A stretch of DNA of 64,000 nt from Chloroflexota bacterium (GTDB lineage: Bacteria; Chloroflexota; Anaerolineae; Anaerolineales; Villigracilaceae). Made by a program: the position numbers and the translations under genes. The notes under the pieces were generated by a model, which saw only the letters and a list, made by a program, of their open reading frames with translations, made no database searches and was not told the DNA's origin. Within the stretch, counting starts at the first letter, position 1. Each line of letters begins with the position of its first letter. The stretch covers positions 1 through 64,000 of the forward strand of contig JACRBI010000013.1 in NCBI GenBank assembly GCA_016234495.1. Reading direction: 5' to 3'. Shown one piece after another: positions 1 through 64,000 of the stretch.

Positions 1-1131
1 GGCCACGCCGTCAATCGCGCGTCCCATCTGCTCGACGGAGCCAGAGGTCTTGGTGACGCCGGCCGTCTGCTGGGCGGTGCCGAGCGCGACCTGTTGGATG
101 GTGGTGGCGATCTGGTTGGTGGCTTCGCCGGATTGTTCGGCTGCGGTGCTGAGTTGCGAGGCGGCAGCGGTGACGGCGTTGGCACTGTCTGCCACCAGTC
201 CGATCGCTTCGCGCAGTCCGCCGATCATCTTTGCGAAGGAGTTGCCGAGTTCGTCCCTGGCTGATTTCGGGGTGACCGAGGTGGTCAGGTCGTTCTCCGC
301 TATGGCAGTGGCGGCCACGCCCATGCCCTGCATGTAGTTGATCAACTCATCGAAGGCCTTGCCGATTGTGCCGATCTCGTCCTTGCGGGAGCGCACCTTG
401 TCTTTCTCCCCTTCGCTCATCTCGCGCAGCATGTCGCCCACTGCCAGAGATTTCGCCATACTGGTCACCATCCCCAGCGGGTTGGCGATGCTGTTCGAAA
501 TAATGACGCCGAGCGCCATGCCTGCCAATACGGCAGCCAACATCAGCGTGATCATGATCGTGGTGGCTGTGTTGGCTAGGACAGTGTTTGCATCAGAGGT
601 GGCTTTGGCTTGCTCGACCTTTCTGGTTTCCATGGCTTGAATACTGTCATCCAAAGCCTGCGCGGCTGCAAAGGCTTCGCCATGCAGCAGCTCCTCAGCT
701 TCCAGTTTTTTTCCATCTTGAACCAGGGCCTTCATTTCTTCGACATGTTGAACATAATCTGTATGCGCCTTGTCAAAATCGTCATACATGGCCTGCATCT
801 TTTCGGTTTGGATCAGACTGGCATATTCAGCGGATGCTGTGTCAATTTGAGCAGTGAGTTCATCGACCTTGTCAATATACTTTTGGGTTTCTTCCTCCGT
901 TTTGGCGCTGATCATGTCTCGCGCGTTGATGCGCGTGCGCTGGTATGTGGTGGAAATATCCACCAGCAGCCCAAGCGGTCTGGCGTAGTTTTCATACATG
1001 TAGGTGTCTGCGGCGTCGATCTGTTTGATGTAATAAATCCCCACCCCTCCCACCACCGCCGTGATGATGGCAATGATCAGGAAACTCCCGATCAATTTCA
1101 CGCTGGTTTTGAGATTGTTCAGTGCGTTCAT
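1..1131 (-). CDS. Methyl-accepting chemotaxis protein, partial (C-terminus outside window)
   Basis: Inner-membrane chemoreceptor that controls CheA. It reads on the minus strand from an ATG at 1131 preceded by GAAGGAG; the 3' part lies beyond base 1. The translation begins MNALNNLKTSVKL, with a first membrane helix in the first 35 residues and a four-helix-bundle-type periplasmic region rich in E/K/Q. A second helix follows (TIMITLMLAAVLAGMALGV), then a HAMP domain and the start of the signalling coiled coil. Bases 1 to about 430 align without gaps to 2711 to about 3140 in the next receptor, often base for base, so the cytoplasmic halves are a tandem duplication or have been homogenised. The sensing domains differ, so ligands probably differ. 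The ligand cannot be inferred. Confidence 0.93.
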   Translation of the reverse strand, partial: MNALNNLKTSVKLIGSFLIIAIITAVVGGVGIYYIKQIDAADTYMYENYARPLGLLVDISTTYQRTRINARDMISAKTEEETQKYIDKVDELTAQIDTASAEYASLIQTEKMQAMYDDFDKAHTDYVQHVEEMKALVQDGKKLEAEELLHGEAFAAAQALDDSIQAMETRKVEQAKATSDANTVLANTATTIMITLMLAAVLAGMALGVIISNSIANPLGMVTSMAKSLAVGDMLREMSEGEKDKVRSRKDEIGTIGKAFDELINYMQGMGVAATAIAENDLTTSVTPKSARDELGNSFAKMIGGLREAIGLVADSANAVTAAASQLSTAAEQSGEATNQIATTIQQVALGTAQQTAGVTKTSGSVEQMGRAIDGVA

Positions 1132-1459
1132 TTTGATTTTGTCTCCTTCACGTTGTTTGCTATATTGTCAGTCTTTCTGGCTGACTGGGATTCAAAGACT
1201 TGCTTTTCACTTTCATAAGAGATGCAGCGCTCGATCCTTCTGAGACTCCATCCGCCGCCAAACCCATTTGATGCTACCGATCATTACGATAATTTCTGGG
1301 TCTGGTGTGTAGTTACCAGCGCTTCTAAGGCGAAGCGGGCCGCAATCGTTGACAGACCATGCTTCAGGTCAGGCTTGATGCCGTATGATTTACGGCTTAT
1401 GTCAAAGATCACCAATTGTTGTTCCATTGTTTCCGATAATTCCTGCTTCCATAATCACA
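1132..1459. other. Intergenic region between two tandem chemoreceptor genes
   Basis: This 328-base spacer holds no convincing gene. It must carry the end of the upstream receptor transcript and any promoter for the downstream receptor. On the minus strand an inverted repeat (AGTCTTT ... AAAGACT) encloses a smaller GTCAG/CTGAC dyad at about 1170-1200. It could fold in the leader of the downstream receptor, but it has no U-tract and I do not call it a terminator. Confidence 0.4.
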
Positions 1460-3871
1460 TCAAACTGTATTCTGTAATTCACCAATCAACCTCGCGAGTT
1501 CATCGTAGGCTTGCTTAAGTTGCGCAAGATATTCCTGCCGGGGTTCTTTGTCGGAGTCGGAAGAATTGGCCAGCTTTAACAACACTTCATGAAAATCCTT
1601 GTGAGGCTGTTCGATACCCAGGAAAAATTCGTTTTGACCGTAATCCTTTTTCCCGCGCCCGTAATACCAATGTCCCAACAGGCACTCGGTCTGAGATATT
1701 GCTTCCTCTGGCGCAAGCCGTCTTTCCCCATTCACTGAAGCCTCAACTTTTTTCACCCAATCGCTGTGCTGCGACGATGCCAAAACGATGTTGATCAGAT
1801 TGTTCGATTTACTGGATTCCAGATCCAGTTTGAATTGAGCCGCCACCATTTGCAGCATCAGCGATAACTCTTTCATGGATGCCGCCGAATCAGAGACTTC
1901 CTTCACCTGGGCAGATACTTCATCGGTGGAGGTTGATACCTCCTGGATCGCCGCGCTGCTTTCTTCGCTGATGCTGGCGATGTTCTCGATGGCATGAGTC
2001 AGCTCTGACGAATTCGCCGCCATTTCCTCGGTCGCGGCAGTATTCTCCTCGATCACAGCCGAAACCGCATCGACCGCCTCGACCAGTTCCGCCGCCGCCG
2101 CGCTGACCTTGGCTGCCGCCGCGCCCGCATCCTCGGCCTGCTTGTAGACCGACTCTGCCGCGCCGAGAATGTTGTCGAGCACCTCGCCTGCCGAATGTGC
2201 GCGGGTGACGCCCGACTCAACTTCATCAGCCGAAGCCTTCATGGCAGTCACCGCCTCAGAGACGGTCTTCTGAATGCCCTTGATCAGTGCCGCAATTTCT
2301 TTCGTGGCAAGCGTCGAGCGTTCTGCCAGCTTGCGGACTTCATCCGCCACGACCGCAAAGCCCTTGCCCTGCTCGCCAGCGCGCGCCGCTTCGATGGCGG
2401 CATTCAGCGCTAATAAATTAGTCTGCGAAGCAATGTCTTCGATGGTCTCGACGATGTTACCGATCTCCTCGGAGCGCGAGCCCATCTCTTCGACCTTGGA
2501 GGCAGTCAGGCCGACCTTGCTGCGGATGGCTTCCATGCCGCTGATGGTTTCCTTGACCGTCTTCGCGCCGTCGCGAGATAATGAAGCCGACTGGGCCGAG
2601 TCACGGGTGACGGACTGCACATTGTTGGCGACCTGCCCAATGGCAGTGTTGATGCGCGAGGTTGTCTGCGAAGCCTGAGAGATGGCGCGGGCTTGTTCCT
2701 GCGCGCCTTTGGCCACGCCGTCAATGACGCGTCCCATCTGCTCGACGGAGCTTGAAGTCTTGGTGATGCTGTCAGTTTGCTGGGTTGTGCCGAGCGCGAC
2801 CTGTTGAATGGTGGCCGCGATCTGACTGGCGGCTTCGCCGGATTGTTCGGCAGCGGCAGCAAGGTGCGCGGCTGAAGAGGTGACAGCATTTGCGCTTTCT
2901 GTTATCAAGCCCACGGCTTCGCGCAGACCGATGATCATCTTGACAAAGGCGTTGCCGAGTTCATCCTTATCTGATTTTGGGGTTACATGGGTTGTCAGGT
3001 CGTTCTCTGCAATGGCTGTGGCGGCCACGCCCATGCCCTGCATGTAGTTGATCAATTCATCGAAAGACTTTCCAATATCCCCGATCTCATCCTTGCGCAG
3101 GCGCACCTTATTTTTCTCTGTGTCGCTCATGTCACGCAAGAGATTTCCCGCCGCCATTGCCTTCGAGATTCTTACCAATATTCCCATCGGAATTGTGATG
3201 CTGCGGCTGATAACCAGCACCGACCCCAATGCCAGTGAGATACCTAAAATGCTGGTCGCGATCAGCAGGCTGCGCGTGGATTTAAATGTCCTATCGCCCT
3301 GGATGCTCGTTTCTTTGGCAATTTCTTTGTTGATCGAAAGCAGGTTGTGGATTGATTCGGTTAAAGCCTTGCTGGCTTTGGAAGTCCTCCCGCCATTTTC
3401 CAGGCTGGCAATTGCCTGCGCGCGGCTGCCAGCCATGTTCAATGCCAGCGCTTCCTGGGAAGCGTTATGATATTCGCGGATGGCTGTTTCAAACCTGCCC
3501 AGTTCTTCCCTCTCCTTGTCGCTCAATGCAGACGATTTGTAGGCTTTGAAATTATCATCTATGTTTTTCTCTAACTTTGCGATCTCTACTTTAATATTTT
3601 CCGCCTCTTTTGAGATAAGCACAGCCCTGTAAATGTTCCCCTTGATTGAGTTCATGTCGGCTTGTATACTGCCCAATTGCTCTATCGGCAAAAGGCGGTC
3701 TGTGTACATGGCAGTCATACCGTCGTTGATGTTGTTGATCGAAACGTTTCCCACCCCGGCGATGATGAGGATAAACACAAGGGTGGTGCCAAAAGCGCCA
3801 AGGAGTTTAAAGCTGGTCCTCAGGTTATCGATCCACTTCAAAGGGGCTGTCCAGAGTTTTGAGAGTTCCAT
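1460..3871 (-). CDS. Methyl-accepting chemotaxis protein with C-terminal CZB zinc-binding domain
   Basis: Transmembrane chemoreceptor of 803 residues. TM1 lies at about 22-44, a four-helix-bundle sensor at 45-200, TM2 at 201-223, HAMP at about 224-276 and the signalling domain at about 320-680. The conserved hairpin tip is near 484-516 ([17 protein letters not shown] then [14 protein letters not shown]). The tail, 695-800, is a CZB domain with the expected His/Cys ligands: H702, C730 in the motif [10 protein letters not shown]757 and H761 (PHKDFH). CZB domains bind zinc and in other receptors sense zinc or hypochlorous acid; the effector here is inference. The ATG at 3871 has AAGGAT upstream. 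A 12-base gap separates it from the cysteine-rich ORF upstream, so the two are probably cotranscribed. Confidence 0.96.
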
Positions 3872-3883
3872 AAAGTATCCTTT

Positions 3884-4066
3884 TTAAGCCAGAGTGAATA
3901 AAGTGATCTTCTCATTATTTAACGGTAATGGAATGGGCTTAACCAAAACAACCTGCTCGGCCAACCCAATGTTAAAACGGCAAAGCGCGCAATCCTTCAT
4001 GGCTTGTGCCAACAGGCAGCACCGGCAGATCGCAATACAGGATTCGATTTTTTCCTTATCGTTCAT
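3884..4066 (-). CDS. Small cysteine-rich protein (60 aa), unknown function
   Basis: I do not recognise the family. The 60-residue ORF has six cysteines in its first 30 residues (C10, C14, C16, C17, C26, C29), in the spacing C-x3-C-x-C-C-x8-C-x2-C, which suggests metal or Fe-S binding or a disulfide cluster. It has no signal peptide or membrane helix. The start is well supported: AGAGGAG lies about 6 bases before the ATG on the minus strand. It is the first gene of a short unit with the CZB chemoreceptor 12 bases downstream. A role in metal or redox signalling to that receptor is inference. It could be spurious, but the ribosome binding site and the cysteine pattern argue for a real gene. Confidence 0.6.
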   Translation of the reverse strand: MNDKEKIESCIAICRCCLLAQAMKDCALCRFNIGLAEQVVLVKPIPLPLNNEKITLFTLA

Positions 4067-4339
4067 GACGCACTCCTCTTTCTCGTGTCTTAACCGGCTT
4101 TGCTCACATCAATGGCTGCGGTGCCGCGCTGCGCACCATGGACGGAAATTTGGTAACCTGAAATTTCAGGCCGCCAAATTGACACCATTGTATAAACAAG
4201 GGCAAATTTTCATAATAAAAATGAAGATAAGAACTTATTAAGATTGCGTGAATTTTCCTGCCCCCCATTTTTTGTATTAGCCTCCTGAAAAAATGTGGTT
4301 TGCCGCTGAGATCACATTAAACTTCTTGCAAAAGTACTT
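4067..4339. other. Promoter/leader region of the minus-strand chemoreceptor unit
   Basis: No gene is seen. On the minus strand a sigma-70-like -10 (TATACAAT, 4194-4187) is followed, at the expected start of transcription, by a symmetrical nested palindrome (4147-4180). A clear -35 is lacking. The rest up to 4339 is AT-rich and featureless. Confidence 0.4.
4147..4180. promoter_or_regulatory. 34-bp nested palindrome, possible operator
   Basis: An outer perfect dyad AATTTGG (4147-4153) / CCAAATT (4174-4180) encloses, after 3-base spacers on both sides, an inner perfect palindrome CCTGAAATTTCAGG (4157-4170). Both share one axis at 4163.5. It lies just downstream of a minus-strand -10-like TATACAAT, so it could be an operator for the cysteine-rich ORF and CZB receptor, or a stem-loop in their leader RNA. 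Confidence 0.45.
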
Positions 4340-4362
4340 GTAGGGCGGGCTTTCAATCCGCC
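4340..4362 (+). repeat. REP-like hairpin with GTAG head (forward member of pair)
   Basis: GTAG is followed by an imperfect hairpin, GGCGG (4344-4348) pairing with CCGCC (4358-4362). A 5' GTAG or GGAG tetranucleotide plus hairpin is the known form of REP sequences mobilised by REP-associated HUH transposases (RAYTs). Its partner lies 22 bases downstream in opposite orientation. Confidence 0.55.
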
Positions 4363-4384
4363 ATGCTTCAAAATTCCACAAGAC

Positions 4385-4407
4385 GTCAGGCTAAAAGCCT
4401 GACCTAC
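4385..4407 (-). repeat. REP-like hairpin with GTAG head (inverted member of pair)
   Basis: Read on the minus strand, GTAG (4407-4404) is followed by a perfect 8-bp hairpin, GTCAGGCT (4385-4392) pairing with AGCCTGAC (4396-4403). With the forward copy at 4340-4362 it forms an inverted, BIME-like pair about 230 bases upstream of a HUH-transposase-like gene. Confidence 0.55.
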
Positions 4408-4639
4408 GATTGGCTTAAAAGCCCACTCTGTGGCTATGGCGGGCAGGATGACGGATTATTTCAAAAATCCGTCCAGACAACCTGCGTTGAAAATTTCACC
4501 CGTTTTTTATGGGAATTAACCCGCTTGCGGCTATACTGGGAAAAATCCAAACCATGTCCTTGATTAGATCAAAGGACTGCATGGCAAAAGGAAACCCATT
4601 GACGGAAGTGTTACGCCCTTTTTTCGCAAAGAGGTATTT

Positions 4640-5215
4640 GTGAATTCCTTTGAACTCGAATATGTAATGACAGAAACCGAGCAAGTGCAATTTGAGCAGA
4701 GAGAATTGCAAACGGTCTTGCCTGAGGCGATGCCTGCGTCAGCCCAGCCAGTGACTCTTGAAGAGACGCGCCCAGCCTCGGGCATGGAAGAGATCGAAAT
4801 TGTCGAGGTCGAATCCTTCCAGCAGAACCTTTATGAGTTGTCATACTCATGTTTGTTGATTCCCCGCTTCAGCGATCATTATTTGACAGGCGATATCACA
4901 TCAGATCTGCCGGACTGGGTAAGGCAAATTTGCATTTCATACGGCTGGCGGTTGGATGACATCATGGTTCGCCCCGGGCATCTTCACTGGGTCATGACCG
5001 TTCCCATCACCGTGAATCCCGCCCAGTTCATGCGGCTCATGCGCCAATTGACATCGCAGAAGATCTTTGAATATTACCCCCGCTATGCGCGCAAAAATGT
5101 TTCCAGCGATTTCTGGGCGCCCGCCTTTTTAGTCGCGCCTGGAAAACAATTTCAATCCATGGAAAATATAAACGCTTTTATTCTTCAAACACGCCGCCAG
5201 CAGGGAATTTACTAA
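4640..5215 (+). CDS. IS200/RAYT-like HUH domain protein lacking the catalytic tyrosine
   Basis: 191 residues. After an acidic, low-complexity N-terminal extension (1-60), residues 65-187 follow the layout of IS200/Y1 transposases. A first strand (YELSYSCLLIP) is followed by a helix, then the HUH motif H114-L115-H116 in VRPGHLHWVMTVP, a basic helix (about 127-142), an FWAPAFLV segment and a final helix. Y1 enzymes carry the nucleophilic tyrosine there in a Y-I-x-x-Q pattern. Here it reads AFILQ, so the position is phenylalanine (F180). Strand cleavage by the usual mechanism therefore looks impossible, and an exapted DNA- or RNA-binding role is inference. The GTG start at 4640 has AGAGG upstream; an ATG at 4667 is the alternative. 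REP-like hairpins lie upstream. Confidence 0.65.
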   Translation: MNSFELEYVMTETEQVQFEQRELQTVLPEAMPASAQPVTLEETRPASGMEEIEIVEVESFQQNLYELSYSCLLIPRFSDHYLTGDITSDLPDWVRQICISYGWRLDDIMVRPGHLHWVMTVPITVNPAQFMRLMRQLTSQKIFEYYPRYARKNVSSDFWAPAFLVAPGKQFQSMENINAFILQTRRQQGIY

Positions 5216-5358
5216 AAATAAATAATGCACAGTTGGATATTGGACTTGTAACGGTCCGCTGTCCGGCTGTTTTCATTTAATCGCTTCGGTGTGACCGATG
5301 AGCGGGGATATGCCAATAAGCAGGCTCAGCGCCGAAATATTTGTCACCTAACACCCCC

Positions 5359-5385
5359 TAAAGATTTCAACTGACATGCCGATTG
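5359..5385 (+). promoter_or_regulatory. Sigma-28 (FliA) promoter of the DUF1521/MIIA-like gene
   Basis: The -35 TAAAGATT (5359-5366), an 11-base spacer and the -10 GCCGATTG (5378-5385) match the FliA consensus TAAAGTTT-N11-GCCGATAA at 13 of 16 positions with exact spacing. The start of transcription would be near 5392, about 28 bases before the ATG. It places the downstream gene in the late flagellar class. Confidence 0.75.
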
Positions 5386-5419
5386 TGAACATGGAAATAA
5401 TTTTGCCGCGGAGGCAGGC

Positions 5420-6364
5420 ATGAGCAATGTTGCGTCAGTTGAACTATCCAATCTAATGGCCGCTCGACGGCTTTTGGAGTTTGAAAAGAACGCCGAACTG
5501 CGCCGCAGTGGAAAAGATGTCGAGGAAAAATCTGCCCTGGATTATTTTGAAGAAGACCAGGCGTATATCAGCGACTCTGCCCTGACCGCCCAAAAACAAA
5601 ATGTGAATCCTTTTCCGCCGATAGAAAATATCACCATCAAATTATCTGACCTCCACAAAGCGAAAAACAATGGAAATGCCGAGGCGGCTCAGGAAACCAT
5701 TGTTGATGAAGAATTCATTGTAACGGGCAGCCAGAGTGTTGAGGTCAAGCTGGAGATGCGCTATCGCTCAAGTGTGCCATTGGAAGGCTTGCTGGTTCAC
5801 GATCAGAACTACGCAGAATCCGACCGCTACCTTTTTAAATTTGCCGATGGCGCCACTTTTACCATCCTCGATAAATGGACCAATAAAAGCACGACCATTT
5901 GGGGCGACCCCCACGTGGACGTTGATGACGTGTCCGGCAATAATAATGGCGATTTTAAAGACCTGAAAACCAGCGATGATTTCACAACCTTCATGCTGAG
6001 TGATGGCACGCGCGTAACATTCAAGGCAAAGGATGATGGGATCATTGAACAGGTGGATATCTTCAAAGGATCACAGCATGTCAAAGGTGTTGGCGCGGCT
6101 GCGCGGGGATTTTCTCCCGAAACCGGGCTTTTCTCCAAAAAAGTACTGGACGATGGACTGCTGGTTTCAAGCAGGCACGCTCAGGGTGATGTGATCTACG
6201 CCGGCGGCGACGGCAATGACTGGTTCGATGCCGGCAATAAATTAATCTGGGGCAAAACTACAGGTGCGGTGCTAACTCAACGTCCTTCCGCGCTGTTGGA
6301 GTTTTACTATAAACAAACAATATCCCAGTCAATAACGGTTCAGGCGGTTGCCAGAAACGCGTAA
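5420..6364 (+). CDS. DUF1521 / metal-ion-inducible autocleavage (MIIA)-like protein
   Basis: 314 residues with no signal peptide or membrane helix. The core, about 105-250, carries W161-G-D-P-H-V-D-V-D169. This is the Asp-Pro context at which DUF1521/MIIA domains (NopE1 of Bradyrhizobium, a type III effector) cleave themselves when calcium is bound. The acidic loop after it (DDVSGNNNGDFKDL) could hold the metal. A single RTX-like nonapeptide, GGDGNDWFD (262-270), lies near the C-terminus. Cleavage after D163 would give halves of about 163 and 151 residues. A sigma-28 promoter lies directly upstream (5359-5385) and GGAGG precedes the ATG, so the gene is expressed with late flagellar genes. Export through the flagellar apparatus is inference. 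WGDPH also occurs in von Willebrand D domains, an alternative fold. Confidence 0.7.
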   Translation: MSNVASVELSNLMAARRLLEFEKNAELRRSGKDVEEKSALDYFEEDQAYISDSALTAQKQNVNPFPPIENITIKLSDLHKAKNNGNAEAAQETIVDEEFIVTGSQSVEVKLEMRYRSSVPLEGLLVHDQNYAESDRYLFKFADGATFTILDKWTNKSTTIWGDPHVDVDDVSGNNNGDFKDLKTSDDFTTFMLSDGTRVTFKAKDDGIIEQVDIFKGSQHVKGVGAAARGFSPETGLFSKKVLDDGLLVSSRHAQGDVIYAGGDGNDWFDAGNKLIWGKTTGAVLTQRPSALLEFYYKQTISQSITVQAVARNA

Positions 6365-6628
6365 GTATGCAGTTTTAGTTTGGGTTAAAAATGCTGTAAT
6401 CATTTTAGGAAAATGGGGGAGTAAATCAAAAAATATCGCTTGTCATCCCTGCTGATTTTTGCCGGGCTGTTTTACGCACCCTGCTGCGTGCGATATTTTT
6501 AGCCAATCTTTATATTCCTTTCACGGCCTCTTTACACGAAAATTTAGGGCGATATGCTAAAGTTACGCATGAATAACCGTCTGCCTTGGATATTAATTTG
6601 GAATCCGGGCAGAAAGGAAAAAAAGATC
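6365..6628. promoter_or_regulatory. Intergenic region: long-range stem-loop and candidate promoter of the flbD-mot-fli operon
   Basis: An 11-bp perfect inverted repeat, AAAAATATCGC (6429-6439) / GCGATATTTTT (6490-6500), encloses about 50 bases that contain a smaller GCAC...GTGC dyad. It ends in T residues and may end the MIIA transcript. Downstream, TTTACA (6531-6536), a 16-base spacer and TATGCT (6553-6558) form a plausible but unproven sigma-70 promoter for the long operon that begins with flbD. Confidence 0.4.
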
Positions 6629-6838
6629 GTGATATTTCTTACCCGTACGAATGGCGTGAAATTTTATATCAACCCGGAGTTGATCCAAACAGTGGAGGCA
6701 ACTCCAGATACGATCATCACATTAGTGAACAATAAAAAGCTGCTTGTTAAAGACACACCGCAGGAAATTGCCGAACGCTTCATCGAATACAGGCAGAAAA
6801 CCATGGCGCCGCTTTTACCTCGAACGTCGAATGAATAA
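6629..6838 (+). CDS. flbD: Flagellar protein FlbD/SwrD family
   Basis: 69 residues: VIFLTRTNGVKFYINPELIQ, then TPDTIITLVNNKKLLVKDTPQEI. This is the FlbD pattern of hydrophobic start, LTRxNG, NPxLI and PDT. FlbD/SwrD sits at the head of mot-fli operons and in Bacillus raises flagellar torque through the stator. Upstream ATG codons in frame (6554, 6569) would add 25 or 20 residues unlike the family. The GTG at 6629, with AAAGGA about 10 bases before it, restores the usual length. motA follows after 51 bases. Confidence 0.85.
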   Translation: MIFLTRTNGVKFYINPELIQTVEATPDTIITLVNNKKLLVKDTPQEIAERFIEYRQKTMAPLLPRTSNE

Positions 6839-6889
6839 ATTAACTTCTATAAAATGAAAAACTTTCAAACAGGATATCAGGAGTAATTC

Positions 6890-7714
6890 ATGGATATTGC
6901 AACCATCTCGGGGCTGGTTCTGGCCATTACGGTTATTGTCGTGGCGTTGATCATGGACGGCGGCTCGCCGGCGGAATTATTTGCACACCCGTCAGCGATT
7001 ATCTTGATTTTTGGCGGGTCCCTGGGCGCGACTGTCATTACCTCTCCATTGAAAGTTGTGCTCACATTGCCCAAGGTCATTATGCAGGCATTTACTTCCG
7101 CTGGTTTTGATGCCAAAGGGACAATTGAGTTATTAACCAAACTTGCAGACAAAGCGCGCCGCGAAGGACTGCTTGCGCTCGAAGAGGACAGCAGAAAGAT
7201 CACAGATAAATTCCTCAAAAAAGGCGTCATGATGGTGGTTGACGGAGTGGAGCCTGAACAGGTATCGGCTATTTTGGAAACCACGGTCGATCAAATGCGC
7301 ACCCGCCATAAAAGCGGAATTGGCTTCTTTACCGCAGCCGGCGCTTTTGCGCCGACATTCGGCATTATCGGTACGGTCATGGGCTTGATCAGCGTGTTGA
7401 AACAATTGGATAACCCCTCTGCATTGGGAGAAGCAATTGCCGCGGCATTTCTGGCGACTCTCTGGGGCTTGCTGAGCGCCAACCTGATCTACCTGCCAAT
7501 CGCTGGAAAGCTAAAGGCCAAAAGTGAAGAGGAAGCGCGCAATCGGTACATGCAATTGGAGGGTATCCTCTCCATTCAAGCAGGCGAAAACCCGCGCATT
7601 GTGCGCGACAAACTCACAGCATATATGACCCCATCAGAAGTAAAGGGAGAGGATGATGCGGAGAAAGCCAAAGGCGACCAGAAAGTCCCGGCTGGTAACA
7701 AGGCTCAGGCGTAA
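6890..7714 (+). CDS. motA: Flagellar stator protein MotA
   Basis: Proton-channel half of the stator. The 274 residues carry four membrane helices: about 4-22, 33-52, 144-166 (GFFTAAGAFAPTFGIIGTVMG, with the conserved prolines) and 177-199. The charged cytoplasmic loop between helices 2 and 3 contacts FliG. The C-terminal tail is charged. CAGGAG precedes the ATG. motB starts two bases after the stop, as expected for subunits needed in fixed ratio. Confidence 0.97.
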   Translation: MDIATISGLVLAITVIVVALIMDGGSPAELFAHPSAIILIFGGSLGATVITSPLKVVLTLPKVIMQAFTSAGFDAKGTIELLTKLADKARREGLLALEEDSRKITDKFLKKGVMMVVDGVEPEQVSAILETTVDQMRTRHKSGIGFFTAAGAFAPTFGIIGTVMGLISVLKQLDNPSALGEAIAAAFLATLWGLLSANLIYLPIAGKLKAKSEEEARNRYMQLEGILSIQAGENPRIVRDKLTAYMTPSEVKGEDDAEKAKGDQKVPAGNKAQA

Positions 7715-7716
7715 CC

Positions 7717-8487
7717 ATGGCACACCGTAAAGAAGAACACGAAGAGCATCACGATGAACGCTGGCTGGTGAGCTACGCAGATTTTATTACCCTGTTGATG
7801 GTCTTGTTCGTTGTGCTTTACTCCATGGGACAGGTGAATGTGGAGAAATACAAACTATTGGCAGAAAGCATGAAGATGGCTTTCTCCCTTGGCGGTGCCT
7901 CTCAGGTGGTGGACAGCCAGATCAACCAGGCTGGAGGCGATAGTGAAGACGGAACAGCCAAGCCGATAGTTGTTCCCGGTATCCCCGAAGGACCAACCCA
8001 GTCTGAGGAAGTCGCCGGACAATTAACAGCCATGCTCTCCTCTCAAAACCTTGGCAATCAGGTAAGCGTTCAAACCAACATCGAAGGAGTATTGATCTCC
8101 CTCAGCGAACGCCTGATCTTCAAGAACGACCAGACAGACCTGCCCCCGGAAGCCTTGCAGGTGATCGATACAATTGTTGAGATGCTGCGCCCGATCGAAA
8201 ACAAGATTCGCCTGGTTGGGCATACCAATAACACGCCTTCCACCAATCCGCTTTACCCGACAAATTGGGAATTGTCACTCGCGCGCGCCACATCGGTTGC
8301 GAAATATCTGATCAATGCCGGCGTTGCGCCGGAGAGGTTGATCGTTTCAGGTCAGGGTGAGTACGCCCCGGTGTTTCCAAATGATACCGATCAGCATAAA
8401 GAATTGAACGCCCGTGTGGAAATCATCATCATCTATAAAGTGGACAGCAATATCATAGACGTCAACGCGCCGAGCGTTCTGCCATAA
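7717..8487 (+). CDS. motB: Flagellar stator protein MotB
   Basis: Ion-binding and cell-wall-anchoring stator subunit, 256 residues. A His/Glu-rich N-terminus leads into one membrane helix with the ion-carrying aspartate, D22 in SYADFITLLMVLFVVLYSMG. The C-terminal OmpA-like domain (about 120-250) binds peptidoglycan and shows GHTNN, NWELSLARA and NARVEI motifs. Whether protons or sodium drive it cannot be settled from this sequence. The gene follows motA by two bases. Confidence 0.97.
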   Translation: MAHRKEEHEEHHDERWLVSYADFITLLMVLFVVLYSMGQVNVEKYKLLAESMKMAFSLGGASQVVDSQINQAGGDSEDGTAKPIVVPGIPEGPTQSEEVAGQLTAMLSSQNLGNQVSVQTNIEGVLISLSERLIFKNDQTDLPPEALQVIDTIVEMLRPIENKIRLVGHTNNTPSTNPLYPTNWELSLARATSVAKYLINAGVAPERLIVSGQGEYAPVFPNDTDQHKELNARVEIIIIYKVDSNIIDVNAPSVLP

Positions 8488-8525
8488 ATTGGATCGGCCA
8501 AACAGGTTTTTTGAATCGGAGTCAT

Positions 8526-9119
8526 ATGTTAGATAAAATCCTAAAAATCCTAAATGTGATCACACAGGTGATTTTGCTAGGCACTGCCTTCTTAACGCTC
8601 CTCATGGCTTACATCATCTTTGCTCCGGATGAACTCCCCAAACCCTTCCGCCTGCAATACAAGTACGATTCTGCCTTCACCACGCCTGTCCCTGAGGCTG
8701 CTGCACATGCTCCAGTTGAAGAGGCAGCCGCTGCGCCCGCCGAAGGGCACGAATTCATTCCGGGCGAAGGCATCATGCTCAACATGTCCACCAAGATCAT
8801 CAATCTGGTTGATCCAGGCGGGCACAGATATATCCGCGTGACCATTGTGGCTGAGTTCGCTCCCGACAACCCGGAATATGAGACGCTGCCGGAAGAGGAA
8901 AAGATAGCCTATGTTGCGGCGTTTGAAGAAAAACTTAATTCCCGTCTGCCCATCATGGATGACACCGTGATTACGCTTCTCTCCACAAAAACCTACGAAG
9001 ACCTCTATACCGCTGAGGGCAAGGAAAAACTGCGAACGGAAATTATGCAAATCCTTTCCGAAAAGTTGGTTGACCTGCATCTCCTTTCGATCTATTTTAC
9101 AGAATTCGTGGTTCAGTAA
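8526..9119 (+). CDS. fliL: Flagellar basal-body-associated protein FliL
   Basis: 197 residues. A short cytoplasmic start and one membrane helix (about 10-31) lead to an Ala/Glu-rich linker and the stomatin-like FliL domain (about 85-197). That domain includes RYIRVTIVAEF and a final LVDLHLLSIYFTEFVVQ, the usual FliL C-terminus. FliL rings surround the stator and support torque. A TTG five codons upstream (8511) is in frame, but CGGAG lies about 5 bases before the ATG at 8526, so I use that start. fliM begins 3 bases after the stop. Confidence 0.93.
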   Translation: MLDKILKILNVITQVILLGTAFLTLLMAYIIFAPDELPKPFRLQYKYDSAFTTPVPEAAAHAPVEEAAAAPAEGHEFIPGEGIMLNMSTKIINLVDPGGHRYIRVTIVAEFAPDNPEYETLPEEEKIAYVAAFEEKLNSRLPIMDDTVITLLSTKTYEDLYTAEGKEKLRTEIMQILSEKLVDLHLLSIYFTEFVVQ

Positions 9120-9122
9120 ATT

Positions 9123-10154
9123 ATGCTGGCTCAATCAGAAATTGACGCACTATTGTCTGGCGCCATCAACCTTGGCCAGAAGAACGGCGAGGAAGGTGTT
9201 AACCTGGCTGATATGATGAATCAGCCGGGCGAGACCACCAAGCCGGAAGTTGCCGGTGAAAAGAAGGTTCAAACCTACAACTTCTGGTCGCCTGCCAGGT
9301 TTTCGAAAGAGCAGATGCGCGCCGTCGAACTGGTTCACGAAGATTTAAGCGAGCGGCTGACCACATCTCTGCCAACTTTTTTGCGAACCAATGTGCGCCC
9401 GCGTCTGGCTCTCATGGAGCAGGGCCGCTTTCATGACTTCATCAAGGATTTCCCCGACCACACATTATTCCACTTGATTTCTCTTGCGCCCCTGCCCGGT
9501 CACATGGTATTGACCATGAGTCTTAACGTCAGTTATTTGATATTGGAGCAGCGGCTTGGGGGAAAGATCGAGGGGCGGTTCACAGAACGTCCGTTGACCG
9601 AAATAGATCAGTCGCTTTTGCGCGGCATGGTGGAGCATATGCTGGGCGATGTAAAAAGCGCCTGGAGCAAGGTCGTTTCGCTTGAGCCATCTTTGGAAGA
9701 CAGCACGATCAACCAGCACTGGGTACAGATGATGATGGGCAATGAGCGGGTTTTGCTGATCGCCATTGAAATCAATATTCAAGGTATTACAGGCACGATG
9801 AGTATTTTTATCCCCTTTAATACACTTAAGCCGATCGCTGACGTTCTTAACCCTCACATCTGGATTGCCGGACGCAAGGAACAGTTGCAAGATCCCATAG
9901 CTCGTCAGGCAGCGATCCAGACCATGCTGAAATCGATCATTCCGATTAAGGTCGTTCTGGGAAATGCCGAATTGACGTTGAAGGATCTGGTGAACCTGTC
10001 AATCGGCGACGTGATCGAGCTTGATCAAAATATCGATAACCCATTGGTTGTGCAGGTTGCAGACAAAAAGCAGTTCCTCGCCAATGTTGGAAAATCACGC
10101 AAGCGCATGGGAGTTCAGATTACCGGGGTGTATCGTCAGTATGATGATGTCTAA
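9123..10154 (+). CDS. fliM: Flagellar motor switch protein FliM
   Basis: C-ring protein of 343 residues. The N-terminal CheY-binding peptide LAQSEIDALLSG is intact, so switching by phospho-CheY is expected. The CheC-like middle domain (about 45-240) binds FliG, and the C-terminal SpoA domain (about 255-330) pairs with FliN. The gene lies between fliL and fliN, with 23 bases before fliN. Confidence 0.97.
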   Translation: MLAQSEIDALLSGAINLGQKNGEEGVNLADMMNQPGETTKPEVAGEKKVQTYNFWSPARFSKEQMRAVELVHEDLSERLTTSLPTFLRTNVRPRLALMEQGRFHDFIKDFPDHTLFHLISLAPLPGHMVLTMSLNVSYLILEQRLGGKIEGRFTERPLTEIDQSLLRGMVEHMLGDVKSAWSKVVSLEPSLEDSTINQHWVQMMMGNERVLLIAIEINIQGITGTMSIFIPFNTLKPIADVLNPHIWIAGRKEQLQDPIARQAAIQTMLKSIIPIKVVLGNAELTLKDLVNLSIGDVIELDQNIDNPLVVQVADKKQFLANVGKSRKRMGVQITGVYRQYDDV

Positions 10155-10177
10155 TCAGGTTATGTGGCAGAGGTCAA

Positions 10178-10519
10178 ATGGAAAACATAAATAACGAAGT
10201 CGAAGAAATGCCCGTCAGCAAAATTGCCGAGTCCGTAGCGGATAAGTCGGCTGGAAGCCGGTCATCGAACATCGAATTGCTGATGGATGTGTCGCTGAAA
10301 GTTACCGTCGAGTTGGGACGCACCCGCATGCAGCTCGCCCGAATCATCGAGTTGAAGCACGGGTCGGTGGTTGAACTGGACCGGCTCGCGGGTGACCCCG
10401 TGGACGTTTTTGTGAATGACCACATGGTGGCGCGCGGCGAAGTCGTCGTCGTGGACGATAAATTTGGCGTCCGCATCATTGAAATGGTTTCTGCAAATGG
10501 CGAGAAGGTGACACCCTGA
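10178..10519 (+). CDS. fliN: Flagellar motor switch protein FliN
   Basis: 113 residues. The SpoA domain, about 35-110, shows LLMDVSLKVTVELGRT, then GSVVELDRLAGDPVDVFVN and GEVVVVDDKFGVRI. These are standard FliN landmarks. No extra CheC-like domain is present, so this is FliN rather than FliY; the phosphatase role is carried by the separate cheC and cheX genes. AGAGG precedes the ATG, and the stop overlaps the fliO start by one base. Confidence 0.96.
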   Translation: MENINNEVEEMPVSKIAESVADKSAGSRSSNIELLMDVSLKVTVELGRTRMQLARIIELKHGSVVELDRLAGDPVDVFVNDHMVARGEVVVVDDKFGVRIIEMVSANGEKVTP

Positions 10520-11031
10520 TGTCCGCAATAACGGCGTTCCTCAGGAAGTGGCTCGAAACCAGCAGCAAAAAACAAAAGCTGACTGTTTCGTTGTACCTTC
10601 TTGGCTTCGTGGTAACCATCGTGCTTTTATCTTTGGGTGGCGCTTCGCAGGCAGTTAACGATCCATTGGGCTCCACGCCGTTTTATTTCGTAAGCGCCTT
10701 TGTAAAACTTTTGGGGGTCTTGCTGTTGATCGTTGGCTGCTCCGTGCTGCTCCGCCGCTGGATGCAGATTGGCCCGAACGGGAAGCTCAACCGCCAGATG
10801 CGCCTGCTCGAAACGACCAGGCTCTCCCCCAAGCAGGCTCTTCATTTAGTTGCCATCGGTGACCAGAAATTTTTGATCGGAGCCACCGACCAAAACGTTT
10901 CCCTGATCTCACCTGTTGAATGCAATGAAGCCCCCGCGCCAGAAGCGGAAACTCAGGCTCAATCAAATTTGGACTTTGGCGCATTGCTCCATTCTTTTAA
11001 TTTACCGAGTGAGAATTTAAAAAAGGATTAG
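10519..11031 (+). CDS. fliO: Flagellar biosynthetic protein FliO-like
   Basis: 170 residues with two predicted membrane helices (about 22-42 and 55-77). A basic turn follows, then a small domain with RLLETTRLSPKQALHLVAIGDQKFLIGAT. This hydrophobic-strand pattern (V-x-I-G, FLIG-T) is typical of FliO/FliZ. FliO helps assemble FliP in the export gate. The family is poorly conserved, so position between fliN and fliP carries much of the weight. Translation is likely coupled to fliN through the one-base overlap. Confidence 0.85.
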   Translation: MSAITAFLRKWLETSSKKQKLTVSLYLLGFVVTIVLLSLGGASQAVNDPLGSTPFYFVSAFVKLLGVLLLIVGCSVLLRRWMQIGPNGKLNRQMRLLETTRLSPKQALHLVAIGDQKFLIGATDQNVSLISPVECNEAPAPEAETQAQSNLDFGALLHSFNLPSENLKKD

Positions 11032-11040
11032 AGACCAGTC

Positions 11041-11865
11041 ATGGTTGAAAGTAAGTTTTCCAAAATAAGATCAAAGTTTTTGAAAACGGCTGGCAAACTG
11101 CATGGCAGGCCGTTCAATAAAGCCTTCATTTTCCTCCTTGTTGTTTTGATTTCCGGAGCCTTGTTGAGCGGATGTTCAACCGCCCCCGGCGTATCCTTGA
11201 CGGTTGACTCGCAATCGCCGGACCCGAAACAGGTCACGTCTGGCGTGCAGCTGCTGGTGCTCATGACAGTCCTGTCGCTGGCGCCGACCGTGCTGATTCT
11301 GTCCACATCCTTCACCCGCATCGTCATTGTATTGTCCATGCTGCGCAACGCGATCGGCACCCCGTCCATTCCGCCCAATCAGGTTCTGATCGGTCTTTCC
11401 CTCATCCTCACTTTTTTCATCATGGCTCCAGTTTATAAACAGATGGATAAAGAAGCGATCCAGCCTTTCATCAATGAGCAGATCGATCAAAAGACCGCCC
11501 TGACGCTTGCTCAAAAACCGATCCGCGAATTCATGTTCAAACAGACACGCGAAAAAGATATCCAGCTATTCCTCGATCTGGGCAACGAACCGCAGCCAGC
11601 CACGATTGACGACATTCCGACAGTCTCTTTGTTCCCCGCATTTATTATCAGCGAACTGCGCACCGCCTTCACCATGGGGTTCGTACTTTACATCCCGTTC
11701 CTCGTGATTGACCTGGTCGTTTCAAGCATCCTGCTTTCCATGGGCATGATGATGCTGCCGCCCTCGCTGGTTTCCCTGCCGTTCAAAGTCCTCCTTTTCG
11801 TGATGGTGGATGGCTGGTACTTGATCGTTCGCAGCCTGGTCTTGAGTTTCACTGGTACTTCATGA
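11041..11865 (+). CDS. fliP: Flagellar export gate protein FliP with lipobox-like signal
   Basis: 274 residues. FliP is the main core of the export gate with FliQ and FliR. The family body is clear: VLSLAPTVLILSTSFTRIVI, LRNAIGTPSIPPNQVLIGL and the C-terminal SLPFKVLLFVMVDGW. FliP normally has a cleaved signal peptide. Here the N-region is long and basic and is followed by a hydrophobic stretch ending in the lipobox L42-S43-G44-C45, so signal peptidase II processing is possible. No proline-rich fusion or truncation is seen. fliQ follows after 5 bases. Confidence 0.96.
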   Translation: MVESKFSKIRSKFLKTAGKLHGRPFNKAFIFLLVVLISGALLSGCSTAPGVSLTVDSQSPDPKQVTSGVQLLVLMTVLSLAPTVLILSTSFTRIVIVLSMLRNAIGTPSIPPNQVLIGLSLILTFFIMAPVYKQMDKEAIQPFINEQIDQKTALTLAQKPIREFMFKQTREKDIQLFLDLGNEPQPATIDDIPTVSLFPAFIISELRTAFTMGFVLYIPFLVIDLVVSSILLSMGMMMLPPSLVSLPFKVLLFVMVDGWYLIVRSLVLSFTGTS

Positions 11866-11870
11866 GGTAA

Positions 11871-12143
11871 ATGATGACAGAAGCCTATGTTCTTACGCTG
11901 GGACAAAACGCGATCATGATCGCCCTGATACTTGCCGGGCCGATCCTGTTGGTGAGTCTCGTCGTTGGCAGTTTGATCAGCCTCGTTCAAGCCGCGACCC
12001 AGATCAACGAGTCGACGCTCATCTTTATCCCCAAATTAATTGGTATTACTCTGGTGCTGGTGCTCCTTGGTTCATGGATGCTCCAGCAGGCAATGACATT
12101 TACCCACACTTTGTTTACAAGTTTACCCAACCTGGTCCCCTGA
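11871..12143 (+). CDS. fliQ: Flagellar export gate protein FliQ
   Basis: 90 residues, two membrane helices. PILLVSLVVGSLISLVQA, then TQINESTLIFIPKLIG is the FliQ signature. Four FliQ subunits wrap the FliP/FliR core of the export gate. The start is either the ATG at 11871 or the adjacent one at 11874; GAGG lies a few bases upstream. A 20-base gap separates it from the HDOD gene, so these are probably cotranscribed although fliR is not next. Confidence 0.95.
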   Translation: MMTEAYVLTLGQNAIMIALILAGPILLVSLVVGSLISLVQAATQINESTLIFIPKLIGITLVLVLLGSWMLQQAMTFTHTLFTSLPNLVP

Positions 12144-12163
12144 ATTTTTACTGAGGCTGCATC

Positions 12164-13012
12164 ATGCTTTCACAAAGAGTTGAAAATATCATCCAATCGG
12201 TAACAAGCCTCAGACCCATGCCTTCGAATGTGACCCGTATTTTAAATGAGGTCGATAAGCGGGATGTCACCATTGATGTTTTGGTTGGGCTGATCGGTCT
12301 GGATCAAGCGCTGGCTGCGCTGGTCTTGCAAATGTCAAATTCGGTTTCGCTGGGTTATTCCCGCACCTGCTCAACGCTCAACGAAGCCATCATGCTGATC
12401 GGGCTTGGCCGCCTGAAAACGATTTTGCTGACATCCTCTGCAACCGGCATGATGAAGCGCAGCCTGAGCGGGTATCGGCAGGGGGCTGGCGAGTTGTGGC
12501 ATCATTCTTTGGTGACAGCAGTGGCGTCGGAGTGGCTGGCTCAAGCGCTGCGCTACCCAAACCCCGAAGAGGCCTACGTCTCCGGTCTGCTTCACGACAT
12601 CGGCAAGCTGTTGCTGGATCAGGTGGTATTAAGCAACTACAACGAGATATTCGATTTCGTCCAAAAATATCAGATGCCGCTCTGGCAGGTGGAGGAAAAA
12701 CTGATCGGCATCGACCATGCCAAAGTCGGAGGATTGATCGCTGAACACTGGAATTTCCCCATCGTGCTGGTGGATGCGATCCGATTTCATCATGCTCCAT
12801 CCTTTGCCAGGATCAACCAGCGCCTGCCTGCCATTGTCAACCTGGCGAATTCTTTTGCGCAGGATTATCAAATAAGCCAGTCATCATTATTAAGTTTTGA
12901 AATACACCCTGAATCGCTGAATGTTCTCAAAATCGATAAAGATGATATCGAACAACTAAAGATCAAAATGAAAAGTTCACGGGTGTTCCCGGAGTTTTCA
13001 AAAACAGGATGA
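12164..13012 (+). CDS. HDOD domain signalling protein
   Basis: 282 residues with one HDOD domain (about 15-215). HDOD proteins act in signalling and motility control, usually without proven phosphohydrolase activity. Here the metal-binding HD motif is intact in SGLLHDIGKLLLD, and further histidines appear in WHHSL and FHHAP. The gene is inserted between fliQ and fliR and overlaps the following receiver gene by 4 bases, so the two probably form a signalling pair. A second HDOD protein in the chemotaxis operon (31499) has lost this histidine. Confidence 0.9.
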   Translation: MLSQRVENIIQSVTSLRPMPSNVTRILNEVDKRDVTIDVLVGLIGLDQALAALVLQMSNSVSLGYSRTCSTLNEAIMLIGLGRLKTILLTSSATGMMKRSLSGYRQGAGELWHHSLVTAVASEWLAQALRYPNPEEAYVSGLLHDIGKLLLDQVVLSNYNEIFDFVQKYQMPLWQVEEKLIGIDHAKVGGLIAEHWNFPIVLVDAIRFHHAPSFARINQRLPAIVNLANSFAQDYQISQSSLLSFEIHPESLNVLKIDKDDIEQLKIKMKSSRVFPEFSKTG

Positions 13013-13413
13013 ATATTATGAAGCGCGAAAACCTTTCCATTCTTGTCCTCGAACCAAACGTCCTGCAGTGTGACCTGATAAAACTGGCGTTGAAACGCCA
13101 CGGTATGAATCCGATTGTCTGCAGCCAGCCGTCAAGCCTGCGCCAGCAATTGGTTCAATACCTTCCTGACGCGCTTCTGGTCGATACCTACCTGCCCGGG
13201 CAAAATGGATTGGACCTGATCGATCAACTGAATTCAGAAGTCCTCCTGAAAAGGACAAAGGTGTTTTTTATCTCGTCCATGGGTTTCCCGGAGATCGTTC
13301 AAAAGGCAGCCAAAATCGGCGCCAGCGGATTTCTGGTCAAGCCGCTCAACCCGGATCTGATAGCGGCGCGCATTTTGAACTCCTTTGGGCGGCGGGCAGG
13401 GTTATACAATTAA
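13009..13413 (+). CDS. Stand-alone receiver-domain protein with atypical acid pair
   Basis: 134 residues forming a single CheY-like receiver. The phosphoacceptor is D59 in ALLVDTYLPGQNGLDL, and the switch Ser and Lys are in FFISSMG and FLVKPLN. The usual Asp-Asp Mg-binding pair is replaced by E15-P16 (LVLEPN), so phosphorylation may be weak. No output domain follows. The ATG overlaps the HDOD stop; another ATG three codons in (13018) has AGGA upstream and may be the true start. Its partner kinase is unknown. Confidence 0.88.
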   Translation: MNIMKRENLSILVLEPNVLQCDLIKLALKRHGMNPIVCSQPSSLRQQLVQYLPDALLVDTYLPGQNGLDLIDQLNSEVLLKRTKVFFISSMGFPEIVQKAAKIGASGFLVKPLNPDLIAARILNSFGRRAGLYN

Positions 13414-13565
13414 TCTGCCATGCCTCGTGACTAAAAAAGGAATTTTGAAAACTTGAGGGGTGTTTTAAAACCCGGGATGTAGTTCGAACAAAAACAAAGC
13501 CTTGCGGGGGGAAAGATGCGGCATTTGGGCATATTTTCAAAAAATAATTTACGCATTATTTAGTT

Positions 13566-13594
13566 TTGCTTCACTTTACATTTACAGACATAAA
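13566..13594 (+). promoter_or_regulatory. Candidate sigma-70-type promoter upstream of fliR
   Basis: TTGCTT (13566-13571), a 17-base spacer and CATAAA (13589-13594) lie in the 233-base gap between the receiver gene and fliR. The matches are modest (4 of 6 each), but the spacing is right and the gap is long for an operon interior. Confidence 0.3.
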
Positions 13595-13646
13595 GGGGTG
13601 AATCAGGTATCATTTTTTTCATGAAGCGCTATTTGGAAAAGAATCC

Positions 13647-14408
13647 ATGACGATCTCTGTGGCTCAGGCTCAATTATTTTTTCTTGCCTTCACCCGCATC
13701 ATGGCCGTCATCATTCATGTGCCGGTGTTCGGCGGGCAGAATATCCCAGCCCAGGTGCGGATCGGATTGGGGTTTGCGCTGGCAATGGTGCTCATCCCGT
13801 GGCAGCCGCTTCCGCCGGATGCGGCAGTGATCGGGACGTTTTCCTACGCGGTCTCCATCGGCAAGGAAATTCTGATCGGAACCTTGATCGGATTTTCCGC
13901 TGACCTTGCTTTTGGCGCAATTCAAATGGCGGGTTCTGCAATGGGCATCGGGAGCGGGTTTGAGTCCAGCCGCATCTTCAACCCGGCTTTGGGTGACGCT
14001 GGTTCCGCCTTTGACCAGATTTTTGTGATGACGGCTTCAATGATTTTTCTGGTGATCGATGGACATCACCTTGTTTTGATCGCCATGCAAAATACCTTCA
14101 ACGCGGTTCCGTTGAACAGCAGCCTCCCATTCGGCGGAGCGGACACGATCATAAAAATGACTTCAACTTTCATCGCCGCAGGTGTGCAAATGGCTTTGCC
14201 GGTCATGGCGGCGCTCGTTTTGACCGACCTCACGTTGGGATTGCTGGCGCGCGTGGCGCCTCAGGTTCAGGTTTATTTTCTTGGGCTGCCGGTCAAGGTG
14301 GTTGTGGCAATGATCGCATTGGGAATGACCTTTGCCGTGGTTTTTCCCAATCTGGCATCGCTGTTCAGGCTGATGACAGAAAACATGGTTTTATTTGTGG
14401 AGCAATAA
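13647..14408 (+). CDS. fliR: Flagellar export gate protein FliR
   Basis: 253 residues, about six hydrophobic helices. The family start TRIMAVIIHVPVFGGQNIPAQVRIGL is present, together with ALVLTDLTLGLLARVAPQVQVYFLGLPVK, the strongest FliR signature. FliR caps the FliP/FliQ spiral of the gate. GGAAAAG precedes the ATG. flhB follows after 6 bases. Separation from fliQ by the HDOD/receiver pair and a 233-base gap is unusual. Confidence 0.96.
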   Translation: MTISVAQAQLFFLAFTRIMAVIIHVPVFGGQNIPAQVRIGLGFALAMVLIPWQPLPPDAAVIGTFSYAVSIGKEILIGTLIGFSADLAFGAIQMAGSAMGIGSGFESSRIFNPALGDAGSAFDQIFVMTASMIFLVIDGHHLVLIAMQNTFNAVPLNSSLPFGGADTIIKMTSTFIAAGVQMALPVMAALVLTDLTLGLLARVAPQVQVYFLGLPVKVVVAMIALGMTFAVVFPNLASLFRLMTENMVLFVEQ

Positions 14409-14414
14409 GGCGAA

Positions 14415-15500
14415 ATGGCAGATAACAAAACCGAAGCCCCTACCAGTCATCGTCTGCAAGAGGCGCGTGAAGAAGGTCAGGTGGTGCGCAGCCAGGAATT
14501 GATCTCAGCGGTCGTCATTGTGATGAGCGCAATCCTGTTGCGTGGACCGGGAAAACAACTCGCGGCGGCATTTCGGGACTTGATTACAAACATTATCGTG
14601 GAACTTCCGAAAACCAGTTTGACCGTTGAATCGCTCAGAGGCATGGGTATTACTTTCGCGCTGCGGCTCCTGCCTTCCTTTAGCCTGATCCTTATCGGTC
14701 TGATGATGACAGGTGTGGTCGTTACCCTGGCGCAGACCCAGTTTTTATGGGCTGGCAAGAAGATCGGTTTTGATTTCAGGCGTGTGAATCCGCTTGAAGG
14801 ATTTAAACGGATTTTTTCATCGCACGGCTTGTTCGAATTGCTTCGATCGCTGCTGAAGCTCGGATGGGTGTCGTGGGTCGCTTATAGTTTTTTGCGTACC
14901 AGATTTAATGAACTGGTTTCATTCAATCAATTTGATCTGGGTACGGGCGTGAGCAAGTTCGCCGAGATGACGATCTCCCTCGCCCTGCGGGTCGGCGCCA
15001 TGTATCTGGTTCTGGCAGTTGCCGACTATGCCTATCAACGCTGGGATCTGTACAAGAACCTGCGCATGAGCAAGGAAGAGATCAAGCAGGAAAACAAACG
15101 CTCGGAAGGCGACCCGCTGTTGAAGAGCCGCATCCGCAGTATGCAGCGTCAAATGGCGCGCGGACGAATGATGGCCAATGTTTCAAAAGCGACCGTCGTT
15201 GTCACCAACCCGACACATCTTGCGATAGCGATCGAATATCAGGAAGGCATGCGCGCGCCGAAGGTGCTGGCAAAAGGACCTTACCGCGTCGCCGAAAGGA
15301 TTGTGAAGATCGCCAGGGAAAATAATATTCCGGTTGTGCAGAACATCCCTGTCGCGCGCGCCATCTTCAAGACAATCGATATCGGTCAGGAAATTTCCCC
15401 GGATCTTTATCTGGCGATGGCTGAGATACTGGCTTACGTTTACAAACTCCGCGGAAAGACTCCTGCCGCTTCAAGCAGACCCGACCTTCAATATTCATAA
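14415..15500 (+). CDS. flhB: Flagellar export switch protein FlhB
   Basis: 361 residues: four membrane helices in the first 210 residues, then the cytoplasmic domain. The autocleavage motif N265-P-T-H268 is intact (VVVTNPTHLAIAIEY). After cleavage FlhB switches export from rod/hook to filament substrates, with FliK as ruler. The N-terminal KTEAPTSHRLQEAREEGQVVRSQEL is typical of FlhB. A second, stand-alone copy of the cleaved C-terminal domain (FlhX-like) lies at 50089-50397. Confidence 0.97.
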   Translation: MADNKTEAPTSHRLQEAREEGQVVRSQELISAVVIVMSAILLRGPGKQLAAAFRDLITNIIVELPKTSLTVESLRGMGITFALRLLPSFSLILIGLMMTGVVVTLAQTQFLWAGKKIGFDFRRVNPLEGFKRIFSSHGLFELLRSLLKLGWVSWVAYSFLRTRFNELVSFNQFDLGTGVSKFAEMTISLALRVGAMYLVLAVADYAYQRWDLYKNLRMSKEEIKQENKRSEGDPLLKSRIRSMQRQMARGRMMANVSKATVVVTNPTHLAIAIEYQEGMRAPKVLAKGPYRVAERIVKIARENNIPVVQNIPVARAIFKTIDIGQEISPDLYLAMAEILAYVYKLRGKTPAASSRPDLQYS

Positions 15501-15513
15501 ATGGAAATAGTAA

Positions 15514-17604
15514 ATGACCACTACAACCTCGGTTAGAAGCCCAATAGTTACTGCGCTGCAAGGCCTGATGCGCTCGAACGATATTGTCATGGCGCTCAGC
15601 CTAGTGCTGCTGGTTGGGATGCTGCTCATTCCCCTGCCGGCTTTTCTGGTTGACCTGGCAGTGGCTCTGAGTATCGCAATTTCCGTCGGCATTGTCTTGA
15701 TGACCATGTTCATTAAACAACCGATGGAATTTTCTGTCTTCCCGACCGTGCTGCTCTTGGTCACGCTCTTCCGCCTTGGCATTAACGTCTCCGTCAGCCG
15801 CTTGATCCTGCTCAGCGGCGAAGCCGGGCAGATCATCACCACCTTTGGCAACCTGATCGTGGGCGGCAATTATGTGGTCGGCGTCGTCATCTTCCTGATC
15901 TTGATGATCATCCAATTCGTGGTAATCAACAGCGGCGCCGGACGCGTGGCTGAGGTTGCGGCGCGTTTCACTTTGGATGCCATGCCGGGCAAACAGATGG
16001 CGATTGACGCCGACCTCAACGCCGGCTTGATCGATGAAACGCAGGCGCGTCAGCGCCGCAAGTCCATCGAATCGGAAGCTGATTTTTACGGCGCGATGGA
16101 CGGCGCAAGCAAGTTCGTCAAAGGCGATGCCATTGCGGCCATCATCATCATGCTGGTCAACATCATCGGCGGATTTGTCATCGGCGTGCTCCAGCGTGGA
16201 ATGCCATTGACGGCCGCCTTGCAGACCTACGTTCTTTTAACCATCGGCGCGGGGCTGGCTGTTCAAGTCCCGTCCCTGCTGGTTTCAGCAGCCGCAGGCT
16301 TGATCGTCACGCGCTCCACATCAGAAACATCTTTGGGTACCGAAGTCTCCACTCAAATTTCCAACTTCAATGTACTGGCAGTCGGCGCGGGCGTGGTCGC
16401 GTTGATGATGCTGGTGCCCGGTTTGCCCAAACTGCCTTTTGCATTCGTCAGCCTTGGGTTGGGTGTTGGGGCATTCTTTGTAAACAGGGAACAGGCGTCT
16501 GCCACGGCTATTGAAGAAGCCGCCAGCCTGCCTGCCCTTCGCCCGTCAGAACCTGAGACCCCGGAGCAAATGCTGGAAATGGTCGTGGTGGACCCGATCG
16601 AGTTGGAGATCGGCTACAGCCTGATCCCGATCATTGACGAGGATAATCAAGATAATCTGCTGCGCCGCATCACCAGCATCCGCCGACAGTTGATGAGTGA
16701 ACTCGGGCTGATTCTCCCTGTTGTGCGCATCCGCGACAATCTGCGCCTGCCGCCGCAGTCCTACCGCATAAAGATTCGCGGGCAGGAAGTGGCGCTGAAC
16801 GAGATCATGCTCGATCGGCTGCTTGCCATCCCCGGCTCCGACATCGAAGAACCGCTTTCGGGCGTTCCCACCTCCGAACCTGCCTTCGGTCTGCCTGCGA
16901 TCTGGATCAGCACTGCCGAACAAAATCAGGCTGAGCTGAAAGGCTACACGGTCGTGACTCCGCTTTCGGTTTTGTGTACCCATCTGACAGAAGTGGTGCG
17001 GGGGCACGCCTCCGATCTTTTGAGCCGCCAGCTTGTGCAGGAAATGTTGAACCAACTGCGCCAGAGAAATCCTGCCTCGGTTGAAGGGGTCGTGCCCGAA
17101 ATGCTCAACCTGGGAGAAGTGCAGGGCGTGCTTCGCAATCTTCTGCGCGAGCGTGTGCCCATCCGTGACCTGAGCGGGATTCTGGAAGTCCTAGCAAATA
17201 ACGCCAGCATGACCCGCGACCCGCACATTCTGGCTGAGGCTGTGCGCCAGAGCATGGCGAACACCATTTCCAGCCAATACAAGGATGAAGCAAACACCCT
17301 GCATGTCTTTACCCTTGCCCCGCAATTGGAAGCCACACTGCGCACCTCGCTGGTTTCATCAGAAGGCAGTCCGGGCTTTCAAATTGACTCAACCCTGGCG
17401 CAGCGGATTTTGGTAAAGACCGGTGAGCAAATGGAGGCGCTCGCTCAATTGGGACACATTCCGATTTTGATCTGCCCGCGTGAATTGCGATTGGCGTTTC
17501 GCCGCCTTGTTGAACAATCACTGCCTAATTTGATCTTCATGGCTTTTTCAGAAGTTGGGCAGGGAATCAAAGTAAAAGCACACGGAATAGTTAAACTGGA
17601 TTAG
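15514..17604 (+). CDS. flhA: Flagellar export apparatus protein FlhA
   Basis: 696 residues: eight membrane helices in the first 330 residues, then the cytoplasmic nonameric ring domain. Family landmarks include MEFSVFPTVLLLVTLFRLGINV, the FHIPEP-region equivalent DAMPGKQMAIDADLNAG, and GDAIAAIIIMLVNIIGG. The C-terminal half includes LICPRELRLAFRRLVEQ near the end. FlhA uses the ion gradient for export and docks chaperone-substrate complexes. It is followed by flhF after 17 bases. Confidence 0.98.
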   Translation: MTTTTSVRSPIVTALQGLMRSNDIVMALSLVLLVGMLLIPLPAFLVDLAVALSIAISVGIVLMTMFIKQPMEFSVFPTVLLLVTLFRLGINVSVSRLILLSGEAGQIITTFGNLIVGGNYVVGVVIFLILMIIQFVVINSGAGRVAEVAARFTLDAMPGKQMAIDADLNAGLIDETQARQRRKSIESEADFYGAMDGASKFVKGDAIAAIIIMLVNIIGGFVIGVLQRGMPLTAALQTYVLLTIGAGLAVQVPSLLVSAAAGLIVTRSTSETSLGTEVSTQISNFNVLAVGAGVVALMMLVPGLPKLPFAFVSLGLGVGAFFVNREQASATAIEEAASLPALRPSEPETPEQMLEMVVVDPIELEIGYSLIPIIDEDNQDNLLRRITSIRRQLMSELGLILPVVRIRDNLRLPPQSYRIKIRGQEVALNEIMLDRLLAIPGSDIEEPLSGVPTSEPAFGLPAIWISTAEQNQAELKGYTVVTPLSVLCTHLTEVVRGHASDLLSRQLVQEMLNQLRQRNPASVEGVVPEMLNLGEVQGVLRNLLRERVPIRDLSGILEVLANNASMTRDPHILAEAVRQSMANTISSQYKDEANTLHVFTLAPQLEATLRTSLVSSEGSPGFQIDSTLAQRILVKTGEQMEALAQLGHIPILICPRELRLAFRRLVEQSLPNLIFMAFSEVGQGIKVKAHGIVKLD

Positions 17605-17621
17605 CGGCATAAGAGGTCAGC

Positions 17622-18854
17622 ATGGTTACAAAAACATTCAAAGCCGAATCGACAATGGAAACCTTGCAATTGGTTCAACAGGAACTTGGAGCTGATGCAA
17701 TTGTGGTTTCCATGCGCGAGGTTCCGCTTGGGCCAAAATGGAATCCATGGAAAAAGACGGCCGTCGAAATTGTTGCCGCCAGCCCGGACGTAATGCCCGA
17801 GGCGCAGAAGCCCCAACCGAAGCCCAGGGCAGTTGTCGGTGCGGCGGCTGAGGCGCGTTTATCCGATACCGGTATTGATTTTGCCGAGGTCATGCCCGAT
17901 ATCGAGTGGGTGGTCGAAGCGGAAAAGAAACCGGTCAGAAAGGCGACTCAACAACCGCCCAAACTTAAACTGAATCTTGATCCTGTCAACGATACAGTTC
18001 CCGCCGTTGCAGCGACTCGTCAAAAGACTGCGGCGAAATCATCTGCGGATGAAAAATATCTGCCCCAGTCGTTAAAAACGATTCGACAGCAGTTGGCGAG
18101 TCAAGGCGTGGATGGAACTTTGATCGAGGGGCTGGTGAGCGTGGCGCTTGAAACGCTCAGCCCGGGCACACTGGCTGATGTTGATGTTTGCAGGAAATCC
18201 ATCGCCCAACTGCTTGCTTCTGAACTGCGCGTGCAGCAGGGCGCGGGGAAATATTTTTCAAGCAATGTTGTTTGTTTGATCGGCACAAGCGGCAGCGGCA
18301 AGACCAGCGCCATTGCCAAGCTGGCGCTTTACTTCAGCCAGAACTTTCAGAAAAAGATCACCTGGGTCTGTGCGGATACCGTCCGAATGGGCGCAATCGC
18401 CGAGGCGCGCGCCTACACTGACGCTCTGGGATTTAAATTGGAACTTGTTTACACTTCCGAAGATGTAAAGCGGGTTTTGCAGAACACGGAAGATACCGAT
18501 TTATTTTTTGTGGATACGCCCGGATACAACCCGTGCAACGAAAGCCAGTTGACAGAGTTGGGCGCGCTGCTTTCCGAGATGCCCAAACGCTGCACCTATC
18601 TTGTCGCGCCTGCCACCACCAAGGAAATGGATTTGTTTCAATCTTCAGCTTCGCTTGGCATCTTCAACCTTGATGGCTTGATCATCACCAGGCTGGATGA
18701 AACCCATACTTTTGGCAATGTCTATAATTTTTCACGCAAGAATCAGGTTCCTCTCGGTTACTTTACAACCGGCAAAGAGACTTCGCGTCATTTGGAAGTC
18801 GTTGACCCCGCCCGTCTTGTATCCGCCTTGTTTGGGAGGGAATGGAATAAATGA
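17622..18854 (+). CDS. flhF: SRP-type GTPase FlhF
   Basis: 410 residues. The N-terminal region has the FlhF start (KTFKAESTMETLQLVQQELG). A basic, Pro-rich linker follows, then the NG domain from about 150. G1 is GTSGSGKT (221-228), the next motif is ADTVRMGA (251-258), G3 is DTPG (298-301) and G4 is TRLDE. FlhF sets where and how many flagella are built, normally with its activator FlhG. No FlhG gene follows here; instead a two-helix membrane protein overlaps the flhF stop by 4 bases. Confidence 0.95.
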   Translation: MVTKTFKAESTMETLQLVQQELGADAIVVSMREVPLGPKWNPWKKTAVEIVAASPDVMPEAQKPQPKPRAVVGAAAEARLSDTGIDFAEVMPDIEWVVEAEKKPVRKATQQPPKLKLNLDPVNDTVPAVAATRQKTAAKSSADEKYLPQSLKTIRQQLASQGVDGTLIEGLVSVALETLSPGTLADVDVCRKSIAQLLASELRVQQGAGKYFSSNVVCLIGTSGSGKTSAIAKLALYFSQNFQKKITWVCADTVRMGAIAEARAYTDALGFKLELVYTSEDVKRVLQNTEDTDLFFVDTPGYNPCNESQLTELGALLSEMPKRCTYLVAPATTKEMDLFQSSASLGIFNLDGLIITRLDETHTFGNVYNFSRKNQVPLGYFTTGKETSRHLEVVDPARLVSALFGREWNK

Positions 18855-19378
18855 AAAAAGAAAATGAGATCAAGCTGGTAACGGATACTCCTCCTGCTGA
18901 ACAAAAGCCGCCGGCTGTGAAAAGCAAGCCGGTCAAGAAGGAGAAAAAGAAAAAGGAAGCGCCGCCATCGGACGGAATTATCCTGCCGGTTTTGGTCGAA
19001 GTCACGTACACGTCTTCGGCTGTTATTCTGGCTGTTTTGTTTACGACCGTGGTGGGCGTTTCCATGCTGACTGGCGCGAAACTGCTTGATATTGTCATTC
19101 GCACCAGCACCGCCATGCTCGTGATCGGCGGCCTGCTGATCTTGATCTCGCGCCAGATTTCTGCGGACGTTTTCAACGCCGCCATGATGCAGAAAAAAGA
19201 GGAAGAAGAAAAACAACAGCACGAAGAAACACCGCAGCAGGAACAGGCTCAGCCTGAGGCGCTCCAGCCGGGCCGCGAACAGGTTGAAAGTTTTCAGGCG
19301 ATGGGTGAGTTCGAAAAAAATGAAAATCTTCAAAGTTTTGAAGAAATGGAATCGAGCATGTCTTCAGAGGCGCAATAA
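18851..19378 (+). CDS. Two-TM protein of unknown function between flhF and fliA
   Basis: I do not recognise the family. It has 175 residues: a Lys/Pro-rich cytoplasmic N-terminus (1-40, including a long KKEKKKK run), then two predicted membrane helices (about 53-75 and 80-100) joined by a very short turn. A Glu/Gln-rich, probably coiled C-terminal tail (110-175) follows. Both termini are expected in the cytoplasm. The ATGA overlap with flhF and the 3-base gap to fliA make cotranslation very likely. FlhG usually sits here, so a role in placing or regulating FlhF is possible but is inference. Confidence 0.85.
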   Translation: MKKENEIKLVTDTPPAEQKPPAVKSKPVKKEKKKKEAPPSDGIILPVLVEVTYTSSAVILAVLFTTVVGVSMLTGAKLLDIVIRTSTAMLVIGGLLILISRQISADVFNAAMMQKKEEEEKQQHEETPQQEQAQPEALQPGREQVESFQAMGEFEKNENLQSFEEMESSMSSEAQ

Positions 19379-19381
19379 TCA

Positions 19382-20137
19382 ATGGTCATTCAAGCTGAAA
19401 CCGCGGAGCTATTGAACGAATTTCTTGCAGGGCGCTCACCAGAACTTAGGGAAAAACTGGTACTGCAATCTGTGCCTTTGGTTCATTACCTCCTCGCGCG
19501 GATGGGCATCACCCAGGAGCGGGGCAGTGATTACGAAGACCTCGCGCATCAGGGACTGATGGGTTTGATCGAAGCCGTGGATCATTTTGACCCGAAGTTC
19601 AACACGCGTTTCAGCACGTATGCCAGTTTGCGAATCCGCGGCAAAGTTTTGGACTACCTGCGCACCACTGATTGGATGCCGCGCATGGCGCGCAAACGGA
19701 CGCGGCTGATTCAAAAAAGCATCTCCGCCTTATGGGCTGAGAATTCCCGCGAACCCACCGAGGAAGAGATCGCCGCCAGCCTTGGCCTCAATGTGGAAGA
19801 TGTCCAACAGGGACTGGCTGATTCAAACAGGATTTTGGTCTCGCTCGACACAATGGCAGACTCAGATCAGGAAGGCGATGTTTCGCTATATGAACGATTG
19901 GGCGATGAAAAGCAAACCGACCCATCGGAGCAGCTTGAACAACAAAGTTTATTGGAAGAGATGGCCGGCGCCATTCACAATCTGCCTGAACGCGAACAGT
20001 TGGTATTGTCTCTGTATTACAACGACAACCTGACATTTAAAGAAATCGGAAAAGTATTGGATATAACCGAATCCCGGGTCTGCCAGCTTCATGCCCGCAT
20101 AATTCTCTCCTTAAAGGCGATGATGACCAATGAGTAA
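19382..20137 (+). CDS. fliA: Flagellar sigma factor FliA (sigma-28)
   Basis: 251 residues. Region 2 is clear (DYEDLAHQGLMGLIEAVDHF, then FSTYASLRIRGKVLDYLR), and region 4 near the C-terminus reads REQLVLSLYYNDNLTFKEIG, then TESRVCQLHARI. The WMPRMAR segment is typical of FliA. It directs RNA polymerase to TAAA-N15-GCCGATAA promoters; matches in this window precede flgM, the MIIA gene and, less well, flagellin. Its inhibitor FlgM is encoded at 22126. Confidence 0.97.
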   Translation: MVIQAETAELLNEFLAGRSPELREKLVLQSVPLVHYLLARMGITQERGSDYEDLAHQGLMGLIEAVDHFDPKFNTRFSTYASLRIRGKVLDYLRTTDWMPRMARKRTRLIQKSISALWAENSREPTEEEIAASLGLNVEDVQQGLADSNRILVSLDTMADSDQEGDVSLYERLGDEKQTDPSEQLEQQSLLEEMAGAIHNLPEREQLVLSLYYNDNLTFKEIGKVLDITESRVCQLHARIILSLKAMMTNE

Positions 20138-20549
20138 TATTCCAAAAGTATCCCTTGAAGATTCATTGTACGTTCTTCAACTGGCGCGCGAGACAGCCCT
20201 GGCGCAGAACCGTCAGGCTCAAGCCAAACGCATGATGCCGGTGGTGGATGAAATCCGCAGCCTGGTTTCCACCCCGCCGCAGACCACCCTCCCGCCTTCG
20301 ACCGGCGTGATGGGACAATCGGATTTCAAAGCCTTGCTGGATGTCACCCAATCGCGGGTCAACCAGCCGCCGACAGTTGATTCTGCCGCCTCGGTCATGG
20401 ATCGCAACCGATTGATCGGCGCGATGGCAGAGGCGAACATGTCAGACGTTGATATTGCCCGTCAGTTCAGCATCACCCGCGAAGAGGTCCAGTTGGTTTT
20501 GAACGTCCAGCAAAAGAACAAAAGTTATGGAGGAGGATCAATAAGATGA
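20130..20549 (+). CDS. Small flagellar-operon protein with C-terminal helix-turn-helix-like segment
   Basis: 139 residues, family not firmly recognised. The N-terminal third is helical and rich in Ala/Gln, and the middle is Pro/Thr-rich and likely disordered. The C-terminus, RNRLIGAMAEANMSDVDIAR followed by QFSITREEVQLVLNV, resembles a helix-turn-helix of the kind seen in small proteins after fliA/flhF in monoderm fla operons (YlxL-like/DUF6115-like position). It overlaps fliA by 8 bases, and its stop overlaps the flgF ATG. A regulatory or membrane-distal role cannot be assigned. Confidence 0.8.
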   Translation: MSNIPKVSLEDSLYVLQLARETALAQNRQAQAKRMMPVVDEIRSLVSTPPQTTLPPSTGVMGQSDFKALLDVTQSRVNQPPTVDSAASVMDRNRLIGAMAEANMSDVDIARQFSITREEVQLVLNVQQKNKSYGGGSIR

Positions 20550-21304
20550 TAAAAGGCCTTTACTCAGCCGTCTCTGCCATGGTGATGAACGCTGCCCGCC
20601 AGCAAGTCCTCAGCCATAATATCGCGAACCTGCAAACCCCCGGCTTCAAACAGATCCTCACCACCGCCGAAGATTTCATGCAGAACCAGTCGGTTTATTC
20701 GCCGGGCTTTCCTCAAACAAGCTCTCTCGAATACCTTGGGACCTTGGGCTTGGGCACCCAGATCAGCGAAGAATATATTGACTTCCAACAGGGAGCGTTG
20801 CAGGATACCGGCAATCCGCTTGACCTTGCCCTGCAAGGCAACAGCTTTTTCACCGTAAAAACCCCCGACGGGAATCGGTACACCCGCGACGGGCGCTTCT
20901 TGCGTGACGCCGACAATACCATGGTGACCATCGAAGGCTATCAGGTACTCGATGATGCCGGGCAGCCCATTGAACTCCCAGATGGAGACGTGTCAGTCTC
21001 GCCGGAAGGCGCCGTCAGCGTCAACGGGACCGCTGTCGCCCAGTTGGGCATCGGCGTATTCACCGATCCGCGAACTGACCTTCAGCACACGGAAGGCAAC
21101 CTGTTCACCGGTCCCACAGCATCAACGAGTCAGGATGTCCCTCAGGTGGTTCAAGGTTACCTCGAAACATCCAACGCCAACCCCTCGCAGTTAATGACCC
21201 AACTGGTGGAGGTCGCCCGCTCATATGAGGCTTCCCAAAATATGGTCCGTAATCAGGATGAACTGCTGGGCAAAACAATCGCCTCGCTGGGTCGGATCGG
21301 TTAG
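20546..21304 (+). CDS. flgF: Flagellar rod protein FlgF (FlhO-like)
   Basis: 252 residues. The N-terminal rod motif is MIKGLYSAVSAMVMNAARQQ, then LSHNIANLQTPGFK. The D1 region has GNPLDLALQGNSFFTVKTPDG, then YTRDGRF. The C-terminal heptad helix is present (GYLETSNANPSQLMTQLVEV, then ARSYEASQNMV). It is probably the proximal member of the two-gene FlgF/FlgG pair. A strong GGAGGATCA site precedes the ATG, which overlaps the upstream stop. The F versus G assignment rests on order and on the start sequence. Confidence 0.9.
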   Translation: MIKGLYSAVSAMVMNAARQQVLSHNIANLQTPGFKQILTTAEDFMQNQSVYSPGFPQTSSLEYLGTLGLGTQISEEYIDFQQGALQDTGNPLDLALQGNSFFTVKTPDGNRYTRDGRFLRDADNTMVTIEGYQVLDDAGQPIELPDGDVSVSPEGAVSVNGTAVAQLGIGVFTDPRTDLQHTEGNLFTGPTASTSQDVPQVVQGYLETSNANPSQLMTQLVEVARSYEASQNMVRNQDELLGKTIASLGRIG

Positions 21305-21317
21305 ATAAGGAGTTAAT

Positions 21318-22061
21318 ATGTCTTCGTCCCTTTTCCACGTACTTAATATTTCAAAGCAGGATATTCTCAGCCGCCTGACCGACCTGGATGTCGCCAGCAA
21401 TAACCTGGCAAACGTCAACACAGCCGGGTTCAAAACCAGCCGCTCCAACTTTCAGGAAATGCTCAACCAGCAGCTCACCGAAGGCGTGCAGTTGCGCAAC
21501 ACCCAGATGTTGACATCGCAAGGCTCCTTGCGCGACTCAACCAACTCGCTGGATTGGGCGATTCAAGGCGAGGGCTTCTTCAGCGTAACCCTGCCAGACG
21601 GGACGACTGGGTACACCCGCGATGGGCAGTTCGTCCTCGACGGAGATCTCAACCTCGTGTCAGCCAGCGGTTATCCTTTGGTCTGGGACGGTCAGGTTAC
21701 AGAAGGCACGTCTGAAATTAGCGTCAGTTCCGAAGGCCTGGTTACCGCCAACGACGCAGACGGCGCCAGAGTGGAACTTGGCACCGTCCAGTTGACCCGC
21801 TTCCCCAATTCCAGCGGACTTACCAGCCGCGGCGACAACGTCTGGTTGGAATCAGACGCTTCCGGCGCAGCCCAGACGGGCGCAGCTGGATCCGAAAATC
21901 TCGGCACGATCAGCCCTTACAGAGTCGAACAGTCCAATGTTGACCTGTCTCAAGAAATGACGCATTTGATCACCCTCCAGCGCTCGTTCAGCATGTCGGT
22001 CAAGGCTTTCCAGCAAACTGACTCGATGATCTCTCAGGCAATAAACCTGCGCAAAGCGTAA
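21318..22061 (+). CDS. flgG: Flagellar distal rod protein FlgG
   Basis: 247 residues. It has ASNNLANVNTAGFKTSRSNF near the start, WAIQGEGFFSVTLPDG and YTRDGQF, and a C-terminal helix VEQSNVDLSQEMTHLITLQR with SFSMSVKAFQQTDSMI. The SNVDLxxEM motif is typical of FlgG. It is shorter than many FlgG proteins (about 260) but intact. The stop codon forms part of the sigma-28 -35 element of the flgM promoter. Confidence 0.9.
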   Translation: MSSSLFHVLNISKQDILSRLTDLDVASNNLANVNTAGFKTSRSNFQEMLNQQLTEGVQLRNTQMLTSQGSLRDSTNSLDWAIQGEGFFSVTLPDGTTGYTRDGQFVLDGDLNLVSASGYPLVWDGQVTEGTSEISVSSEGLVTANDADGARVELGTVQLTRFPNSSGLTSRGDNVWLESDASGAAQTGAAGSENLGTISPYRVEQSNVDLSQEMTHLITLQRSFSMSVKAFQQTDSMISQAINLRKA

Positions 22062-22085
22062 TGTTTTCAAAAATACTGCCGATAA
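22059..22085 (+). promoter_or_regulatory. Sigma-28 (FliA) promoter of flgM-flgN-flgK-flgL
   Basis: TAATGTTT (22059-22066), an 11-base spacer and a perfect GCCGATAA (22078-22085) match the FliA consensus at 15 of 16 positions with exact spacing. The -35 begins at the flgG stop codon. Transcription would start near 22092, about 34 bases before flgM. This gives the usual feedback: FliA makes its own anti-sigma factor. Confidence 0.88.
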
Positions 22086-22125
22086 TGGTATTGTGAATTA
22101 ACATACCTTGCAGGAGAAATATCCA

Positions 22126-22422
22126 ATGAAAATCGAAAACAACAGTGTACCGCCACTTTCTGCCAAACCAACAGAAACCATCCCCCCGGTCGAGAAGAAG
22201 GATGACCACAACGGGATTAATTCTGTTCGCTCCAGGCAGGACAGAGTGGAAATGTCTGAAAACGCGCGCCTGCTGGCCAAAGCCCGAACCGCGCTCGGAA
22301 ATGTGGAAGAAACCAATTCCGACTATCTCCTCGCGCTCAAAAACCAGATCGCGAGCGGAGATTACACGATTCAAGTCAGCGAACTCGCCCGAAAATTAAT
22401 AGCAACCTTGCATCCGAAATAA
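22126..22422 (+). CDS. flgM: Anti-sigma-28 factor FlgM
   Basis: 98 residues. The disordered, Pro/Lys-rich N-terminal half is followed by the FlgM core: RVEMSENARLLAKARTALG, then NQIASGDYTIQVSELARKLI. The start ATG at 22126 has CAGGAG about 9 bases upstream; a TTG six codons earlier is less likely. FlgM holds FliA until the hook is finished and is then exported. It leads the flgM-flgN-flgK-flgL unit. Confidence 0.92.
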   Translation: MKIENNSVPPLSAKPTETIPPVEKKDDHNGINSVRSRQDRVEMSENARLLAKARTALGNVEETNSDYLLALKNQIASGDYTIQVSELARKLIATLHPK

Positions 22423-22444
22423 CCTGTTACCAAGGACTCCTGAT

Positions 22445-22963
22445 ATGGTAGATGATAAATTCACAATCAATCGATTCGAACTTGAGCAGGTGCTCGTACA
22501 GCAGTTCCGGATACTACAGGAACTGATCGTGTTGTCCAAAAGCGAGCGCGTAGCCTTGCTGAACGAGCCTGAACTGATCCTGCAAATTGTTGAGGACAAG
22601 GAAGTGCTCCTCGACAAAATGAGTTTAATGGAAGATAAATGCCGCCAGATCATTCAGGAACTTTCGCTTTCATTGGACATGCATGTGGAAGATACGTCCA
22701 TTCAGGCCTTATTGCCATATTTCAAACCAGAGGATGCCAACCGCATCAAGAACCTGTCGGAAGGGATTTACAGCCTTGCCAAACAGGCGCGCGAATTAAA
22801 CCATGCCAGTCAGGCGCTTGCGATCACCAAACTGGATTGGGTCAAGGCAACTCAACTATTTTTAATCAGCATTTTCCAGCCAGATCCGGGATACCGTTCT
22901 CCAAAAGGCGGGGCAACCCATCAGGAGCCGACAACTGGTTTGGGCGTTGAGTTTCACGTTTAA
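22445..22963 (+). CDS. flgN: Flagellar export chaperone FlgN
   Basis: 172 residues, almost wholly alpha-helical, with the FlgN pattern of a long first helix (ELEQVLVQQFRILQELIVLS) and a second coiled segment ending in NHASQALAITKLDWVKATQ. FlgN binds the C-terminal helices of FlgK and FlgL and delivers them to FlhA. Its place directly upstream of flgK and flgL supports the call; sequence conservation in the family is low. Confidence 0.88.
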   Translation: MVDDKFTINRFELEQVLVQQFRILQELIVLSKSERVALLNEPELILQIVEDKEVLLDKMSLMEDKCRQIIQELSLSLDMHVEDTSIQALLPYFKPEDANRIKNLSEGIYSLAKQARELNHASQALAITKLDWVKATQLFLISIFQPDPGYRSPKGGATHQEPTTGLGVEFHV

Positions 22964-22974
22964 GGAATATTCAG

Positions 22975-24384
22975 ATGCCAACCCTTTCCTCGATCTCAAC
23001 CTCATTACAGGCAGTCCTGACTCAGTCGCATGTTTTGGAGATTACTCAACATAACATTGCCAATGCCAGCACGCCCGGCTACCGCCGTCAATCTGCGATA
23101 CTGACCGCGTCAGTGCCTTCCTCGTATGGCGGGTCGGAATTCGTGAATGGTCCCGGAATGAGGGGTGGGGGTGTCGCTATCGCAAAAATCCAGCGATTTA
23201 ATCTTGAATTTTTTGACGGGCGTTTTCGCACGGTTTCAGCTGAAACAAAAAACTGGGAAGCCCAAAGTGAGATCCTCACCCAATTGGAAGCGACTCTGGC
23301 TGAAACTTCGGAAGATGGCTTACTCCCCAAGCTTGACCAGTTCTGGGCAGGGTGGCAGTCGTTATCCAGCGACCCGACAAATGTCAGCCTGCGGGGAGTC
23401 CTTTTGGATGATGCCAGTTCGCTCGCCACAGCTTTTAATCGGCGGGTGGAGCAGATCAATTTGTTGCGCGGTGACCAGAACCTGTCCATCATCAGTCAAG
23501 TTGACAAGGTCAACTCGCTGGCGGATGAAGTAGCCAAATTGAATGCCGAGATTTCGCATGTGCTGTCAATCGGCGAGCAGCCCAACGATCTGATGGATAA
23601 GCGCGATCTGGCCCTCGATCAGCTCTCAGACCTGACCGGGTCGGTTTCCTATGAACAGAAGAACGGCGAGATGGTGGTTTCGATCGGCGGGCATGTTTTG
23701 GTTGTCGGGCACGAAGCCATAAAACTAACCACAAAACCCAAGCCGTCTCCTGATTCAACTTTAGTGGATGTCTATTGGGCTGATAATCAGGTCCTCATTC
23801 CCCCCAGTGGAAAATTGAAGGGCACATTGGAAGTGCGCGACCAGATTTTGACCGGTCAGTTGGCCGGGCTGAATACGCTTGCCAGCGGATTAATGACACA
23901 GGTCAATGCCATTCATACCACGGGCTACGGTATTAACAATGCCACTGGCATGAATTTCTTTACAGGGACTGTCGGCAACGAGGCAGGCACCATCGCGGTC
24001 AACCCCTTGCTGGATGCCGCCAGCATTGCCACATCCAGAAACATCAACGAAGTCGGCAATAATGGAATTGCCCTTGACATGGTCGCTTTGAAATCATTCA
24101 AAGGAATGGCGACAAATACTGCGACCCTCAATGAATACTATAATGCCCAGATCACCGATCTGGCTGTAACCACTCAGCGCGCGGCAAATAATACTTATCA
24201 GCATGGACTGGTGGCAAAGGCATTAAGCGACCAGCGCGAATCGGTCGCGGGCGTTTCTCTCGACGAAGAAGCTGCGAATATGGCCAAAGCGCAAAAAGCC
24301 TACCAGGCTGCTGCCCGCGTTTTGACAACCTTTGATGAACTCCTCGACCTGGTCATTAACCGAATGGGTCTGGCGGGCCGCTAG
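22975..24384 (+). CDS. flgK: Hook-filament junction protein FlgK (HAP1)
   Basis: 469 residues. The N-terminal signature is SHVLEITQHNIANASTPGYR. The middle carries a D2-type insert (QKNGEMVVSIGGHVLVVG). The C-terminal pair of helices ends with SVAGVSLDEEAANMAKAQKA, then TTFDELLDLVINRM. FlgK is the first junction ring on the hook. GGAATA lies before the ATG, and flgL follows after 17 bases. Confidence 0.96.
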   Translation: MPTLSSISTSLQAVLTQSHVLEITQHNIANASTPGYRRQSAILTASVPSSYGGSEFVNGPGMRGGGVAIAKIQRFNLEFFDGRFRTVSAETKNWEAQSEILTQLEATLAETSEDGLLPKLDQFWAGWQSLSSDPTNVSLRGVLLDDASSLATAFNRRVEQINLLRGDQNLSIISQVDKVNSLADEVAKLNAEISHVLSIGEQPNDLMDKRDLALDQLSDLTGSVSYEQKNGEMVVSIGGHVLVVGHEAIKLTTKPKPSPDSTLVDVYWADNQVLIPPSGKLKGTLEVRDQILTGQLAGLNTLASGLMTQVNAIHTTGYGINNATGMNFFTGTVGNEAGTIAVNPLLDAASIATSRNINEVGNNGIALDMVALKSFKGMATNTATLNEYYNAQITDLAVTTQRAANNTYQHGLVAKALSDQRESVAGVSLDEEAANMAKAQKAYQAAARVLTTFDELLDLVINRMGLAGR

Positions 24385-24401
24385 GAGTATAAGGAGCCGG
24401 T

Positions 24402-25358
24402 ATGAGGATCACCAACTTGATGATGGCTAATAATGCCATGCAAAACATAGCAGAAAACCAGGAAAAGATAGCCAAATTACGGAATCAGGTTTCCACGCAA
24501 AAGCAATTTCAGACCGCTTCGGAAAACCCCGTTCAGGCTTCTGCCAGCCTTAGTTTGCGCTCCAATTTGCGGACGCTTGAGTCCTACTCTGATACGGCCA
24601 ACATAACAAGTAACTGGATGAACACCACCGATTACGCCCTTAATCAATTGGAGGAGATCGGCGTTCAAGCATCAAATTTGATTCTGCGCGGGTTAAATGA
24701 TTCACTTTCCAACAGCGAACGGTTTACGGCTCTGGCGACCGAGATGAACGGTCTGATCGAAAAAGCGGTAGAACTTGGGAACTCCTCAGTCAATGGACAG
24801 TATATCTTTTCAGGTTACCAGTTGAATCAAAAACCGTTCACACTTGGTGTTGACACTCTTACGACCCTTCTAGACTATCAAGGCAACAACTTCAACCCGA
24901 CAACGATCACCTACGACGGAGATACCGGCAGTATGCAGCGCAGTCTGGGTCCCGATCAGATGGTGACCATGAATATGCCCGGCAGACCATCAATCGAGGC
25001 ATTCATTCAGGATTTGATCTCAGCCAGCACAGCCTTGACGCAGGGCAATATTCACAGCGTCAGTGTGCCTCCCGCCCCTTCTACTTTGCAGGAAGCATTG
25101 ACTAAGGTAAAATCGTCGGCAGATGCGATTAATGCAAACCGCACATCGAACGGTGCGCGGATGCGACAGGTAGAATCGGCGTCAAATTTCCTGGAGACGG
25201 TCAAGATCGAAACGAAAAGCCTGCTTTCTCAAAAAGAGGATACCAATCTGGCGGAAGGAATTGCACTGCTCACAAACCAGCAAACCACCTTCCAGGCAGT
25301 GTTAGAGGTCAGCCAGCGGGCCATATCAGCTCTCAGCCTTTTTGATTACATGCGTTAG
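24402..25358 (+). CDS. flgL: Hook-filament junction protein FlgL (HAP3)
   Basis: 318 residues. It is flagellin-like at the N-terminus (ITNLMMANNAMQNIAENQEK, then ASENPVQAS) and has the FlgL mid-section SVNGQYIFSGYQLNQKPF. The C-terminal helix reads LLTNQQTTFQAVLEVSQRAI. FlgL joins FlgK to the filament. AAGGAG precedes the ATG. csrA follows after 74 bases without a clear terminator in between. Confidence 0.95.
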   Translation: MRITNLMMANNAMQNIAENQEKIAKLRNQVSTQKQFQTASENPVQASASLSLRSNLRTLESYSDTANITSNWMNTTDYALNQLEEIGVQASNLILRGLNDSLSNSERFTALATEMNGLIEKAVELGNSSVNGQYIFSGYQLNQKPFTLGVDTLTTLLDYQGNNFNPTTITYDGDTGSMQRSLGPDQMVTMNMPGRPSIEAFIQDLISASTALTQGNIHSVSVPPAPSTLQEALTKVKSSADAINANRTSNGARMRQVESASNFLETVKIETKSLLSQKEDTNLAEGIALLTNQQTTFQAVLEVSQRAISALSLFDYMR

Positions 25359-25432
25359 CTCCCGTCCCAGCGAACACACCATCGAACGCCAATCATTGCC
25401 CTGAAAAACCCCGGTACGTGGAGTGTGTCGTC

Positions 25433-25720
25433 ATGTTGGTAATATCCCGCAAAGTGGACGAGAGCGTCATGCTCGGAGATACGATTGTTTTAACCGTGCT
25501 TGCGATCGAAGGTGACAGGGTCAAGATCGGGATTACCGCCCCGCGCGAAACGATTATTTTGCGTCAGGAAATTTACCAGGCCGTGCAAGATCAGGAAAAG
25601 ATACAGGAATTACTGGCAAAGGAAACCGAATCAGAAGCTTTTGAGCAGTTGCGGAAACTATTGGTATCTGAGAGTGAAAAAGAAAACGACGGACAGGAGA
25701 GAAGCGAGGACGCTCCCTGA
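25433..25720 (+). CDS. csrA: Carbon storage regulator CsrA
   Basis: 95 residues. The CsrA core, 1-60, has MLVISRKVDESVMLGD, then VKIGITAPRETIILRQEIY. The RNA-contacting arginines (R6 and the one in LRQEIY) are kept, while the usual HREEIY is LRQEIY. An acidic 35-residue tail extends past the normal 60-75-residue length. CsrA dimers bind ANGGA motifs over ribosome binding sites; good candidates lie before flagellin and flaG in this window. FliW, the usual protein antagonist in such loci, is not encoded here. The ATG at 25433 has GGAG upstream; an in-frame GTG at 25418 is less likely. Confidence 0.94.
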   Translation: MLVISRKVDESVMLGDTIVLTVLAIEGDRVKIGITAPRETIILRQEIYQAVQDQEKIQELLAKETESEAFEQLRKLLVSESEKENDGQERSEDAP

Positions 25721-25751
25721 GAGTTTTGTCGAACATAATGATCTGAACTGG

Positions 25752-25787
25752 AAAGCCGCTTTCAAACTGAAGGCGGCTTTTGATTTT
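25752..25787 (+). terminator. Intrinsic terminator after csrA
   Basis: AAAGCCGCTT (25752-25761) pairs with AAGGCGGCTTT (25770-25780), with one bulge and an 8-base loop. The T-rich run TGATTTT follows. It closes the long flagellar operon before the chemotaxis genes. Confidence 0.75.
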
Positions 25788-25955
25788 GTCATGCAGGCTG
25801 CCAAAATGAGGATGGCAGGGAGGGAGGGCGCTCTGTAATGTCTGAAAATTAATTTACCTGTTTTTTGGTTTCTCTTTACGGATGATTTACTGCGGAGTAT
25901 GTGGTTGTGTGCTATCTTTTGTCATCGAGGAACCCAAAGGACATTGGACTAGCCT

Positions 25956-28064
25956 ATGGAAATTACTTTTGATATTAGCGAAGACGAACTTCCGGTTTTT
26001 CTGGCTGAAGCAGATGAACATTTACAAGTGCTGGATGACAGCCTGATTCGGCTGGAACGCGAAGACGCAGATGCCGAACTTGTTCAGACCGTATTCCGTT
26101 CTGCTCATACCATCAAAGGCATGTCCGGCATGATCGGGCACAAGCGGATGACGGCGCTAACTCATGCCCTCGAAACCGTGCTGGACGGGGTCCGCAAGAA
26201 CAGCATCCAGATAACCAAACCGATGATTAATATTTGCCTTGAGGCGGTTGATCATTTAAGGCTGTTACGAGATGAGATCATCACTGCTCAAACATGCGAC
26301 CTTAATATTGACGAGATGGTAAAGTCGTTAAAGGATTTTATCGAAGGAACGAAACACGAACCCTCTCAGCCAGTTCCAGACAACGGTCACGAAAAAAATA
26401 CCGCGCGGGCTGTGCCTGAAAATGGGAATCAATCAGGTCAAAATGTGGAGCCTGTGAATTCCAATGGAAGCGTGGCAGGACAAGGGAGCAAAGCAGTTCA
26501 AATCCAGGCCAAAATTGACGCGAACGGTATGGCGTCAGCGGCGCGCGCATTTCAACTCATGATGGCGTTGCAGGATATGGGCGACATACAATCCATGTCG
26601 CCAAGCCAGGCACAGATCGAAACATCCAGTGCTGTCAGCGATTTTTCGGCGGTTGTCGCGACCGCCCAGCCACTTGAAAAGATACGCGCTGCCTTAATGA
26701 CAATTTCTGGGGTTGATGAGATTTCCATAGACGGCAAGGTCATTCTCTCCAATGGGTCAATTGCGGCGGAGGTTGAACCTGCGCAACAAAAACAATCAAT
26801 CGCCCCTGAAAAGAAACCTGCTCTTCCAACCAAGCTGTCTGGATTAGCGAACGAAAGACGCGCTGCCACTCCTTTCGGCAGGCGCAGCGCAGATATGACG
26901 ATCCGCACCAACGTGGAGCGCATCGATAACCTTATGAATCTTGTCGGTGAAATGATCACCGACCGAAACCATCTGAAACAACTTCACAGCCGCCTCAAAC
27001 GCATCAACGGCACGTATGATCAGATTTTTGAGACGATCACTCATTTGGGACGGATCACCGATCAACTCCAGGAAGAGGTCATGCATATTCGTATGCTGCC
27101 TGTTTCGAGTTCCTTCGGAAAGTTTCCGCGCATGGTGCGCGACATGGCAGAGAAAGTCGGTAAAAAGATCGATCTGGTTATCCGCGGCGAAGATACTGAA
27201 ATGGACCGGTCAATGCTTGAAGAGATCAATGACCCGCTCATCCATTTGGTTCGAAATTCTGTCGACCACGGCATCGAGCTGCCTGAGGTTCGCCTGGCTG
27301 CCGGTAAACCGGAACGGGGAACTCTCACACTGACCGCCCGCCACGAGCAGGGACGGGTCATTTTGACTGTTGAAGACGACGGCGGGGGGATTGATGGCGA
27401 AAAGCTCCGCAAGAATGCAATCCAAAAGGGATTGATCACAGCGGAAGAGGCGGCCAGCCTGACCGAAGAACAGTCAATAGACCTGATGTTTATGGCGGGC
27501 CTTTCCACTGCTCAAAAAGTAACGGACATTTCCGGGCGGGGGGTTGGGCTGGATATTGTCAACACGAACATTCAACACGTAAATGGATCCATTCAAGTGG
27601 AGACAAAGCTTGGTAAGGGTACCAGGTTTCAGATCATTCTGCCTCTGACGCTTGCGGTTGTACCCGCCCTGCTGGTCAGTATCTGCCATTCCACATTTGC
27701 CATTCCACTGGTGATGATTACAGAAACTCTTCGCCTTGAGAAGAACGATATTGTATATGTCAATCGAAAACCTGTTACAAGATTAAGGGAGAAGATTCTT
27801 TCCCTGTTGTATCTTTCAGATATTTTTAACCTCCCGGAAAGCCGGGATGAAAAAAAATATACCTTCGCTGTGGTGGTTCAATCCGGCAAACAGCGGATCG
27901 GGCTGATCATTGACAGCCTGCTTGGAGAAGAGGATGTGGTGGTGAAGCCCCTTGGCGCATTCATCGGTGATGTCGCCGGCATATCCAGCGCTGCAATTCT
28001 TGGCGATGGACAGGTGGCGTTAATTGTTGATGTATTTGGTTTATTCAAACTGGCTGGAATTTAA
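25956..28064 (+). CDS. cheA: Chemotaxis histidine kinase CheA
   Basis: 702 residues. The P1 HPt domain has the phosphorylated H51 in FRSAHTIKGMSGM. The variable region (about 130-310) includes a P2-like domain (180-275). P3 dimerisation starts near 320, and P4 ATPase shows HLVRNSVDHGIELPE, DDGGGIDGEKL and DISGRGVGLDIV. P5 is CheW-like (from about 565). It phosphorylates CheY and CheB on receptor signal. No CheW gene is in the window. The leader has several GGA motifs and a weak ribosome binding site, so translational control is possible. A promoter must lie in 25788-25955, but I could not pick one. Confidence 0.97.
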   Translation: MEITFDISEDELPVFLAEADEHLQVLDDSLIRLEREDADAELVQTVFRSAHTIKGMSGMIGHKRMTALTHALETVLDGVRKNSIQITKPMINICLEAVDHLRLLRDEIITAQTCDLNIDEMVKSLKDFIEGTKHEPSQPVPDNGHEKNTARAVPENGNQSGQNVEPVNSNGSVAGQGSKAVQIQAKIDANGMASAARAFQLMMALQDMGDIQSMSPSQAQIETSSAVSDFSAVVATAQPLEKIRAALMTISGVDEISIDGKVILSNGSIAAEVEPAQQKQSIAPEKKPALPTKLSGLANERRAATPFGRRSADMTIRTNVERIDNLMNLVGEMITDRNHLKQLHSRLKRINGTYDQIFETITHLGRITDQLQEEVMHIRMLPVSSSFGKFPRMVRDMAEKVGKKIDLVIRGEDTEMDRSMLEEINDPLIHLVRNSVDHGIELPEVRLAAGKPERGTLTLTARHEQGRVILTVEDDGGGIDGEKLRKNAIQKGLITAEEAASLTEEQSIDLMFMAGLSTAQKVTDISGRGVGLDIVNTNIQHVNGSIQVETKLGKGTRFQIILPLTLAVVPALLVSICHSTFAIPLVMITETLRLEKNDIVYVNRKPVTRLREKILSLLYLSDIFNLPESRDEKKYTFAVVVQSGKQRIGLIIDSLLGEEDVVVKPLGAFIGDVAGISSAAILGDGQVALIVDVFGLFKLAGI

Positions 28065-28082
28065 GAAAGGTGGAACTCTGTT

Positions 28083-28691
28083 ATGGTCGAAAATGTTCCG
28101 TTTGATCAGGATCTGCTGGAAAAGCTGAAAACCATTGCCAGTGAAGGCATTAGTAATGCCGCTCATGGATTTTCTGGAATGGTCGGTCGAAAGATCGAGG
28201 TAAGCAACCCGGCGCTTAAATTAGTGCCCTTGCTGACGATCCCTGCGATGGTTGGCGGGCCTGAGGATGATGCTGTTGGAATCTACCTGCGTTTTGAAGG
28301 CGATATGGTCGGTCAGATCATGATGATCATGCCCTATCAAAAAGCGCTCGAACTGGCTGACCTCTTGATGGATTTGCCTAATGGCACCACGCAGCGTATG
28401 AACTCGATGGAAAGATCTGCACTCGGTGAACTGGGTAACATGTGCGGTACGTTTTTCTTGAACTCACTTGCGAAGTTGGCCGGAGCCAGCATCATGCCTT
28501 CCCCTCCGGCAGTGATGGTCGATATGGTCGGGGCGATCCTCGATATTGTGGTCGCAACAGCCGGCGGTATCAGTGAGCAGGTATTGCTGATGCAGGCAAA
28601 TTTCATGGATGGTCCTCGCAGCGTTGAAGCGAACTTCTGGGTCATCCCTGATATGAATGCGTTAAAAAATCTATTAAAGAAAAATTCTTAG
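28083..28691 (+). CDS. cheC: CheY-P phosphatase CheC
   Basis: 202 residues in the CheC/CheX/FliY fold. The C-terminal active site is intact: E-x2-N in SALGELGNMCG, with a proline 23 residues on (MPSPP). The N-terminal site reads EGISNAAHG (E-x3-N), so it looks degenerate and only one phosphatase site may work. CheC removes phosphate from CheY and is stimulated by CheD, whose gene starts 3 bases downstream. Confidence 0.93.
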   Translation: MVENVPFDQDLLEKLKTIASEGISNAAHGFSGMVGRKIEVSNPALKLVPLLTIPAMVGGPEDDAVGIYLRFEGDMVGQIMMIMPYQKALELADLLMDLPNGTTQRMNSMERSALGELGNMCGTFFLNSLAKLAGASIMPSPPAVMVDMVGAILDIVVATAGGISEQVLLMQANFMDGPRSVEANFWVIPDMNALKNLLKKNS

Positions 28692-28694
28692 CGT

Positions 28695-29192
28695 ATGAGG
28701 AAAGATCCGATTAGTTTGGGATTGGGCGAGCGCGCCGTCAGTCGGAACCCGGAGGACGTTCTTGTCGCCTACGGGTTGGGTTCCTGTCTCGGGATTTCAA
28801 TGATCGACCCGCAGACACGGATTTCAGCATTACTTCACGCGGTTCTTCCTGGAGCAACAAACGGGCTGTCTGCGAGCGACCCAAACGCGCACAAGTATGT
28901 TGACACTGGCATTGAAAGTCTGGTTGATGCAGTTGTCAAGGAAGGCGCAAATAAAGCCAGGCTGATCGTCCGTATCATTGGAGGCGCGAACATGCTGATT
29001 TCGCCCGGCATGGCCAATTCCTTTGATATCGGAACGCGGAACATGGAATCAGCCCGCAGGACCTTGCAGCGTCTGAATTTGAAAATTGCAGCCGAAGAAG
29101 TCGGCGGACATACCGGAAGGACTGTCCATGTTTATGTTGGCGCTAGCCGCGTGACCGTCAGAGTCATCGGCGAGAAAGAACGCGATATATAG
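28695..29192 (+). CDS. cheD: Chemoreceptor glutamine deamidase CheD
   Basis: 165 residues. The catalytic cysteine C31 is in YGLGSCLGISM and the histidine H48 in LLHAVLPG; the threonine region GGHTGRTVHVYVG follows near the C-terminus. CheD deamidates receptor glutamines and also binds CheC. The spacing of 3 bases from cheC fits cotranslation of the pair. The start codon is ATG at 28695. Confidence 0.95.
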   Translation: MRKDPISLGLGERAVSRNPEDVLVAYGLGSCLGISMIDPQTRISALLHAVLPGATNGLSASDPNAHKYVDTGIESLVDAVVKEGANKARLIVRIIGGANMLISPGMANSFDIGTRNMESARRTLQRLNLKIAAEEVGGHTGRTVHVYVGASRVTVRVIGEKERDI

Positions 29193-29213
29193 AAATCCAA
29201 GAGGAGTGATCGT

Positions 29214-29570
29214 ATGACAAAGATTTTGGTAGTGGATGATGCAGAGTTTTTGCGTGTGCGTTTGACCAAGATGCTGCTTACAGACGGCTACGAGGTCTTT
29301 CAGGCTGAGAATGGCGTCAAAGCCGTGGGGACATACAAAGAGATCCATCCTGATGTCGTTTTGATGGATGTGACCATGCCTGAAATGGACGGGCTGACAG
29401 CGTTGAAAGAAATCGTCGGTTTTGATGCCAAGGCCAGGGTGATCATGCTGACTGCACTGGGGCAGGAATCAGTGGTGCTGGAAGCGGTTAAATCCGGCGC
29501 GCGCGATTTCATTGTCAAGCCGTTTGAGCATGAACGCGTGATGAAGGCCATTACAAAACTCCTGACCTAA
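29214..29570 (+). CDS. cheY: Chemotaxis response regulator CheY
   Basis: 118 residues, a bare receiver. It has the acid pair D8-D9, phosphoacceptor D52 (VVLMDVTMPEMDG), Thr in MLTALG and Lys in FIVKPF. It binds FliM, whose N-terminal peptide is intact, and reverses the motor. AGAGGAG lies upstream of the ATG. cheB follows after 7 bases. Confidence 0.95.
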   Translation: MTKILVVDDAEFLRVRLTKMLLTDGYEVFQAENGVKAVGTYKEIHPDVVLMDVTMPEMDGLTALKEIVGFDAKARVIMLTALGQESVVLEAVKSGARDFIVKPFEHERVMKAITKLLT

Positions 29571-29577
29571 CTGGATC

Positions 29578-30675
29578 ATGGCTGATAAAAAAGCTCCTCA
29601 GGAAAATACAAAATTGCCGAACCCGGTCCGGGTGATGGTTGTAGACGATTCTGCGTTTATGCGTTTTGCCATTACCCAGCAGCTTAATGAAGATTTTGAG
29701 CTGCAGGTCGTCGGCACTGCCTGTAATGGGAAAGAGGCGCTTCAACTGATTCCAAAGTTTCAGCCGGATGTGATCACGCTGGATGTGGAAATGCCCCACA
29801 TGGATGGGCTGACCACGCTGCGCGAGATCATGGCGAAATTTCCCCGCCCGGTCATCATGTTCAGCAGTTTGACCAAGGAAGGCGCTGCCGAAACGATTCA
29901 GGCTCTCATGCTTGGAGCAGTTGATTTCATTTCCAAACCGGATAACCGATTGGATATCCGTACCGAAATGGAAGAAATAGCAATCAAGATCAAGCAGGCA
30001 GCCAAAGCGAAGGTAAAGACCCCGCCATTCCAACGACGGGCGCCTGTCGTTTCACAACCTGCTGAAAAACCTGATAAACCTGTCCGCCCGTATCGAAAAA
30101 ATACCCCCGTAATTTTGATCGGGTCCTCCACCGGCGGTCCGGGCGCGCTAAACGAAATCATCCCAGCCCTGCCCGCTGACCTGGTTTCACCTGTCCTGAT
30201 CGTTCAGCACATGCCAAGCGGTTTTACCCGCTCACTGGCAGAAAGGCTCAATAATATTTCTCCGCTAAAGGTGAAAGAAGCGGAGCCGGGTGACCAGCTT
30301 TTAGTGGGCCAGGTATTACTTGCTCCCGGCGGATTTCATACGATCCTTGATGAAAATGAACGGATCCTGTTGAATCAGAAACCAACGGTTCATGGCGTGC
30401 GGCCGTCTGTGGATGTGACTCTCAACTCGCTGATTCAGCGCTTTGGCAAAAACGTGATCGCCGTCATTCTGACTGGGATGGGCAGCGATGGGACGCTCGG
30501 CGCTTCGATATTACACACCGCCGGCGGACACGTAATTGCCGAACATGAGAATACCTGCGTGGTGTGGGGGATGCCCCGCAGTGTGGTCGAGGCCGGCGCG
30601 GCCAGCGTGGTTCTGCCGCGCCCGCAAATTGCCAAAGCCATTGAAGCCGCAATTCAAGAAATGATGCTCAACTGA
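29578..30675 (+). CDS. cheB: Chemotaxis methylesterase CheB
   Basis: 365 residues. The receiver domain has D23-D24 and D69 (VITLDVEMPHMDG). A Pro/Lys linker (about 145-175) leads to the methylesterase domain with S184 in IGSSTGGPGAL, H211 in VQHMPSGF and D304 in TGMGSDG, the catalytic triad. It removes methyl groups from receptors when phosphorylated. cheR, the opposing enzyme, follows. Confidence 0.96.
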   Translation: MADKKAPQENTKLPNPVRVMVVDDSAFMRFAITQQLNEDFELQVVGTACNGKEALQLIPKFQPDVITLDVEMPHMDGLTTLREIMAKFPRPVIMFSSLTKEGAAETIQALMLGAVDFISKPDNRLDIRTEMEEIAIKIKQAAKAKVKTPPFQRRAPVVSQPAEKPDKPVRPYRKNTPVILIGSSTGGPGALNEIIPALPADLVSPVLIVQHMPSGFTRSLAERLNNISPLKVKEAEPGDQLLVGQVLLAPGGFHTILDENERILLNQKPTVHGVRPSVDVTLNSLIQRFGKNVIAVILTGMGSDGTLGASILHTAGGHVIAEHENTCVVWGMPRSVVEAGAASVVLPRPQIAKAIEAAIQEMMLN

Positions 30676-30696
30676 TGATTGCCAGGATTGGAATTT

Positions 30697-31491
30697 ATGG
30701 ATGCGAATGACTATACCCAGATAAAAGCCTCGATCAAGCGTTCGTTTAATATTGACCTCGAGCATTATAAAGATGAGCAGATGAAGCGGCGTCTGGATTC
30801 GTGGCTGGTGCGCACTCATATCGAAACCTGGAAGGACTACTTTCACCTGCTCGCCACAGACGGCAAGGAACTTGAACGTTTTCGGAATTATCTCACCATA
30901 AATGTTACGGAATTTTTCCGCGACCCGAGCCGTTGGGACCTCGTGCGTCAGGAAATTTTGCCATATTTGATAAAGAGTTCCAAAGAAAACCACCAGATCG
31001 GCGGGTTGAAATTGTGGAGCGCCGGCTGTTCCATCGGCACAGAAGCCTACACCATGGCGATCATGATGGACGAATCGGCGCCAACTCAAAAATACTCCAT
31101 CCTCGCAACCGACCTGGATCGCGGCGCGCTGGCCAAGGCCAGGGCGCGCGGACCCTATAACGAGGAGGATATCCGTGGTTTGTCACAACCGCAGCGCCGC
31201 AAATACCTGACAGCGGCCGCGCCTCATCATGCTGTTGAGAGCCTGCAAAAGCACATTAATTTTCAAGAGCAAAATTTGATCGCAGATCGTTTTGATACCG
31301 GCTTTGACTTGATCGTGTGCCGCAACGTTGTCATTTACTTTACCGCTGAAACAAAAGATAAACTTTATGCAAAATTCAGCGCAGCCTTGCGTCCAGGTGG
31401 AGTTTTGTTTGTGGGCGGGACCGAGATTATTTCAGGCGCGTCCAAGTTCGGCCTGCAAAATTTTGGCATCTCCTTTTACAAGAAAGCATGA
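30697..31491 (+). CDS. cheR: Chemotaxis protein methyltransferase CheR
   Basis: 264 residues. A helical N-terminal domain carries TINVTEFFRDPSRW. The SAM-binding domain has LWSAGCSIGTEAYTMAIMM, ATDLDRGALAKAR, then DLIVCRNVVIYF and LFVGGTEII. It methylates receptor glutamates. The ATG at 30697 (AGGATTGG upstream) is preferred over an in-frame TTG at 30679. There is no C-terminal pentapeptide-binding TPR. Confidence 0.96.
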   Translation: MDANDYTQIKASIKRSFNIDLEHYKDEQMKRRLDSWLVRTHIETWKDYFHLLATDGKELERFRNYLTINVTEFFRDPSRWDLVRQEILPYLIKSSKENHQIGGLKLWSAGCSIGTEAYTMAIMMDESAPTQKYSILATDLDRGALAKARARGPYNEEDIRGLSQPQRRKYLTAAAPHHAVESLQKHINFQEQNLIADRFDTGFDLIVCRNVVIYFTAETKDKLYAKFSAALRPGGVLFVGGTEIISGASKFGLQNFGISFYKKA

Positions 31492-31498
31492 AAAATAA

Positions 31499-32344
31499 AT
31501 GATGAGATATTCAGTTGACCAGCTTATCAGGGAAGCCGACAAGCTCCCTCCCATCCCTCAGGCGGCGCAGAAGGCGCTTGCGCTCATTCGCAGCCCGGAA
31601 TCCAGCGCCTCCGCTTTGGCGCGCGTCATTGAGATGGACCAGGTCTTGACGACCCAGGTACTACGCTGGGCCAACTCGGCATATTACGGGATGGAAAACC
31701 GCATCTCAACCGCACAGCAGGCGATCGTTGTTCTGGGGTTGGAGATCATTCAGGAATTGATCATGACTTATTCCTTTTCCGACCGCCTGTATAAACCCCT
31801 GCCGGGGTATGAACTTCAACGCGGCGAGCTTTGGCAACATGCGCTTGGAACAGCCATCGGCGCAAAGCTCATTTCGAAACAACTTCACCTCAAGATCGAT
31901 GAAGATGCATACTTTGCCGGCTTGTTATGTGATGTCGGCAAACTCGTCTTTGAAAAACTCCTGCGCGAGTCAGAAATTAACCGCTCTGAATGGGCGCAGC
32001 ATTCCTTTTTGGAATTGGAGCGCAACAGCTTTGGCATCGACCATGCCATGCTGGGCGCGGAAATTGCCCGCCGCTGGCAGCTGCCCGAAAACCTTGTGAC
32101 AGCGATCGCCCATCATCATGAACCTCAGTCGGCGGAAAACCATGCATTGCTGGTTGCGACAGTCCATGTAGCGGATGTCTCCATGATGATATTGGGCGTC
32201 GGTATCGGAATCGATGGATTGCAATATCCCCTTGAAGATGAGGCTCTCAAACGGCTCGGCATGACCTGGGAGGACCTCTTCCATCTGATCGAACAAGTTT
32301 CGGAACAATTAGCCAAGGCAAAAGAAATGATCTCGCTTACTTAA
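31499..32344 (+). CDS. HDOD domain protein with altered HD motif
   Basis: 281 residues, one HDOD domain (about 8-210). The motif that reads HD in most members is Cys-Asp here (AGLLCDVGKLVFE), so metal binding by the standard residues is doubtful and the protein is more likely a scaffold or sensor. IAHHHEP and IDHAML carry further histidines. It begins 8 bases after cheR and precedes two cheX genes, which suggests a function in chemotactic or c-di-GMP-linked signalling. Compare the intact HDOD protein at 12164. Confidence 0.88.
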   Translation: MMRYSVDQLIREADKLPPIPQAAQKALALIRSPESSASALARVIEMDQVLTTQVLRWANSAYYGMENRISTAQQAIVVLGLEIIQELIMTYSFSDRLYKPLPGYELQRGELWQHALGTAIGAKLISKQLHLKIDEDAYFAGLLCDVGKLVFEKLLRESEINRSEWAQHSFLELERNSFGIDHAMLGAEIARRWQLPENLVTAIAHHHEPQSAENHALLVATVHVADVSMMILGVGIGIDGLQYPLEDEALKRLGMTWEDLFHLIEQVSEQLAKAKEMISLT

Positions 32345-32390
32345 AACTGATCAGGTTTTATTGCTGATCCTTTCTGGAGGTAGAAAATAA

Positions 32391-32924
32391 GTGGATGCAA
32401 AATTGTTAAACCCGTTTATTCAGGCTGCAGTGGAAGTGCTGGAAGCAGAGGTGAATGCAAATATTTCCCGCAAGGAAATATCCATGCAAAATTCTTCGCT
32501 GACCTCCGATGATATTACAGTGCTGATCAACCTGGTCGGCGACATCTATGGGGTTGTGATGTATGGTATGCCGACAAAAACCTGTTTGAATATGATCTCA
32601 AAGATTCTGGGGCAGGACTGCACTGAACTTGACTCGCTTGCGCAAAGTGGTGTGGCCGAGTTGGGGAATGTGATCAGCGGCCGGGCAACCATCAGGTTTG
32701 CAGAGGCTGGTTTTAAATCCAATATTTCAACCCCGACGGTTCTTAAGGGTAAGGGAATCGAAGTTTCCACACTTGGTTTTCCAAGGATCGTGGTGCCTCT
32801 TGAGACTCAATTCGGTGTTCTGACAGTCCATATTGCGCTTAGGGAAAAAAAACCTGGTGAATCAGGCAACCCCGAAGAATTTATTTCACTGATCAATGCC
32901 CCGCTTTCCCAAAAGGGATCGTAA
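32391..32924 (+). CDS. cheX: CheX-like CheY-P phosphatase, copy 1
   Basis: 177 residues. The CheX fold is marked by NPFIQAAVEVLEAE, then SLAQSGVAELGNVISGRAT with the E-x2-N catalytic pair, and GFPRIVVPLETQFGVLTVHI. The GTG start at 32391 has CTGGAGG at good distance. It lies beside a close paralogue, with 20 bases between the genes. CheX is usually a dimer with one site per subunit. With cheC this makes three phosphatases in one operon. Confidence 0.9.
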   Translation: MDAKLLNPFIQAAVEVLEAEVNANISRKEISMQNSSLTSDDITVLINLVGDIYGVVMYGMPTKTCLNMISKILGQDCTELDSLAQSGVAELGNVISGRATIRFAEAGFKSNISTPTVLKGKGIEVSTLGFPRIVVPLETQFGVLTVHIALREKKPGESGNPEEFISLINAPLSQKGS

Positions 32925-32944
32925 CCGGGTGTTTGGAGGAAGCG

Positions 32945-33466
32945 ATGAATGTAAAATTTTTAAACCCATTTGTCAGTGCTGCTCATGAAATATTGAGCCA
33001 TGAAATGCACGAATCGATTCAACGGGGAGACCTGCACCTCGAAAACGGATCATATCAAACCGATGATGTGACCGTAATCATATCGCTTGTCGGCGCTGTG
33101 GATGGGACTGTTTTCTATAGCATGTCGAAGGAAGTTGCTGTGGGTCTCGCCTCGGTCTTAATGGGTGAGAAGTTTGCTTCACTTGACCGGCTCGCCCAAA
33201 GCGGTATCGCAGAGTTGGGCAATGTCATCACAGGCCAGGCCAGCATGAAGCTGGCAGCCGCGGGCTTTGAATCGAATATTTCGACGCCTTCCTTGATCAT
33301 TGGCAAAGGGGCGACAATTTCCACTCTTGAATTTCCGCGTCTGATCGTTCCGCTCACCACCTCCATTGGCGCGCTGACCATCCACCTTGCGCTTCGCGAG
33401 GGCATTCAGCAAAACCTGAAAACACCTCAACTTGAAATACCGAAAGTTGATCTTAAGGATAAGTGA
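32945..33466 (+). CDS. cheX: CheX-like CheY-P phosphatase, copy 2
   Basis: 173 residues, paralogous to the gene just upstream: FLNPFVSAAHEILSHEM, SLVGAVDGTVFYSM, and LAQSGIAELGNVITGQA with the same E-x2-N site. The ATG at 32945 follows a strong GGAGGAAGCG; an in-frame TTG at 32933 is part of that site. The two copies differ enough along their length to have separate targets. Which receiver each serves (CheY or the 13009 receiver) is unknown. Confidence 0.88.
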   Translation: MNVKFLNPFVSAAHEILSHEMHESIQRGDLHLENGSYQTDDVTVIISLVGAVDGTVFYSMSKEVAVGLASVLMGEKFASLDRLAQSGIAELGNVITGQASMKLAAAGFESNISTPSLIIGKGATISTLEFPRLIVPLTTSIGALTIHLALREGIQQNLKTPQLEIPKVDLKDK

Positions 33467-33477
33467 GTAGTGGATAT

Positions 33478-33508
33478 AAAAACGTCCCGCAAGAGACTCT
33501 GCGGGACG
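33478..33508 (-). terminator. Intrinsic terminator for the minus-strand MmpS-like gene
   Basis: A perfect 9-bp stem, CGTCCCGCA (33483-33491) / TGCGGGACG (33500-33508), is followed on the minus strand by TTTTT (33482-33478). The plus side has no T-run, but the stem could also slow transcription coming from cheX. Confidence 0.8.
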
Positions 33509-33541
33509 GATCATATGAGTTGACTTTGGGGCAGGAGAGGA

Positions 33542-33937
33542 TTAAGGAACGATCCCGGCGCAGGCTACGCCATTTTTTGGGGCGCTGGTTTGTTCTGCTT
33601 TCCAGTCGGCATTATCCAGGGTGATGGTGCAGCTTAATTCGCCTGTCGCTGTCGGGTTCGAAGCTGTCAAATAGACGGTTGTTCCGCTTTTGATTTTTAC
33701 TGTTTGCGTCCAGGGGACAGAAACAGTTTTTGGGTCGGGGATGTTCACTTCACCGGCCTGTAATGTGATCATTGCAAACCCACCCGATGCCTGAACTTCA
33801 AATCGAACGCGGCGGGTGTCCGATTTGGGTTTGGTGGCTCCCAGGGAAATCAAGAGGGCAATTGCGCCGCCCACCAGCGCTAGCACAAAAACAACTTGAA
33901 TTGCGGTCTTTTGGCTGTTTGATAGGTTATTAAACAT
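33542..33937 (-). CDS. MmpS-like membrane-anchored protein
   Basis: 131 residues: a short cytoplasmic start, one membrane helix (about 13-33) and an exported beta domain. VRFEVQASGGFAMITLQAGE, VPWTQTVKIKSGTTVYLTAS and ELSCTITLDNADWK resemble the C-terminal domain of MmpS-type proteins, including the single CxI strand. The similarity is by pattern only. It lies alone, convergent to cheX and divergent from flagellin, with GGAGAAGGAG before the ATG at 33937 and a clear terminator. An in-frame TTG upstream (33955) is the alternative start. The function is unknown; a role in the envelope or in motility is not shown. Confidence 0.75.
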   Translation of the reverse strand: MFNNLSNSQKTAIQVVFVLALVGGAIALLISLGATKPKSDTRRVRFEVQASGGFAMITLQAGEVNIPDPKTVSVPWTQTVKIKSGTTVYLTASNPTATGELSCTITLDNADWKAEQTSAPKNGVACAGIVP

Positions 33938-34199
33938 GATTCGCTCCTTCTCCAAAAAGAATTATATCAAGAATGACCTGCCTGACCACTGCAATTTACG
34001 GAAGCTTTCAAAGGAGTTTCCGTGTGATTTCGGCAGGCTTCGTGGTTAATTCTTTTTGCAGCCTGCGAGATTAGATACTCCGCAATTGACATCAAAAAAC
34101 CACAGCGACCGAGCCGGACAATGTGTTTCGCTCAAAACCCTGGCTTCTTTCAATTATGCAATTAATGCAATATTTACGCCAAAACACCTCGAAATGCCT

Positions 34200-34225
34200 T
34201 AAGTAAGAGACCCTCCTGCCGAAAC
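34200..34225 (+). promoter_or_regulatory. Candidate sigma-28 promoter of flagellin
   Basis: TAAGTAAG (34200-34207), a 10-base spacer and GCCGAAAC (34218-34225). Both elements resemble the FliA consensus, but the spacer is one base short compared with the two better promoters in this window. It is the best candidate in the region. Confidence 0.5.
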
Positions 34226-34376
34226 TAAAGGTAGCAAAAAACAATCTTCTTCAAAAGAATGCAAGACGGAGGCTAATATCGAAAATTCAAGATCAATCAT
34301 CCCTCAAATAAAAGTGTCCGTAAAATAGTTCCCAGCAGCGTCGGAGCTCAGTCGTAATCGAATCAAATTCAAAAAT

Positions 34377-34416
34377 GGGGAAGGATCCCCTAAAACTTTT
34401 TTTCAAACATGGAGGT
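34377..34416 (+). promoter_or_regulatory. Two-site CsrA target in the flagellin leader
   Basis: Site 1 is a GGGG/CCCC stem (34377-34380, 34387-34390) whose hexaloop is AAGGAT, the ANGGAN loop preferred by CsrA. Site 2, ACATGGAGGT (34407-34416), matches the ACANGGANGU consensus at every position and contains the GGAGG Shine-Dalgarno. The pair mirrors the hag leader of Bacillus, where CsrA blocks translation. Confidence 0.72.
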
Positions 34417-34421
34417 TTGAA

Positions 34422-35945
34422 ATGGCTAATGTAGATGTAACCCGAATTGCAAGTAACATAGGCGCTCTTAACGCCCTTAATTCTCTTCAATCGATCAATG
34501 CGAAACTGGCATTGCACCAGACCCGCCTCTCAACCGGCAAGCGCATCAACAGCGCCCAGGATGACCCCGCTGGTTTGACGATTGCCACCAAGATGCTCGC
34601 CCGCTCGGAAGGCCTGAAGGTTTCCATGGACAACATCAGCGATGCGAAGAACATGCTCTCCGTCGCCGAAGCTGGCCTGAGCAAGATGACCGATATCATC
34701 GTTCAGATGCGCAGCAAGGCTGAACAGGCTGCTTCTGATACTCTCGGCACTTCAGAACGCGCTGCGATCCAGGATCAACTCTCGGCGTATGCCCAGCAGA
34801 TTCAAGACTTGGTCGATCAGACCAAGTGGAACGGCGTCAAACTGCTCGACAACACCAGCGGCAACAAAGTTTTCCAGACGGGCGTTGATGAAGGCGAAAC
34901 CACAACCTGGGTTCTGCCGAATGCGCTTGACCCCGATACTTTGAACCTTTCCGAAAGAGTTACTGCTGATACGGCTACCTTTGTGGATGTCAGCGACTCC
35001 TTCAGCGGCGGCACGACATCCAGCCAATTAGGCAGCATGGCCGAACTGACCACTGGTGATTACTCATTTGAGGTCCTGGACAAGGCCACTTCAGCCACTC
35101 AAGGTAAGGCTACGTTGGATACAACGAGCAGCCTGCTCTCCGGCGTCAATGCTCTGGGAACTTCAGCCAGCCCGGCTGGTGAACTCGCCTCTGGCCGCTA
35201 CAACATCAAGGTCACAAACGTTGCTTCCGCAACCGATGTGAGCTACATCATCACCAACCTGGATGACTCATCCTGGAACACAACCGGTTCCATGACCGTT
35301 TCGAATGCAAACATCTCCGCTGGTAACGTCTTAACCAGTGGCGCTGCAGCAACGGGTATTTCACTGACCTTTGGCACAGATCCCTCTGGTTTGGTTGCCG
35401 GGCAATCCATGAACTTTGAATATATTGCCCAGAACGAAGCCAAGTTCGAATTGAACGACGCATCCGGCCAGGCTACCCAGATCGCCCGCAACGTTTCAGG
35501 CTCACTCAGCGGCGTGTATTCCTACAAAGCGGCTGCTGCCACCTTCCAAACTGGACGCGGCGTCAGCATCACCCTTGGCGCATTTGCGAACATCGCGGCT
35601 GGCGAAACAGAGCGCTTCACGTACAAACAGGCCAATAACTATTCAGTGGATGTTTCCACCACGATCAAAGCTGGCTCGTACATGACCACAGCCAACTATG
35701 CTCTTGACAAAGTCAACAGCACCCTCTCTGGCCTTGGTTCATTGATGGCTCGCTTGAGCTTCAAAGAAGAATCCATTGCCGCGGCTCAGGTCAACGTTGA
35801 AGGCGCTTACAACCGCATTATGAACGCCAACATGGCGGAAGAACAGGTCAATGCCAGCAAGTACTCAATCTTGCAGCAAACAGCCACAGCCATGTTAGCC
35901 CAGGCGAATGCGGCTCCGCAAAGCCTTCTGGCCCTCTTCCGATAA
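34422..35945 (+). CDS. fliC: Flagellin
   Basis: 507 residues. The conserved N-terminal D0/D1 (about 1-155) has ALNALNSLQSINAKLALHQT, then RLSTGKRINSAQDDPAGL. The C-terminal D1/D0 (about 425-507) has SLMARLSFKEESIAAAQ, then NMAEEQVNASKYSILQQTA and a terminal LLALFR. The central 270 residues hold repeated beta modules (ELTTGDYSFEV, ELASGRYNIKV, SGVYSYKA; GISLTFG, TGRGVSITLG). Similar modules occur in FliD. Many surface Ser/Thr residues could be glycosylated. Only one flagellin gene is in the window. Late promoter and CsrA sites precede it. Confidence 0.98.
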   Translation: MANVDVTRIASNIGALNALNSLQSINAKLALHQTRLSTGKRINSAQDDPAGLTIATKMLARSEGLKVSMDNISDAKNMLSVAEAGLSKMTDIIVQMRSKAEQAASDTLGTSERAAIQDQLSAYAQQIQDLVDQTKWNGVKLLDNTSGNKVFQTGVDEGETTTWVLPNALDPDTLNLSERVTADTATFVDVSDSFSGGTTSSQLGSMAELTTGDYSFEVLDKATSATQGKATLDTTSSLLSGVNALGTSASPAGELASGRYNIKVTNVASATDVSYIITNLDDSSWNTTGSMTVSNANISAGNVLTSGAAATGISLTFGTDPSGLVAGQSMNFEYIAQNEAKFELNDASGQATQIARNVSGSLSGVYSYKAAAATFQTGRGVSITLGAFANIAAGETERFTYKQANNYSVDVSTTIKAGSYMTTANYALDKVNSTLSGLGSLMARLSFKEESIAAAQVNVEGAYNRIMNANMAEEQVNASKYSILQQTATAMLAQANAAPQSLLALFR

Positions 35946-35980
35946 GAGGTAATGGCACGACCACGCAGATAAGTATGTTT

Positions 35981-36007
35981 CGGGGAGGCGCCATGGGTGC
36001 CTCCCCG
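35981..36007 (+). terminator. Strong GC hairpin between flagellin and fliD
   Basis: CGGGGAGGC (35981-35989) pairs perfectly with GCCTCCCCG (35999-36007), extendable to 12 bp. There is no T-run. It may act as a partial terminator or as a 3' stabiliser that raises flagellin mRNA over fliD. Confidence 0.55.
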
Positions 36008-36048
36008 ATATAACTCTCAAGACATATTGATTTGCAACAAGGTGAAAC

Positions 36049-37731
36049 ATGGCGAACACGATCTCATCCATAGATACATCCATCAAAAGCCTCGCGCCCA
36101 CTTTCCAGACGGCGATCAAGACGATTATCGAATCTGAAAGCGGTCCTCTTAATCGCACGCAGGCTCAAAAGGATCAGATCGAGGTCCGCCGCGGCGTTTA
36201 TACGGATATCAAAACAAATTTCGACGCACTTCAAACCGCGATCCAGGCTTTGATCAGCACCCATGCATCCTACGGCATGAAGTCGGTCAGCAAGCAAGCG
36301 ATCACCCCCGGCACAGCAGGCGCAACCGTCCTGACAGCGACCTCCACCGAAAGCACGGCGGCAGCGGAGTTTGACCTTGTGGTCACTACGTTGGCAAAGG
36401 CTCAATCCAAATCCACAAGTGCGGCTGCCAGCTCAGATGTAGCTTTGGGTAAAAGCGGTACTTTTTGGCTGGGCGGGAATGGCACGAGTTCCGCCAGTGT
36501 CACCCCAAATGACTCGGTCACAAATGCTGTTGCCAGCACGATTGCCAGCGGCCAGCGTGAACTTGGGGCGGGAAGCTACACCCTCCAGGTTCGCGACTCA
36601 AGCGGTGTCCGCCAATTCCGGTTGGTGGATGCAGATGGAAAAGCGGTTTCGATTCGGAAAAATGATGGAACCGGGTTTTCCACTGACTGGCAGAATATGA
36701 CCAGCGGCAGTTACGACACCGGGCGCGGTCTAAACCTGACCTTGAACACGCTTGGCGCGACAACCAGCACAGCGTTGACTTATACAGCCGCAGGCACATC
36801 GATCACCATCAATTCAACAGATACTCTGCGCAATATTGCCACAGCAATTAACGCTGCCAGCCAGCCTGATGGACGAGATTTCAAAGCCTCGATCGTTGCG
36901 AATAAGCTGGTCATAACTGGCGCGCAGACAGGCGAAAACCATTCCATGATCTTTACCGATGGAGCAGGGCTTGGTTTCGGGGCTGACCTTCAGCCTGCGC
37001 AGAATGCGCAGTTTACGGTCAATGGCATGAGCGTTTCGCGCGCATCCAACGCCAATATCACCGACCTGATCGACGGCGTGACCTTGAATCTCGCGTCAGA
37101 TGCGGAAGGCAAGAGCGCACGGCTGAGCATTTCAGCCTCGTTTGATAAGGCAGCCGGCTTGATGAAGACCATGGTGGATAAATTTAATGCGGCGGTGACA
37201 CACTTGAAAGATAAGCTGGCGTCCACGCCTAAAACCGGCACGGATGGCAAAACCATCTACACACGCGGACCGCTTAGCGGAGACCTTGGTTTTAGCAGTC
37301 TCAGGCTGGATATGATCAACCGCTTGAACCGCAATATCACCAACAGCGGCAGCCTGAAGAATTTGTCGGAGATTGGCATCACCTTCGATAAAGACATGAA
37401 GTTGTCCATCGACAGCTCTAAATTCAGCGATGCGCTCAAAAACCAAACGGCGGATGTGACCGCGTTGTTGGATAAGGCCATGGGCGATTTGAATACCCTG
37501 GTTTCGCGTTTCGCAGGCTCCAGCGGTACGATTGCCAGAACATTGACAACGATTGACGATCAGCGCAAGAGCTATGACCAGCGCATCGCCAGGCACAACG
37601 AGAATTTAACGATCCGCAAGCAGACTTTATACAACCAGTATCTGAGCTTCCAGACCCAGATCGCGGATTATGGCAGAACTGCGGAATGGCTTGGCATGTT
37701 TACAGGCACGACGACCAATACGTCAGGATAA
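36049..37731 (+). CDS. fliD: Filament cap protein FliD (HAP2)
   Basis: 560 residues. The N-terminal domain has SLAPTFQTAIKTIIESESGP, then TDIKTNFDALQTAI. Flagellin_IN-like segments lie in the middle (ITINSTDTLRNIATAINAAS; AQFTVNGMSVSRASN). The C-terminal domain ends with SYDQRIARHNENLTIRKQTL, then YNQYLSFQTQIADY. Residues 171-251 add modules (ELGAGSYTLQV, TGRGLNLTL) like those of the flagellin variable region, which suggests matching surfaces. It caps the growing filament. AAGGTG precedes the ATG. Confidence 0.96.
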   Translation: MANTISSIDTSIKSLAPTFQTAIKTIIESESGPLNRTQAQKDQIEVRRGVYTDIKTNFDALQTAIQALISTHASYGMKSVSKQAITPGTAGATVLTATSTESTAAAEFDLVVTTLAKAQSKSTSAAASSDVALGKSGTFWLGGNGTSSASVTPNDSVTNAVASTIASGQRELGAGSYTLQVRDSSGVRQFRLVDADGKAVSIRKNDGTGFSTDWQNMTSGSYDTGRGLNLTLNTLGATTSTALTYTAAGTSITINSTDTLRNIATAINAASQPDGRDFKASIVANKLVITGAQTGENHSMIFTDGAGLGFGADLQPAQNAQFTVNGMSVSRASNANITDLIDGVTLNLASDAEGKSARLSISASFDKAAGLMKTMVDKFNAAVTHLKDKLASTPKTGTDGKTIYTRGPLSGDLGFSSLRLDMINRLNRNITNSGSLKNLSEIGITFDKDMKLSIDSSKFSDALKNQTADVTALLDKAMGDLNTLVSRFAGSSGTIARTLTTIDDQRKSYDQRIARHNENLTIRKQTLYNQYLSFQTQIADYGRTAEWLGMFTGTTTNTSG

Positions 37732-37743
37732 TGGACAAGGAAT

Positions 37744-37770
37744 TAAAAAGTAAGAAAGAGCAGCCGCAAG
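37744..37770 (+). promoter_or_regulatory. Weak sigma-28-like site upstream of flaG
   Basis: TAAAAAGT (37744-37751), an 11-base spacer and GCCGCAAG (37763-37770). The spacing is right, but the -10 differs at several bases. The 109-base gap after fliD leaves room for a promoter. Confidence 0.28.
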
Positions 37771-37815
37771 GATGAGGTTTGCCCTGCTTTCAGAAAAATA
37801 GTTTTTGTTATCCAA

Positions 37816-37832
37816 TGCAAGGATGCAAGGAG
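37816..37832 (+). promoter_or_regulatory. Tandem CsrA-type sites over the flaG ribosome binding site
   Basis: The 8-base unit TGCAAGGA occurs twice in direct succession (37816-37823 and 37824-37831). Each carries AAGGA. The second is the Shine-Dalgarno (AAGGAG) of flaG, 8 bases before its ATG. The first reads CAAGGATG, as in the CsrA consensus. Confidence 0.6.
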
Positions 37833-37840
37833 TGTGTGCA

Positions 37841-38164
37841 ATGAGTGAAAATTCAATTACCCCAATTGGCAATGTGCGTTTAGACGCCGCGCCTGCCCCG
37901 CTTCCCAAGGTGCAGACAAGCGCTGTTGTGGGCGCGCAAAAGATAGAACCTTCGGAACATGGCAAGGTGCAGGCACAGGTTGAAAGTGAGATCGAACAGG
38001 CAGGCGCCCCTTCGAATGTCTCGGTTCATTTCCGCGTCAATGACGATACGAATGAACTGACTGTGTTTGTTGTCGATCGCAATTCGCATCGTGTGTTGAG
38101 ATCCATACCGATCAGCGAGTTTTATAAAATGCAGGCTGGCGAATTATTGAAACTGGCCGCCTAA
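37841..38164 (+). CDS. flaG: Flagellar protein FlaG
   Basis: 107 residues. A disordered Pro/Ala-rich first half leads to the FlaG domain: VSVHFRVNDDTNELTVFVVD, then SHRVLRSIPISEFYKM, the family pattern F-R-x-D-x-x-x-x-x-x-V-x-V-V-D ... I-P. FlaG limits filament length in several bacteria. The ATG at 37841 is chosen over an earlier TTG by its AAGGAG. The position between fliD and fliS is typical. Confidence 0.9.
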   Translation: MSENSITPIGNVRLDAAPAPLPKVQTSAVVGAQKIEPSEHGKVQAQVESEIEQAGAPSNVSVHFRVNDDTNELTVFVVDRNSHRVLRSIPISEFYKMQAGELLKLAA

Positions 38165-38566
38165 CTGCCCATAAATTAATGCCGTCCGATTTTGTTTCAT
38201 ATCCGCTCTCTGAAGACGGGATGGTTGTCGAGTCCTATAGTTGAAAATTAGTAGGCGGTCTTTCGGGTTGTGAATTCTCCTTGAATTATGTTCAAGGTGT
38301 TTTGCGTTTTGGGCAGTGTGCGTTCTTTTTTATTGCCGCCCTTGCCGTGGATGACGCGCTACTCATGGATCCTTTGTTGTCACATTGGCATTCATTGTTT
38401 GAGAGTAACCAGTTGTGAGTACGACGGATTGATAAGGAATTATTCTTTGCATGACTGCAAAAAATTTATGTTGAATTAACGGGTGGGCGCTCAAGATTGA
38501 TCGTAGTTTGTCGAAAATGATTTCATCGAAGAATAACTCAAAAGTAATTCAGTGAGGACTGAGACC
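38165..38566. other. Intergenic region between flaG and fliS
   Basis: 402 bases without a convincing gene. A GTAGGCGGTCTTTC stretch (38251-38264) resembles the left half of the REP-like element at 4340 but lacks the right arm; it may be a decayed copy. No clear promoter or terminator is visible to me. A 63-codon ORF at 38288 has no ribosome binding site and no family pattern. Confidence 0.35.
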
Positions 38567-38947
38567 ATGTATCTAGCAGCTTATAGCAATCAATATCGAA
38601 AACAGGATGTAATGAACGCCAGCCCGCTCCGCCTCGTTATCATGACTTACGATCTGGCAATCCTTTCATGCGAGAAACAGGACTTCGACAAATCCATCAA
38701 GACGATCAGCGCGCTCCGCGACACCCTTGACTTGAATTACCCGGAAGTCTCAAATGGATTGTTCAGCCTGTATCAGTGGTGCCTTGAGTGTATTCGCAAA
38801 GGCGACTACGCCTCCGCCTCCAATGTGCTTACTGAACTCCGCGGCGCCTGGGTCGCAACCGAGCAAAAGATCGCCGCCCGGCAAGTCCCCGTGACTGTCA
38901 GCAGCGCCCCGGCGTATTTCACATCTATCGGGAATATCCTGACTTGA
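38567..38947 (+). CDS. fliS: Flagellin export chaperone FliS
   Basis: 126 residues, helical. YLAAYSNQYRKQDVMNASPL, then RLVIMTYDLAILSCEKQDFD is the FliS start; a later helix, LFSLYQWCLECIRKGDYASA, follows. It binds the flagellin C-terminus and prevents early assembly. The C-terminus is extended by a Val/Ser-rich tail. GTGAGGA precedes the ATG at 38567; an in-frame GTG at 38552 is part of that site. Confidence 0.93.
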   Translation: MYLAAYSNQYRKQDVMNASPLRLVIMTYDLAILSCEKQDFDKSIKTISALRDTLDLNYPEVSNGLFSLYQWCLECIRKGDYASASNVLTELRGAWVATEQKIAARQVPVTVSSAPAYFTSIGNILT

Positions 38948-39054
38948 TGAGCCATAAGATTGTACTCTCCTGACGGTGAGCACAAAAACAATAGAAAATA
39001 ACGGGAGATTGCCCCCGTAGTTGATGTAGACGTCAGTTCCACACAAAAAAAGCA

Positions 39055-39092
39055 AAAGTGCCTTCCCGCAAGGGGGTGGGCGCTTTGTTTTT
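39055..39092 (+). terminator. Intrinsic terminator after fliS
   Basis: AAAGTGCC...CCC pairs with GGG...GGGCGCTTT around a short loop (39055-39086), and GTTTTT follows. It separates the filament genes from the flgC-fliE-fliF operon. Confidence 0.75.
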
Positions 39093-39126
39093 AATTCACA
39101 CAAAATTTATTTTAACTTCACACTGC

Positions 39127-39172
39127 TTTTACTGTGTAAATTTCCCTCGTTTGATAATATCAGACCGATAAA
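39127..39172 (+). promoter_or_regulatory. Promoter region of the flgC-flgE operon
   Basis: An extended -10-like TTGATAAT (39151-39158) lies 25 bases before the flgC ATG, with a poorly placed TTTACT upstream. A partial sigma-28 -10, ACCGATAA (39164-39171), overlaps it, but its -35 fits only in the GTTT half. The start site cannot be decided from sequence alone. Confidence 0.35.
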
Positions 39173-39182
39173 GGAGCAAATC

Positions 39183-39629
39183 ATGAGCTTTTGGGAATCA
39201 CTACGCATTGGTTCGACCGGACTTACTGCACAGCGTTTGCGGCTGGATCTGATCTCGAACAACATCGCAAATGCGCAGACCACGCGCACCGAAAAAGGCG
39301 GCGCGTACCAGCGGCAGGATGTCGTTTTCATGCCTGAAGAGAAAAAGGCTTATTTGCCCGAGGTGGTCGCTGCGAAGCGAGATCAGCTGAGCAGCCTGCA
39401 GGGCGGTGTCCGGGTGGCTGAGATCACCACAGATACAGAAACAGGTCCCCGCGTGTACGATCCGACACATCCCGATGCGGACGAAGACGGCTTTGTCACT
39501 TATCCGAATGTGAATATCGTGGTCGAGATGACCAATATGCTCTCGGCGACGCGCTCCTACGAAGCCAACCTCGCTTCGGTTGAAGCGGTAAAACGCATGG
39601 CGCTGAAAGCGCTTGAGATAGGCAGGTAA
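39183..39629 (+). CDS. flgC: Flagellar proximal rod protein FlgC
   Basis: 148 residues. The start SLRIGSTGLTAQRLRLDLIS, then NNIANAQTTRTEKGGAYQRQ matches FlgC. The C-terminus has GFVTYPNVNIVVEMTNMLSA, then TRSYEANLASVEAVKRMA. It opens the operon; flgB, normally its immediate neighbour, lies 6.3 kb downstream at 45951. AAGGAG precedes the ATG. Confidence 0.95.
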   Translation: MSFWESLRIGSTGLTAQRLRLDLISNNIANAQTTRTEKGGAYQRQDVVFMPEEKKAYLPEVVAAKRDQLSSLQGGVRVAEITTDTETGPRVYDPTHPDADEDGFVTYPNVNIVVEMTNMLSATRSYEANLASVEAVKRMALKALEIGR

Positions 39630-39631
39630 AA

Positions 39632-39937
39632 ATGGCGATCCAATCCATCTCCCCAAACCTGATTCCCCCCATCCCCGAACTTGGCTCGGCTCAGAAACCG
39701 ACAGCGAGCAGCAATACCAAACAGATCACTCAATCTTTTGAGAACATGCTCACTGCCCTCAACCAATCGCAATTGGATTCCGATGCCCTGGTTGAAAAAA
39801 TGGCGCGCGGCGAAAACGTCGATTTACATGCAGTGATGATCGGCCTTGAAGAAAACAATGTCAATTTCAATGTAGCGCTCGGCATCCGTGACAAGCTGGT
39901 TGAAGCTTATCGCGAAGTAATGAGAATGCAGGTCTAA
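39632..39937 (+). CDS. fliE: Flagellar MS-ring/rod junction protein FliE
   Basis: 101 residues. SFENMLTALNQSQLDSDALV, then ENVDLHAVMIGLEENNVNFN and a final VEAYREVMRMQV is the FliE C-terminal pattern. FliE links FliF to FlgB. The gene begins 2 bases after flgC. Confidence 0.93.
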   Translation: MAIQSISPNLIPPIPELGSAQKPTASSNTKQITQSFENMLTALNQSQLDSDALVEKMARGENVDLHAVMIGLEENNVNFNVALGIRDKLVEAYREVMRMQV

Positions 39938-39958
39938 CTTTTTTTGGAGTCTCGTTTT

Positions 39959-41635
39959 ATGTTTTCATCCATTCAACAACAATTTTTAGCCTACTGGAAG
40001 AAACTAAGCCTTGGAAAACAAATTACCATGGCGGCGCTCGTTCTTTCAGTTTTGATCCTGGCTCCAGTGCTGGTGACCTGGGCGAATGCCCCGAGCTATT
40101 CAGTGGCATATACCGGTTTGAGTGAAGAGGATGCGGCTCAGATCGTTCAGAAGCTGGATGAGAACAACATCCCTTATCAACTCAAGAATACCGGCTCGAT
40201 CGAAGTCCCCAGCGATCAGGTATACACCACCCGTTTGTTGATGGCGCGCGAAGGACTGCCGCAATCAAGCACGGTCGGCTACGAATTATTCAGCGGAACT
40301 TCAATGCTCGGGATGACCGAGTTTTCTCAAAAGGTGAATTATCAACGCGCAGTTGAAGGCGAACTTGAACGGACGATTAGCAGCCTCGACGCCGTGCAGG
40401 CTGTGCGAGTCCATTTGGTGACGCCTGAGAAATCATTGCTTTCATCCGATCAGGCGCTCAGCACGGCTTCCGTCACCATACAGATCAGGCTGGGAAAGAA
40501 CCTGGATGCAAGCCAGGTTCGCTCGGTAACTCATCTGGTTGCCAGCAGCGTTGAAGGACTAAAACCTGAAAACGTGGTCGTTGTGGATAGTGAAGGGAAT
40601 TTGCTGGCGGATGGGATGGCCACGGACAGCGAGTCAGACCAGTCGCTGAAAGATGATCAGCGTGCTGCCGAGTTGGCTTACGCTGCTGAAGTACAAAAGA
40701 ACGTGCAGACCATTCTCGACACAATTCTGGGACCCAACCGCTCGGTGGTGAAAGCCACGGTTGAAATGGATTGGACTCAGCGCGAAGTCACTTCAAATAT
40801 TTTTGCTCCCACCGAAGTTGCCATCCGCAGTTCGCAGATCATAAATGAAAGTTCAAGCGACGGCGGAACTTCGGGCGGCGTTGCAGGCGCAGCCTCAAAC
40901 CTGCCCACTCCGGTTGCAACGACAACAAGCGACGGAACATCCACCTATCAACGCAGTGAAGAAACTTTAAATTATGAAGTCAGCCAGACCCAGACGCACG
41001 AAGTCATTGCGCCGGGAAAGGTTGACCGTGTTTCGGTGTCGGTCATGGTTGATAACATCACCGACACAGCCCAGCTTGCATCCATCAAATCGGCAGTGGA
41101 AGTGGCGGCAGGTATCGACTCGACCCGCGGCGACCAGATCGTCGTTGAGTCGTTTGCATTCGACCGCACTGCGATGGATGCTTTGAGCGCCGACCTTGCC
41201 AAACAGCAGCAGCAGGAACTTTATATGCAGATCGGAATGGCAGTCGCTTCGGCCATGGCAATCCTGGGCCTGTTATTCATTATCCTGCGGATGATTAACA
41301 ACGTCCGCAACGCGTCCAAGGAAACCTGGAAGACCGTATTGAAACCGGTCAGTGAACTGGCCGCCCTGCAAGATACAGGAGTTAAGACCGCTTTGACACA
41401 ACCACAAACACCTTCCGCGTTACCAATGCCTGCGCAAAGCCTCAGCAGCCAGGTCGCCACCGCGATCCGGGAAAATGAAGATGTCGTTGTTCAGGTCAAT
41501 TCCAAGGCTCGTCTGGCTACGGCAGCTGAGGACGACCAGAACGCCAAAGTGATCGCCCGCCTTGCCGAGGAGAATCCCGCCACGGTGGCAGAGATCATCC
41601 AGATCTGGTTGAATGAGAGCAAAAAGGCATCATGA
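39959..41635 (+). CDS. fliF: Flagellar MS-ring protein FliF
   Basis: 558 residues. TM1 is near 19-42. The periplasmic YscJ-like domain includes YTGLSEEDAAQIVQKLDENN and MAREGLPQSSTVGYELF, then NYQRAVEGELERTI. TM2 lies at about 420-447, and the C-terminal FliG-binding tail ends with ENPATVAEIIQIWLNE. The ATG at 39959 has GGAG about 9 bases upstream; a TTG at 39944 is less likely. It overlaps fliG by 4 bases. Confidence 0.97.
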   Translation: MFSSIQQQFLAYWKKLSLGKQITMAALVLSVLILAPVLVTWANAPSYSVAYTGLSEEDAAQIVQKLDENNIPYQLKNTGSIEVPSDQVYTTRLLMAREGLPQSSTVGYELFSGTSMLGMTEFSQKVNYQRAVEGELERTISSLDAVQAVRVHLVTPEKSLLSSDQALSTASVTIQIRLGKNLDASQVRSVTHLVASSVEGLKPENVVVVDSEGNLLADGMATDSESDQSLKDDQRAAELAYAAEVQKNVQTILDTILGPNRSVVKATVEMDWTQREVTSNIFAPTEVAIRSSQIINESSSDGGTSGGVAGAASNLPTPVATTTSDGTSTYQRSEETLNYEVSQTQTHEVIAPGKVDRVSVSVMVDNITDTAQLASIKSAVEVAAGIDSTRGDQIVVESFAFDRTAMDALSADLAKQQQQELYMQIGMAVASAMAILGLLFIILRMINNVRNASKETWKTVLKPVSELAALQDTGVKTALTQPQTPSALPMPAQSLSSQVATAIRENEDVVVQVNSKARLATAAEDDQNAKVIARLAEENPATVAEIIQIWLNESKKAS

Positions 41636-42639
41636 GCGCCAGCACCGGGATAGAGAAAGCCGCTGCGTTATTGCTTGGTCTGGGGGTTGACCTTTCCTCA
41701 CGGGTGCTTCAGTACCTGAACGAGGGAGAGATCGAACAAGTCCTCCTTGTCTTGGGCAAGCCCGGCGTGATCGCACCTTCAATCCGCCATGAAGCTCTGG
41801 TGGAAGCTTGTGAAATCAGCTTTGCAGATGCTGCAGAACAGCGCGGCGGAATCGAGTACAGCCGCCAGCTTCTGGCCCGCGCAGTTGGTCCGCGTCGCGG
41901 CACGGAAATTTTGGAGCGCATCTCCATTCATCAGCAGTTATCTTCATTTGAGATGCTGAAGAATGCGAATGCAATTGAAGTTGCCAACCTGCTTCAAGAG
42001 GAAATGCCCCAGACCATTGCTTTGGTGCTCTCTTATCTTGAGGCAAAAGTTGCCGCAGATATTCTTACCAGCATGACCAAGGAGAATCAGATCGAGGTGA
42101 CCCTGCGGCTGGCGGCGATGGATCGTGTCTCGCCACAGGTGGTTCAGCAGGTTGAGAAAAGCCTCAAGAACAAATTATCCAGCGTCATTAATGAAGCCGA
42201 TTTCCGGGCGACGGGCGGCGTTGCGTTTTTGGTGAAAATGCTTAATCAGGTGGATCGCGGCGCGCAGAAGTCAATTTTTGAGGCGCTGGAAACAACCAAC
42301 GCCAAACTGGTTGAAGAGATCCGCGCCAACATGTTTACCTTTGACGATGTGATCAAACTCGATGACCGCGCCATGCAGCGCGTTCTGCGGGATGTCAACA
42401 AGGCTGACCTGGCTCTGGCGCTCAAAGGTTCGCCTGAGAGACTCAAAGAAAAGGTGTACCAAAATCTTTCTGAACGAGCGCGCGAAAACCTAAGGGAAGA
42501 GATCGACATTCTTGGCCCGCAGCTGGCGAAAAATGTTTACACATCCCAGCGCAAGATTGTGGATGCTGTGCGCTCGTTGGAAGAAGCCGGTGAAATTGTG
42601 ATCTCTGGCGGCGGAGGCGGCGATGAAGTCATTCAGTAG
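41632..42639 (+). CDS. fliG: Flagellar motor switch protein FliG
   Basis: 335 residues. The N domain binds FliF. The middle domain has NLLQEEMPQTIALVLSYLEA. The C domain, which meets MotA, has TFDDVIKLDDRAMQRVLRDV, with the charged torque residues, and GPQLAKNVYTSQRKIVDAVR near the end. The ATGA-type overlap with fliF fits their fixed ratio. Its stop lies inside the start of fliH. Confidence 0.97.
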   Translation: MSASTGIEKAAALLLGLGVDLSSRVLQYLNEGEIEQVLLVLGKPGVIAPSIRHEALVEACEISFADAAEQRGGIEYSRQLLARAVGPRRGTEILERISIHQQLSSFEMLKNANAIEVANLLQEEMPQTIALVLSYLEAKVAADILTSMTKENQIEVTLRLAAMDRVSPQVVQQVEKSLKNKLSSVINEADFRATGGVAFLVKMLNQVDRGAQKSIFEALETTNAKLVEEIRANMFTFDDVIKLDDRAMQRVLRDVNKADLALALKGSPERLKEKVYQNLSERARENLREEIDILGPQLAKNVYTSQRKIVDAVRSLEEAGEIVISGGGGGDEVIQ

Positions 42640-43582
42640 ATCGAATTTGCGTGCTTCTGAAAACCTTAAGGCTTGGAGTCCGCCAGATTTTGAAACTGAA
42701 ATATCGGAATATGAAGTTGATATTCAAAAAGAACAACTTCTGACTTTATTTGGCGCCGACATGAAAAAAGCCAGAAAGGGAAATCGATCTGCGCTATATG
42801 CGGCGGGGGCGGATCAAAACTTTTCATCCTGGCTGCCAGAGTCCATCGATGCCCGACCAGCCGTCCGTAAGGCTGAGTGGGCTTTCATCGAGATGACCGA
42901 AGCCGCTGACGATGAATCGGATGAAGCGCAAATGCCTGATCCGATAGCAAGCATCCCGCCTATTCATGCGCAGCAGCCAGACCTGAATGGCGAAGCGCCG
43001 ATGATCCTTGAGCGGGCGCGCATTCAGGCAGAGGAGATCATCCTTGCCGCTCAATCTGAGGCTGACAATGTGCTTTTGCAAGCTCAATCTGAAATTGAAG
43101 ATCAAAAAAAAGAAGGATACCAGCAGGGACAAAACGCAGCGCGCCTTGAAATGGAAGATGCGTTGAAAACGGTCCGATCCATGATCGATGAAGTGGATGG
43201 CTGGAAGGCTGCGCTCATGGCGCAGGGCGAGCAGATCCTGGTTGAAATGTTGAAGGAGATTTCGCGCAAGATGTTTGGCGATGGCGTGGAATTGGATAAG
43301 AATGCGCTTCAAGCCAATCTAAACCGGATCATGGAAAGCGCTCACGGTCTGGGTAGTTTAAATATTTTCCTTAACCCCAAGGATGCAAGAATGTTGGATT
43401 CTGCATGGGTCGACCAGCAGATGTTGATCACAGGCGGTCAGGCGAAGATCATCCCGTCCGGAAATATTACGCGCGGCGGATGCTATGTAAAAGGAAATAT
43501 GGGAACCGTGGATGGACGCGTCGAAACACAACTTGACGCTTTTTTGAAAACCTTTGATGAAGCAAGTAAATTGGCCGAATAA
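42623..43582 (+). CDS. fliH: Flagellar export ATPase regulator FliH
   Basis: 319 residues, longer than many FliH proteins. A variable, acidic first half (1-130) is followed by a long coiled coil (about 130-190: AEEIILAAQSEADNVLLQAQ, then GYQQGQNAARLEMEDALK). The C-terminal V-ATPase-E-like domain follows. FliH holds FliI and links it to the C-ring. It overlaps fliG by 17 bases, with GGCGGAGG inside the fliG end as ribosome binding site. Confidence 0.9.
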   Translation: MKSFSRSNLRASENLKAWSPPDFETEISEYEVDIQKEQLLTLFGADMKKARKGNRSALYAAGADQNFSSWLPESIDARPAVRKAEWAFIEMTEAADDESDEAQMPDPIASIPPIHAQQPDLNGEAPMILERARIQAEEIILAAQSEADNVLLQAQSEIEDQKKEGYQQGQNAARLEMEDALKTVRSMIDEVDGWKAALMAQGEQILVEMLKEISRKMFGDGVELDKNALQANLNRIMESAHGLGSLNIFLNPKDARMLDSAWVDQQMLITGGQAKIIPSGNITRGGCYVKGNMGTVDGRVETQLDAFLKTFDEASKLAE

Positions 43583-43584
43583 TC

Positions 43585-44916
43585 ATGGAAACCCACACAC
43601 CTGATCTGACACGTTTTAGCAAAGCGATCACCAGCCTCAATCCGCTGTCTGTTACCGGGCGGGTTGTTCAGGTGGTCGGTTTGACAGTTGAAATCATGGG
43701 ACTGAATTGCCAGATCGGTGAAATTTGTGAAATCCAAACCCGCAACAAAACATCTTTGATGGCTGAAGCCATTGGGTTTAGAAATAATCGCATGTTGCTC
43801 ATGCCGCTTGGCAGCATGGAAGGCATTCAGCCTGACAGCACCGTGCGGTCGATATCTTCCGCTTTCAAGGTGCCGGTTGGTAAGTCGCTGATCGGGCGGG
43901 TCCTGGATGGATTGGGCGAACCAATTGACAGCAAAGGCCCGCTAAAAGCGATCAATCTGGTTTCGACGAATCAATCTCCTCCGCATCCGCTGCAACGCTC
44001 TGCGATTGAAGAACCGCTGATCACCGGCGTGCGGGTCATTGATGGAATGCTGACCTGCGGCAAAGGTCAGCGTATGGGAATCTTCGCCGGCAGCGGCGTG
44101 GGAAAAAGCACATTGCTGGGTTCGATCGCGCGTAATTCTGAAAGTGATATTTCGGTCATCGCCCTGATCGGCGAGCGCGGACGTGAAGTGCGTGAATTCC
44201 TTGAGCGTGACCTTGGTCCCGAAGGTTTGGCGCGTTCAGTCATCATCGTCTCGACATCCGATCAACCCGCGCTGATGCGTTTGAAGGCGGCGTCGGTTGC
44301 AATGACCATCGCCGAACATTTTCGCGACAGCGGCATGAACGTCATGTTCATGATGGACTCGGTCACCCGTTATGCCATGGCCCAGCGTGAAATCGGTTTA
44401 TCGATTGGCGAGCCGCCCGCAAGCAAGGGCTATACCCCGTCTGTATTTGCCATGCTGCCCCGCCTGCTCGAACGCGCGGGAAGGGGCGAGGTCGGTTCGA
44501 TCACCGGCTTCTTTACCGTTTTGGTGGAAGGCGATGATTTCAACGAGCCCATCTGCGATGCGGTGCGCGGTATTCTGGATGGACATATCATTCTCAGCCG
44601 CGCGCTGGCCGCCCGCAACCATTACCCGGCCATTGATGTATTGAACAGCGTCAGCCGCGTCATGCCCGCCCTGACAACCAGGGAACACATGCAACTGGCG
44701 GCTTTTGCGCGAAAGAATCTGGCAGTCTTTGAAAAAGTACGCGACCTGGTCAACATCGGCGCTTATGTGAAAGGCTCTGATCCAGAAGTGGATACGGCTC
44801 TGCTCATTAACCCGGTCCTGACCAGCTTCCTTCAACAGGATCGCTCCGATGTGAGCGCATTCGAGAACACCTTGCAGGCTCTGGCCGAAATCAGCCAGAT
44901 TACATCAGTCAATTAA
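43585..44916 (+). CDS. fliI: Flagellum-specific ATPase FliI
   Basis: 443 residues. The F1-like ATPase has Walker A at 169-176 (GSGVGKST), then LIGERGREVREFLERDLG, and VMFMMDSVTRYAMAQREI with the Walker B region and the catalytic area GEPPASKGYTPSVF. It powers unfolding and delivery of export substrates. It starts 2 bases after fliH and is followed by fliJ. Confidence 0.97.
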   Translation: METHTPDLTRFSKAITSLNPLSVTGRVVQVVGLTVEIMGLNCQIGEICEIQTRNKTSLMAEAIGFRNNRMLLMPLGSMEGIQPDSTVRSISSAFKVPVGKSLIGRVLDGLGEPIDSKGPLKAINLVSTNQSPPHPLQRSAIEEPLITGVRVIDGMLTCGKGQRMGIFAGSGVGKSTLLGSIARNSESDISVIALIGERGREVREFLERDLGPEGLARSVIIVSTSDQPALMRLKAASVAMTIAEHFRDSGMNVMFMMDSVTRYAMAQREIGLSIGEPPASKGYTPSVFAMLPRLLERAGRGEVGSITGFFTVLVEGDDFNEPICDAVRGILDGHIILSRALAARNHYPAIDVLNSVSRVMPALTTREHMQLAAFARKNLAVFEKVRDLVNIGAYVKGSDPEVDTALLINPVLTSFLQQDRSDVSAFENTLQALAEISQITSVN

Positions 44917-44930
44917 ATTGAGGTAACCCT

Positions 44931-45383
44931 ATGTCACCCAAATTTTCACTTCAAAATGTTTTGGACCTTCGCCACGGGAAGGTGGAAATGCTCGAAATCG
45001 AATTGGGCAAACTGCTGGCTGTCCATCAGGAGACTCAGGCTTTGTACGCCTCGTTGCAGGAATATCAAACCAGCCTGCTCGACCAGCTAAGCATAATCCA
45101 ATCGGGTGACATCGACCTCGTAAAAATGAATCTGCTGCGGCTGAATATTCTTCAGGTCGGTAAACACATCGATATGGTGCAGCTCGAGTTGAAAAAACAA
45201 ACCAAGGCCATTGACGCCAAACGAAGTGAAGTGGTCAAAGCCAAGCAGTCTGAAGAGACTTTGGAAACCTTGAAACGCAACCGCCATGAAATCTATCTGG
45301 CAGAACAGGTTCAGATCGAATCTCAGGCGCAGGACGATATTTATATTGCGCGGGCGTTCCGCAACCAGCAGCAGGGAGCATAA
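44931..45383 (+). CDS. fliJ: Flagellar export protein FliJ
   Basis: 150 residues that form one long coiled-coil hairpin: FSLQNVLDLRHGKVEMLEIE at the start, a turn near 60-70, and a second arm rich in K/E/Q. FliJ sits in the FliI ring like the gamma subunit of ATP synthase. Sequence conservation is low; position after fliI supports the call. Confidence 0.9.
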   Translation: MSPKFSLQNVLDLRHGKVEMLEIELGKLLAVHQETQALYASLQEYQTSLLDQLSIIQSGDIDLVKMNLLRLNILQVGKHIDMVQLELKKQTKAIDAKRSEVVKAKQSEETLETLKRNRHEIYLAEQVQIESQAQDDIYIARAFRNQQQGA

Positions 45384-45389
45384 ACAGCG

Positions 45390-45947
45390 ATGGATACTTC
45401 AATTTTCACCGGCCAGGTTCAGTCTGTCATGCAGAACCTCATGTTAAATTTGATCGAGAAACTGTTGTCGAAACTTGAAGGAAATGGACAGAGCGGACAG
45501 ATAACCAATAATCAGCAGCCGGCTTCAACGAGTTTTGGAAGTCAGCCCGTCAGCGGGGATTTCTCCGGCTTGATCAATCAGGCTGCGCAAAAATACAACG
45601 TCAACCCCGCATTGGTGAAGGCAGTGGTTAAGGCTGAATCTAATTTCAACCCCAATGCTGTTTCATCGGCAGGCGCGCTCGGATTAATGCAGCTCATGCC
45701 GGGCACCGCGCGCGGATTGGGCGTGGAGAATGCCCTCGACCCGGCGCAGAACATTGACGGCGGCGTGCGCTATATCAGCCAGCTGCTAAAACACTACGAT
45801 GGCAATGTTCGGCTGGCGGTTGCGGCTTACAACGCCGGCCCCGGTGCGGTGGATCGTTACAACGGTATTCCGCCTTATCAGGAAACCCAGACCTATGTCA
45901 ATCGCGTGCTGGGTTATTTCAATTCAAGCAATGAATGGCAGGGGTGA
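45390..45947 (+). CDS. Flagellar-operon lytic transglycosylase (SLT domain)
   Basis: 185 residues. The first 55 residues are a helix and linker. The SLT domain, about 57-180, has catalytic E83 in [20 protein letters not shown], then [13 protein letters not shown] and [14 protein letters not shown]. It cleaves peptidoglycan with 1,6-anhydro product. No Sec signal is visible, so export through the flagellar channel, as for FlgJ, is likely but inferred. It lies between fliJ and flgB, where it would open the wall for the rod. Confidence 0.93.
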
Positions 45948-45950
45948 TCC

Positions 45951-46349
45951 ATGAGCGACTCACTTTTTTCCGATATTTCAACTCGCACGGCCAAGGTCGC
46001 ACTCGATGGACTTAGCCTGCGGCAGCAGGCTATCAGCCGCAACCTGGCAAATATTGATACGCCCGGATTCAAGGCGGAAACAGTTGACTTCAAAGCGACA
46101 CTCGAGCGAATGGTTGATAAAGGGAACCTGATGCCTCTGACATTAACCGATGAAGACCATCTGACAACTGCGGCTGCCAAGACTGGATTCTCGTTGAGTT
46201 TACGCCCGGGCGGCAGCCTGCGCGCTGACGAGAATAATGTCGATATCGATGTCGAGATGACCGATATGTCTGAAACCGGCATCCAGTATCAGGCGGTTGA
46301 ACAGGCGATCTCCAAGAAATTATTACTCCTCAAAACACTGGCCAGATGA
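45951..46349 (+). CDS. flgB: Flagellar proximal rod protein FlgB
   Basis: 132 residues. LDGLSLRQQAISRNLANIDT, then PGFKAETVDFKATLERM is the FlgB start; the end is NNVDIDVEMTDMSETGIQYQ, then AVEQAISKKLLLLKT. The 3-base gap to the transglycosylase and the overlap with fliK show it belongs to this operon. It is split from flgC by seven genes plus the lytic enzyme. Confidence 0.94.
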   Translation: MSDSLFSDISTRTAKVALDGLSLRQQAISRNLANIDTPGFKAETVDFKATLERMVDKGNLMPLTLTDEDHLTTAAAKTGFSLSLRPGGSLRADENNVDIDVEMTDMSETGIQYQAVEQAISKKLLLLKTLAR

Positions 46350-47683
46350 TGATGCCCATTAACTTTCAACAAACTTCCAAACCCGTCTTGACAGACGGCC
46401 TGTTGGTGAAAGCTCAAACTGTTGATCTGGAGGCGATCCAGACTTCCTCCTTTGATGAAATTCTAAAAGATGAGGAGAAGAAATTGCAGGAGGCGCAGGA
46501 GATCAGCGCGCCGTCTGTTGCGGCTGTGCTCGCAGCTACGCAAATGCCGCTCGCGGCAGAGCCTGCACCAGCTCCGGAAATGACCGCTGAAGTTGGGGCC
46601 GGCAAGATCAATCCGCAGAGCGCTTCCGCTAGACCAGTCACAAATCAGCCAGTGACGAATCCGCTGCCTCAAAAAGCAGGGCAGGTTCAGGGTAAATCAT
46701 CCGCAGGCTTGACGGTGAACAACCACAAACCTGATGCCGTTGAAACTCAGCGGCCAATTTCCGAGGCGGGCGGGAATGTTGCGGCTGCAACCGAAAACGC
46801 GCAGCAAGTTGCGCGTGCGGCAGAACAACCCAACGCGCAGGCCGCATCTGGTGAATTCCCATTGCCATTAACATCTGTTGATTCTGGCAACGAGGTTGAG
46901 AAAGTTGTGATGCAGCCCGCCAGCCAAATCAAAGTGGATGGCGAAAAATTGACTGCGGAGGATTTCCGCGCGCCTGTGCCCAGTTTGAAAATTGATGGAA
47001 GTCAAAATCAGGCGCCAGCAAATATTCGCGAGGGAGTAAAAGAAGTTCCATTGGAAGGTGTTGCCAAACCTCAACCTGCTTCTGTTCCGCCGGCGGTTGT
47101 TCAAGAAGGCTTGTCGGCCAGCCAGCTTCAACGTGCAGATGAGAAAAAGGAAGTGGAAGGAAAACAAGAAGTTGACCCGCGGGCTGTTGCGATCGGTTTG
47201 AGCAAAGAATCCCTCGTTGTAAAAGATGCCGGAAAATTATCCGCGACCCAGGTTGATACCGCCCTGGTTGCGGATGTGCTTCAGCAGATCACAAGCCAGA
47301 TGAAGGTAAAGATCAAAAGCGGAAATTCATCGATGCGCCTGCAATTGAATCCCAAAGATTTGGGCGCGATCGATGTACAAATGGTGAGAAATCCGCAGGG
47401 TGTGAGCGTGACTTTCTTTGCAGAACAGGCTGCCACCGGGCAATTACTTGAAACTCAACTAAATCAATTGCGTCAGTCATTGAAGGATGCTGGCGTACAA
47501 CTCGCAGGCTTGAATATCAGCCAGTACGATCAACCCAAACAGGAAGGAGGATTTTACAAGCAGGAACCGCATTTCAGTCAGTATTCACAGCGAAGCGCTC
47601 CGCAGACTGAATCGGCAGGCAAGGAAAGAGAGCGCCCGGAACGAGTTGTCAGGTCAGCCACTGAAGTTGATTATTTGATCTGA
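46346..47683 (+). CDS. fliK: Hook-length control protein FliK
   Basis: 445 residues. The N-terminal 290 residues are Ala/Pro/Glu/Gln-rich and probably unfolded, as needed for a molecular ruler. The C-terminal Flg_hook domain (about 315-395) has SSMRLQLNPKDLGAIDVQMV, then GVSVTFFAEQAATGQLLETQ and GVQLAGLNISQ. It switches FlhB when the hook is complete. A second FliK-like protein is encoded at 50399. Confidence 0.92.
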   Translation: MMMPINFQQTSKPVLTDGLLVKAQTVDLEAIQTSSFDEILKDEEKKLQEAQEISAPSVAAVLAATQMPLAAEPAPAPEMTAEVGAGKINPQSASARPVTNQPVTNPLPQKAGQVQGKSSAGLTVNNHKPDAVETQRPISEAGGNVAAATENAQQVARAAEQPNAQAASGEFPLPLTSVDSGNEVEKVVMQPASQIKVDGEKLTAEDFRAPVPSLKIDGSQNQAPANIREGVKEVPLEGVAKPQPASVPPAVVQEGLSASQLQRADEKKEVEGKQEVDPRAVAIGLSKESLVVKDAGKLSATQVDTALVADVLQQITSQMKVKIKSGNSSMRLQLNPKDLGAIDVQMVRNPQGVSVTFFAEQAATGQLLETQLNQLRQSLKDAGVQLAGLNISQYDQPKQEGGFYKQEPHFSQYSQRSAPQTESAGKERERPERVVRSATEVDYLI

Positions 47684-47720
47684 CCAGTGAAAAAATAAAT
47701 TTAATAAAAGGAGAAAACAA

Positions 47721-48143
47721 ATGCAGGTAAATAGTGTTGCAAGCGCCGCTCAATCTACTGCTGTGAGCAGTTCCGCGAAGACAGCCAGTCCCGCTGTCAA
47801 CGCGCTCGATGCCGCGCAGTTCATGCAGATTTTGATGGCGCAGTTAACCCACCAAAATCCGCTGGAGCCGATGGATAACAATGAGATGATGAGTCAATTC
47901 TCCCAGCTCAATTCCCTTCAGGAACTGAGGGATATCCATAGCGCGATGGATAAAGTGTCTGTCTCGAATCAGACCGCTTATCTATCGAGCCTGATCGGCA
48001 AGAAGGTCAAATTTAACCGCCCCGACGGAAAACCAATGGAAGGCGTGGTTGATGGAGTGATCGCCGATAAAGACGCGCCTCAAATATTGATCGGTGACGA
48101 AAGAGTCGATCTGAGCGATGTGCTTGAGATCAAAGGACAGTAG
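47721..48143 (+). CDS. flgD: Hook cap protein FlgD
   Basis: 140 residues. FMQILMAQLTHQNPLEPMDN, then NEMMSQFSQLNSLQELRDI is the conserved FlgD core. It is short, lacking the Ig-like C-terminal domains of enteric FlgD, as in many monoderm bacteria. The final part has a small SH3-like strand set (IGKKVKFNRPDGKPMEGVVD). AAAGGAG precedes the ATG. Confidence 0.94.
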   Translation: MQVNSVASAAQSTAVSSSAKTASPAVNALDAAQFMQILMAQLTHQNPLEPMDNNEMMSQFSQLNSLQELRDIHSAMDKVSVSNQTAYLSSLIGKKVKFNRPDGKPMEGVVDGVIADKDAPQILIGDERVDLSDVLEIKGQ

Positions 48144-48145
48144 AT

Positions 48146-48568
48146 ATGGCAGACCCATTTCAAGTTCAACTTGGACGAGTAACCCATGTTGGCGAACAGC
48201 CTGTCAAGCCTGCCAGTGTGGCCTCGCCGTCACAAGGCGCGAGCTTTCTGGAAACGCTTGAAAAGGTTCAAGGCGTTCGGTTTTCCAACCACGCGCAGAG
48301 CCGCATCCAAAGCCGCGATATTAATTTGAACAGCGAAAGCGTCAGCCGTCTTTCGGACGCCATTGATAAGGCCGAAAAGCGCGGCGGAAAATCTTCGCTG
48401 GTGATGGTTGATGACCTGGCTTTCATCGTCAACATCCAGAACCGCACGGTCGTGACAGCATTGGACAAGGATCAGCGCGGCGAAGGTGTCTTCACCCAGA
48501 TTGACAGCGTCGTCTTTGCCGACCCGGCAGAGGGTGCTGTGAAATCGTCGATCGATCTAAAAGGATAA
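48146..48568 (+). CDS. Flagellar operon protein, TIGR02530 family
   Basis: 140 residues. VRFSNHAQSRIQSRDINLN, then ALDKDQRGEGVFTQIDSVVF are the family hallmarks (F-S-x-H-A ... R ... G-V-F-T-x-I-D). These proteins sit between flgD and flgE in monoderm flagellar operons; their function is not settled. It starts 2 bases after flgD. Confidence 0.9.
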   Translation: MADPFQVQLGRVTHVGEQPVKPASVASPSQGASFLETLEKVQGVRFSNHAQSRIQSRDINLNSESVSRLSDAIDKAEKRGGKSSLVMVDDLAFIVNIQNRTVVTALDKDQRGEGVFTQIDSVVFADPAEGAVKSSIDLKG

Positions 48569-48586
48569 ACCCTTTTCAAAATTCAA

Positions 48587-48613
48587 CAGGCTGGCCCTCC
48601 TGGAGGAAGCCTG
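48587..48613 (+). promoter_or_regulatory. Leader hairpin upstream of flgE
   Basis: CAGGCT (48587-48592) pairs with AGCCTG (48608-48613), and inside it CCTC (48596-48599) pairs with GAGG (48603-48606) around a CTG loop. No T-run follows. A GGAGG sequence is held in the stem, while flgE has its own AGGAG site near its ATG. It may be a processing or stability element for the hook mRNA. Confidence 0.45.
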
Positions 48614-48639
48614 AAAACCAACCTATAGGAGAAAATATA

Positions 48640-49887
48640 ATGATTCGCTCAATGTTCACCGCTATCAGTTCTTTAAGCCTTCAACAGAAATATCTCGATG
48701 TCGTTTCCAACAATCTTGCGAATGCCAATACGATGGGCTTCAAAGCCAGCCGCGTGCTTTCACAGGACCAGTTCTCTCAGATGATGAGCCCCGGCTCGGC
48801 GCCCACTGCAACTCAGGGCGGCGTCAACCCCACTCAGGTCGGCCTCGGCGTAAATCTCGGATACATCTCAGCCAACTTCACCCAGGGCGTGCTGCAAAGC
48901 ACCGGCCGCAACATGGATTTGGGCGTGCAAGGCGATGGGTTCTTCATCTATGGCAATACAAACCGCCGCTATTCGCGCGAAGGCTCGATGAGCCTCGATG
49001 CCGAAGGCAACCTTGTCAATTCAGCTTCCGGGCTGCGGACACAGGGTTGGATGGCAGACCCGACCACCGGCCTCATCGACACCGACCTGCCCGTGGATGA
49101 CATCAATATCGTAACCGACAAGACTCTCGCTCAAGCCACGACCAATGTCATTTTGGGCGGCAACCTGAGCGCCAGCACGGCTGTGGCAGGCACCAACACC
49201 ATCTCGATGGGAGTTTACGACTCTTTGGGATCGCTGCGCACGGCTTCGGTCACATTTACCCGACAGGGGGCCGGTGCTCCGCCAGTCGCGACCAACGTTT
49301 GGGATTGGGCAATCTCGTCCACACCTGCCGGCGCATCCGGTTCCGGGACGGTCACTTTCGATGCGGATGGCCAGGTAACGGGTTCGACCATCGGAGCCGC
49401 CATTACCATTCCGGGCTCAGCCGGTTCAACGAGTCCCATTAATCCGATCGCAATTGACTTTACCAAACTGACCCAGTTGACCGCTGCCAATAGCGCGGCC
49501 GTCACCAGTCAGGATGGCTTGCCGGCTGGGAACGTCACGGATGTTTACATCTCCCCGAATGATGGAATCATTTCCCTCATGTATTCGAATGGCATGTCGG
49601 AACAGGTTGGCCAGGTGGCTTTGGCTCGTTTCAGCAACCCGACCGGTTTGATCAAGGGCGATGACACAAGTTTTCTGGCTGGGCTGAATTCGGGTGTTCC
49701 GCAGATCGGCGCGGCATCCACCGGCGGGCGCGGAGCGATTGCCGCCAGTTATCTCGAAGCTTCCAACGTGGATATGGCTCAGGAATTTACCAATATGATT
49801 CTGGCTCAACGCGGTTTCCAGGCTTCGTCCCGTGTGATCACCACCTCGGACGAGATCCTGCAAGAGCTTGTCAATTTGAAGCGCTAG
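48640..49887 (+). CDS. flgE: Flagellar hook protein FlgE
   Basis: 415 residues. The start MIRSMFTAISSLSLQQKYLD, then VVSNNLANANTMGFKASR is followed by GRNMDLGVQGDGFFIYGN and YSREGSM. The D1/D2 domains of the curved hook follow, and the C-terminal helix is SNVDMAQEFTNMILAQRGFQ, then ASSRVITTSDEILQELVNLK. A strong terminator lies 13 bases after the stop. TAGGAG precedes the ATG. Confidence 0.97.
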   Translation: MIRSMFTAISSLSLQQKYLDVVSNNLANANTMGFKASRVLSQDQFSQMMSPGSAPTATQGGVNPTQVGLGVNLGYISANFTQGVLQSTGRNMDLGVQGDGFFIYGNTNRRYSREGSMSLDAEGNLVNSASGLRTQGWMADPTTGLIDTDLPVDDINIVTDKTLAQATTNVILGGNLSASTAVAGTNTISMGVYDSLGSLRTASVTFTRQGAGAPPVATNVWDWAISSTPAGASGSGTVTFDADGQVTGSTIGAAITIPGSAGSTSPINPIAIDFTKLTQLTAANSAAVTSQDGLPAGNVTDVYISPNDGIISLMYSNGMSEQVGQVALARFSNPTGLIKGDDTSFLAGLNSGVPQIGAASTGGRGAIAASYLEASNVDMAQEFTNMILAQRGFQASSRVITTSDEILQELVNLKR

Positions 49888-49899
49888 TGATGAAGAAAA

Positions 49900-49936
49900 A
49901 TAATCCGACGCTGAAAATGCGTCGGATTATTTTTTT
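49900..49936 (+). terminator. Intrinsic terminator after flgE
   Basis: A perfect 12-bp stem, ATAATCCGACGC (49900-49911) / GCGTCGGATTAT (49919-49930), has a 7-base loop and a seven-base T-run. Confidence 0.95.
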
Positions 49937-49958
49937 AATTCCTCTACCGCACAAAACC

Positions 49959-50061
49959 TTTTTGGACGCTGAAAAACGAAGACGGCCGCAGATTTTTAAG
50001 AGCATTTTTCTAAAAACAAGAATCAGCGTTTTCAGCACGCTTCGCGATCAGCGTCCAAAAA
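49959..50061. repeat. Inverted-repeat element between flgE and flhX
   Basis: TTTTTGGACGCTGA (49959-49972) and its exact complement TCAGCGTCCAAAAA (50048-50061) bound a 103-base segment. Inside it, CAGCGTTTTCAGC can pair alternatively with the left arm, so two folds compete. It lies between convergent genes and may be a small non-autonomous repeat or a bidirectional terminator. Confidence 0.5.
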
Positions 50062-50088
50062 ATGTTCTCGGTTTATTACGGATAAAGT

Positions 50089-50397
50089 CTATTTGTGATA
50101 ATTATCTGTGACCCGATAAATATATGCCAAAACTTCTGCCACGACCCGGTACAACTCGGCGGGAATTTCTTCACCCAGATTAACGCTCGATAACGCGGCG
50201 GTGAGGGCGGCGTCTTCATAGATGGAAATATTATGTTTTTTGGCCTCAGCCAGAATCTGCTCCGCGACCTTGCGCTGTCCGCTTGCGACCACTCTCGGAG
50301 CGCCGCCTTGTTTGGGGTCATAGTGAAGCGCGGTCGCCATTAATGGCTTGGCCTCGTTTTCTGTTTGACGGGAAAATTTAAATCGCCTGTATCCCAT
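50089..50397 (-). CDS. FlhX-like stand-alone FlhB C-terminal domain protein
   Basis: 102 residues. After a basic start, ATALHYDPKQGGAPRVVASG, then AEQILAEAKKHNISIYEDAA and GEEIPAELYRVVAEVLAYIY match the part of FlhB that follows the NPTH cleavage site. The NPTH motif itself and the membrane domain are missing. Such FlhX proteins can replace or compete with the cleaved FlhB C-terminus. The ATG at 50397 lies one base after the fliK-like stop, with GAGGTG upstream. Confidence 0.9.
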   Translation of the reverse strand: MGYRRFKFSRQTENEAKPLMATALHYDPKQGGAPRVVASGQRKVAEQILAEAKKHNISIYEDAALTAALSSVNLGEEIPAELYRVVAEVLAYIYRVTDNYHK

Positions 50398-50398
50398 G

Positions 50399-51745
50399 TC
50401 ACACCTCGATGTTCACAGTCGTCAAGTTCATGTTTCCAAAAGGTGTCGCGGTAATTCCGTTGATCGGTTTCGGATCGCCGACTCCGATTTGAACATCTTT
50501 AAGCGTGAACCCAAGAGTTTGAAGCGCTTCTTCCAATGAGGGCAATTCGTTTTGAGCTTGATTGCACCAAACAGGATCGGGCGCGATCACTGAACTGCGG
50601 ATCTGCTTCCCGACCAGTGAGAGGTCTACTTCGACGGTTGCGCCCGGCTTCAAATCCACCTGAATGATCAGGCGGGTGTAAGCTGGATTAATTCCATGCG
50701 AGTCGGCTCCGGCTTCGTGGGCAATTCGCAGGCGCGCGGATGAAAATTTTTCAGCCGCTTTTTGCTGCGCGCTTTGAATCATAAAACCAATTTCAGACCA
50801 CACGCCGTTGCCCGGAACCGGATCGGGTTTTATATTCATAAATTGGCTTTGATGAATATCTGTGAGAAATTCTCGAACCGCCTGCGCGCTTTCTTTTTTT
50901 CCGAACTGCTCGAGCATTTGTTGCAGCTTGACCAATGTCGCCAGGCTTTTTTCGGGGATGGGTGTATTGGGATTTTGGGATTGTTCCAATAAAATATTTT
51001 CCAGCGACCGTCCCAGCAGTTCGACCGACGCCTTGAGCTGCTCAGCCAACTGGGAAGAGTCTCCATCGCCTTTTAGAATCACTGTGTTTAGGATTTGTAA
51101 ATTCTGATTGACCTGCTTTAATATTTCAGCAGGCAGGTCCTGTTGTTTTGATTGGGAAAGCATCGCGATCAACTGGGACAGGGAACTGCCCGTTTGAACT
51201 GATTGGCGGGATGCCAGCCTCAGGCTTTCTGCTGTTACGGGGAGACCGGCAGCTTTCATGGCGGCGGCCAATTCCGCTTCTGGTTCACCCCATGCACCGT
51301 ATTCTGAAAGAGCGCTATGTAATTCGTTGAGCAGTTCGGAGGTCACCGGCAGATGCTGTTTCAAGATGGATCGCGCCATCATCAGATTGTTGGCTGTCAC
51401 GGGAATGTTGTTTTGCTCAAGAAGACGCGCTGCCAGTTCGGGGCCATTGAAGACGTTTGCGGATGACTGCGATTGAGCCTGTTCGTTTTTGACCAGTTTT
51501 AGCGTAATCCCCTGATCAGAAACTTGGGTCACAATAAACTGGGCAGTGCGCTGGGAGAGCATGGTGGCTGCCTGATCTGCCGAGGTGAGTTGGGCAACCA
51601 CAGGATGCCCATCAATTGACAGGGTTGCCGTAGTGCCTGCCACTGATAGCACCTGAGCAGTGACTCGCTGAAAAACACGAAGGCCGATATCCTGACCAGC
51701 GGTGGGGGTGATCGGTAAAACTGGAAGGGGACCGGAAAAACTCAT
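50399..51745 (-). CDS. Second FliK-like hook-length control protein
   Basis: 448 residues. The first 70 residues form beta strands (AQVLSVAGTTATLSIDGHPV). A long helical middle has two NIPVTANNLMMARS/LPVTAESLRLA-type repeats, seen in alternate FliK proteins. The C-terminal Flg_hook-like domain has YTRLIIQVDLKPGATVEVDL, then GFTLKDVQIGVGD. It is encoded next to FlhX, and the pair may form a second substrate-specificity switch. It has little sequence in common with the operon FliK at 46346. Confidence 0.85.
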   Translation of the reverse strand: MSFSGPLPVLPITPTAGQDIGLRVFQRVTAQVLSVAGTTATLSIDGHPVVAQLTSADQAATMLSQRTAQFIVTQVSDQGITLKLVKNEQAQSQSSANVFNGPELAARLLEQNNIPVTANNLMMARSILKQHLPVTSELLNELHSALSEYGAWGEPEAELAAAMKAAGLPVTAESLRLASRQSVQTGSSLSQLIAMLSQSKQQDLPAEILKQVNQNLQILNTVILKGDGDSSQLAEQLKASVELLGRSLENILLEQSQNPNTPIPEKSLATLVKLQQMLEQFGKKESAQAVREFLTDIHQSQFMNIKPDPVPGNGVWSEIGFMIQSAQQKAAEKFSSARLRIAHEAGADSHGINPAYTRLIIQVDLKPGATVEVDLSLVGKQIRSSVIAPDPVWCNQAQNELPSLEEALQTLGFTLKDVQIGVGDPKPINGITATPFGNMNLTTVNIEV

Positions 51746-51751
51746 TTCCTG

Positions 51752-52552
51752 TTATCTTTTGAGGCTATACAACTCATCGGATAGTATTCGCAGGTCCTGG
51801 ATGATCTCTGATTGGCGTTGTGAAATGTATTGCAGAATTACGATCCGACTCAGGTCTTTGAAAAATAACCTTACGCTCACGCGGTAACGTTTTAAAGAAA
51901 ACTCAGGATGCACGGCAACAACCCTTCCCCGCGCAGTAATGACGATTTTGCCATCCTGCCCTTCGGGGATGTTTGTCCGGGGCGACAGGTTTAATTTCCC
52001 TGTGCCCGGCTTTTGTGAGAGTTTCTTTATTTTGTGCGACACTGAATCCGGCAACGAAATTGTCATCGTGAGGTCGTTTCCGGGCTGGCATAACCTCGTG
52101 GGGAACAGGTAGGTTTCAAAATAAACGCTGGCTCCGCCCGCTGAGATATTGGTCAACGGAGCGAAAATCTCGCTCATGGAACCGTTGAATTGGATGGTAA
52201 CAACAAGCGGCTCGTCGGGTTCGACGCGGATTTCTGTTCTGTTGCCGATGTTATTTTTAACTGCCTCGAAATTTGAAAAAACGGCAATCTCCCTGGCGAG
52301 GTTCAGGCTGATTACCTGTGACTTTATGATGTAGGGCAGTTCCCCCCCCTGCAAAAAAGATTCACCCTGATAATAAAGACAGGCAAGCTGATGCTTGTTG
52401 CTGCGAACCTGTATCTCGGAATCGTCAATGAAGTTGATGTTGGTGTCATACGAGATCGGCAGCCCCTTGTAAATATTTAACAGCCTAACCTCGGATTTGC
52501 TGTCGGCAATTTGCCTTAATGCTTGTAATAAATCCGAGCTGGATATCAACAT
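51752..52552 (-). CDS. PilZ-domain c-di-GMP receptor, YcgR-like
   Basis: 266 residues. The N-terminal half (about 1-98) has the YcgR beta fold. The PilZ domain (about 103-245) has R105-x3-R109 (GNRTEIRV) and N135-x-S-x2-G (TNISAGGASVYFE), the c-di-GMP ligands. YcgR-type proteins slow or bias the motor when c-di-GMP rises. It is cotranscribed with the fliK-like gene (6-base gap). No GGDEF or EAL enzyme is in the window. Confidence 0.93.
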   Translation of the reverse strand: MLISSSDLLQALRQIADSKSEVRLLNIYKGLPISYDTNINFIDDSEIQVRSNKHQLACLYYQGESFLQGGELPYIIKSQVISLNLAREIAVFSNFEAVKNNIGNRTEIRVEPDEPLVVTIQFNGSMSEIFAPLTNISAGGASVYFETYLFPTRLCQPGNDLTMTISLPDSVSHKIKKLSQKPGTGKLNLSPRTNIPEGQDGKIVITARGRVVAVHPEFSLKRYRVSVRLFFKDLSRIVILQYISQRQSEIIQDLRILSDELYSLKR

Positions 52553-52615
52553 GTTACTCGCTGTGGTTATTTGATTTTCGGTTCAGGCCGTCATGCATAC
52601 ATAGTAGTTGCGCAG

Positions 52616-53275
52616 TTACGCGTCCAATGTTACCGAAGTCGGGTTGACTGGCACATTGTTCTTGCGAATTTCATAATGAAGATGCGGGCCGGTGGAGTTT
52701 CCAGTGTTCCCGGATAAGCCAATCGTAGATCCGCTTGTTACGACATCTCCAATGGATACAGGAATGCTGGAAAGATGTGCATAATATGTTCGAAAAGGCC
52801 CGTTCTCCACAATGACCAAATTCCCGTATCCTTGATTATTCCAACCCGCATGGACCACCTTGCCGTCCATGGTAGTCTTTATGGGCGTGCCTACCGGAAT
52901 TCCAAAGTCCAATCCGTTATGACCCGGGTGAAAGTTTTGCGTTAATACTCCGCCGACTGGGCGACCAGACGGTTCAGCTTTTTGTCCCTGGTTAAATAAA
53001 CCGTCGACTGGAAAGGCTCCTGACGGTTCAACCTGTTCCATCTGTCCTTCCACCAATTTTTCGAGCAGGATCATCATCAGCGGCGCCATCATCTCGTTGA
53101 CGCCGGAACTGCCCTGCCCATCAGACGATAATCCATTGCCCGTCAGCATCATGGCAGACAGGATTTCTTTGAAAGAGGAAATGATCTCCGCTGTCGACGA
53201 CTCGGCTGTACCCGGCTGGGAGTTAACTGCTGAAGCGCCATACGCAGAAGGAATTTGGCTGATGTTATTTACCAT
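52616..53275 (-). CDS. M23 (LytM) peptidase linked to flagellar genes
   Basis: 219 residues. The N-terminal half (1-90) is Ser/Gln/Met-rich and resembles a flagellar-type export region; no Sec signal is seen. The peptidase domain has H119-x3-D123, H167 (AHLSS) and H-x-H at 198-200 (GPHLHYE), the complete zinc and catalytic set. It probably cuts peptide cross-links, complementing the lytic transglycosylase at 45390. It heads the minus-strand unit with the PilZ, fliK-like and flhX genes. Confidence 0.92.
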   Translation of the reverse strand: MVNNISQIPSAYGASAVNSQPGTAESSTAEIISSFKEILSAMMLTGNGLSSDGQGSSGVNEMMAPLMMILLEKLVEGQMEQVEPSGAFPVDGLFNQGQKAEPSGRPVGGVLTQNFHPGHNGLDFGIPVGTPIKTTMDGKVVHAGWNNQGYGNLVIVENGPFRTYYAHLSSIPVSIGDVVTSGSTIGLSGNTGNSTGPHLHYEIRKNNVPVNPTSVTLDA

Positions 53276-53668
53276 AGTGCGTCAATTTTATTGGTAATGC
53301 CTGGAAATGGGAGTAAATGCCACATAAAATCGAAGTTATTTGTGCATAAATTGTTTTATCCCATCTTTACGCAATATTCAGAGGGGCTTTATAGGCTATC
53401 TTCCATTAATAAACTATACTCGCCGTAAATTAGTACCTGAAACCATCTACACCGAAAAACACCTGCGATTCTGGATTGTAAATGGCTGGAATCTGTTCAA
53501 TGAACCCGACTTTTTACAGATTCTGGCTGATTGCTTTTAGATGTGATTCTGAGTTTAGACGATTGTATCGGGTAGGGATTTTTATCAAGTTCTGCCAGGT
53601 ATATGCATTTGTAGTGATGCGATTTACTGACAAGGAATCCCGCAATAATAGACCCATTGGTGAATCTA
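53276..53668. promoter_or_regulatory. Divergent intergenic region
   Basis: 393 AT-rich bases between divergent transcription units. They must carry both promoters. A -10-like TATACT lies near 53412 on the plus strand without a good -35, and no sigma-28 match is convincing on either strand. The short ORF within (53340-53540) has no family pattern. Confidence 0.35.
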
Positions 53669-55285
53669 ATGCAACCGGAATTAAAAGTCAGAAAAATTTT
53701 AGGCAAAACATATTTGAACGAGAACCGCCTTGCTGATGCGTTGGATATTTTCAGCAAGATCCTTGTGGATTACCCGGATGACCTAGAGACGATTCAGATC
53801 CTCGGGAATTTTTACCTTGCGAGCGGCGACGGCAAAACTGCAAAAAATATTTATTTGCAGGCTCAAAAGCTGGATCCGGAAAACAAAGCCATTCAACATC
53901 AGATCGGGCTGGCTGAGGAAATAGAAGATGTCGATGGAGTGGAAGAATCCATTCCGACCGATCTTCCGGCCGTGGCTCGTTTGCTTCAGCGGTTAACGGG
54001 CAGTAAACAAGTAATAAGTGAAAATGACGTTATGCGGGCTGCTTTGCTGCTTGAAAAGATCATCACCAGTGACAGTCCGGCGGATTTGGTTTCCAAACAT
54101 TTGGATGAAATTGATGAACTTCTTCCCGCATTGATCGAACTAAATATCAGGCAAGCGCGTGTCGACGGACGCCCCGACCTGGTGGAATCATTGCGCGGAC
54201 TTCAGGTAAACATCGATTATCAGCTGGAGGCCAGAGAGTCTGGCAAGCCTGCTTCCAATAATTCTGATTTGCCGCCGATTCAGTTTGCAGGCAGTATCTT
54301 TTTGCTGCTACCGGATGCGGAGAAAAAGTCGAATCGAATGACGCTGCTCAAATCGGCGCTGGAGTCGTTTGGATGCCGAGTCACTGAAAAGGGGGAGTAT
54401 GTCTCTGGCAGAGACGCCAGACCGGATGTGGTGATTACGAGCAATCCGCACACAAACCCAATGCTCCTTGAAAGCCTATCCGCTTTGTCGGTTGAAGGCG
54501 CGCCGATCATTGTGGATCTGGATACCGATTTTGAGAAACAACCCGCTTCTCATCCTGAATATAATTCCAAAGGATTGGGGAATCAAACGCGAAGCAATGC
54601 CTATACCTCAGCCATTTCGATGGCCCGCATGGTCTCGGCTCCATCCGAGGATCAAGTTGCATCCCTGAAAAATTCGACTGAAAACGCCTGTGTTTTACCC
54701 GACGGCTGGTCACAACAAAACAAGCTGTGGAGTAAAAGCCCCAATCCCCGCAAGACCATAAACATTGGCTGGGCGGGCACAAACGGCCAATTGGAAGACC
54801 TTCTGTTTATTCGGCGTTTTATCGTGCGTGTTGTGCGCGAGTTTTCAAATACGCGGGTTGTCATCATTGGAAATCCACAGGCGTATCGCTTGTTTGAGAA
54901 TCTGCCTGAAAAACGGCGCATGTATTTGCCCGTGGTAGCTCATGAGGAATTTCCATATTTGCTGAGCCAGATTGATATCTTGCTGGTTCCGCTGCGAACC
55001 GTGCCTTTCAATACCTCTCTGCCAGATACCATTTTGATGGAAGCTGGCGCGAGGGGAGTTCCCTGGATCGCATCTCCCATTGCATCATTCCGTCGCTGGC
55101 AGGCTGGAGGAATCATCTCAGAGTCTCTGGACGAGTGGCACCTAAATTTAAGGCATCTGATAATGGATGAAGAATACCGCCGCAGTTTGGGAGAGGCAGG
55201 GAAGCAGGCAGCCAGATCAAGAGAGATGAACAATCTCGGGAAGTTGTGGTTGGAAATTATCAAACAGGTGACAGATACAAAATGA
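53669..55285 (+). CDS. TPR and GT-B glycosyltransferase-like protein
   Basis: About 538 residues. Residues 1-85 hold two TPR units (ILGKTYLNENRLADALDIFS, then ILGNFYLASGDGKTAKNIYL). The C-terminal region, from about 205, looks like a GT4-type GT-B domain: INIGWAGTNGQLEDL, VVIIGNPQAYRLF and the end LPDTILMEAGARGVPWIASP. TPR-glycosyltransferases next to flagellin loci often modify flagellin; that role is inference. The start is uncertain: TTG 53657, GTG 53660 and ATG 53669 are in frame and none has a strong ribosome binding site. Confidence 0.85.
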   Translation: MQPELKVRKILGKTYLNENRLADALDIFSKILVDYPDDLETIQILGNFYLASGDGKTAKNIYLQAQKLDPENKAIQHQIGLAEEIEDVDGVEESIPTDLPAVARLLQRLTGSKQVISENDVMRAALLLEKIITSDSPADLVSKHLDEIDELLPALIELNIRQARVDGRPDLVESLRGLQVNIDYQLEARESGKPASNNSDLPPIQFAGSIFLLLPDAEKKSNRMTLLKSALESFGCRVTEKGEYVSGRDARPDVVITSNPHTNPMLLESLSALSVEGAPIIVDLDTDFEKQPASHPEYNSKGLGNQTRSNAYTSAISMARMVSAPSEDQVASLKNSTENACVLPDGWSQQNKLWSKSPNPRKTINIGWAGTNGQLEDLLFIRRFIVRVVREFSNTRVVIIGNPQAYRLFENLPEKRRMYLPVVAHEEFPYLLSQIDILLVPLRTVPFNTSLPDTILMEAGARGVPWIASPIASFRRWQAGGIISESLDEWHLNLRHLIMDEEYRRSLGEAGKQAARSREMNNLGKLWLEIIKQVTDTK

Positions 55286-55310
55286 TCGCATCTGAAACTG
55301 GAGTAGAAGA

Positions 55311-56378
55311 GTGATCGTTACTTATATTTATTCAAATTGCGCTGACGACCAAATTGGAGTCCAGTTTAGGTGCCGCAATTTGGCAGATGCAATCAATCGG
55401 ACAGGCTTTCACAGGGCAAATTTGCTGGATATAAATTCGTTTATCCGCAACACGCCGGATGTGCAAAAGATTTGCGCCGGGTCCGATATCCTTGTCATTT
55501 ATCGTTATTTATACGGGCCGATCCTGAGTGCTGTGCAATATTGGAAGGCGCGCGATAAAAAAGTAATTGTTGATTTCGACCAGGCCATTAATTATCTGAC
55601 GAAAAACAAGCCCGGATATTCCTTCTGGTTTGATGGAGTACCTTTGGAGGTTGACCCTGCCGAGGAGAATTCCCGTATTGACCCGATCCCGCTCGAGCAG
55701 TTCAAGTGGGGACTTGGCATGGTGGATGCCGCCACAGTGCCGTCTGGCAGGCTCGCGGACGATTGGGCGCAATTTACCGATATATATCAGATACCGGATT
55801 ATATTAACACCTTCCAGTACCCCGGCTTGAACCAGTTCCATGAAGATGAAATATGGATGGGATTGGGAAGCAGTGCAAATAATGACGGCTTTGAACAAAG
55901 CGGTTTGCTCGCTGCAATGGAAGGCATCTGTCAGGAGAATCCGCAGGTAAAACTGGTTATTTGTAACCGTGATAAAGAATCGGTAATGGATATGAAGATT
56001 GCCCCGTCGCAAATGAGGATCTATTCCCCGCGAACATTTGATGAATGGGTGAGCGTTTTACTTAAGCTGGATATTGGTCTTGCCCCGACAAGCGGAGATT
56101 ACGATCTTCGTTTGGGTCCGGGCAGCATGCTTGAATTTATGGTATCCAAAATTCCGGTGATAGCCAGCGAGCCAATAACGTTCCATGATATATCGCAATA
56201 TGCGCGCTTTGTGCAAAACACAAAGGATGAATGGAAAATCGCCATATTGACCACTTTGGATCAGCTCAGCGTTTATCAAAAAAAGGCCGCCGGAGACCCG
56301 TTCTTATTTGCAATAAGCCAGGATGTAAGTGCAAATATTGAAAAGGTGCTTAAGGTGTATGGTTCCATCATCAATTAG
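55311..56378 (+). CDS. Glycosyltransferase-like protein
   Basis: 355 residues, related in pattern to the C-terminal half of the preceding gene. VQFRCRNLADAINRTG and SDILVIYRYLYGPILSAVQY, then KKVIVDFDQAINYLTKN form the N-lobe. LDIGLAPTSGDYDLRLGPGS, then MLEFMVSKIPVIASE forms the C-lobe donor site. The GTG at 55311 has GGAG upstream. The 25-base gap suggests cotranscription. Substrate unknown; flagellin or a surface glycan are the options. Confidence 0.82.
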   Translation: MIVTYIYSNCADDQIGVQFRCRNLADAINRTGFHRANLLDINSFIRNTPDVQKICAGSDILVIYRYLYGPILSAVQYWKARDKKVIVDFDQAINYLTKNKPGYSFWFDGVPLEVDPAEENSRIDPIPLEQFKWGLGMVDAATVPSGRLADDWAQFTDIYQIPDYINTFQYPGLNQFHEDEIWMGLGSSANNDGFEQSGLLAAMEGICQENPQVKLVICNRDKESVMDMKIAPSQMRIYSPRTFDEWVSVLLKLDIGLAPTSGDYDLRLGPGSMLEFMVSKIPVIASEPITFHDISQYARFVQNTKDEWKIAILTTLDQLSVYQKKAAGDPFLFAISQDVSANIEKVLKVYGSIIN

Positions 56379-56398
56379 ATATATAGGATAGGTGCAGC

Positions 56399-57223
56399 AT
56401 GGCAGACTCAAAATTGAACGCTGAAGGATGGGAGGTTGCTCCCCGGGCTCCACATAAAATCAAGCCGGCTGTCTTGATCTCTGTCCCTGCCGGAAATTTT
56501 TTGATGGGTACCAGCGATGAAAATATCAAGCAGTTGCAATTAAAAGAATCGGATTGGGCTTACGAATGGTCAGACAATGACCTGTTTGTAGCCGAACAAC
56601 CCCAGCACCTTGTCACTCTGCCTGCTTTTGAGATCGCCCAGTATCCGATAACAAATCAGGAATATTACACTTTTATCTGGGATCTGGGTCACCGCATCCC
56701 CCGCAACTGGCCAGGATATACCTTCCCTGAAGGGACAGATGATCATCCCGTGGTCGGGATATCCAAATACGACGCGGAAGCTTACATTCAATGGTACAAC
56801 ACTAAGACTGAGATGAATTTCAGACTCCCGACTGAAGCCGAATGGGAGCGGGCTGCGCGCGGAGATGATGGGCGGATCTATCCGTGGGGGAACACGTTTG
56901 ATCCCTGGCGATGTAACACTGCCGAAAGCGTGAAAAAAGGGACTACCTCGGTTGGATTCTATTCCCCCAGCGGAGATAGCACTTGTGGCGCGGCAGATAT
57001 GGTCGGAAATGTTTGGGAATGGACACAGTCGCTATTTATGCCATATCCCTATCGCCCCAATACCAACAGGGAAGAGGTAAAACCAAAAGGGCGTTATGTA
57101 GTACGGGGCGGGGCCTGGTATTACACACGCAAGCTGGCTCGATGTGCGGTGCGGGAAGGGGTGTTGCCTGACCACCTTTCACCTTCCATTGGATTTCGTC
57201 TCGCACGATCTGTTGATGGATAA
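56399..57223 (+). CDS. FGE-sulfatase (SUMF1) domain protein without the catalytic cysteines
   Basis: 274 residues. The fold is clear: VPAGNFLMGT, FRLPTEAEWERAARG (141-155), GNVWEW (203-208), RGGAW (236-240) and IGFRLA at the end. In true formylglycine-generating enzymes two cysteines follow the RGGS motif. Here that stretch is YYTRKLARCAVRE with one cysteine at the later, non-catalytic place. So sulfatase activation is unlikely. The domain is also used for binding and for other oxidations. It is cotranscribed with the glycosyltransferases, so a part in the same modification pathway is possible. Confidence 0.88.
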   Translation: MADSKLNAEGWEVAPRAPHKIKPAVLISVPAGNFLMGTSDENIKQLQLKESDWAYEWSDNDLFVAEQPQHLVTLPAFEIAQYPITNQEYYTFIWDLGHRIPRNWPGYTFPEGTDDHPVVGISKYDAEAYIQWYNTKTEMNFRLPTEAEWERAARGDDGRIYPWGNTFDPWRCNTAESVKKGTTSVGFYSPSGDSTCGAADMVGNVWEWTQSLFMPYPYRPNTNREEVKPKGRYVVRGGAWYYTRKLARCAVREGVLPDHLSPSIGFRLARSVDG

Positions 57224-57331
57224 GATAAATAATAAGGATTTTCGCCTTCATCCGCTAATCTACGCAAATGTTATTAATGGTTTGTGGAGATTGGCGGACT
57301 ATTTTTTGAGTGAGCGAAAATCTTGATAATG

Positions 57332-58963
57332 TTATTCTTCGTTCCGTTTGATGTCGGGTAGGATGATGATGAACTTTGTCCCCTTGTCGGGTTTGGTCTC
57401 AAAGTACATTTCTCCGTGGTGTTCTTTGATCACCTGATAACTGACGTACAACCCCAGCCCCGTGCCTTTGCCAGCCCCTTTTGTGGTGAAGAAGGGCTTG
57501 AAAATTTGTTCCTGATGCTCCGGCAAAATCCCTTTTCCGTTATCGGAAAAAGCAATGCGGTACTCGTTCTTTTCGTAGCGGCTTGAGATTGATATTACTC
57601 CTTTGGACGATTCAATTGCCCCCAGGGCATTATTAATTAAATTGATCCACACGCCAATTAATTGATTTTTGTGGGCGAAAATATTCGGCATTTCCTGATC
57701 CAGCTCGAGCTTGACCGTTATTGAACGGTTTTTGATCTCAAAGTTGACCATTGAGATGGCATTTTGGATTGTGTCATTTAGAGGGATCTCTTCGAATTCT
57801 TCTCGTTTTTCCTTGCGCGCGCTTTCCAACAGCCCGCCTACTATTTTTGCTGCGCGGACACCCGCAGTCTCTATCAGCTTTAGCGCTTCGGTCGTATCTT
57901 CATCCGCATCGGACAGGTCACGCAACAGCAGTTGGGCATTGGCAATAATTGCCGCCAGCGGATTGTTGATTTCGTGCGCAACATTGGCTGCCAACTGTCC
58001 GATGGACGCCATTTTTTCTGATTGAATTAAGCCTGCTTCCAGCACCCATTTTTCGGTGATATCTTCGTCGAAGACGATGGCTCGATTGATCGAGTTTGTA
58101 CTTTCGCGAATAGGGATGGTGGTAATTTCCCAATGGATAAAGGTTTCCTTCGGCCCCCACTCCCTCAAGTTGCGCACAGCAGGTACTCCACTAAAAGCAT
58201 CGGTCACGCGGCAGAGGGCGCATGGGGTGGGGCTTCCGAACAACCTCTCATAACATTTTCCGCCGACAAGTTCGCTGGGCGCTTTTTTAACGCGGTCGCT
58301 GCGGCGGCTGTTAATTGCCAGAATGGTATATGACCTGTCTATAATATAGACACATGTCGGGATATTGTCAAAAAAAGTTCGCAGTGTGTTGCGCGAGTTC
58401 AGGATTTCCCACTGACTTGCCTCAAGATCCGCCTTGCTGACGATCAATTGGCGGTTATGCTCCACGGCAAAGATCGCATTTGCCAGACCCTTCACCATGA
58501 GCTGTAAAAATTTACTGCGCCTCTCATCATCAAAATTAAATAATGGATTGGTAAATATCATCGCGCCCAATAAGGTCTTGTCGATCGTTAGAGGCGCCAG
58601 GAGCATGTTTCGGATCGGCTTTGTAAATGTGTCAAAGATGACAGGGTCAGGCTCAAGCGCAGCGCGATTGTTGTAGTCGACCGTGGAGATGGTCTCCGGC
58701 ATTGCCTTGCAGAGGCTGCTGCCTTTAACTAAAAAGGTGTTCTCGGACCTCCAGGTGCGTTCAGGACCAAGTAATTTTTTTGTTGCGAGATCGGGGTTTT
58801 CGAAATCAAATAGTATGAACAGGGCTTCTTCGGCTTCGACATATTCGCTGATGCTGTTTACGGCGGCAGTTTCAATTATGTTTTGATCGCTTTGTTTGTT
58901 CTCTTCATTTATCAGGGTTTCAAGAAACGTAAGTTCAATTGAATCATATAAAGTCTCTTGCAT
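57332..58963 (-). CDS. Sensor histidine kinase with GAF-like, PAS and HisKA domains
   Basis: About 543 residues, no membrane helix. A GAF-like region (about 25-170) is followed by a PAS domain (about 195-310), HisKA with the phosphorylated His in NVAHEINNPLAAI and the ATPase lobe (INNALGAIES, SDNGKGILPEHQ, GTGLGLYVSYQ). The PAS contains a cysteine cluster (GKCYERLFGSPTPCALC), which might bind metal or sense redox. The ATG at 58963 has GGAG at good spacing; a TTG at 59062 would add 33 residues without a ribosome binding site. The OmpR-type regulator upstream is its likely partner. Confidence 0.9.
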   Translation of the reverse strand: MQETLYDSIELTFLETLINEENKQSDQNIIETAAVNSISEYVEAEEALFILFDFENPDLATKKLLGPERTWRSENTFLVKGSSLCKAMPETISTVDYNNRAALEPDPVIFDTFTKPIRNMLLAPLTIDKTLLGAMIFTNPLFNFDDERRSKFLQLMVKGLANAIFAVEHNRQLIVSKADLEASQWEILNSRNTLRTFFDNIPTCVYIIDRSYTILAINSRRSDRVKKAPSELVGGKCYERLFGSPTPCALCRVTDAFSGVPAVRNLREWGPKETFIHWEITTIPIRESTNSINRAIVFDEDITEKWVLEAGLIQSEKMASIGQLAANVAHEINNPLAAIIANAQLLLRDLSDADEDTTEALKLIETAGVRAAKIVGGLLESARKEKREEFEEIPLNDTIQNAISMVNFEIKNRSITVKLELDQEMPNIFAHKNQLIGVWINLINNALGAIESSKGVISISSRYEKNEYRIAFSDNGKGILPEHQEQIFKPFFTTKGAGKGTGLGLYVSYQVIKEHHGEMYFETKPDKGTKFIIILPDIKRNEE

Positions 58964-59205
58964 TGCAGTCTCCGCGAATAGGGTAGCGTGTAGTTTCAAT
59001 TGAAGTGATTGCAGTTTTGGATTGGTTTCGAAATAAGCCAGCCTGATCTTTGAAAATACCAATGTTGCGCAAGAGGATTGGATGGCAGTGGGTGTTCTTA
59101 ACCACGTCCCTGCCCGAATTGGTTTGAAAGTTAGCGGCGGGGTGCGCGCTGCTTGCTGGTATCCTGGCTTGGGAGAGTTATTGCGTGTTTGAAAACAGAC
59201 GGAGA

Positions 59206-59976
59206 CTACTCATCCGTTTGGATGGTGTATCCATACCCTTGAACGGTTTTTATAAACACCGGGTTCTTTGGGTCCTCTTCAATGCTCTCGCGAATATTTT
59301 TAATGTGTACCCGCACCAGGTCCGCGCTGCCCGTATCGGACGGGTAATCCCACACCTCGTCGAGGAGAAGTGACGGCGAGAAGATCTTGTTCGGGTGAGT
59401 CATCAAATGATACAGCAGGGTGTACTGGACGGGCGTAAGGCGGAACTTGCCCTTCTTTGGGCTGGTGAACACATAAGTGCGCGTGTTTAATGAATATTCG
59501 CCGATGCGAATCACCGGGTCAACTTCTGGTTGGGCGATCGGGCCGGTCTTGCGGTCGGTGCTTGAGGCTTCTGTTCCTGCCTGCTCTGCCTGCTTTGAGT
59601 GGACAGTCCGGCGTAAAATCGCCTTGACGCGCAGGAGAAGCTCATCCAGATTGAAAGGCTTTCCCAAATAATCATCCGCGCCCACGCTCAGACCAACGAT
59701 TTTATCTTCGACTTTGTTCTTTGCTGTTAAGAAAATAATAGGGACTTCTTTAAGGAACGCATCCTCCCTCATTTCCTTGCATACTGTGTAACCATCCATT
59801 CCGGGCATCATCACGTCCAATAAAACGAGGTCTGGCAGTTTGCGCCTGGCAGCCCGCAGGCCGGCCACCCCTGTGTTCGTTACCTGGACGCGGAACTCAT
59901 TCCCACGAAGACACCGTTCGATTGTTCTTGCGACAATGGTATCGTCTTCAATAATTAAAATATTATATGGTTGCAT
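59206..59976 (-). CDS. OmpR-family response regulator
   Basis: 256 residues. The receiver has the acid pair in ILIIEDDTIV, the phosphoacceptor in LVLLDVMMPGMDG and the lysine in YLGKPFN. A linker (about 125-155) leads to the winged-helix domain, RLTPVQYTLLYHLMTHPNKI, then LVRVHIKNIRESIEEDPKNP and GYGYTI. It binds DNA as a dimer. The ATG at 59976 has AGAAGG upstream; 60003 is an alternative. It precedes the kinase gene by 242 bases. Confidence 0.95.
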   Translation of the reverse strand: MQPYNILIIEDDTIVARTIERCLRGNEFRVQVTNTGVAGLRAARRKLPDLVLLDVMMPGMDGYTVCKEMREDAFLKEVPIIFLTAKNKVEDKIVGLSVGADDYLGKPFNLDELLLRVKAILRRTVHSKQAEQAGTEASSTDRKTGPIAQPEVDPVIRIGEYSLNTRTYVFTSPKKGKFRLTPVQYTLLYHLMTHPNKIFSPSLLLDEVWDYPSDTGSADLVRVHIKNIRESIEEDPKNPVFIKTVQGYGYTIQTDE

Positions 59977-60246
59977 AGTTTCTGCCTTCTCAATTTGACA
60001 CATGATACCACAAAGGTTATACGAGGGATGAAGGATGGACTCGATGCAAAAGTAACAGCGTCAAAATTTTTTAGGCGGGTTTGTTCACTTGCTCCGTCCT
60101 CGGATTCGATTCGAACAAGACAAACCCGAACCCCGCCGCCGACCAAGCCAGTATCTTTTAAAATGCTATACCCGTATGCCTGCCCTTGTCAGGATTGTAA
60201 CGAAATTAAAACATGTCTTTTGGAGCGGTTAAGCCTTGGTTTTGCA

Positions 60247-61818
60247 TTATGAAGAAGCCAGCGCGCGCTCCACGCTGCGGACAATTTCTCCGCTGGCGAC
60301 CAGGGTGCGGGATTTTTCCATGAAGCCTGACAGGCTGGTATCCAACTCGATGAACGGGATATGCTCGCGCATCTTTGTGTAGGCGGCGCGTGTGCCCTGT
60401 CCGAGCAGTTTGTCAGCGCCGACGGACTGCCTGCGAAAGTCAACTCCCTGGGCGGCAGACATCAACTCGATGGCCAGGATCCGCTCCACGTTACGGAGAA
60501 TGATCCGCAGTTTGAGTCCAGCCGTCACCCCCATGCTGACATGATCCTCCACATTCGCCGATGTGGGAATCGTATCGACACTGGCAGGGTGCGAAAGAAC
60601 CTTGTTTTCGGTGGCTAGCGCGGCCGCGGTGTATTGCATGATCATGAAGCCTGAGTTCAATCCGCCGTTGGATGTGAGGAAAGCCGGCAATGTGCGCGTG
60701 TTGGAACATTCATCCGTTAAACGCATGGTGCGCCGTTCTGAGATGTTACCCAATTCGCTCACGGCAATGGCCAGATAATCCATGGCAATTGCCAGCGGCT
60801 CGCCGTGAAAATTTCCGCCTGATAAAACCGAAATTTCCCCTGTGGTGTCATCAATGAATATCAGCGGGTTATCCGTGACGGCGTTCAGCTCGATCTCGAA
60901 TACCCAGCGCGAATATGCGATTGCATCGCGCACCGCGCCATGCACCTGCGGGATGCAGCGCAAAGTGTAGGCATCCTGAACGTTGAGTGAACCATGCTCA
61001 CGCGTAAATTGACTGTCCTTCAACAGGTTTCGCAGATATTCGGCACATTCCTTCTGCCGCGGATAAGGCCGCAGGCTGTGAATGCGCTCATCAAAGGCGA
61101 GGTCGGTCCCGTTCAATGCTTCGAGGCTCAGACACCCGGCAATATCCGCAGTCTGGCTGTAGCGTTCGGCACGTAAAGTTTCCAGCACGCCAAGCGCAGT
61201 CATCACCGAAGTCCCGTTTGTCAGCGCAAGCCCCTCCTTCGCCGCCAGCTTGATCGGGGTTAGCCCTGCGCGTTTGAATGCCTCTGCGCCAGATAAAATA
61301 TCGCCCCGAAATTCCACAAGCCCTTCACCGATGATCGGCAGGCTCATGTGCGCGAGCGGAGCGAGGTCGCCGCTTGCGCCCAGCGAGCCTTTTTCAGGAA
61401 TCACGGGATGAATGCCCGCATTTAGCATGTCGATCAATAATTGCAAAGTGGATGGGCGAATGCCTGAATGCCCGCGAGCCAGTGTGTTGGCGCGGATGAG
61501 CATGATGGCGCGCGTCGTGGGAATGTCAAACGCATCGCCAACTCCCACCGCATGGCTCACAAGGATATTGTGCTGGAGCAGTTCCACCTGATCGGCGGGG
61601 ATGATGCGGTCTTTGAACGCGCCGAAGCCGGTGGTAATTCCATAGGCGATGACTCCGCGCTCGAGCAGAGTCTGCACCGCGTCCGCGGCTCTTGCCACCC
61701 GTTGAGAGGCTTCTGCTCCGATTTGAACGCGCGGCGCGTTGGGTTGACCATGCGCCACAACCTGAACCTGATCAAATGTCAGGCTGTTTCCATCAATTTG
61801 AATAATATTATCAGTCAT
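60247..61818 (-). CDS. hutH: Histidine ammonia-lyase
   Basis: 523 residues. Converts L-histidine to urocanate and ammonia. The self-made MIO cofactor motif Ala-Ser-Gly is in GSLGASGDLAPLAHMSLP. YGITTGFGAFKD, NGTSVMTALGVLETLR and FHGEPLAIAMDYLAIA are also typical. The ATG at 61818 (AAAGGGA upstream) gives the family length; an ATG at 61863 would add 15 residues. No other hut gene is near, so it may feed urocanate to genes elsewhere. A tyrosine ammonia-lyase is a less likely reading. Confidence 0.95.
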   Translation of the reverse strand: MTDNIIQIDGNSLTFDQVQVVAHGQPNAPRVQIGAEASQRVARAADAVQTLLERGVIAYGITTGFGAFKDRIIPADQVELLQHNILVSHAVGVGDAFDIPTTRAIMLIRANTLARGHSGIRPSTLQLLIDMLNAGIHPVIPEKGSLGASGDLAPLAHMSLPIIGEGLVEFRGDILSGAEAFKRAGLTPIKLAAKEGLALTNGTSVMTALGVLETLRAERYSQTADIAGCLSLEALNGTDLAFDERIHSLRPYPRQKECAEYLRNLLKDSQFTREHGSLNVQDAYTLRCIPQVHGAVRDAIAYSRWVFEIELNAVTDNPLIFIDDTTGEISVLSGGNFHGEPLAIAMDYLAIAVSELGNISERRTMRLTDECSNTRTLPAFLTSNGGLNSGFMIMQYTAAALATENKVLSHPASVDTIPTSANVEDHVSMGVTAGLKLRIILRNVERILAIELMSAAQGVDFRRQSVGADKLLGQGTRAAYTKMREHIPFIELDTSLSGFMEKSRTLVASGEIVRSVERALASS

Positions 61819-62438
61819 CGGTGATCCCTTTCGCTGGCAGTGTACCATAACAGGCGCGTTCAAATATGTTTACCTCGACAGGCTGCGTGGGGTTGAACCT
61901 GAATACGATCATGCGCGTTGAAGTATCAACGTAATTTGTTCATCAGCGCAATGCTTATTCAAGCAGGAAACCCGCGAATCGTACGAATCGCGAATCATTG
62001 CAAAACGAATCACAGGAACTCGAGTCTCGGTAATTCTGAATCGAATATGTTCGCTCTTTGAATTTTTTAAGATACATATATGCCAATTACCTCACAATGA
62101 CCATTTATGCCCATATATGGGGGGTGCGCAGCGGGGGGCTGGCGCGCTTGGCTGAAACGCCTGTTCTATTCCAGAATGCGATTTTCAATGACCGCGCGAC
62201 GTTTCTTTAACGTAAGCCAACCTTAAAAAAACAAATCTTTTTAACCAACCGTAGGCTTGCCGCCTATTATCTATTGGAAGTATCTGCTAGAATGGGAGCA
62301 CGCTGATATAACGGATGTTTGCCCCACACATCCAAACTCCTGTAAGAAATTTTTACAAATAACATACTGTCACACCCCAAGCCGCGATTATTAGGCGGAC
62401 TATTCAATGCACCCAACAATTCATTCCGAGGAATTATT
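61819..62438. promoter_or_regulatory. Intergenic region upstream of dnaA
   Basis: 620 bases between divergent hutH and dnaA. I see no TTATCCACA-type DnaA boxes on either strand. It holds a CCCATATATGGG palindrome (62110-62121), an extended -10 TGCTAGAAT (62285-62293) as likely dnaA promoter without a clear -35, and an imperfect palindrome TGTAAGAAATTTTTACA (62341-62357) between that promoter and the start codon, perhaps an operator. Confidence 0.45.
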
Positions 62439-63788
62439 ATGAACGCAGAACAGGCGTGGCACTCTGTGCTAGCACAGCTTCAAATGGAAATGCCTCGCGC
62501 ATCCTACGATACCTGGGTGCGCGATACGCGTCCCATTACATATGAAAATGGTTTGATCACCGTCGGTGTACGCAACGCTTATGCGCGTGACTGGCTGGAA
62601 AGCCGCCTTGCAGGCACTGTAAGCCGCCTGTTGATCGAGATTTTAAACTCGAATGTGTCGGTCAAGTTTATTGTCTCTCAGGCGGATGAGACCGAGTCAC
62701 ACGCCGACCCTGCGCCTGCCGCTTTGCCAACTGAAATTACCGCGCCCGAGCCAAAGCCCCGCCACATAAACCTCAATCCACGCTACACATTCGACACATA
62801 CGTTGTCGGCTCTGGCAACCGGCTTGCCCACGCGGCTTGTCAGGCGGTGGCTGAAAAACCAGCCCGTGCCTATAATCCGCTTTTCCTGTACGGCGGCGTT
62901 GGACTTGGCAAAACCCATCTCTTACACGCCATTGGCAACGCCTGTTATGCCGACGGCTTGAATGTTTTATACGTTTCCTCTGAAGAATTCACGAATGACA
63001 TGATCAGCGCCATTCGCACGCACACCACGCAGGCTTTCCGCGATAAATACCGCTCTGCAGACGTGCTTTTGGTGGATGATATTCAATTCATCGCCGGAAA
63101 GGAATCCACGCAGGAGGAGTTCTTCCACACATTCAACACCCTGCATGGGCAGGACAAGCAGATCATCGTCTCGTCTGATCGACCGCCCAAATCTTTGGTC
63201 ACTTTGGAAGAACGCCTGCGCTCGCGCTTTGAGTGGGGGCTGACCGCCGACATCCAGGCGCCTGATTTTGAAACCCGCCTCGCGATCCTGCGTTCCAAAG
63301 CCGAGCGGACAGGCCGACATATCTCAGATGAAATTCTGGAAAGCGTTGCCAAACAGGTTCAGTCCAATATCCGTGAATTGGAAGGCGCGCTAAATCGAAT
63401 CATCGCTTTTGCCGACTTGAGCGGATCCGCGCTTACGCCCAGCCTGGTGGAAGTGGCGCTCTCCGACCTTCTACCTGCCCGCGGTGATGTGGAGCCTGCC
63501 CGTGTAGTGGATTTGGTCGCCCGCAAGTTTAATCTTACCGTTGAAAAACTGTTAGGCCGTGACCGTTCAAAGGATGTAGCTTTCCCCCGCCAGATCGCCA
63601 TGTATTTACTGCGCGAAGAAACAAACTTCTCCTTTCCTCAAATTGGCGAAGTATTGGGCGGGCGCGACCATTCAACGGTCATGTATGCCATAGAAAAAAT
63701 AACAGACCAGATCAAGCACGATGACCGTCTGCAAAGGGACATTGTCTCATTGAGGCAGCAACTCTACAGCCAGCCTGTGGCTGCATAA
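62439..63788 (+). CDS. dnaA: Chromosomal replication initiator DnaA
   Basis: 449 residues. Domain I lies at about 1-80, and a short Pro/Glu linker is domain II. Domain III AAA+ has Walker A GGVGLGKTH (152-160) and Walker B VLLVDDIQFIAG, then RLRSRFEWGL. Domain IV binds DnaA boxes through GGRDHSTVMYAIEKI (about 408-422). CGAGGA precedes the ATG. The neighbour downstream is an acyltransferase gene, not dnaN, and a terminator follows at once. Confidence 0.98.
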   Translation: MNAEQAWHSVLAQLQMEMPRASYDTWVRDTRPITYENGLITVGVRNAYARDWLESRLAGTVSRLLIEILNSNVSVKFIVSQADETESHADPAPAALPTEITAPEPKPRHINLNPRYTFDTYVVGSGNRLAHAACQAVAEKPARAYNPLFLYGGVGLGKTHLLHAIGNACYADGLNVLYVSSEEFTNDMISAIRTHTTQAFRDKYRSADVLLVDDIQFIAGKESTQEEFFHTFNTLHGQDKQIIVSSDRPPKSLVTLEERLRSRFEWGLTADIQAPDFETRLAILRSKAERTGRHISDEILESVAKQVQSNIRELEGALNRIIAFADLSGSALTPSLVEVALSDLLPARGDVEPARVVDLVARKFNLTVEKLLGRDRSKDVAFPRQIAMYLLREETNFSFPQIGEVLGGRDHSTVMYAIEKITDQIKHDDRLQRDIVSLRQQLYSQPVAA

Positions 63789-63815
63789 AATAAACAGAAT
63801 TTCCCAAACATAAAG

Positions 63816-63845
63816 AGTCAGCCCCGCGTGGAGCTGACTTTTTTT
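63816..63845 (+). terminator. Intrinsic terminator after dnaA
   Basis: AGTCAGC (63816-63822) pairs with GCTGACT (63833-63839) around a 10-base loop, and a run of seven T (63839-63845) follows. dnaA is therefore monocistronic. Confidence 0.92.
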
Positions 63846-63883
63846 CTTGACAGCAGTAGCGAGATGGATTTCAATTGCCCACT

Positions 63884-64000
63884 ATGATTCCAGGGCTTGA
63901 TGGTTTGCGCGCAATCGCGTTTTTGTTGGTTTTTGCTTTTCACACAGACTACCTGGAATTTGGGTGGGTGGGTGTTCAGCTTTTCTTTGTGCTCTCGGGG
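63884..64000 (+). CDS. Acyltransferase 3 family protein, N-terminus only
   Basis: The window ends inside this gene. The first 39 residues read [17 protein letters not shown], then [20 protein letters not shown] and G: the LDGLRA motif, a first membrane helix with the catalytic-type histidine, and the GVxLFFVLSG motif of OafA/YrhL-type acyltransferases. These acylate surface sugars. An in-frame TTG at 63875 is a possible earlier start; a stop codon lies upstream at 63857. Confidence 0.85.

Follow-up and report, generated by a model that had tools for sequence, protein, structure and literature searches.

The window analysed here, a stretch of 64,000 nucleotides of DNA, contains a gene whose product is very probably a domesticated IS200/IS605-type TnpA fold, predicted to be catalytically dead and tied to a flagellar locus. 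Its most likely role is that of a regulator of this locus that binds through the TnpA fold and is predicted to have lost catalysis. The gene (referred to as the Y1 gene) and the features around it are the following.

1460-3871, minus strand: gene of a methyl-accepting chemotaxis protein (MCP) of 803 aa, which we take it to be from our own reading of the sequence; divergent from the Y1 gene
4338-4409, no strand assigned: REPIN, i.e. two inverted GTAGG hairpins, 231-302 bp upstream of the Y1 gene start
4340-4362, plus strand: hairpin 1, a GTAGG hairpin, GTAGGGCGGGCTTTCAATCCGCC
4385-4407, minus strand: hairpin 2, a GTAGG hairpin, GTAGGTCAGGCTTTTAGCCTGAC, inverted relative to hairpin 1
4631-4635, plus strand: Shine-Dalgarno-like GAGGT preceding the GTG start of the Y1 gene
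4640-5215, plus strand: Y1-fold gene, GTG start, 191 aa, stand-alone TnpA(Y1)-fold protein
5420-6364, plus strand: DUF1521-domain protein, the downstream neighbour (Pfam, 30.7 bits; cut-off 23.6)
6554-6838, plus strand: flagellar protein FlbD (Pfam PF06289, E 1.2e-23)
6890-9119, plus strand: presumably motA, motB and fliL (names from our own reading); order matched in 9 of 11 orthologous loci
9123-10154, plus strand: fliM, with the PF02154 match at 9276-9848
10178-12143, plus strand: presumably fliN, fliO, fliP and fliQ (names from our own reading); order matched in the orthologous loci that extend that far

The range 4340-5215 takes in the two hairpins and, after a gap of some 230 bp, the Y1 gene. 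The GAGGT-start context recurs in 9 of 12 members of the flagellar clade defined below (in the other 3 the start was not located by the script). Pfam Y1_Tnp (PF01797) matches the window protein with 51.4 bits against a cut-off of 23, which places it in the Y1_Tnp superfamily, as proposed in the initial annotation, where it was described as Y1/HUH-derived; with the NCBIfam equivalog model for IS200/IS605 TnpA it scored 48.9 bits and stayed below the cut-off of 55. Its sequence matches that of ISDra2 TnpA (E 3.3e-8). In the structure model, 107 of the 191 residues have a pLDDT of at least 90, nearly all of them within residues 65-190, which constitute the Y1 domain; residues 1-63 were modelled mostly with low confidence and are likely disordered. 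Structural comparison with VIA gave Z-scores of 14.2-16.2 to 15 TnpA entries, identifying the fold as that of TnpA, and the high values (up to ~16) extend to DNA-bound TnpA structures. The window protein consists of the TnpA-like domain and the low-confidence tail only, and neither a receiver nor a Roadblock domain was found in it. PADLOC returned no defence-system match for the window protein or for the fusion protein described below, and membership of the window protein in a defence system was rejected on this basis.

The window protein carries the motif G-H-L-H-W (codons 4976-4990; H114-L-H116), and in the alignment Phe180 occupies the position of the TnpA Tyr and Thr184 that of the Gln of the TnpA Y---Q signature. 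We compared these positions in the best 80 of 174 confirmed loci plus the window. Five members of the flagellar clade show YxH-F at the H-x-H and Tyr positions, four show YxQ-F, and HxH-F (the window protein), YxQ-W and YxQ-M occur once each; the 69 other loci have YxQ-Y in 53, YxQ-F in 11, YxH-F in two, and HxQ-F, YxL-F and HxH-F in one each. Tyr is found at the nucleophile position in 0 of 12 clade members, in agreement with the earlier observation that the nucleophilic Tyr is missing and Phe stands in its place. H-x-H is not conserved among the relatives, with one occurrence among the 12 clade members and one among the 69 other loci (L172). At the Y+4 position, Gln is present in one of the 80 rows listed (L098), whose frame ends early and whose Trp and Gln may stem from a frameshift; L098 was omitted from the dN/dS analysis. 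Nearly throughout the family, other residues have taken the catalytic positions: Y-x-Q stands at H-x-H, Tyr and Phe interchange, and the Gln at Y+4 is lost. These counts suggest that the former pocket has been rebuilt with a conserved Y-x-Q-W and that Tyr and Phe are interchangeable at the nucleophile position. The H-L-H motif, described initially as kept, is indeed present in the window protein, but 11 of the 12 clade members are without it; judged from the aligned sequences, it would seem to be a lone reversion, reachable by a single change from the Y-x-H found in five relatives. A second sporadic H-x-H occurs in L172 (3732-4139), a fusion-type protein with D-H-L-H-W and Phe.

The main member of the family is a protein of ~550 aa composed of a receiver domain, a Roadblock/MglB-like domain, a disordered linker and a C-terminal TnpA-like domain, and this receiver-Roadblock-TnpA-like fusion, usually encoded near polA, is the more striking family member. 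In the model of one fusion protein (L139), the receiver fold has a Z-score of 17.0 to the YycF receiver (VIA), the Roadblock/MglB-like fold has a Foldseek TMt of 0.67-0.71 to Myxococcus MglB, and a linker of ~150 low-confidence residues leads to the C-terminal TnpA-like domain, with a Z-score of 16.2 to 2ec2. The 50 matches listed by VIA for the fusion model were receivers and TnpA, and the Roadblock assignment comes from Foldseek. Pfam recognised neither the receiver nor the Roadblock part of the fusion protein, so that the folds alone revealed both, and a phmmer search of PDB sequences with the Roadblock part gave 0 matches. D54, K102 and P103 of the receiver are invariant in 28 aligned proteins.

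A relative was found in 60 of 61 genomes of the bacterial family, mostly in one copy and in a frame of ~430-610 aa. In the order sample, 79 of 151 genomes had a match, 72 of 151 in frames of at least 370 aa, the latter being a hand count by frame length, which alone does not prove fusion (two of these frames have a stop inside the match). The class sample (150 genomes) yielded one genome of another order with a 475-aa frame that, by our own reading, has the same composition, and in the phylum sample (201 genomes) the matches outside the class lay in frames of 127-161 aa, the ordinary length of TnpA. The fusion gene was located upstream of polA in all 10 loci that were read (by our own ORF reading; in L088, two ORFs lie between them), and polA was present in 62 of 69 further loci, while a stand-alone paralogue and loci truncated where a contig ends are among the other 7. 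The fusion gene of the window's own genome lies on contig C22 of G000 (L045, 9023-10621, minus strand), and in the loci read the fusion genes are followed by a gene for a TPR protein. A literature search that covered mainly freely accessible papers found no description of a receiver-Roadblock-TnpA fusion or of a dead HUH relative of this kind.

A tree was calculated from 59 chosen rows with the columns of the two His and the Tyr masked; L068, L070, near-copies and L172 were left out, and the two H-x-H changes on the tree therefore do not include L172. The window gene falls into a flagellar clade of 12 (support 100/99), the sister group of which consists of 9 stand-alone rows (support of the union 98/86). 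Both groups are nested inside the fusion proteins, indicating common descent. L049, a Roadblock-Y1 protein with 36% identity to the fusion protein, branches just outside the two groups, and the nested order of fusion, Roadblock-Y1 and stand-alone proteins suggests a stepwise loss, of the receiver and then of the Roadblock domain.

At six sister-group loci that were read, the gene of an Mrr-like protein recurs together with a variably complete set of kinase, response regulator, MraZ-like and ATPase genes; this cluster was not shown or not read at the L080 and L081 loci. Mrr and MraZ were assigned by Pfam at the paralogue of the window's own genome (contig C14), and the other genes (kinase, response regulator, ATPase) are presumed from our own reading. 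Signalling clusters of this type were noted at L043 (C14 of the own genome), L039, L040, L041, L042, L044, L049 and L187, with a stand-alone Y1 gene (Roadblock-Y1 in L049), an Mrr-like protein, a histidine kinase, NarL-type regulators, an MraZ-like protein and an AAA ATPase as parts, not every one of which was seen at each locus. PADLOC gave four matches, all of them PDC-S02, for the Mrr-like protein encoded next to the C14 paralogue. A potential exception to the flagellar association, the FliM-negative genome G192, has a stand-alone relative (186-aa frame) in an Mrr-like/kinase/regulator cluster and not at flagellar genes; this relative, which is outside the tree, was counted with the other paralogues because of its neighbours. 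The sole match in G021, in a frame of 71 aa where a contig ends, could not be assigned to a type.

The locus of the flagellar clade is an MCP/CheW-FlbD-MotAB-FliLMNOPQ cluster. FlbD and MotA follow downstream in 9 of the 11 orthologous loci (L093 and L100, without FlbD, stop at contig ends), an MCP-like gene is found in 10, and in all 11 an MCP/CheW gene and/or FlbD-MotA adjoin the Y1 gene. The content of the interval between the Y1 gene and FlbD varies, with DUF1521 in 6 of 11 orthologous loci and an MCP there in L099. The regions upstream of the Y1 gene in the 12 loci contained no match to a sigma-28- or sigma-54-like consensus. FliM is present in 3 of 61 family genomes, and these are exactly the genomes with a stand-alone flagellar Y1 gene; the probability of this co-occurrence by chance, with kinship ignored, is 2.8e-5. 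Two further flagellated genomes of the family also carry the gene, making 5 of 5 flagellated family genomes, and in G223 the Y1 gene and fliM lie on different contigs, where linkage is not visible. Among the 58 FliM-negative family genomes, the flagellar-type Y1 gene was found in none (assigned by identity, and by the tree for five stand-alone relatives). The stand-alone flagellar type was likewise found in 0 of 30 flagellated genomes from the other families of the order, 13 of which have other matches, so the Y1 gene is no general flagellar part. Joint inheritance of the entire cluster could explain why FliM and the Y1 gene co-occur. Between the window gene and its nearest orthologue (L093), dN was 0.16 and dS 1.35, giving a dN/dS of ~0.12 (among the 10 pairs that include the window gene, dS had reached saturation in 4), which supports purifying selection on the Y1 gene. 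The initial view of a domesticated rather than a mobile gene was borne out.

These observations can be arranged into a model of three steps. In step 1, supported by the tree, the C-terminal part of the polA-adjacent fusion would have been copied, giving rise to Roadblock-Y1 and stand-alone Y1 genes, and one stand-alone clade, including the window gene, would have been placed in the flagellar/chemotaxis cluster. In step 2, supported by the residue counts, HUH, Tyr and Gln would mostly have been lost before this budding, with the H-L-H of the window protein as a lone reversion. In step 3, we infer, the domain would act as a binding module without DNA cutting: it would bind a folded single strand, either an mRNA leader or an ssDNA hairpin, and tune the expression of the flanking MCP and flagellar genes, and the disordered N-terminal tail would contact partners. 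That the window protein binds such a strand and thereby tunes MCP/flagellar expression is close to an even call, falling just under it. A slight lean towards a nucleic-acid ligand comes from the TnpA fold, which is the fold of a hairpin-binding protein, and from the output position of the domain in the receiver protein. The wider proposal, that in Anaerolineae an IS200/IS605 TnpA became the output domain of a polA-adjacent receiver-Roadblock protein and that its budded flagellar copy represents a class of non-cutting regulators, which bind folded RNA or ssDNA and thereby control motility and chemotaxis genes, is tentative and possible rather than probable.

The same domesticated domain might instead serve chemotaxis/flagellar signalling purely through protein-protein contacts, as an adaptor or scaffold without a nucleic-acid ligand. 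This explanation, which differs in step 3 only, is a serious contender, although we would not give it an even chance. It draws on the fusion of relatives to receiver and Roadblock domains, which are usually protein-interaction modules, on the new conserved Y-x-Q-W at the former active site, on the MCP/CheW genes adjoining the Y1 gene and on the lowered net positive charge of the domain (~+2.4 for the clade, ~+3.4 for the fusion proteins and, by comparison, ~+8.6 for 2 IS200 rows), which weakens the nucleic-acid reading. However, the TnpA fold has been kept, with the closeness to DNA-bound TnpA structures reported above, the domains are still mostly basic (median pI of ~9 both for clade members and for fusion proteins), and nucleic-acid output domains commonly stand C-terminal to a receiver. 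The reduced charge and the Roadblock partner taken together make a protein adaptor nearly as likely as a nucleic-acid binder.

In the initial annotation, the window gene was taken to encode a domesticated, RAYT-like protein that binds REPs and lies next to the REP it targets. The two GTAG hairpins of opposite orientation were found upstream of the gene as it described, and they are multicopy: with up to 3 mismatches allowed, the two hairpin patterns matched the own genome 9 and 19 times and the reversed-pattern controls 0 times, so the hairpins are not due to chance. Six REPIN copies, including that of the window, have a mean column identity of 82% over 72 columns, and a covariance model of them detected 32 dispersed places in the own genome (48 strand-wise rows with E ≤0.01 merged by hand, 4 of the places having E >0.001; the scoring covered 150 of 878 candidates). 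The occurrence of GTAG repeats in Chloroflexi is reported in PMC3733652. A short inverted repeat with 11-nt arms, 91% complementary and 2 nt apart, lies between the REPIN and the Y1 gene at 4450-4473 and could be a terminator.

The closeness of the REPIN to the Y1 gene start and the multicopy nature of window-type REPs fit a RAYT-like protein, but the protein itself and the orthologous loci argue against it. With NCBIfam REP_Tyr_transpos, the window protein scored 23.5 bits against a cut-off of 80, and its model has a Z-score of 8.1 to the RAYT structure 4er8, compared with 14.2-16.2 to TnpA. None of the 11 orthologues had the window-type hairpin pair in its searched surroundings, which reached up to 1.5 kb upstream (less where a contig ended nearby) and 300 bp downstream; two of them (L094 and L096) have one weak, unrelated GTAG hairpin each. 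Within 1.5 kb of the two other domesticated Y1 genes of the own genome there are no related hairpins, the fusion gene having no GTAG hairpin and the third gene only one weak, unrelated one. The own genome has six Y1_Tnp matches, three of the domesticated family (C52, C22 and C14) and three that reach the RAYT cut-off of 80 bits (C49, 145.1; C45, 119.4; C29, 80.0). The C49 RAYT gene has related GTAGGTCAC-type hairpin pairs on both sides, and the REPIN covariance model found a place just before it (C49:14044-14114). The RAYT genes of C45 (L006) and C49 (L004) are flanked by different GTAG hairpins, which suggests that the genome contains more than one REP family. A RAYT-like identity of the window protein is very unlikely. 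The REPIN was also rejected as its dedicated target, being absent at the orthologous loci, dispersed over the genome and lacking near the paralogues; it is judged to be incidental and outside the system of the Y1 gene, and was probably spread by an ordinary RAYT elsewhere in the genome. A genome free of further hairpin copies had been named at the outset as a sign against the RAYT-like identity; further copies do exist, and they speak for dispersal of the element, not for a site dedicated to the protein.

It is still more improbable that the window protein has regained a metal site with H-L-H and acts as a divergent nuclease. Its H-x-H is the sole one in the clade, and the fusion protein L172 has one as well, but the window protein has neither Tyr nor the Gln at Y+4, the Y-x-H of five relatives means that a single base change yields the motif, and the reversion was seen without a shared context. 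Least credible of all is a functionless, decaying IS200/IS605 transposase remnant, which would agree with the Y1_Tnp homology and the absent catalytic residues but not with an intact frame, the low dN/dS relative to L093 and a clade of 12 with conserved neighbours.

The catalytically dead TnpA-fold regulator that we favour is part of a family in which the TnpA half appears to have been kept as a signalling domain in many genomes of the order, with a new conserved motif at the old active site, and in which one paralogue is tied to flagellar gene clusters. It offers a testable case of a transposase fold retained for binding alone, and a warning that an H-x-H seen in one sequence may be a chance reversion. 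To our knowledge, bacterial reuse of IS200/IS605 proteins is known mostly through RAYTs and TnpB derivatives.

Among known systems, the window protein is closest to IS200/IS605 TnpA (ISDra2 and IS608) in fold and, for ISDra2, in sequence. Unlike these, it has neither Tyr nor Y---Q, nearly all of its relatives are without H-x-H, and its gene is kept beside conserved neighbours and descended from a signalling fusion protein. In the classification of PMC6006769, as far as its accessible text goes, the TnpA proteins of ISDra2 and IS608 form subclass 1.1 with the signature Y---Q, the classed members share the HuH/Y core, and no class resembling a dead TnpA-fold family was seen in that text. RAYT (TnpA-REP, 4er8) belongs to the same Y1 superfamily, and GTAG hairpins lie nearby at the window locus only; the structural similarity is lower, the NCBIfam score is far under the cut-off and the REPIN is not conserved at the locus. 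TnpA and RAYT are the subject of PMC8266576, as its accessible part indicates. Receiver-output and Roadblock/MglB signalling proteins resemble the parent fusion, which carries both folds, and differ from it in that its last domain is a transposase fold. TldR proteins are of TnpB origin and RNA-guided, whereas the window protein is derived from TnpA and has no known guide RNA. PMC13418256 presents TldR as phage-encoded RNA-guided regulators of flagellin, and the window protein shares with them the reuse, at flagellar genes, of a protein from an IS605-type transposon.
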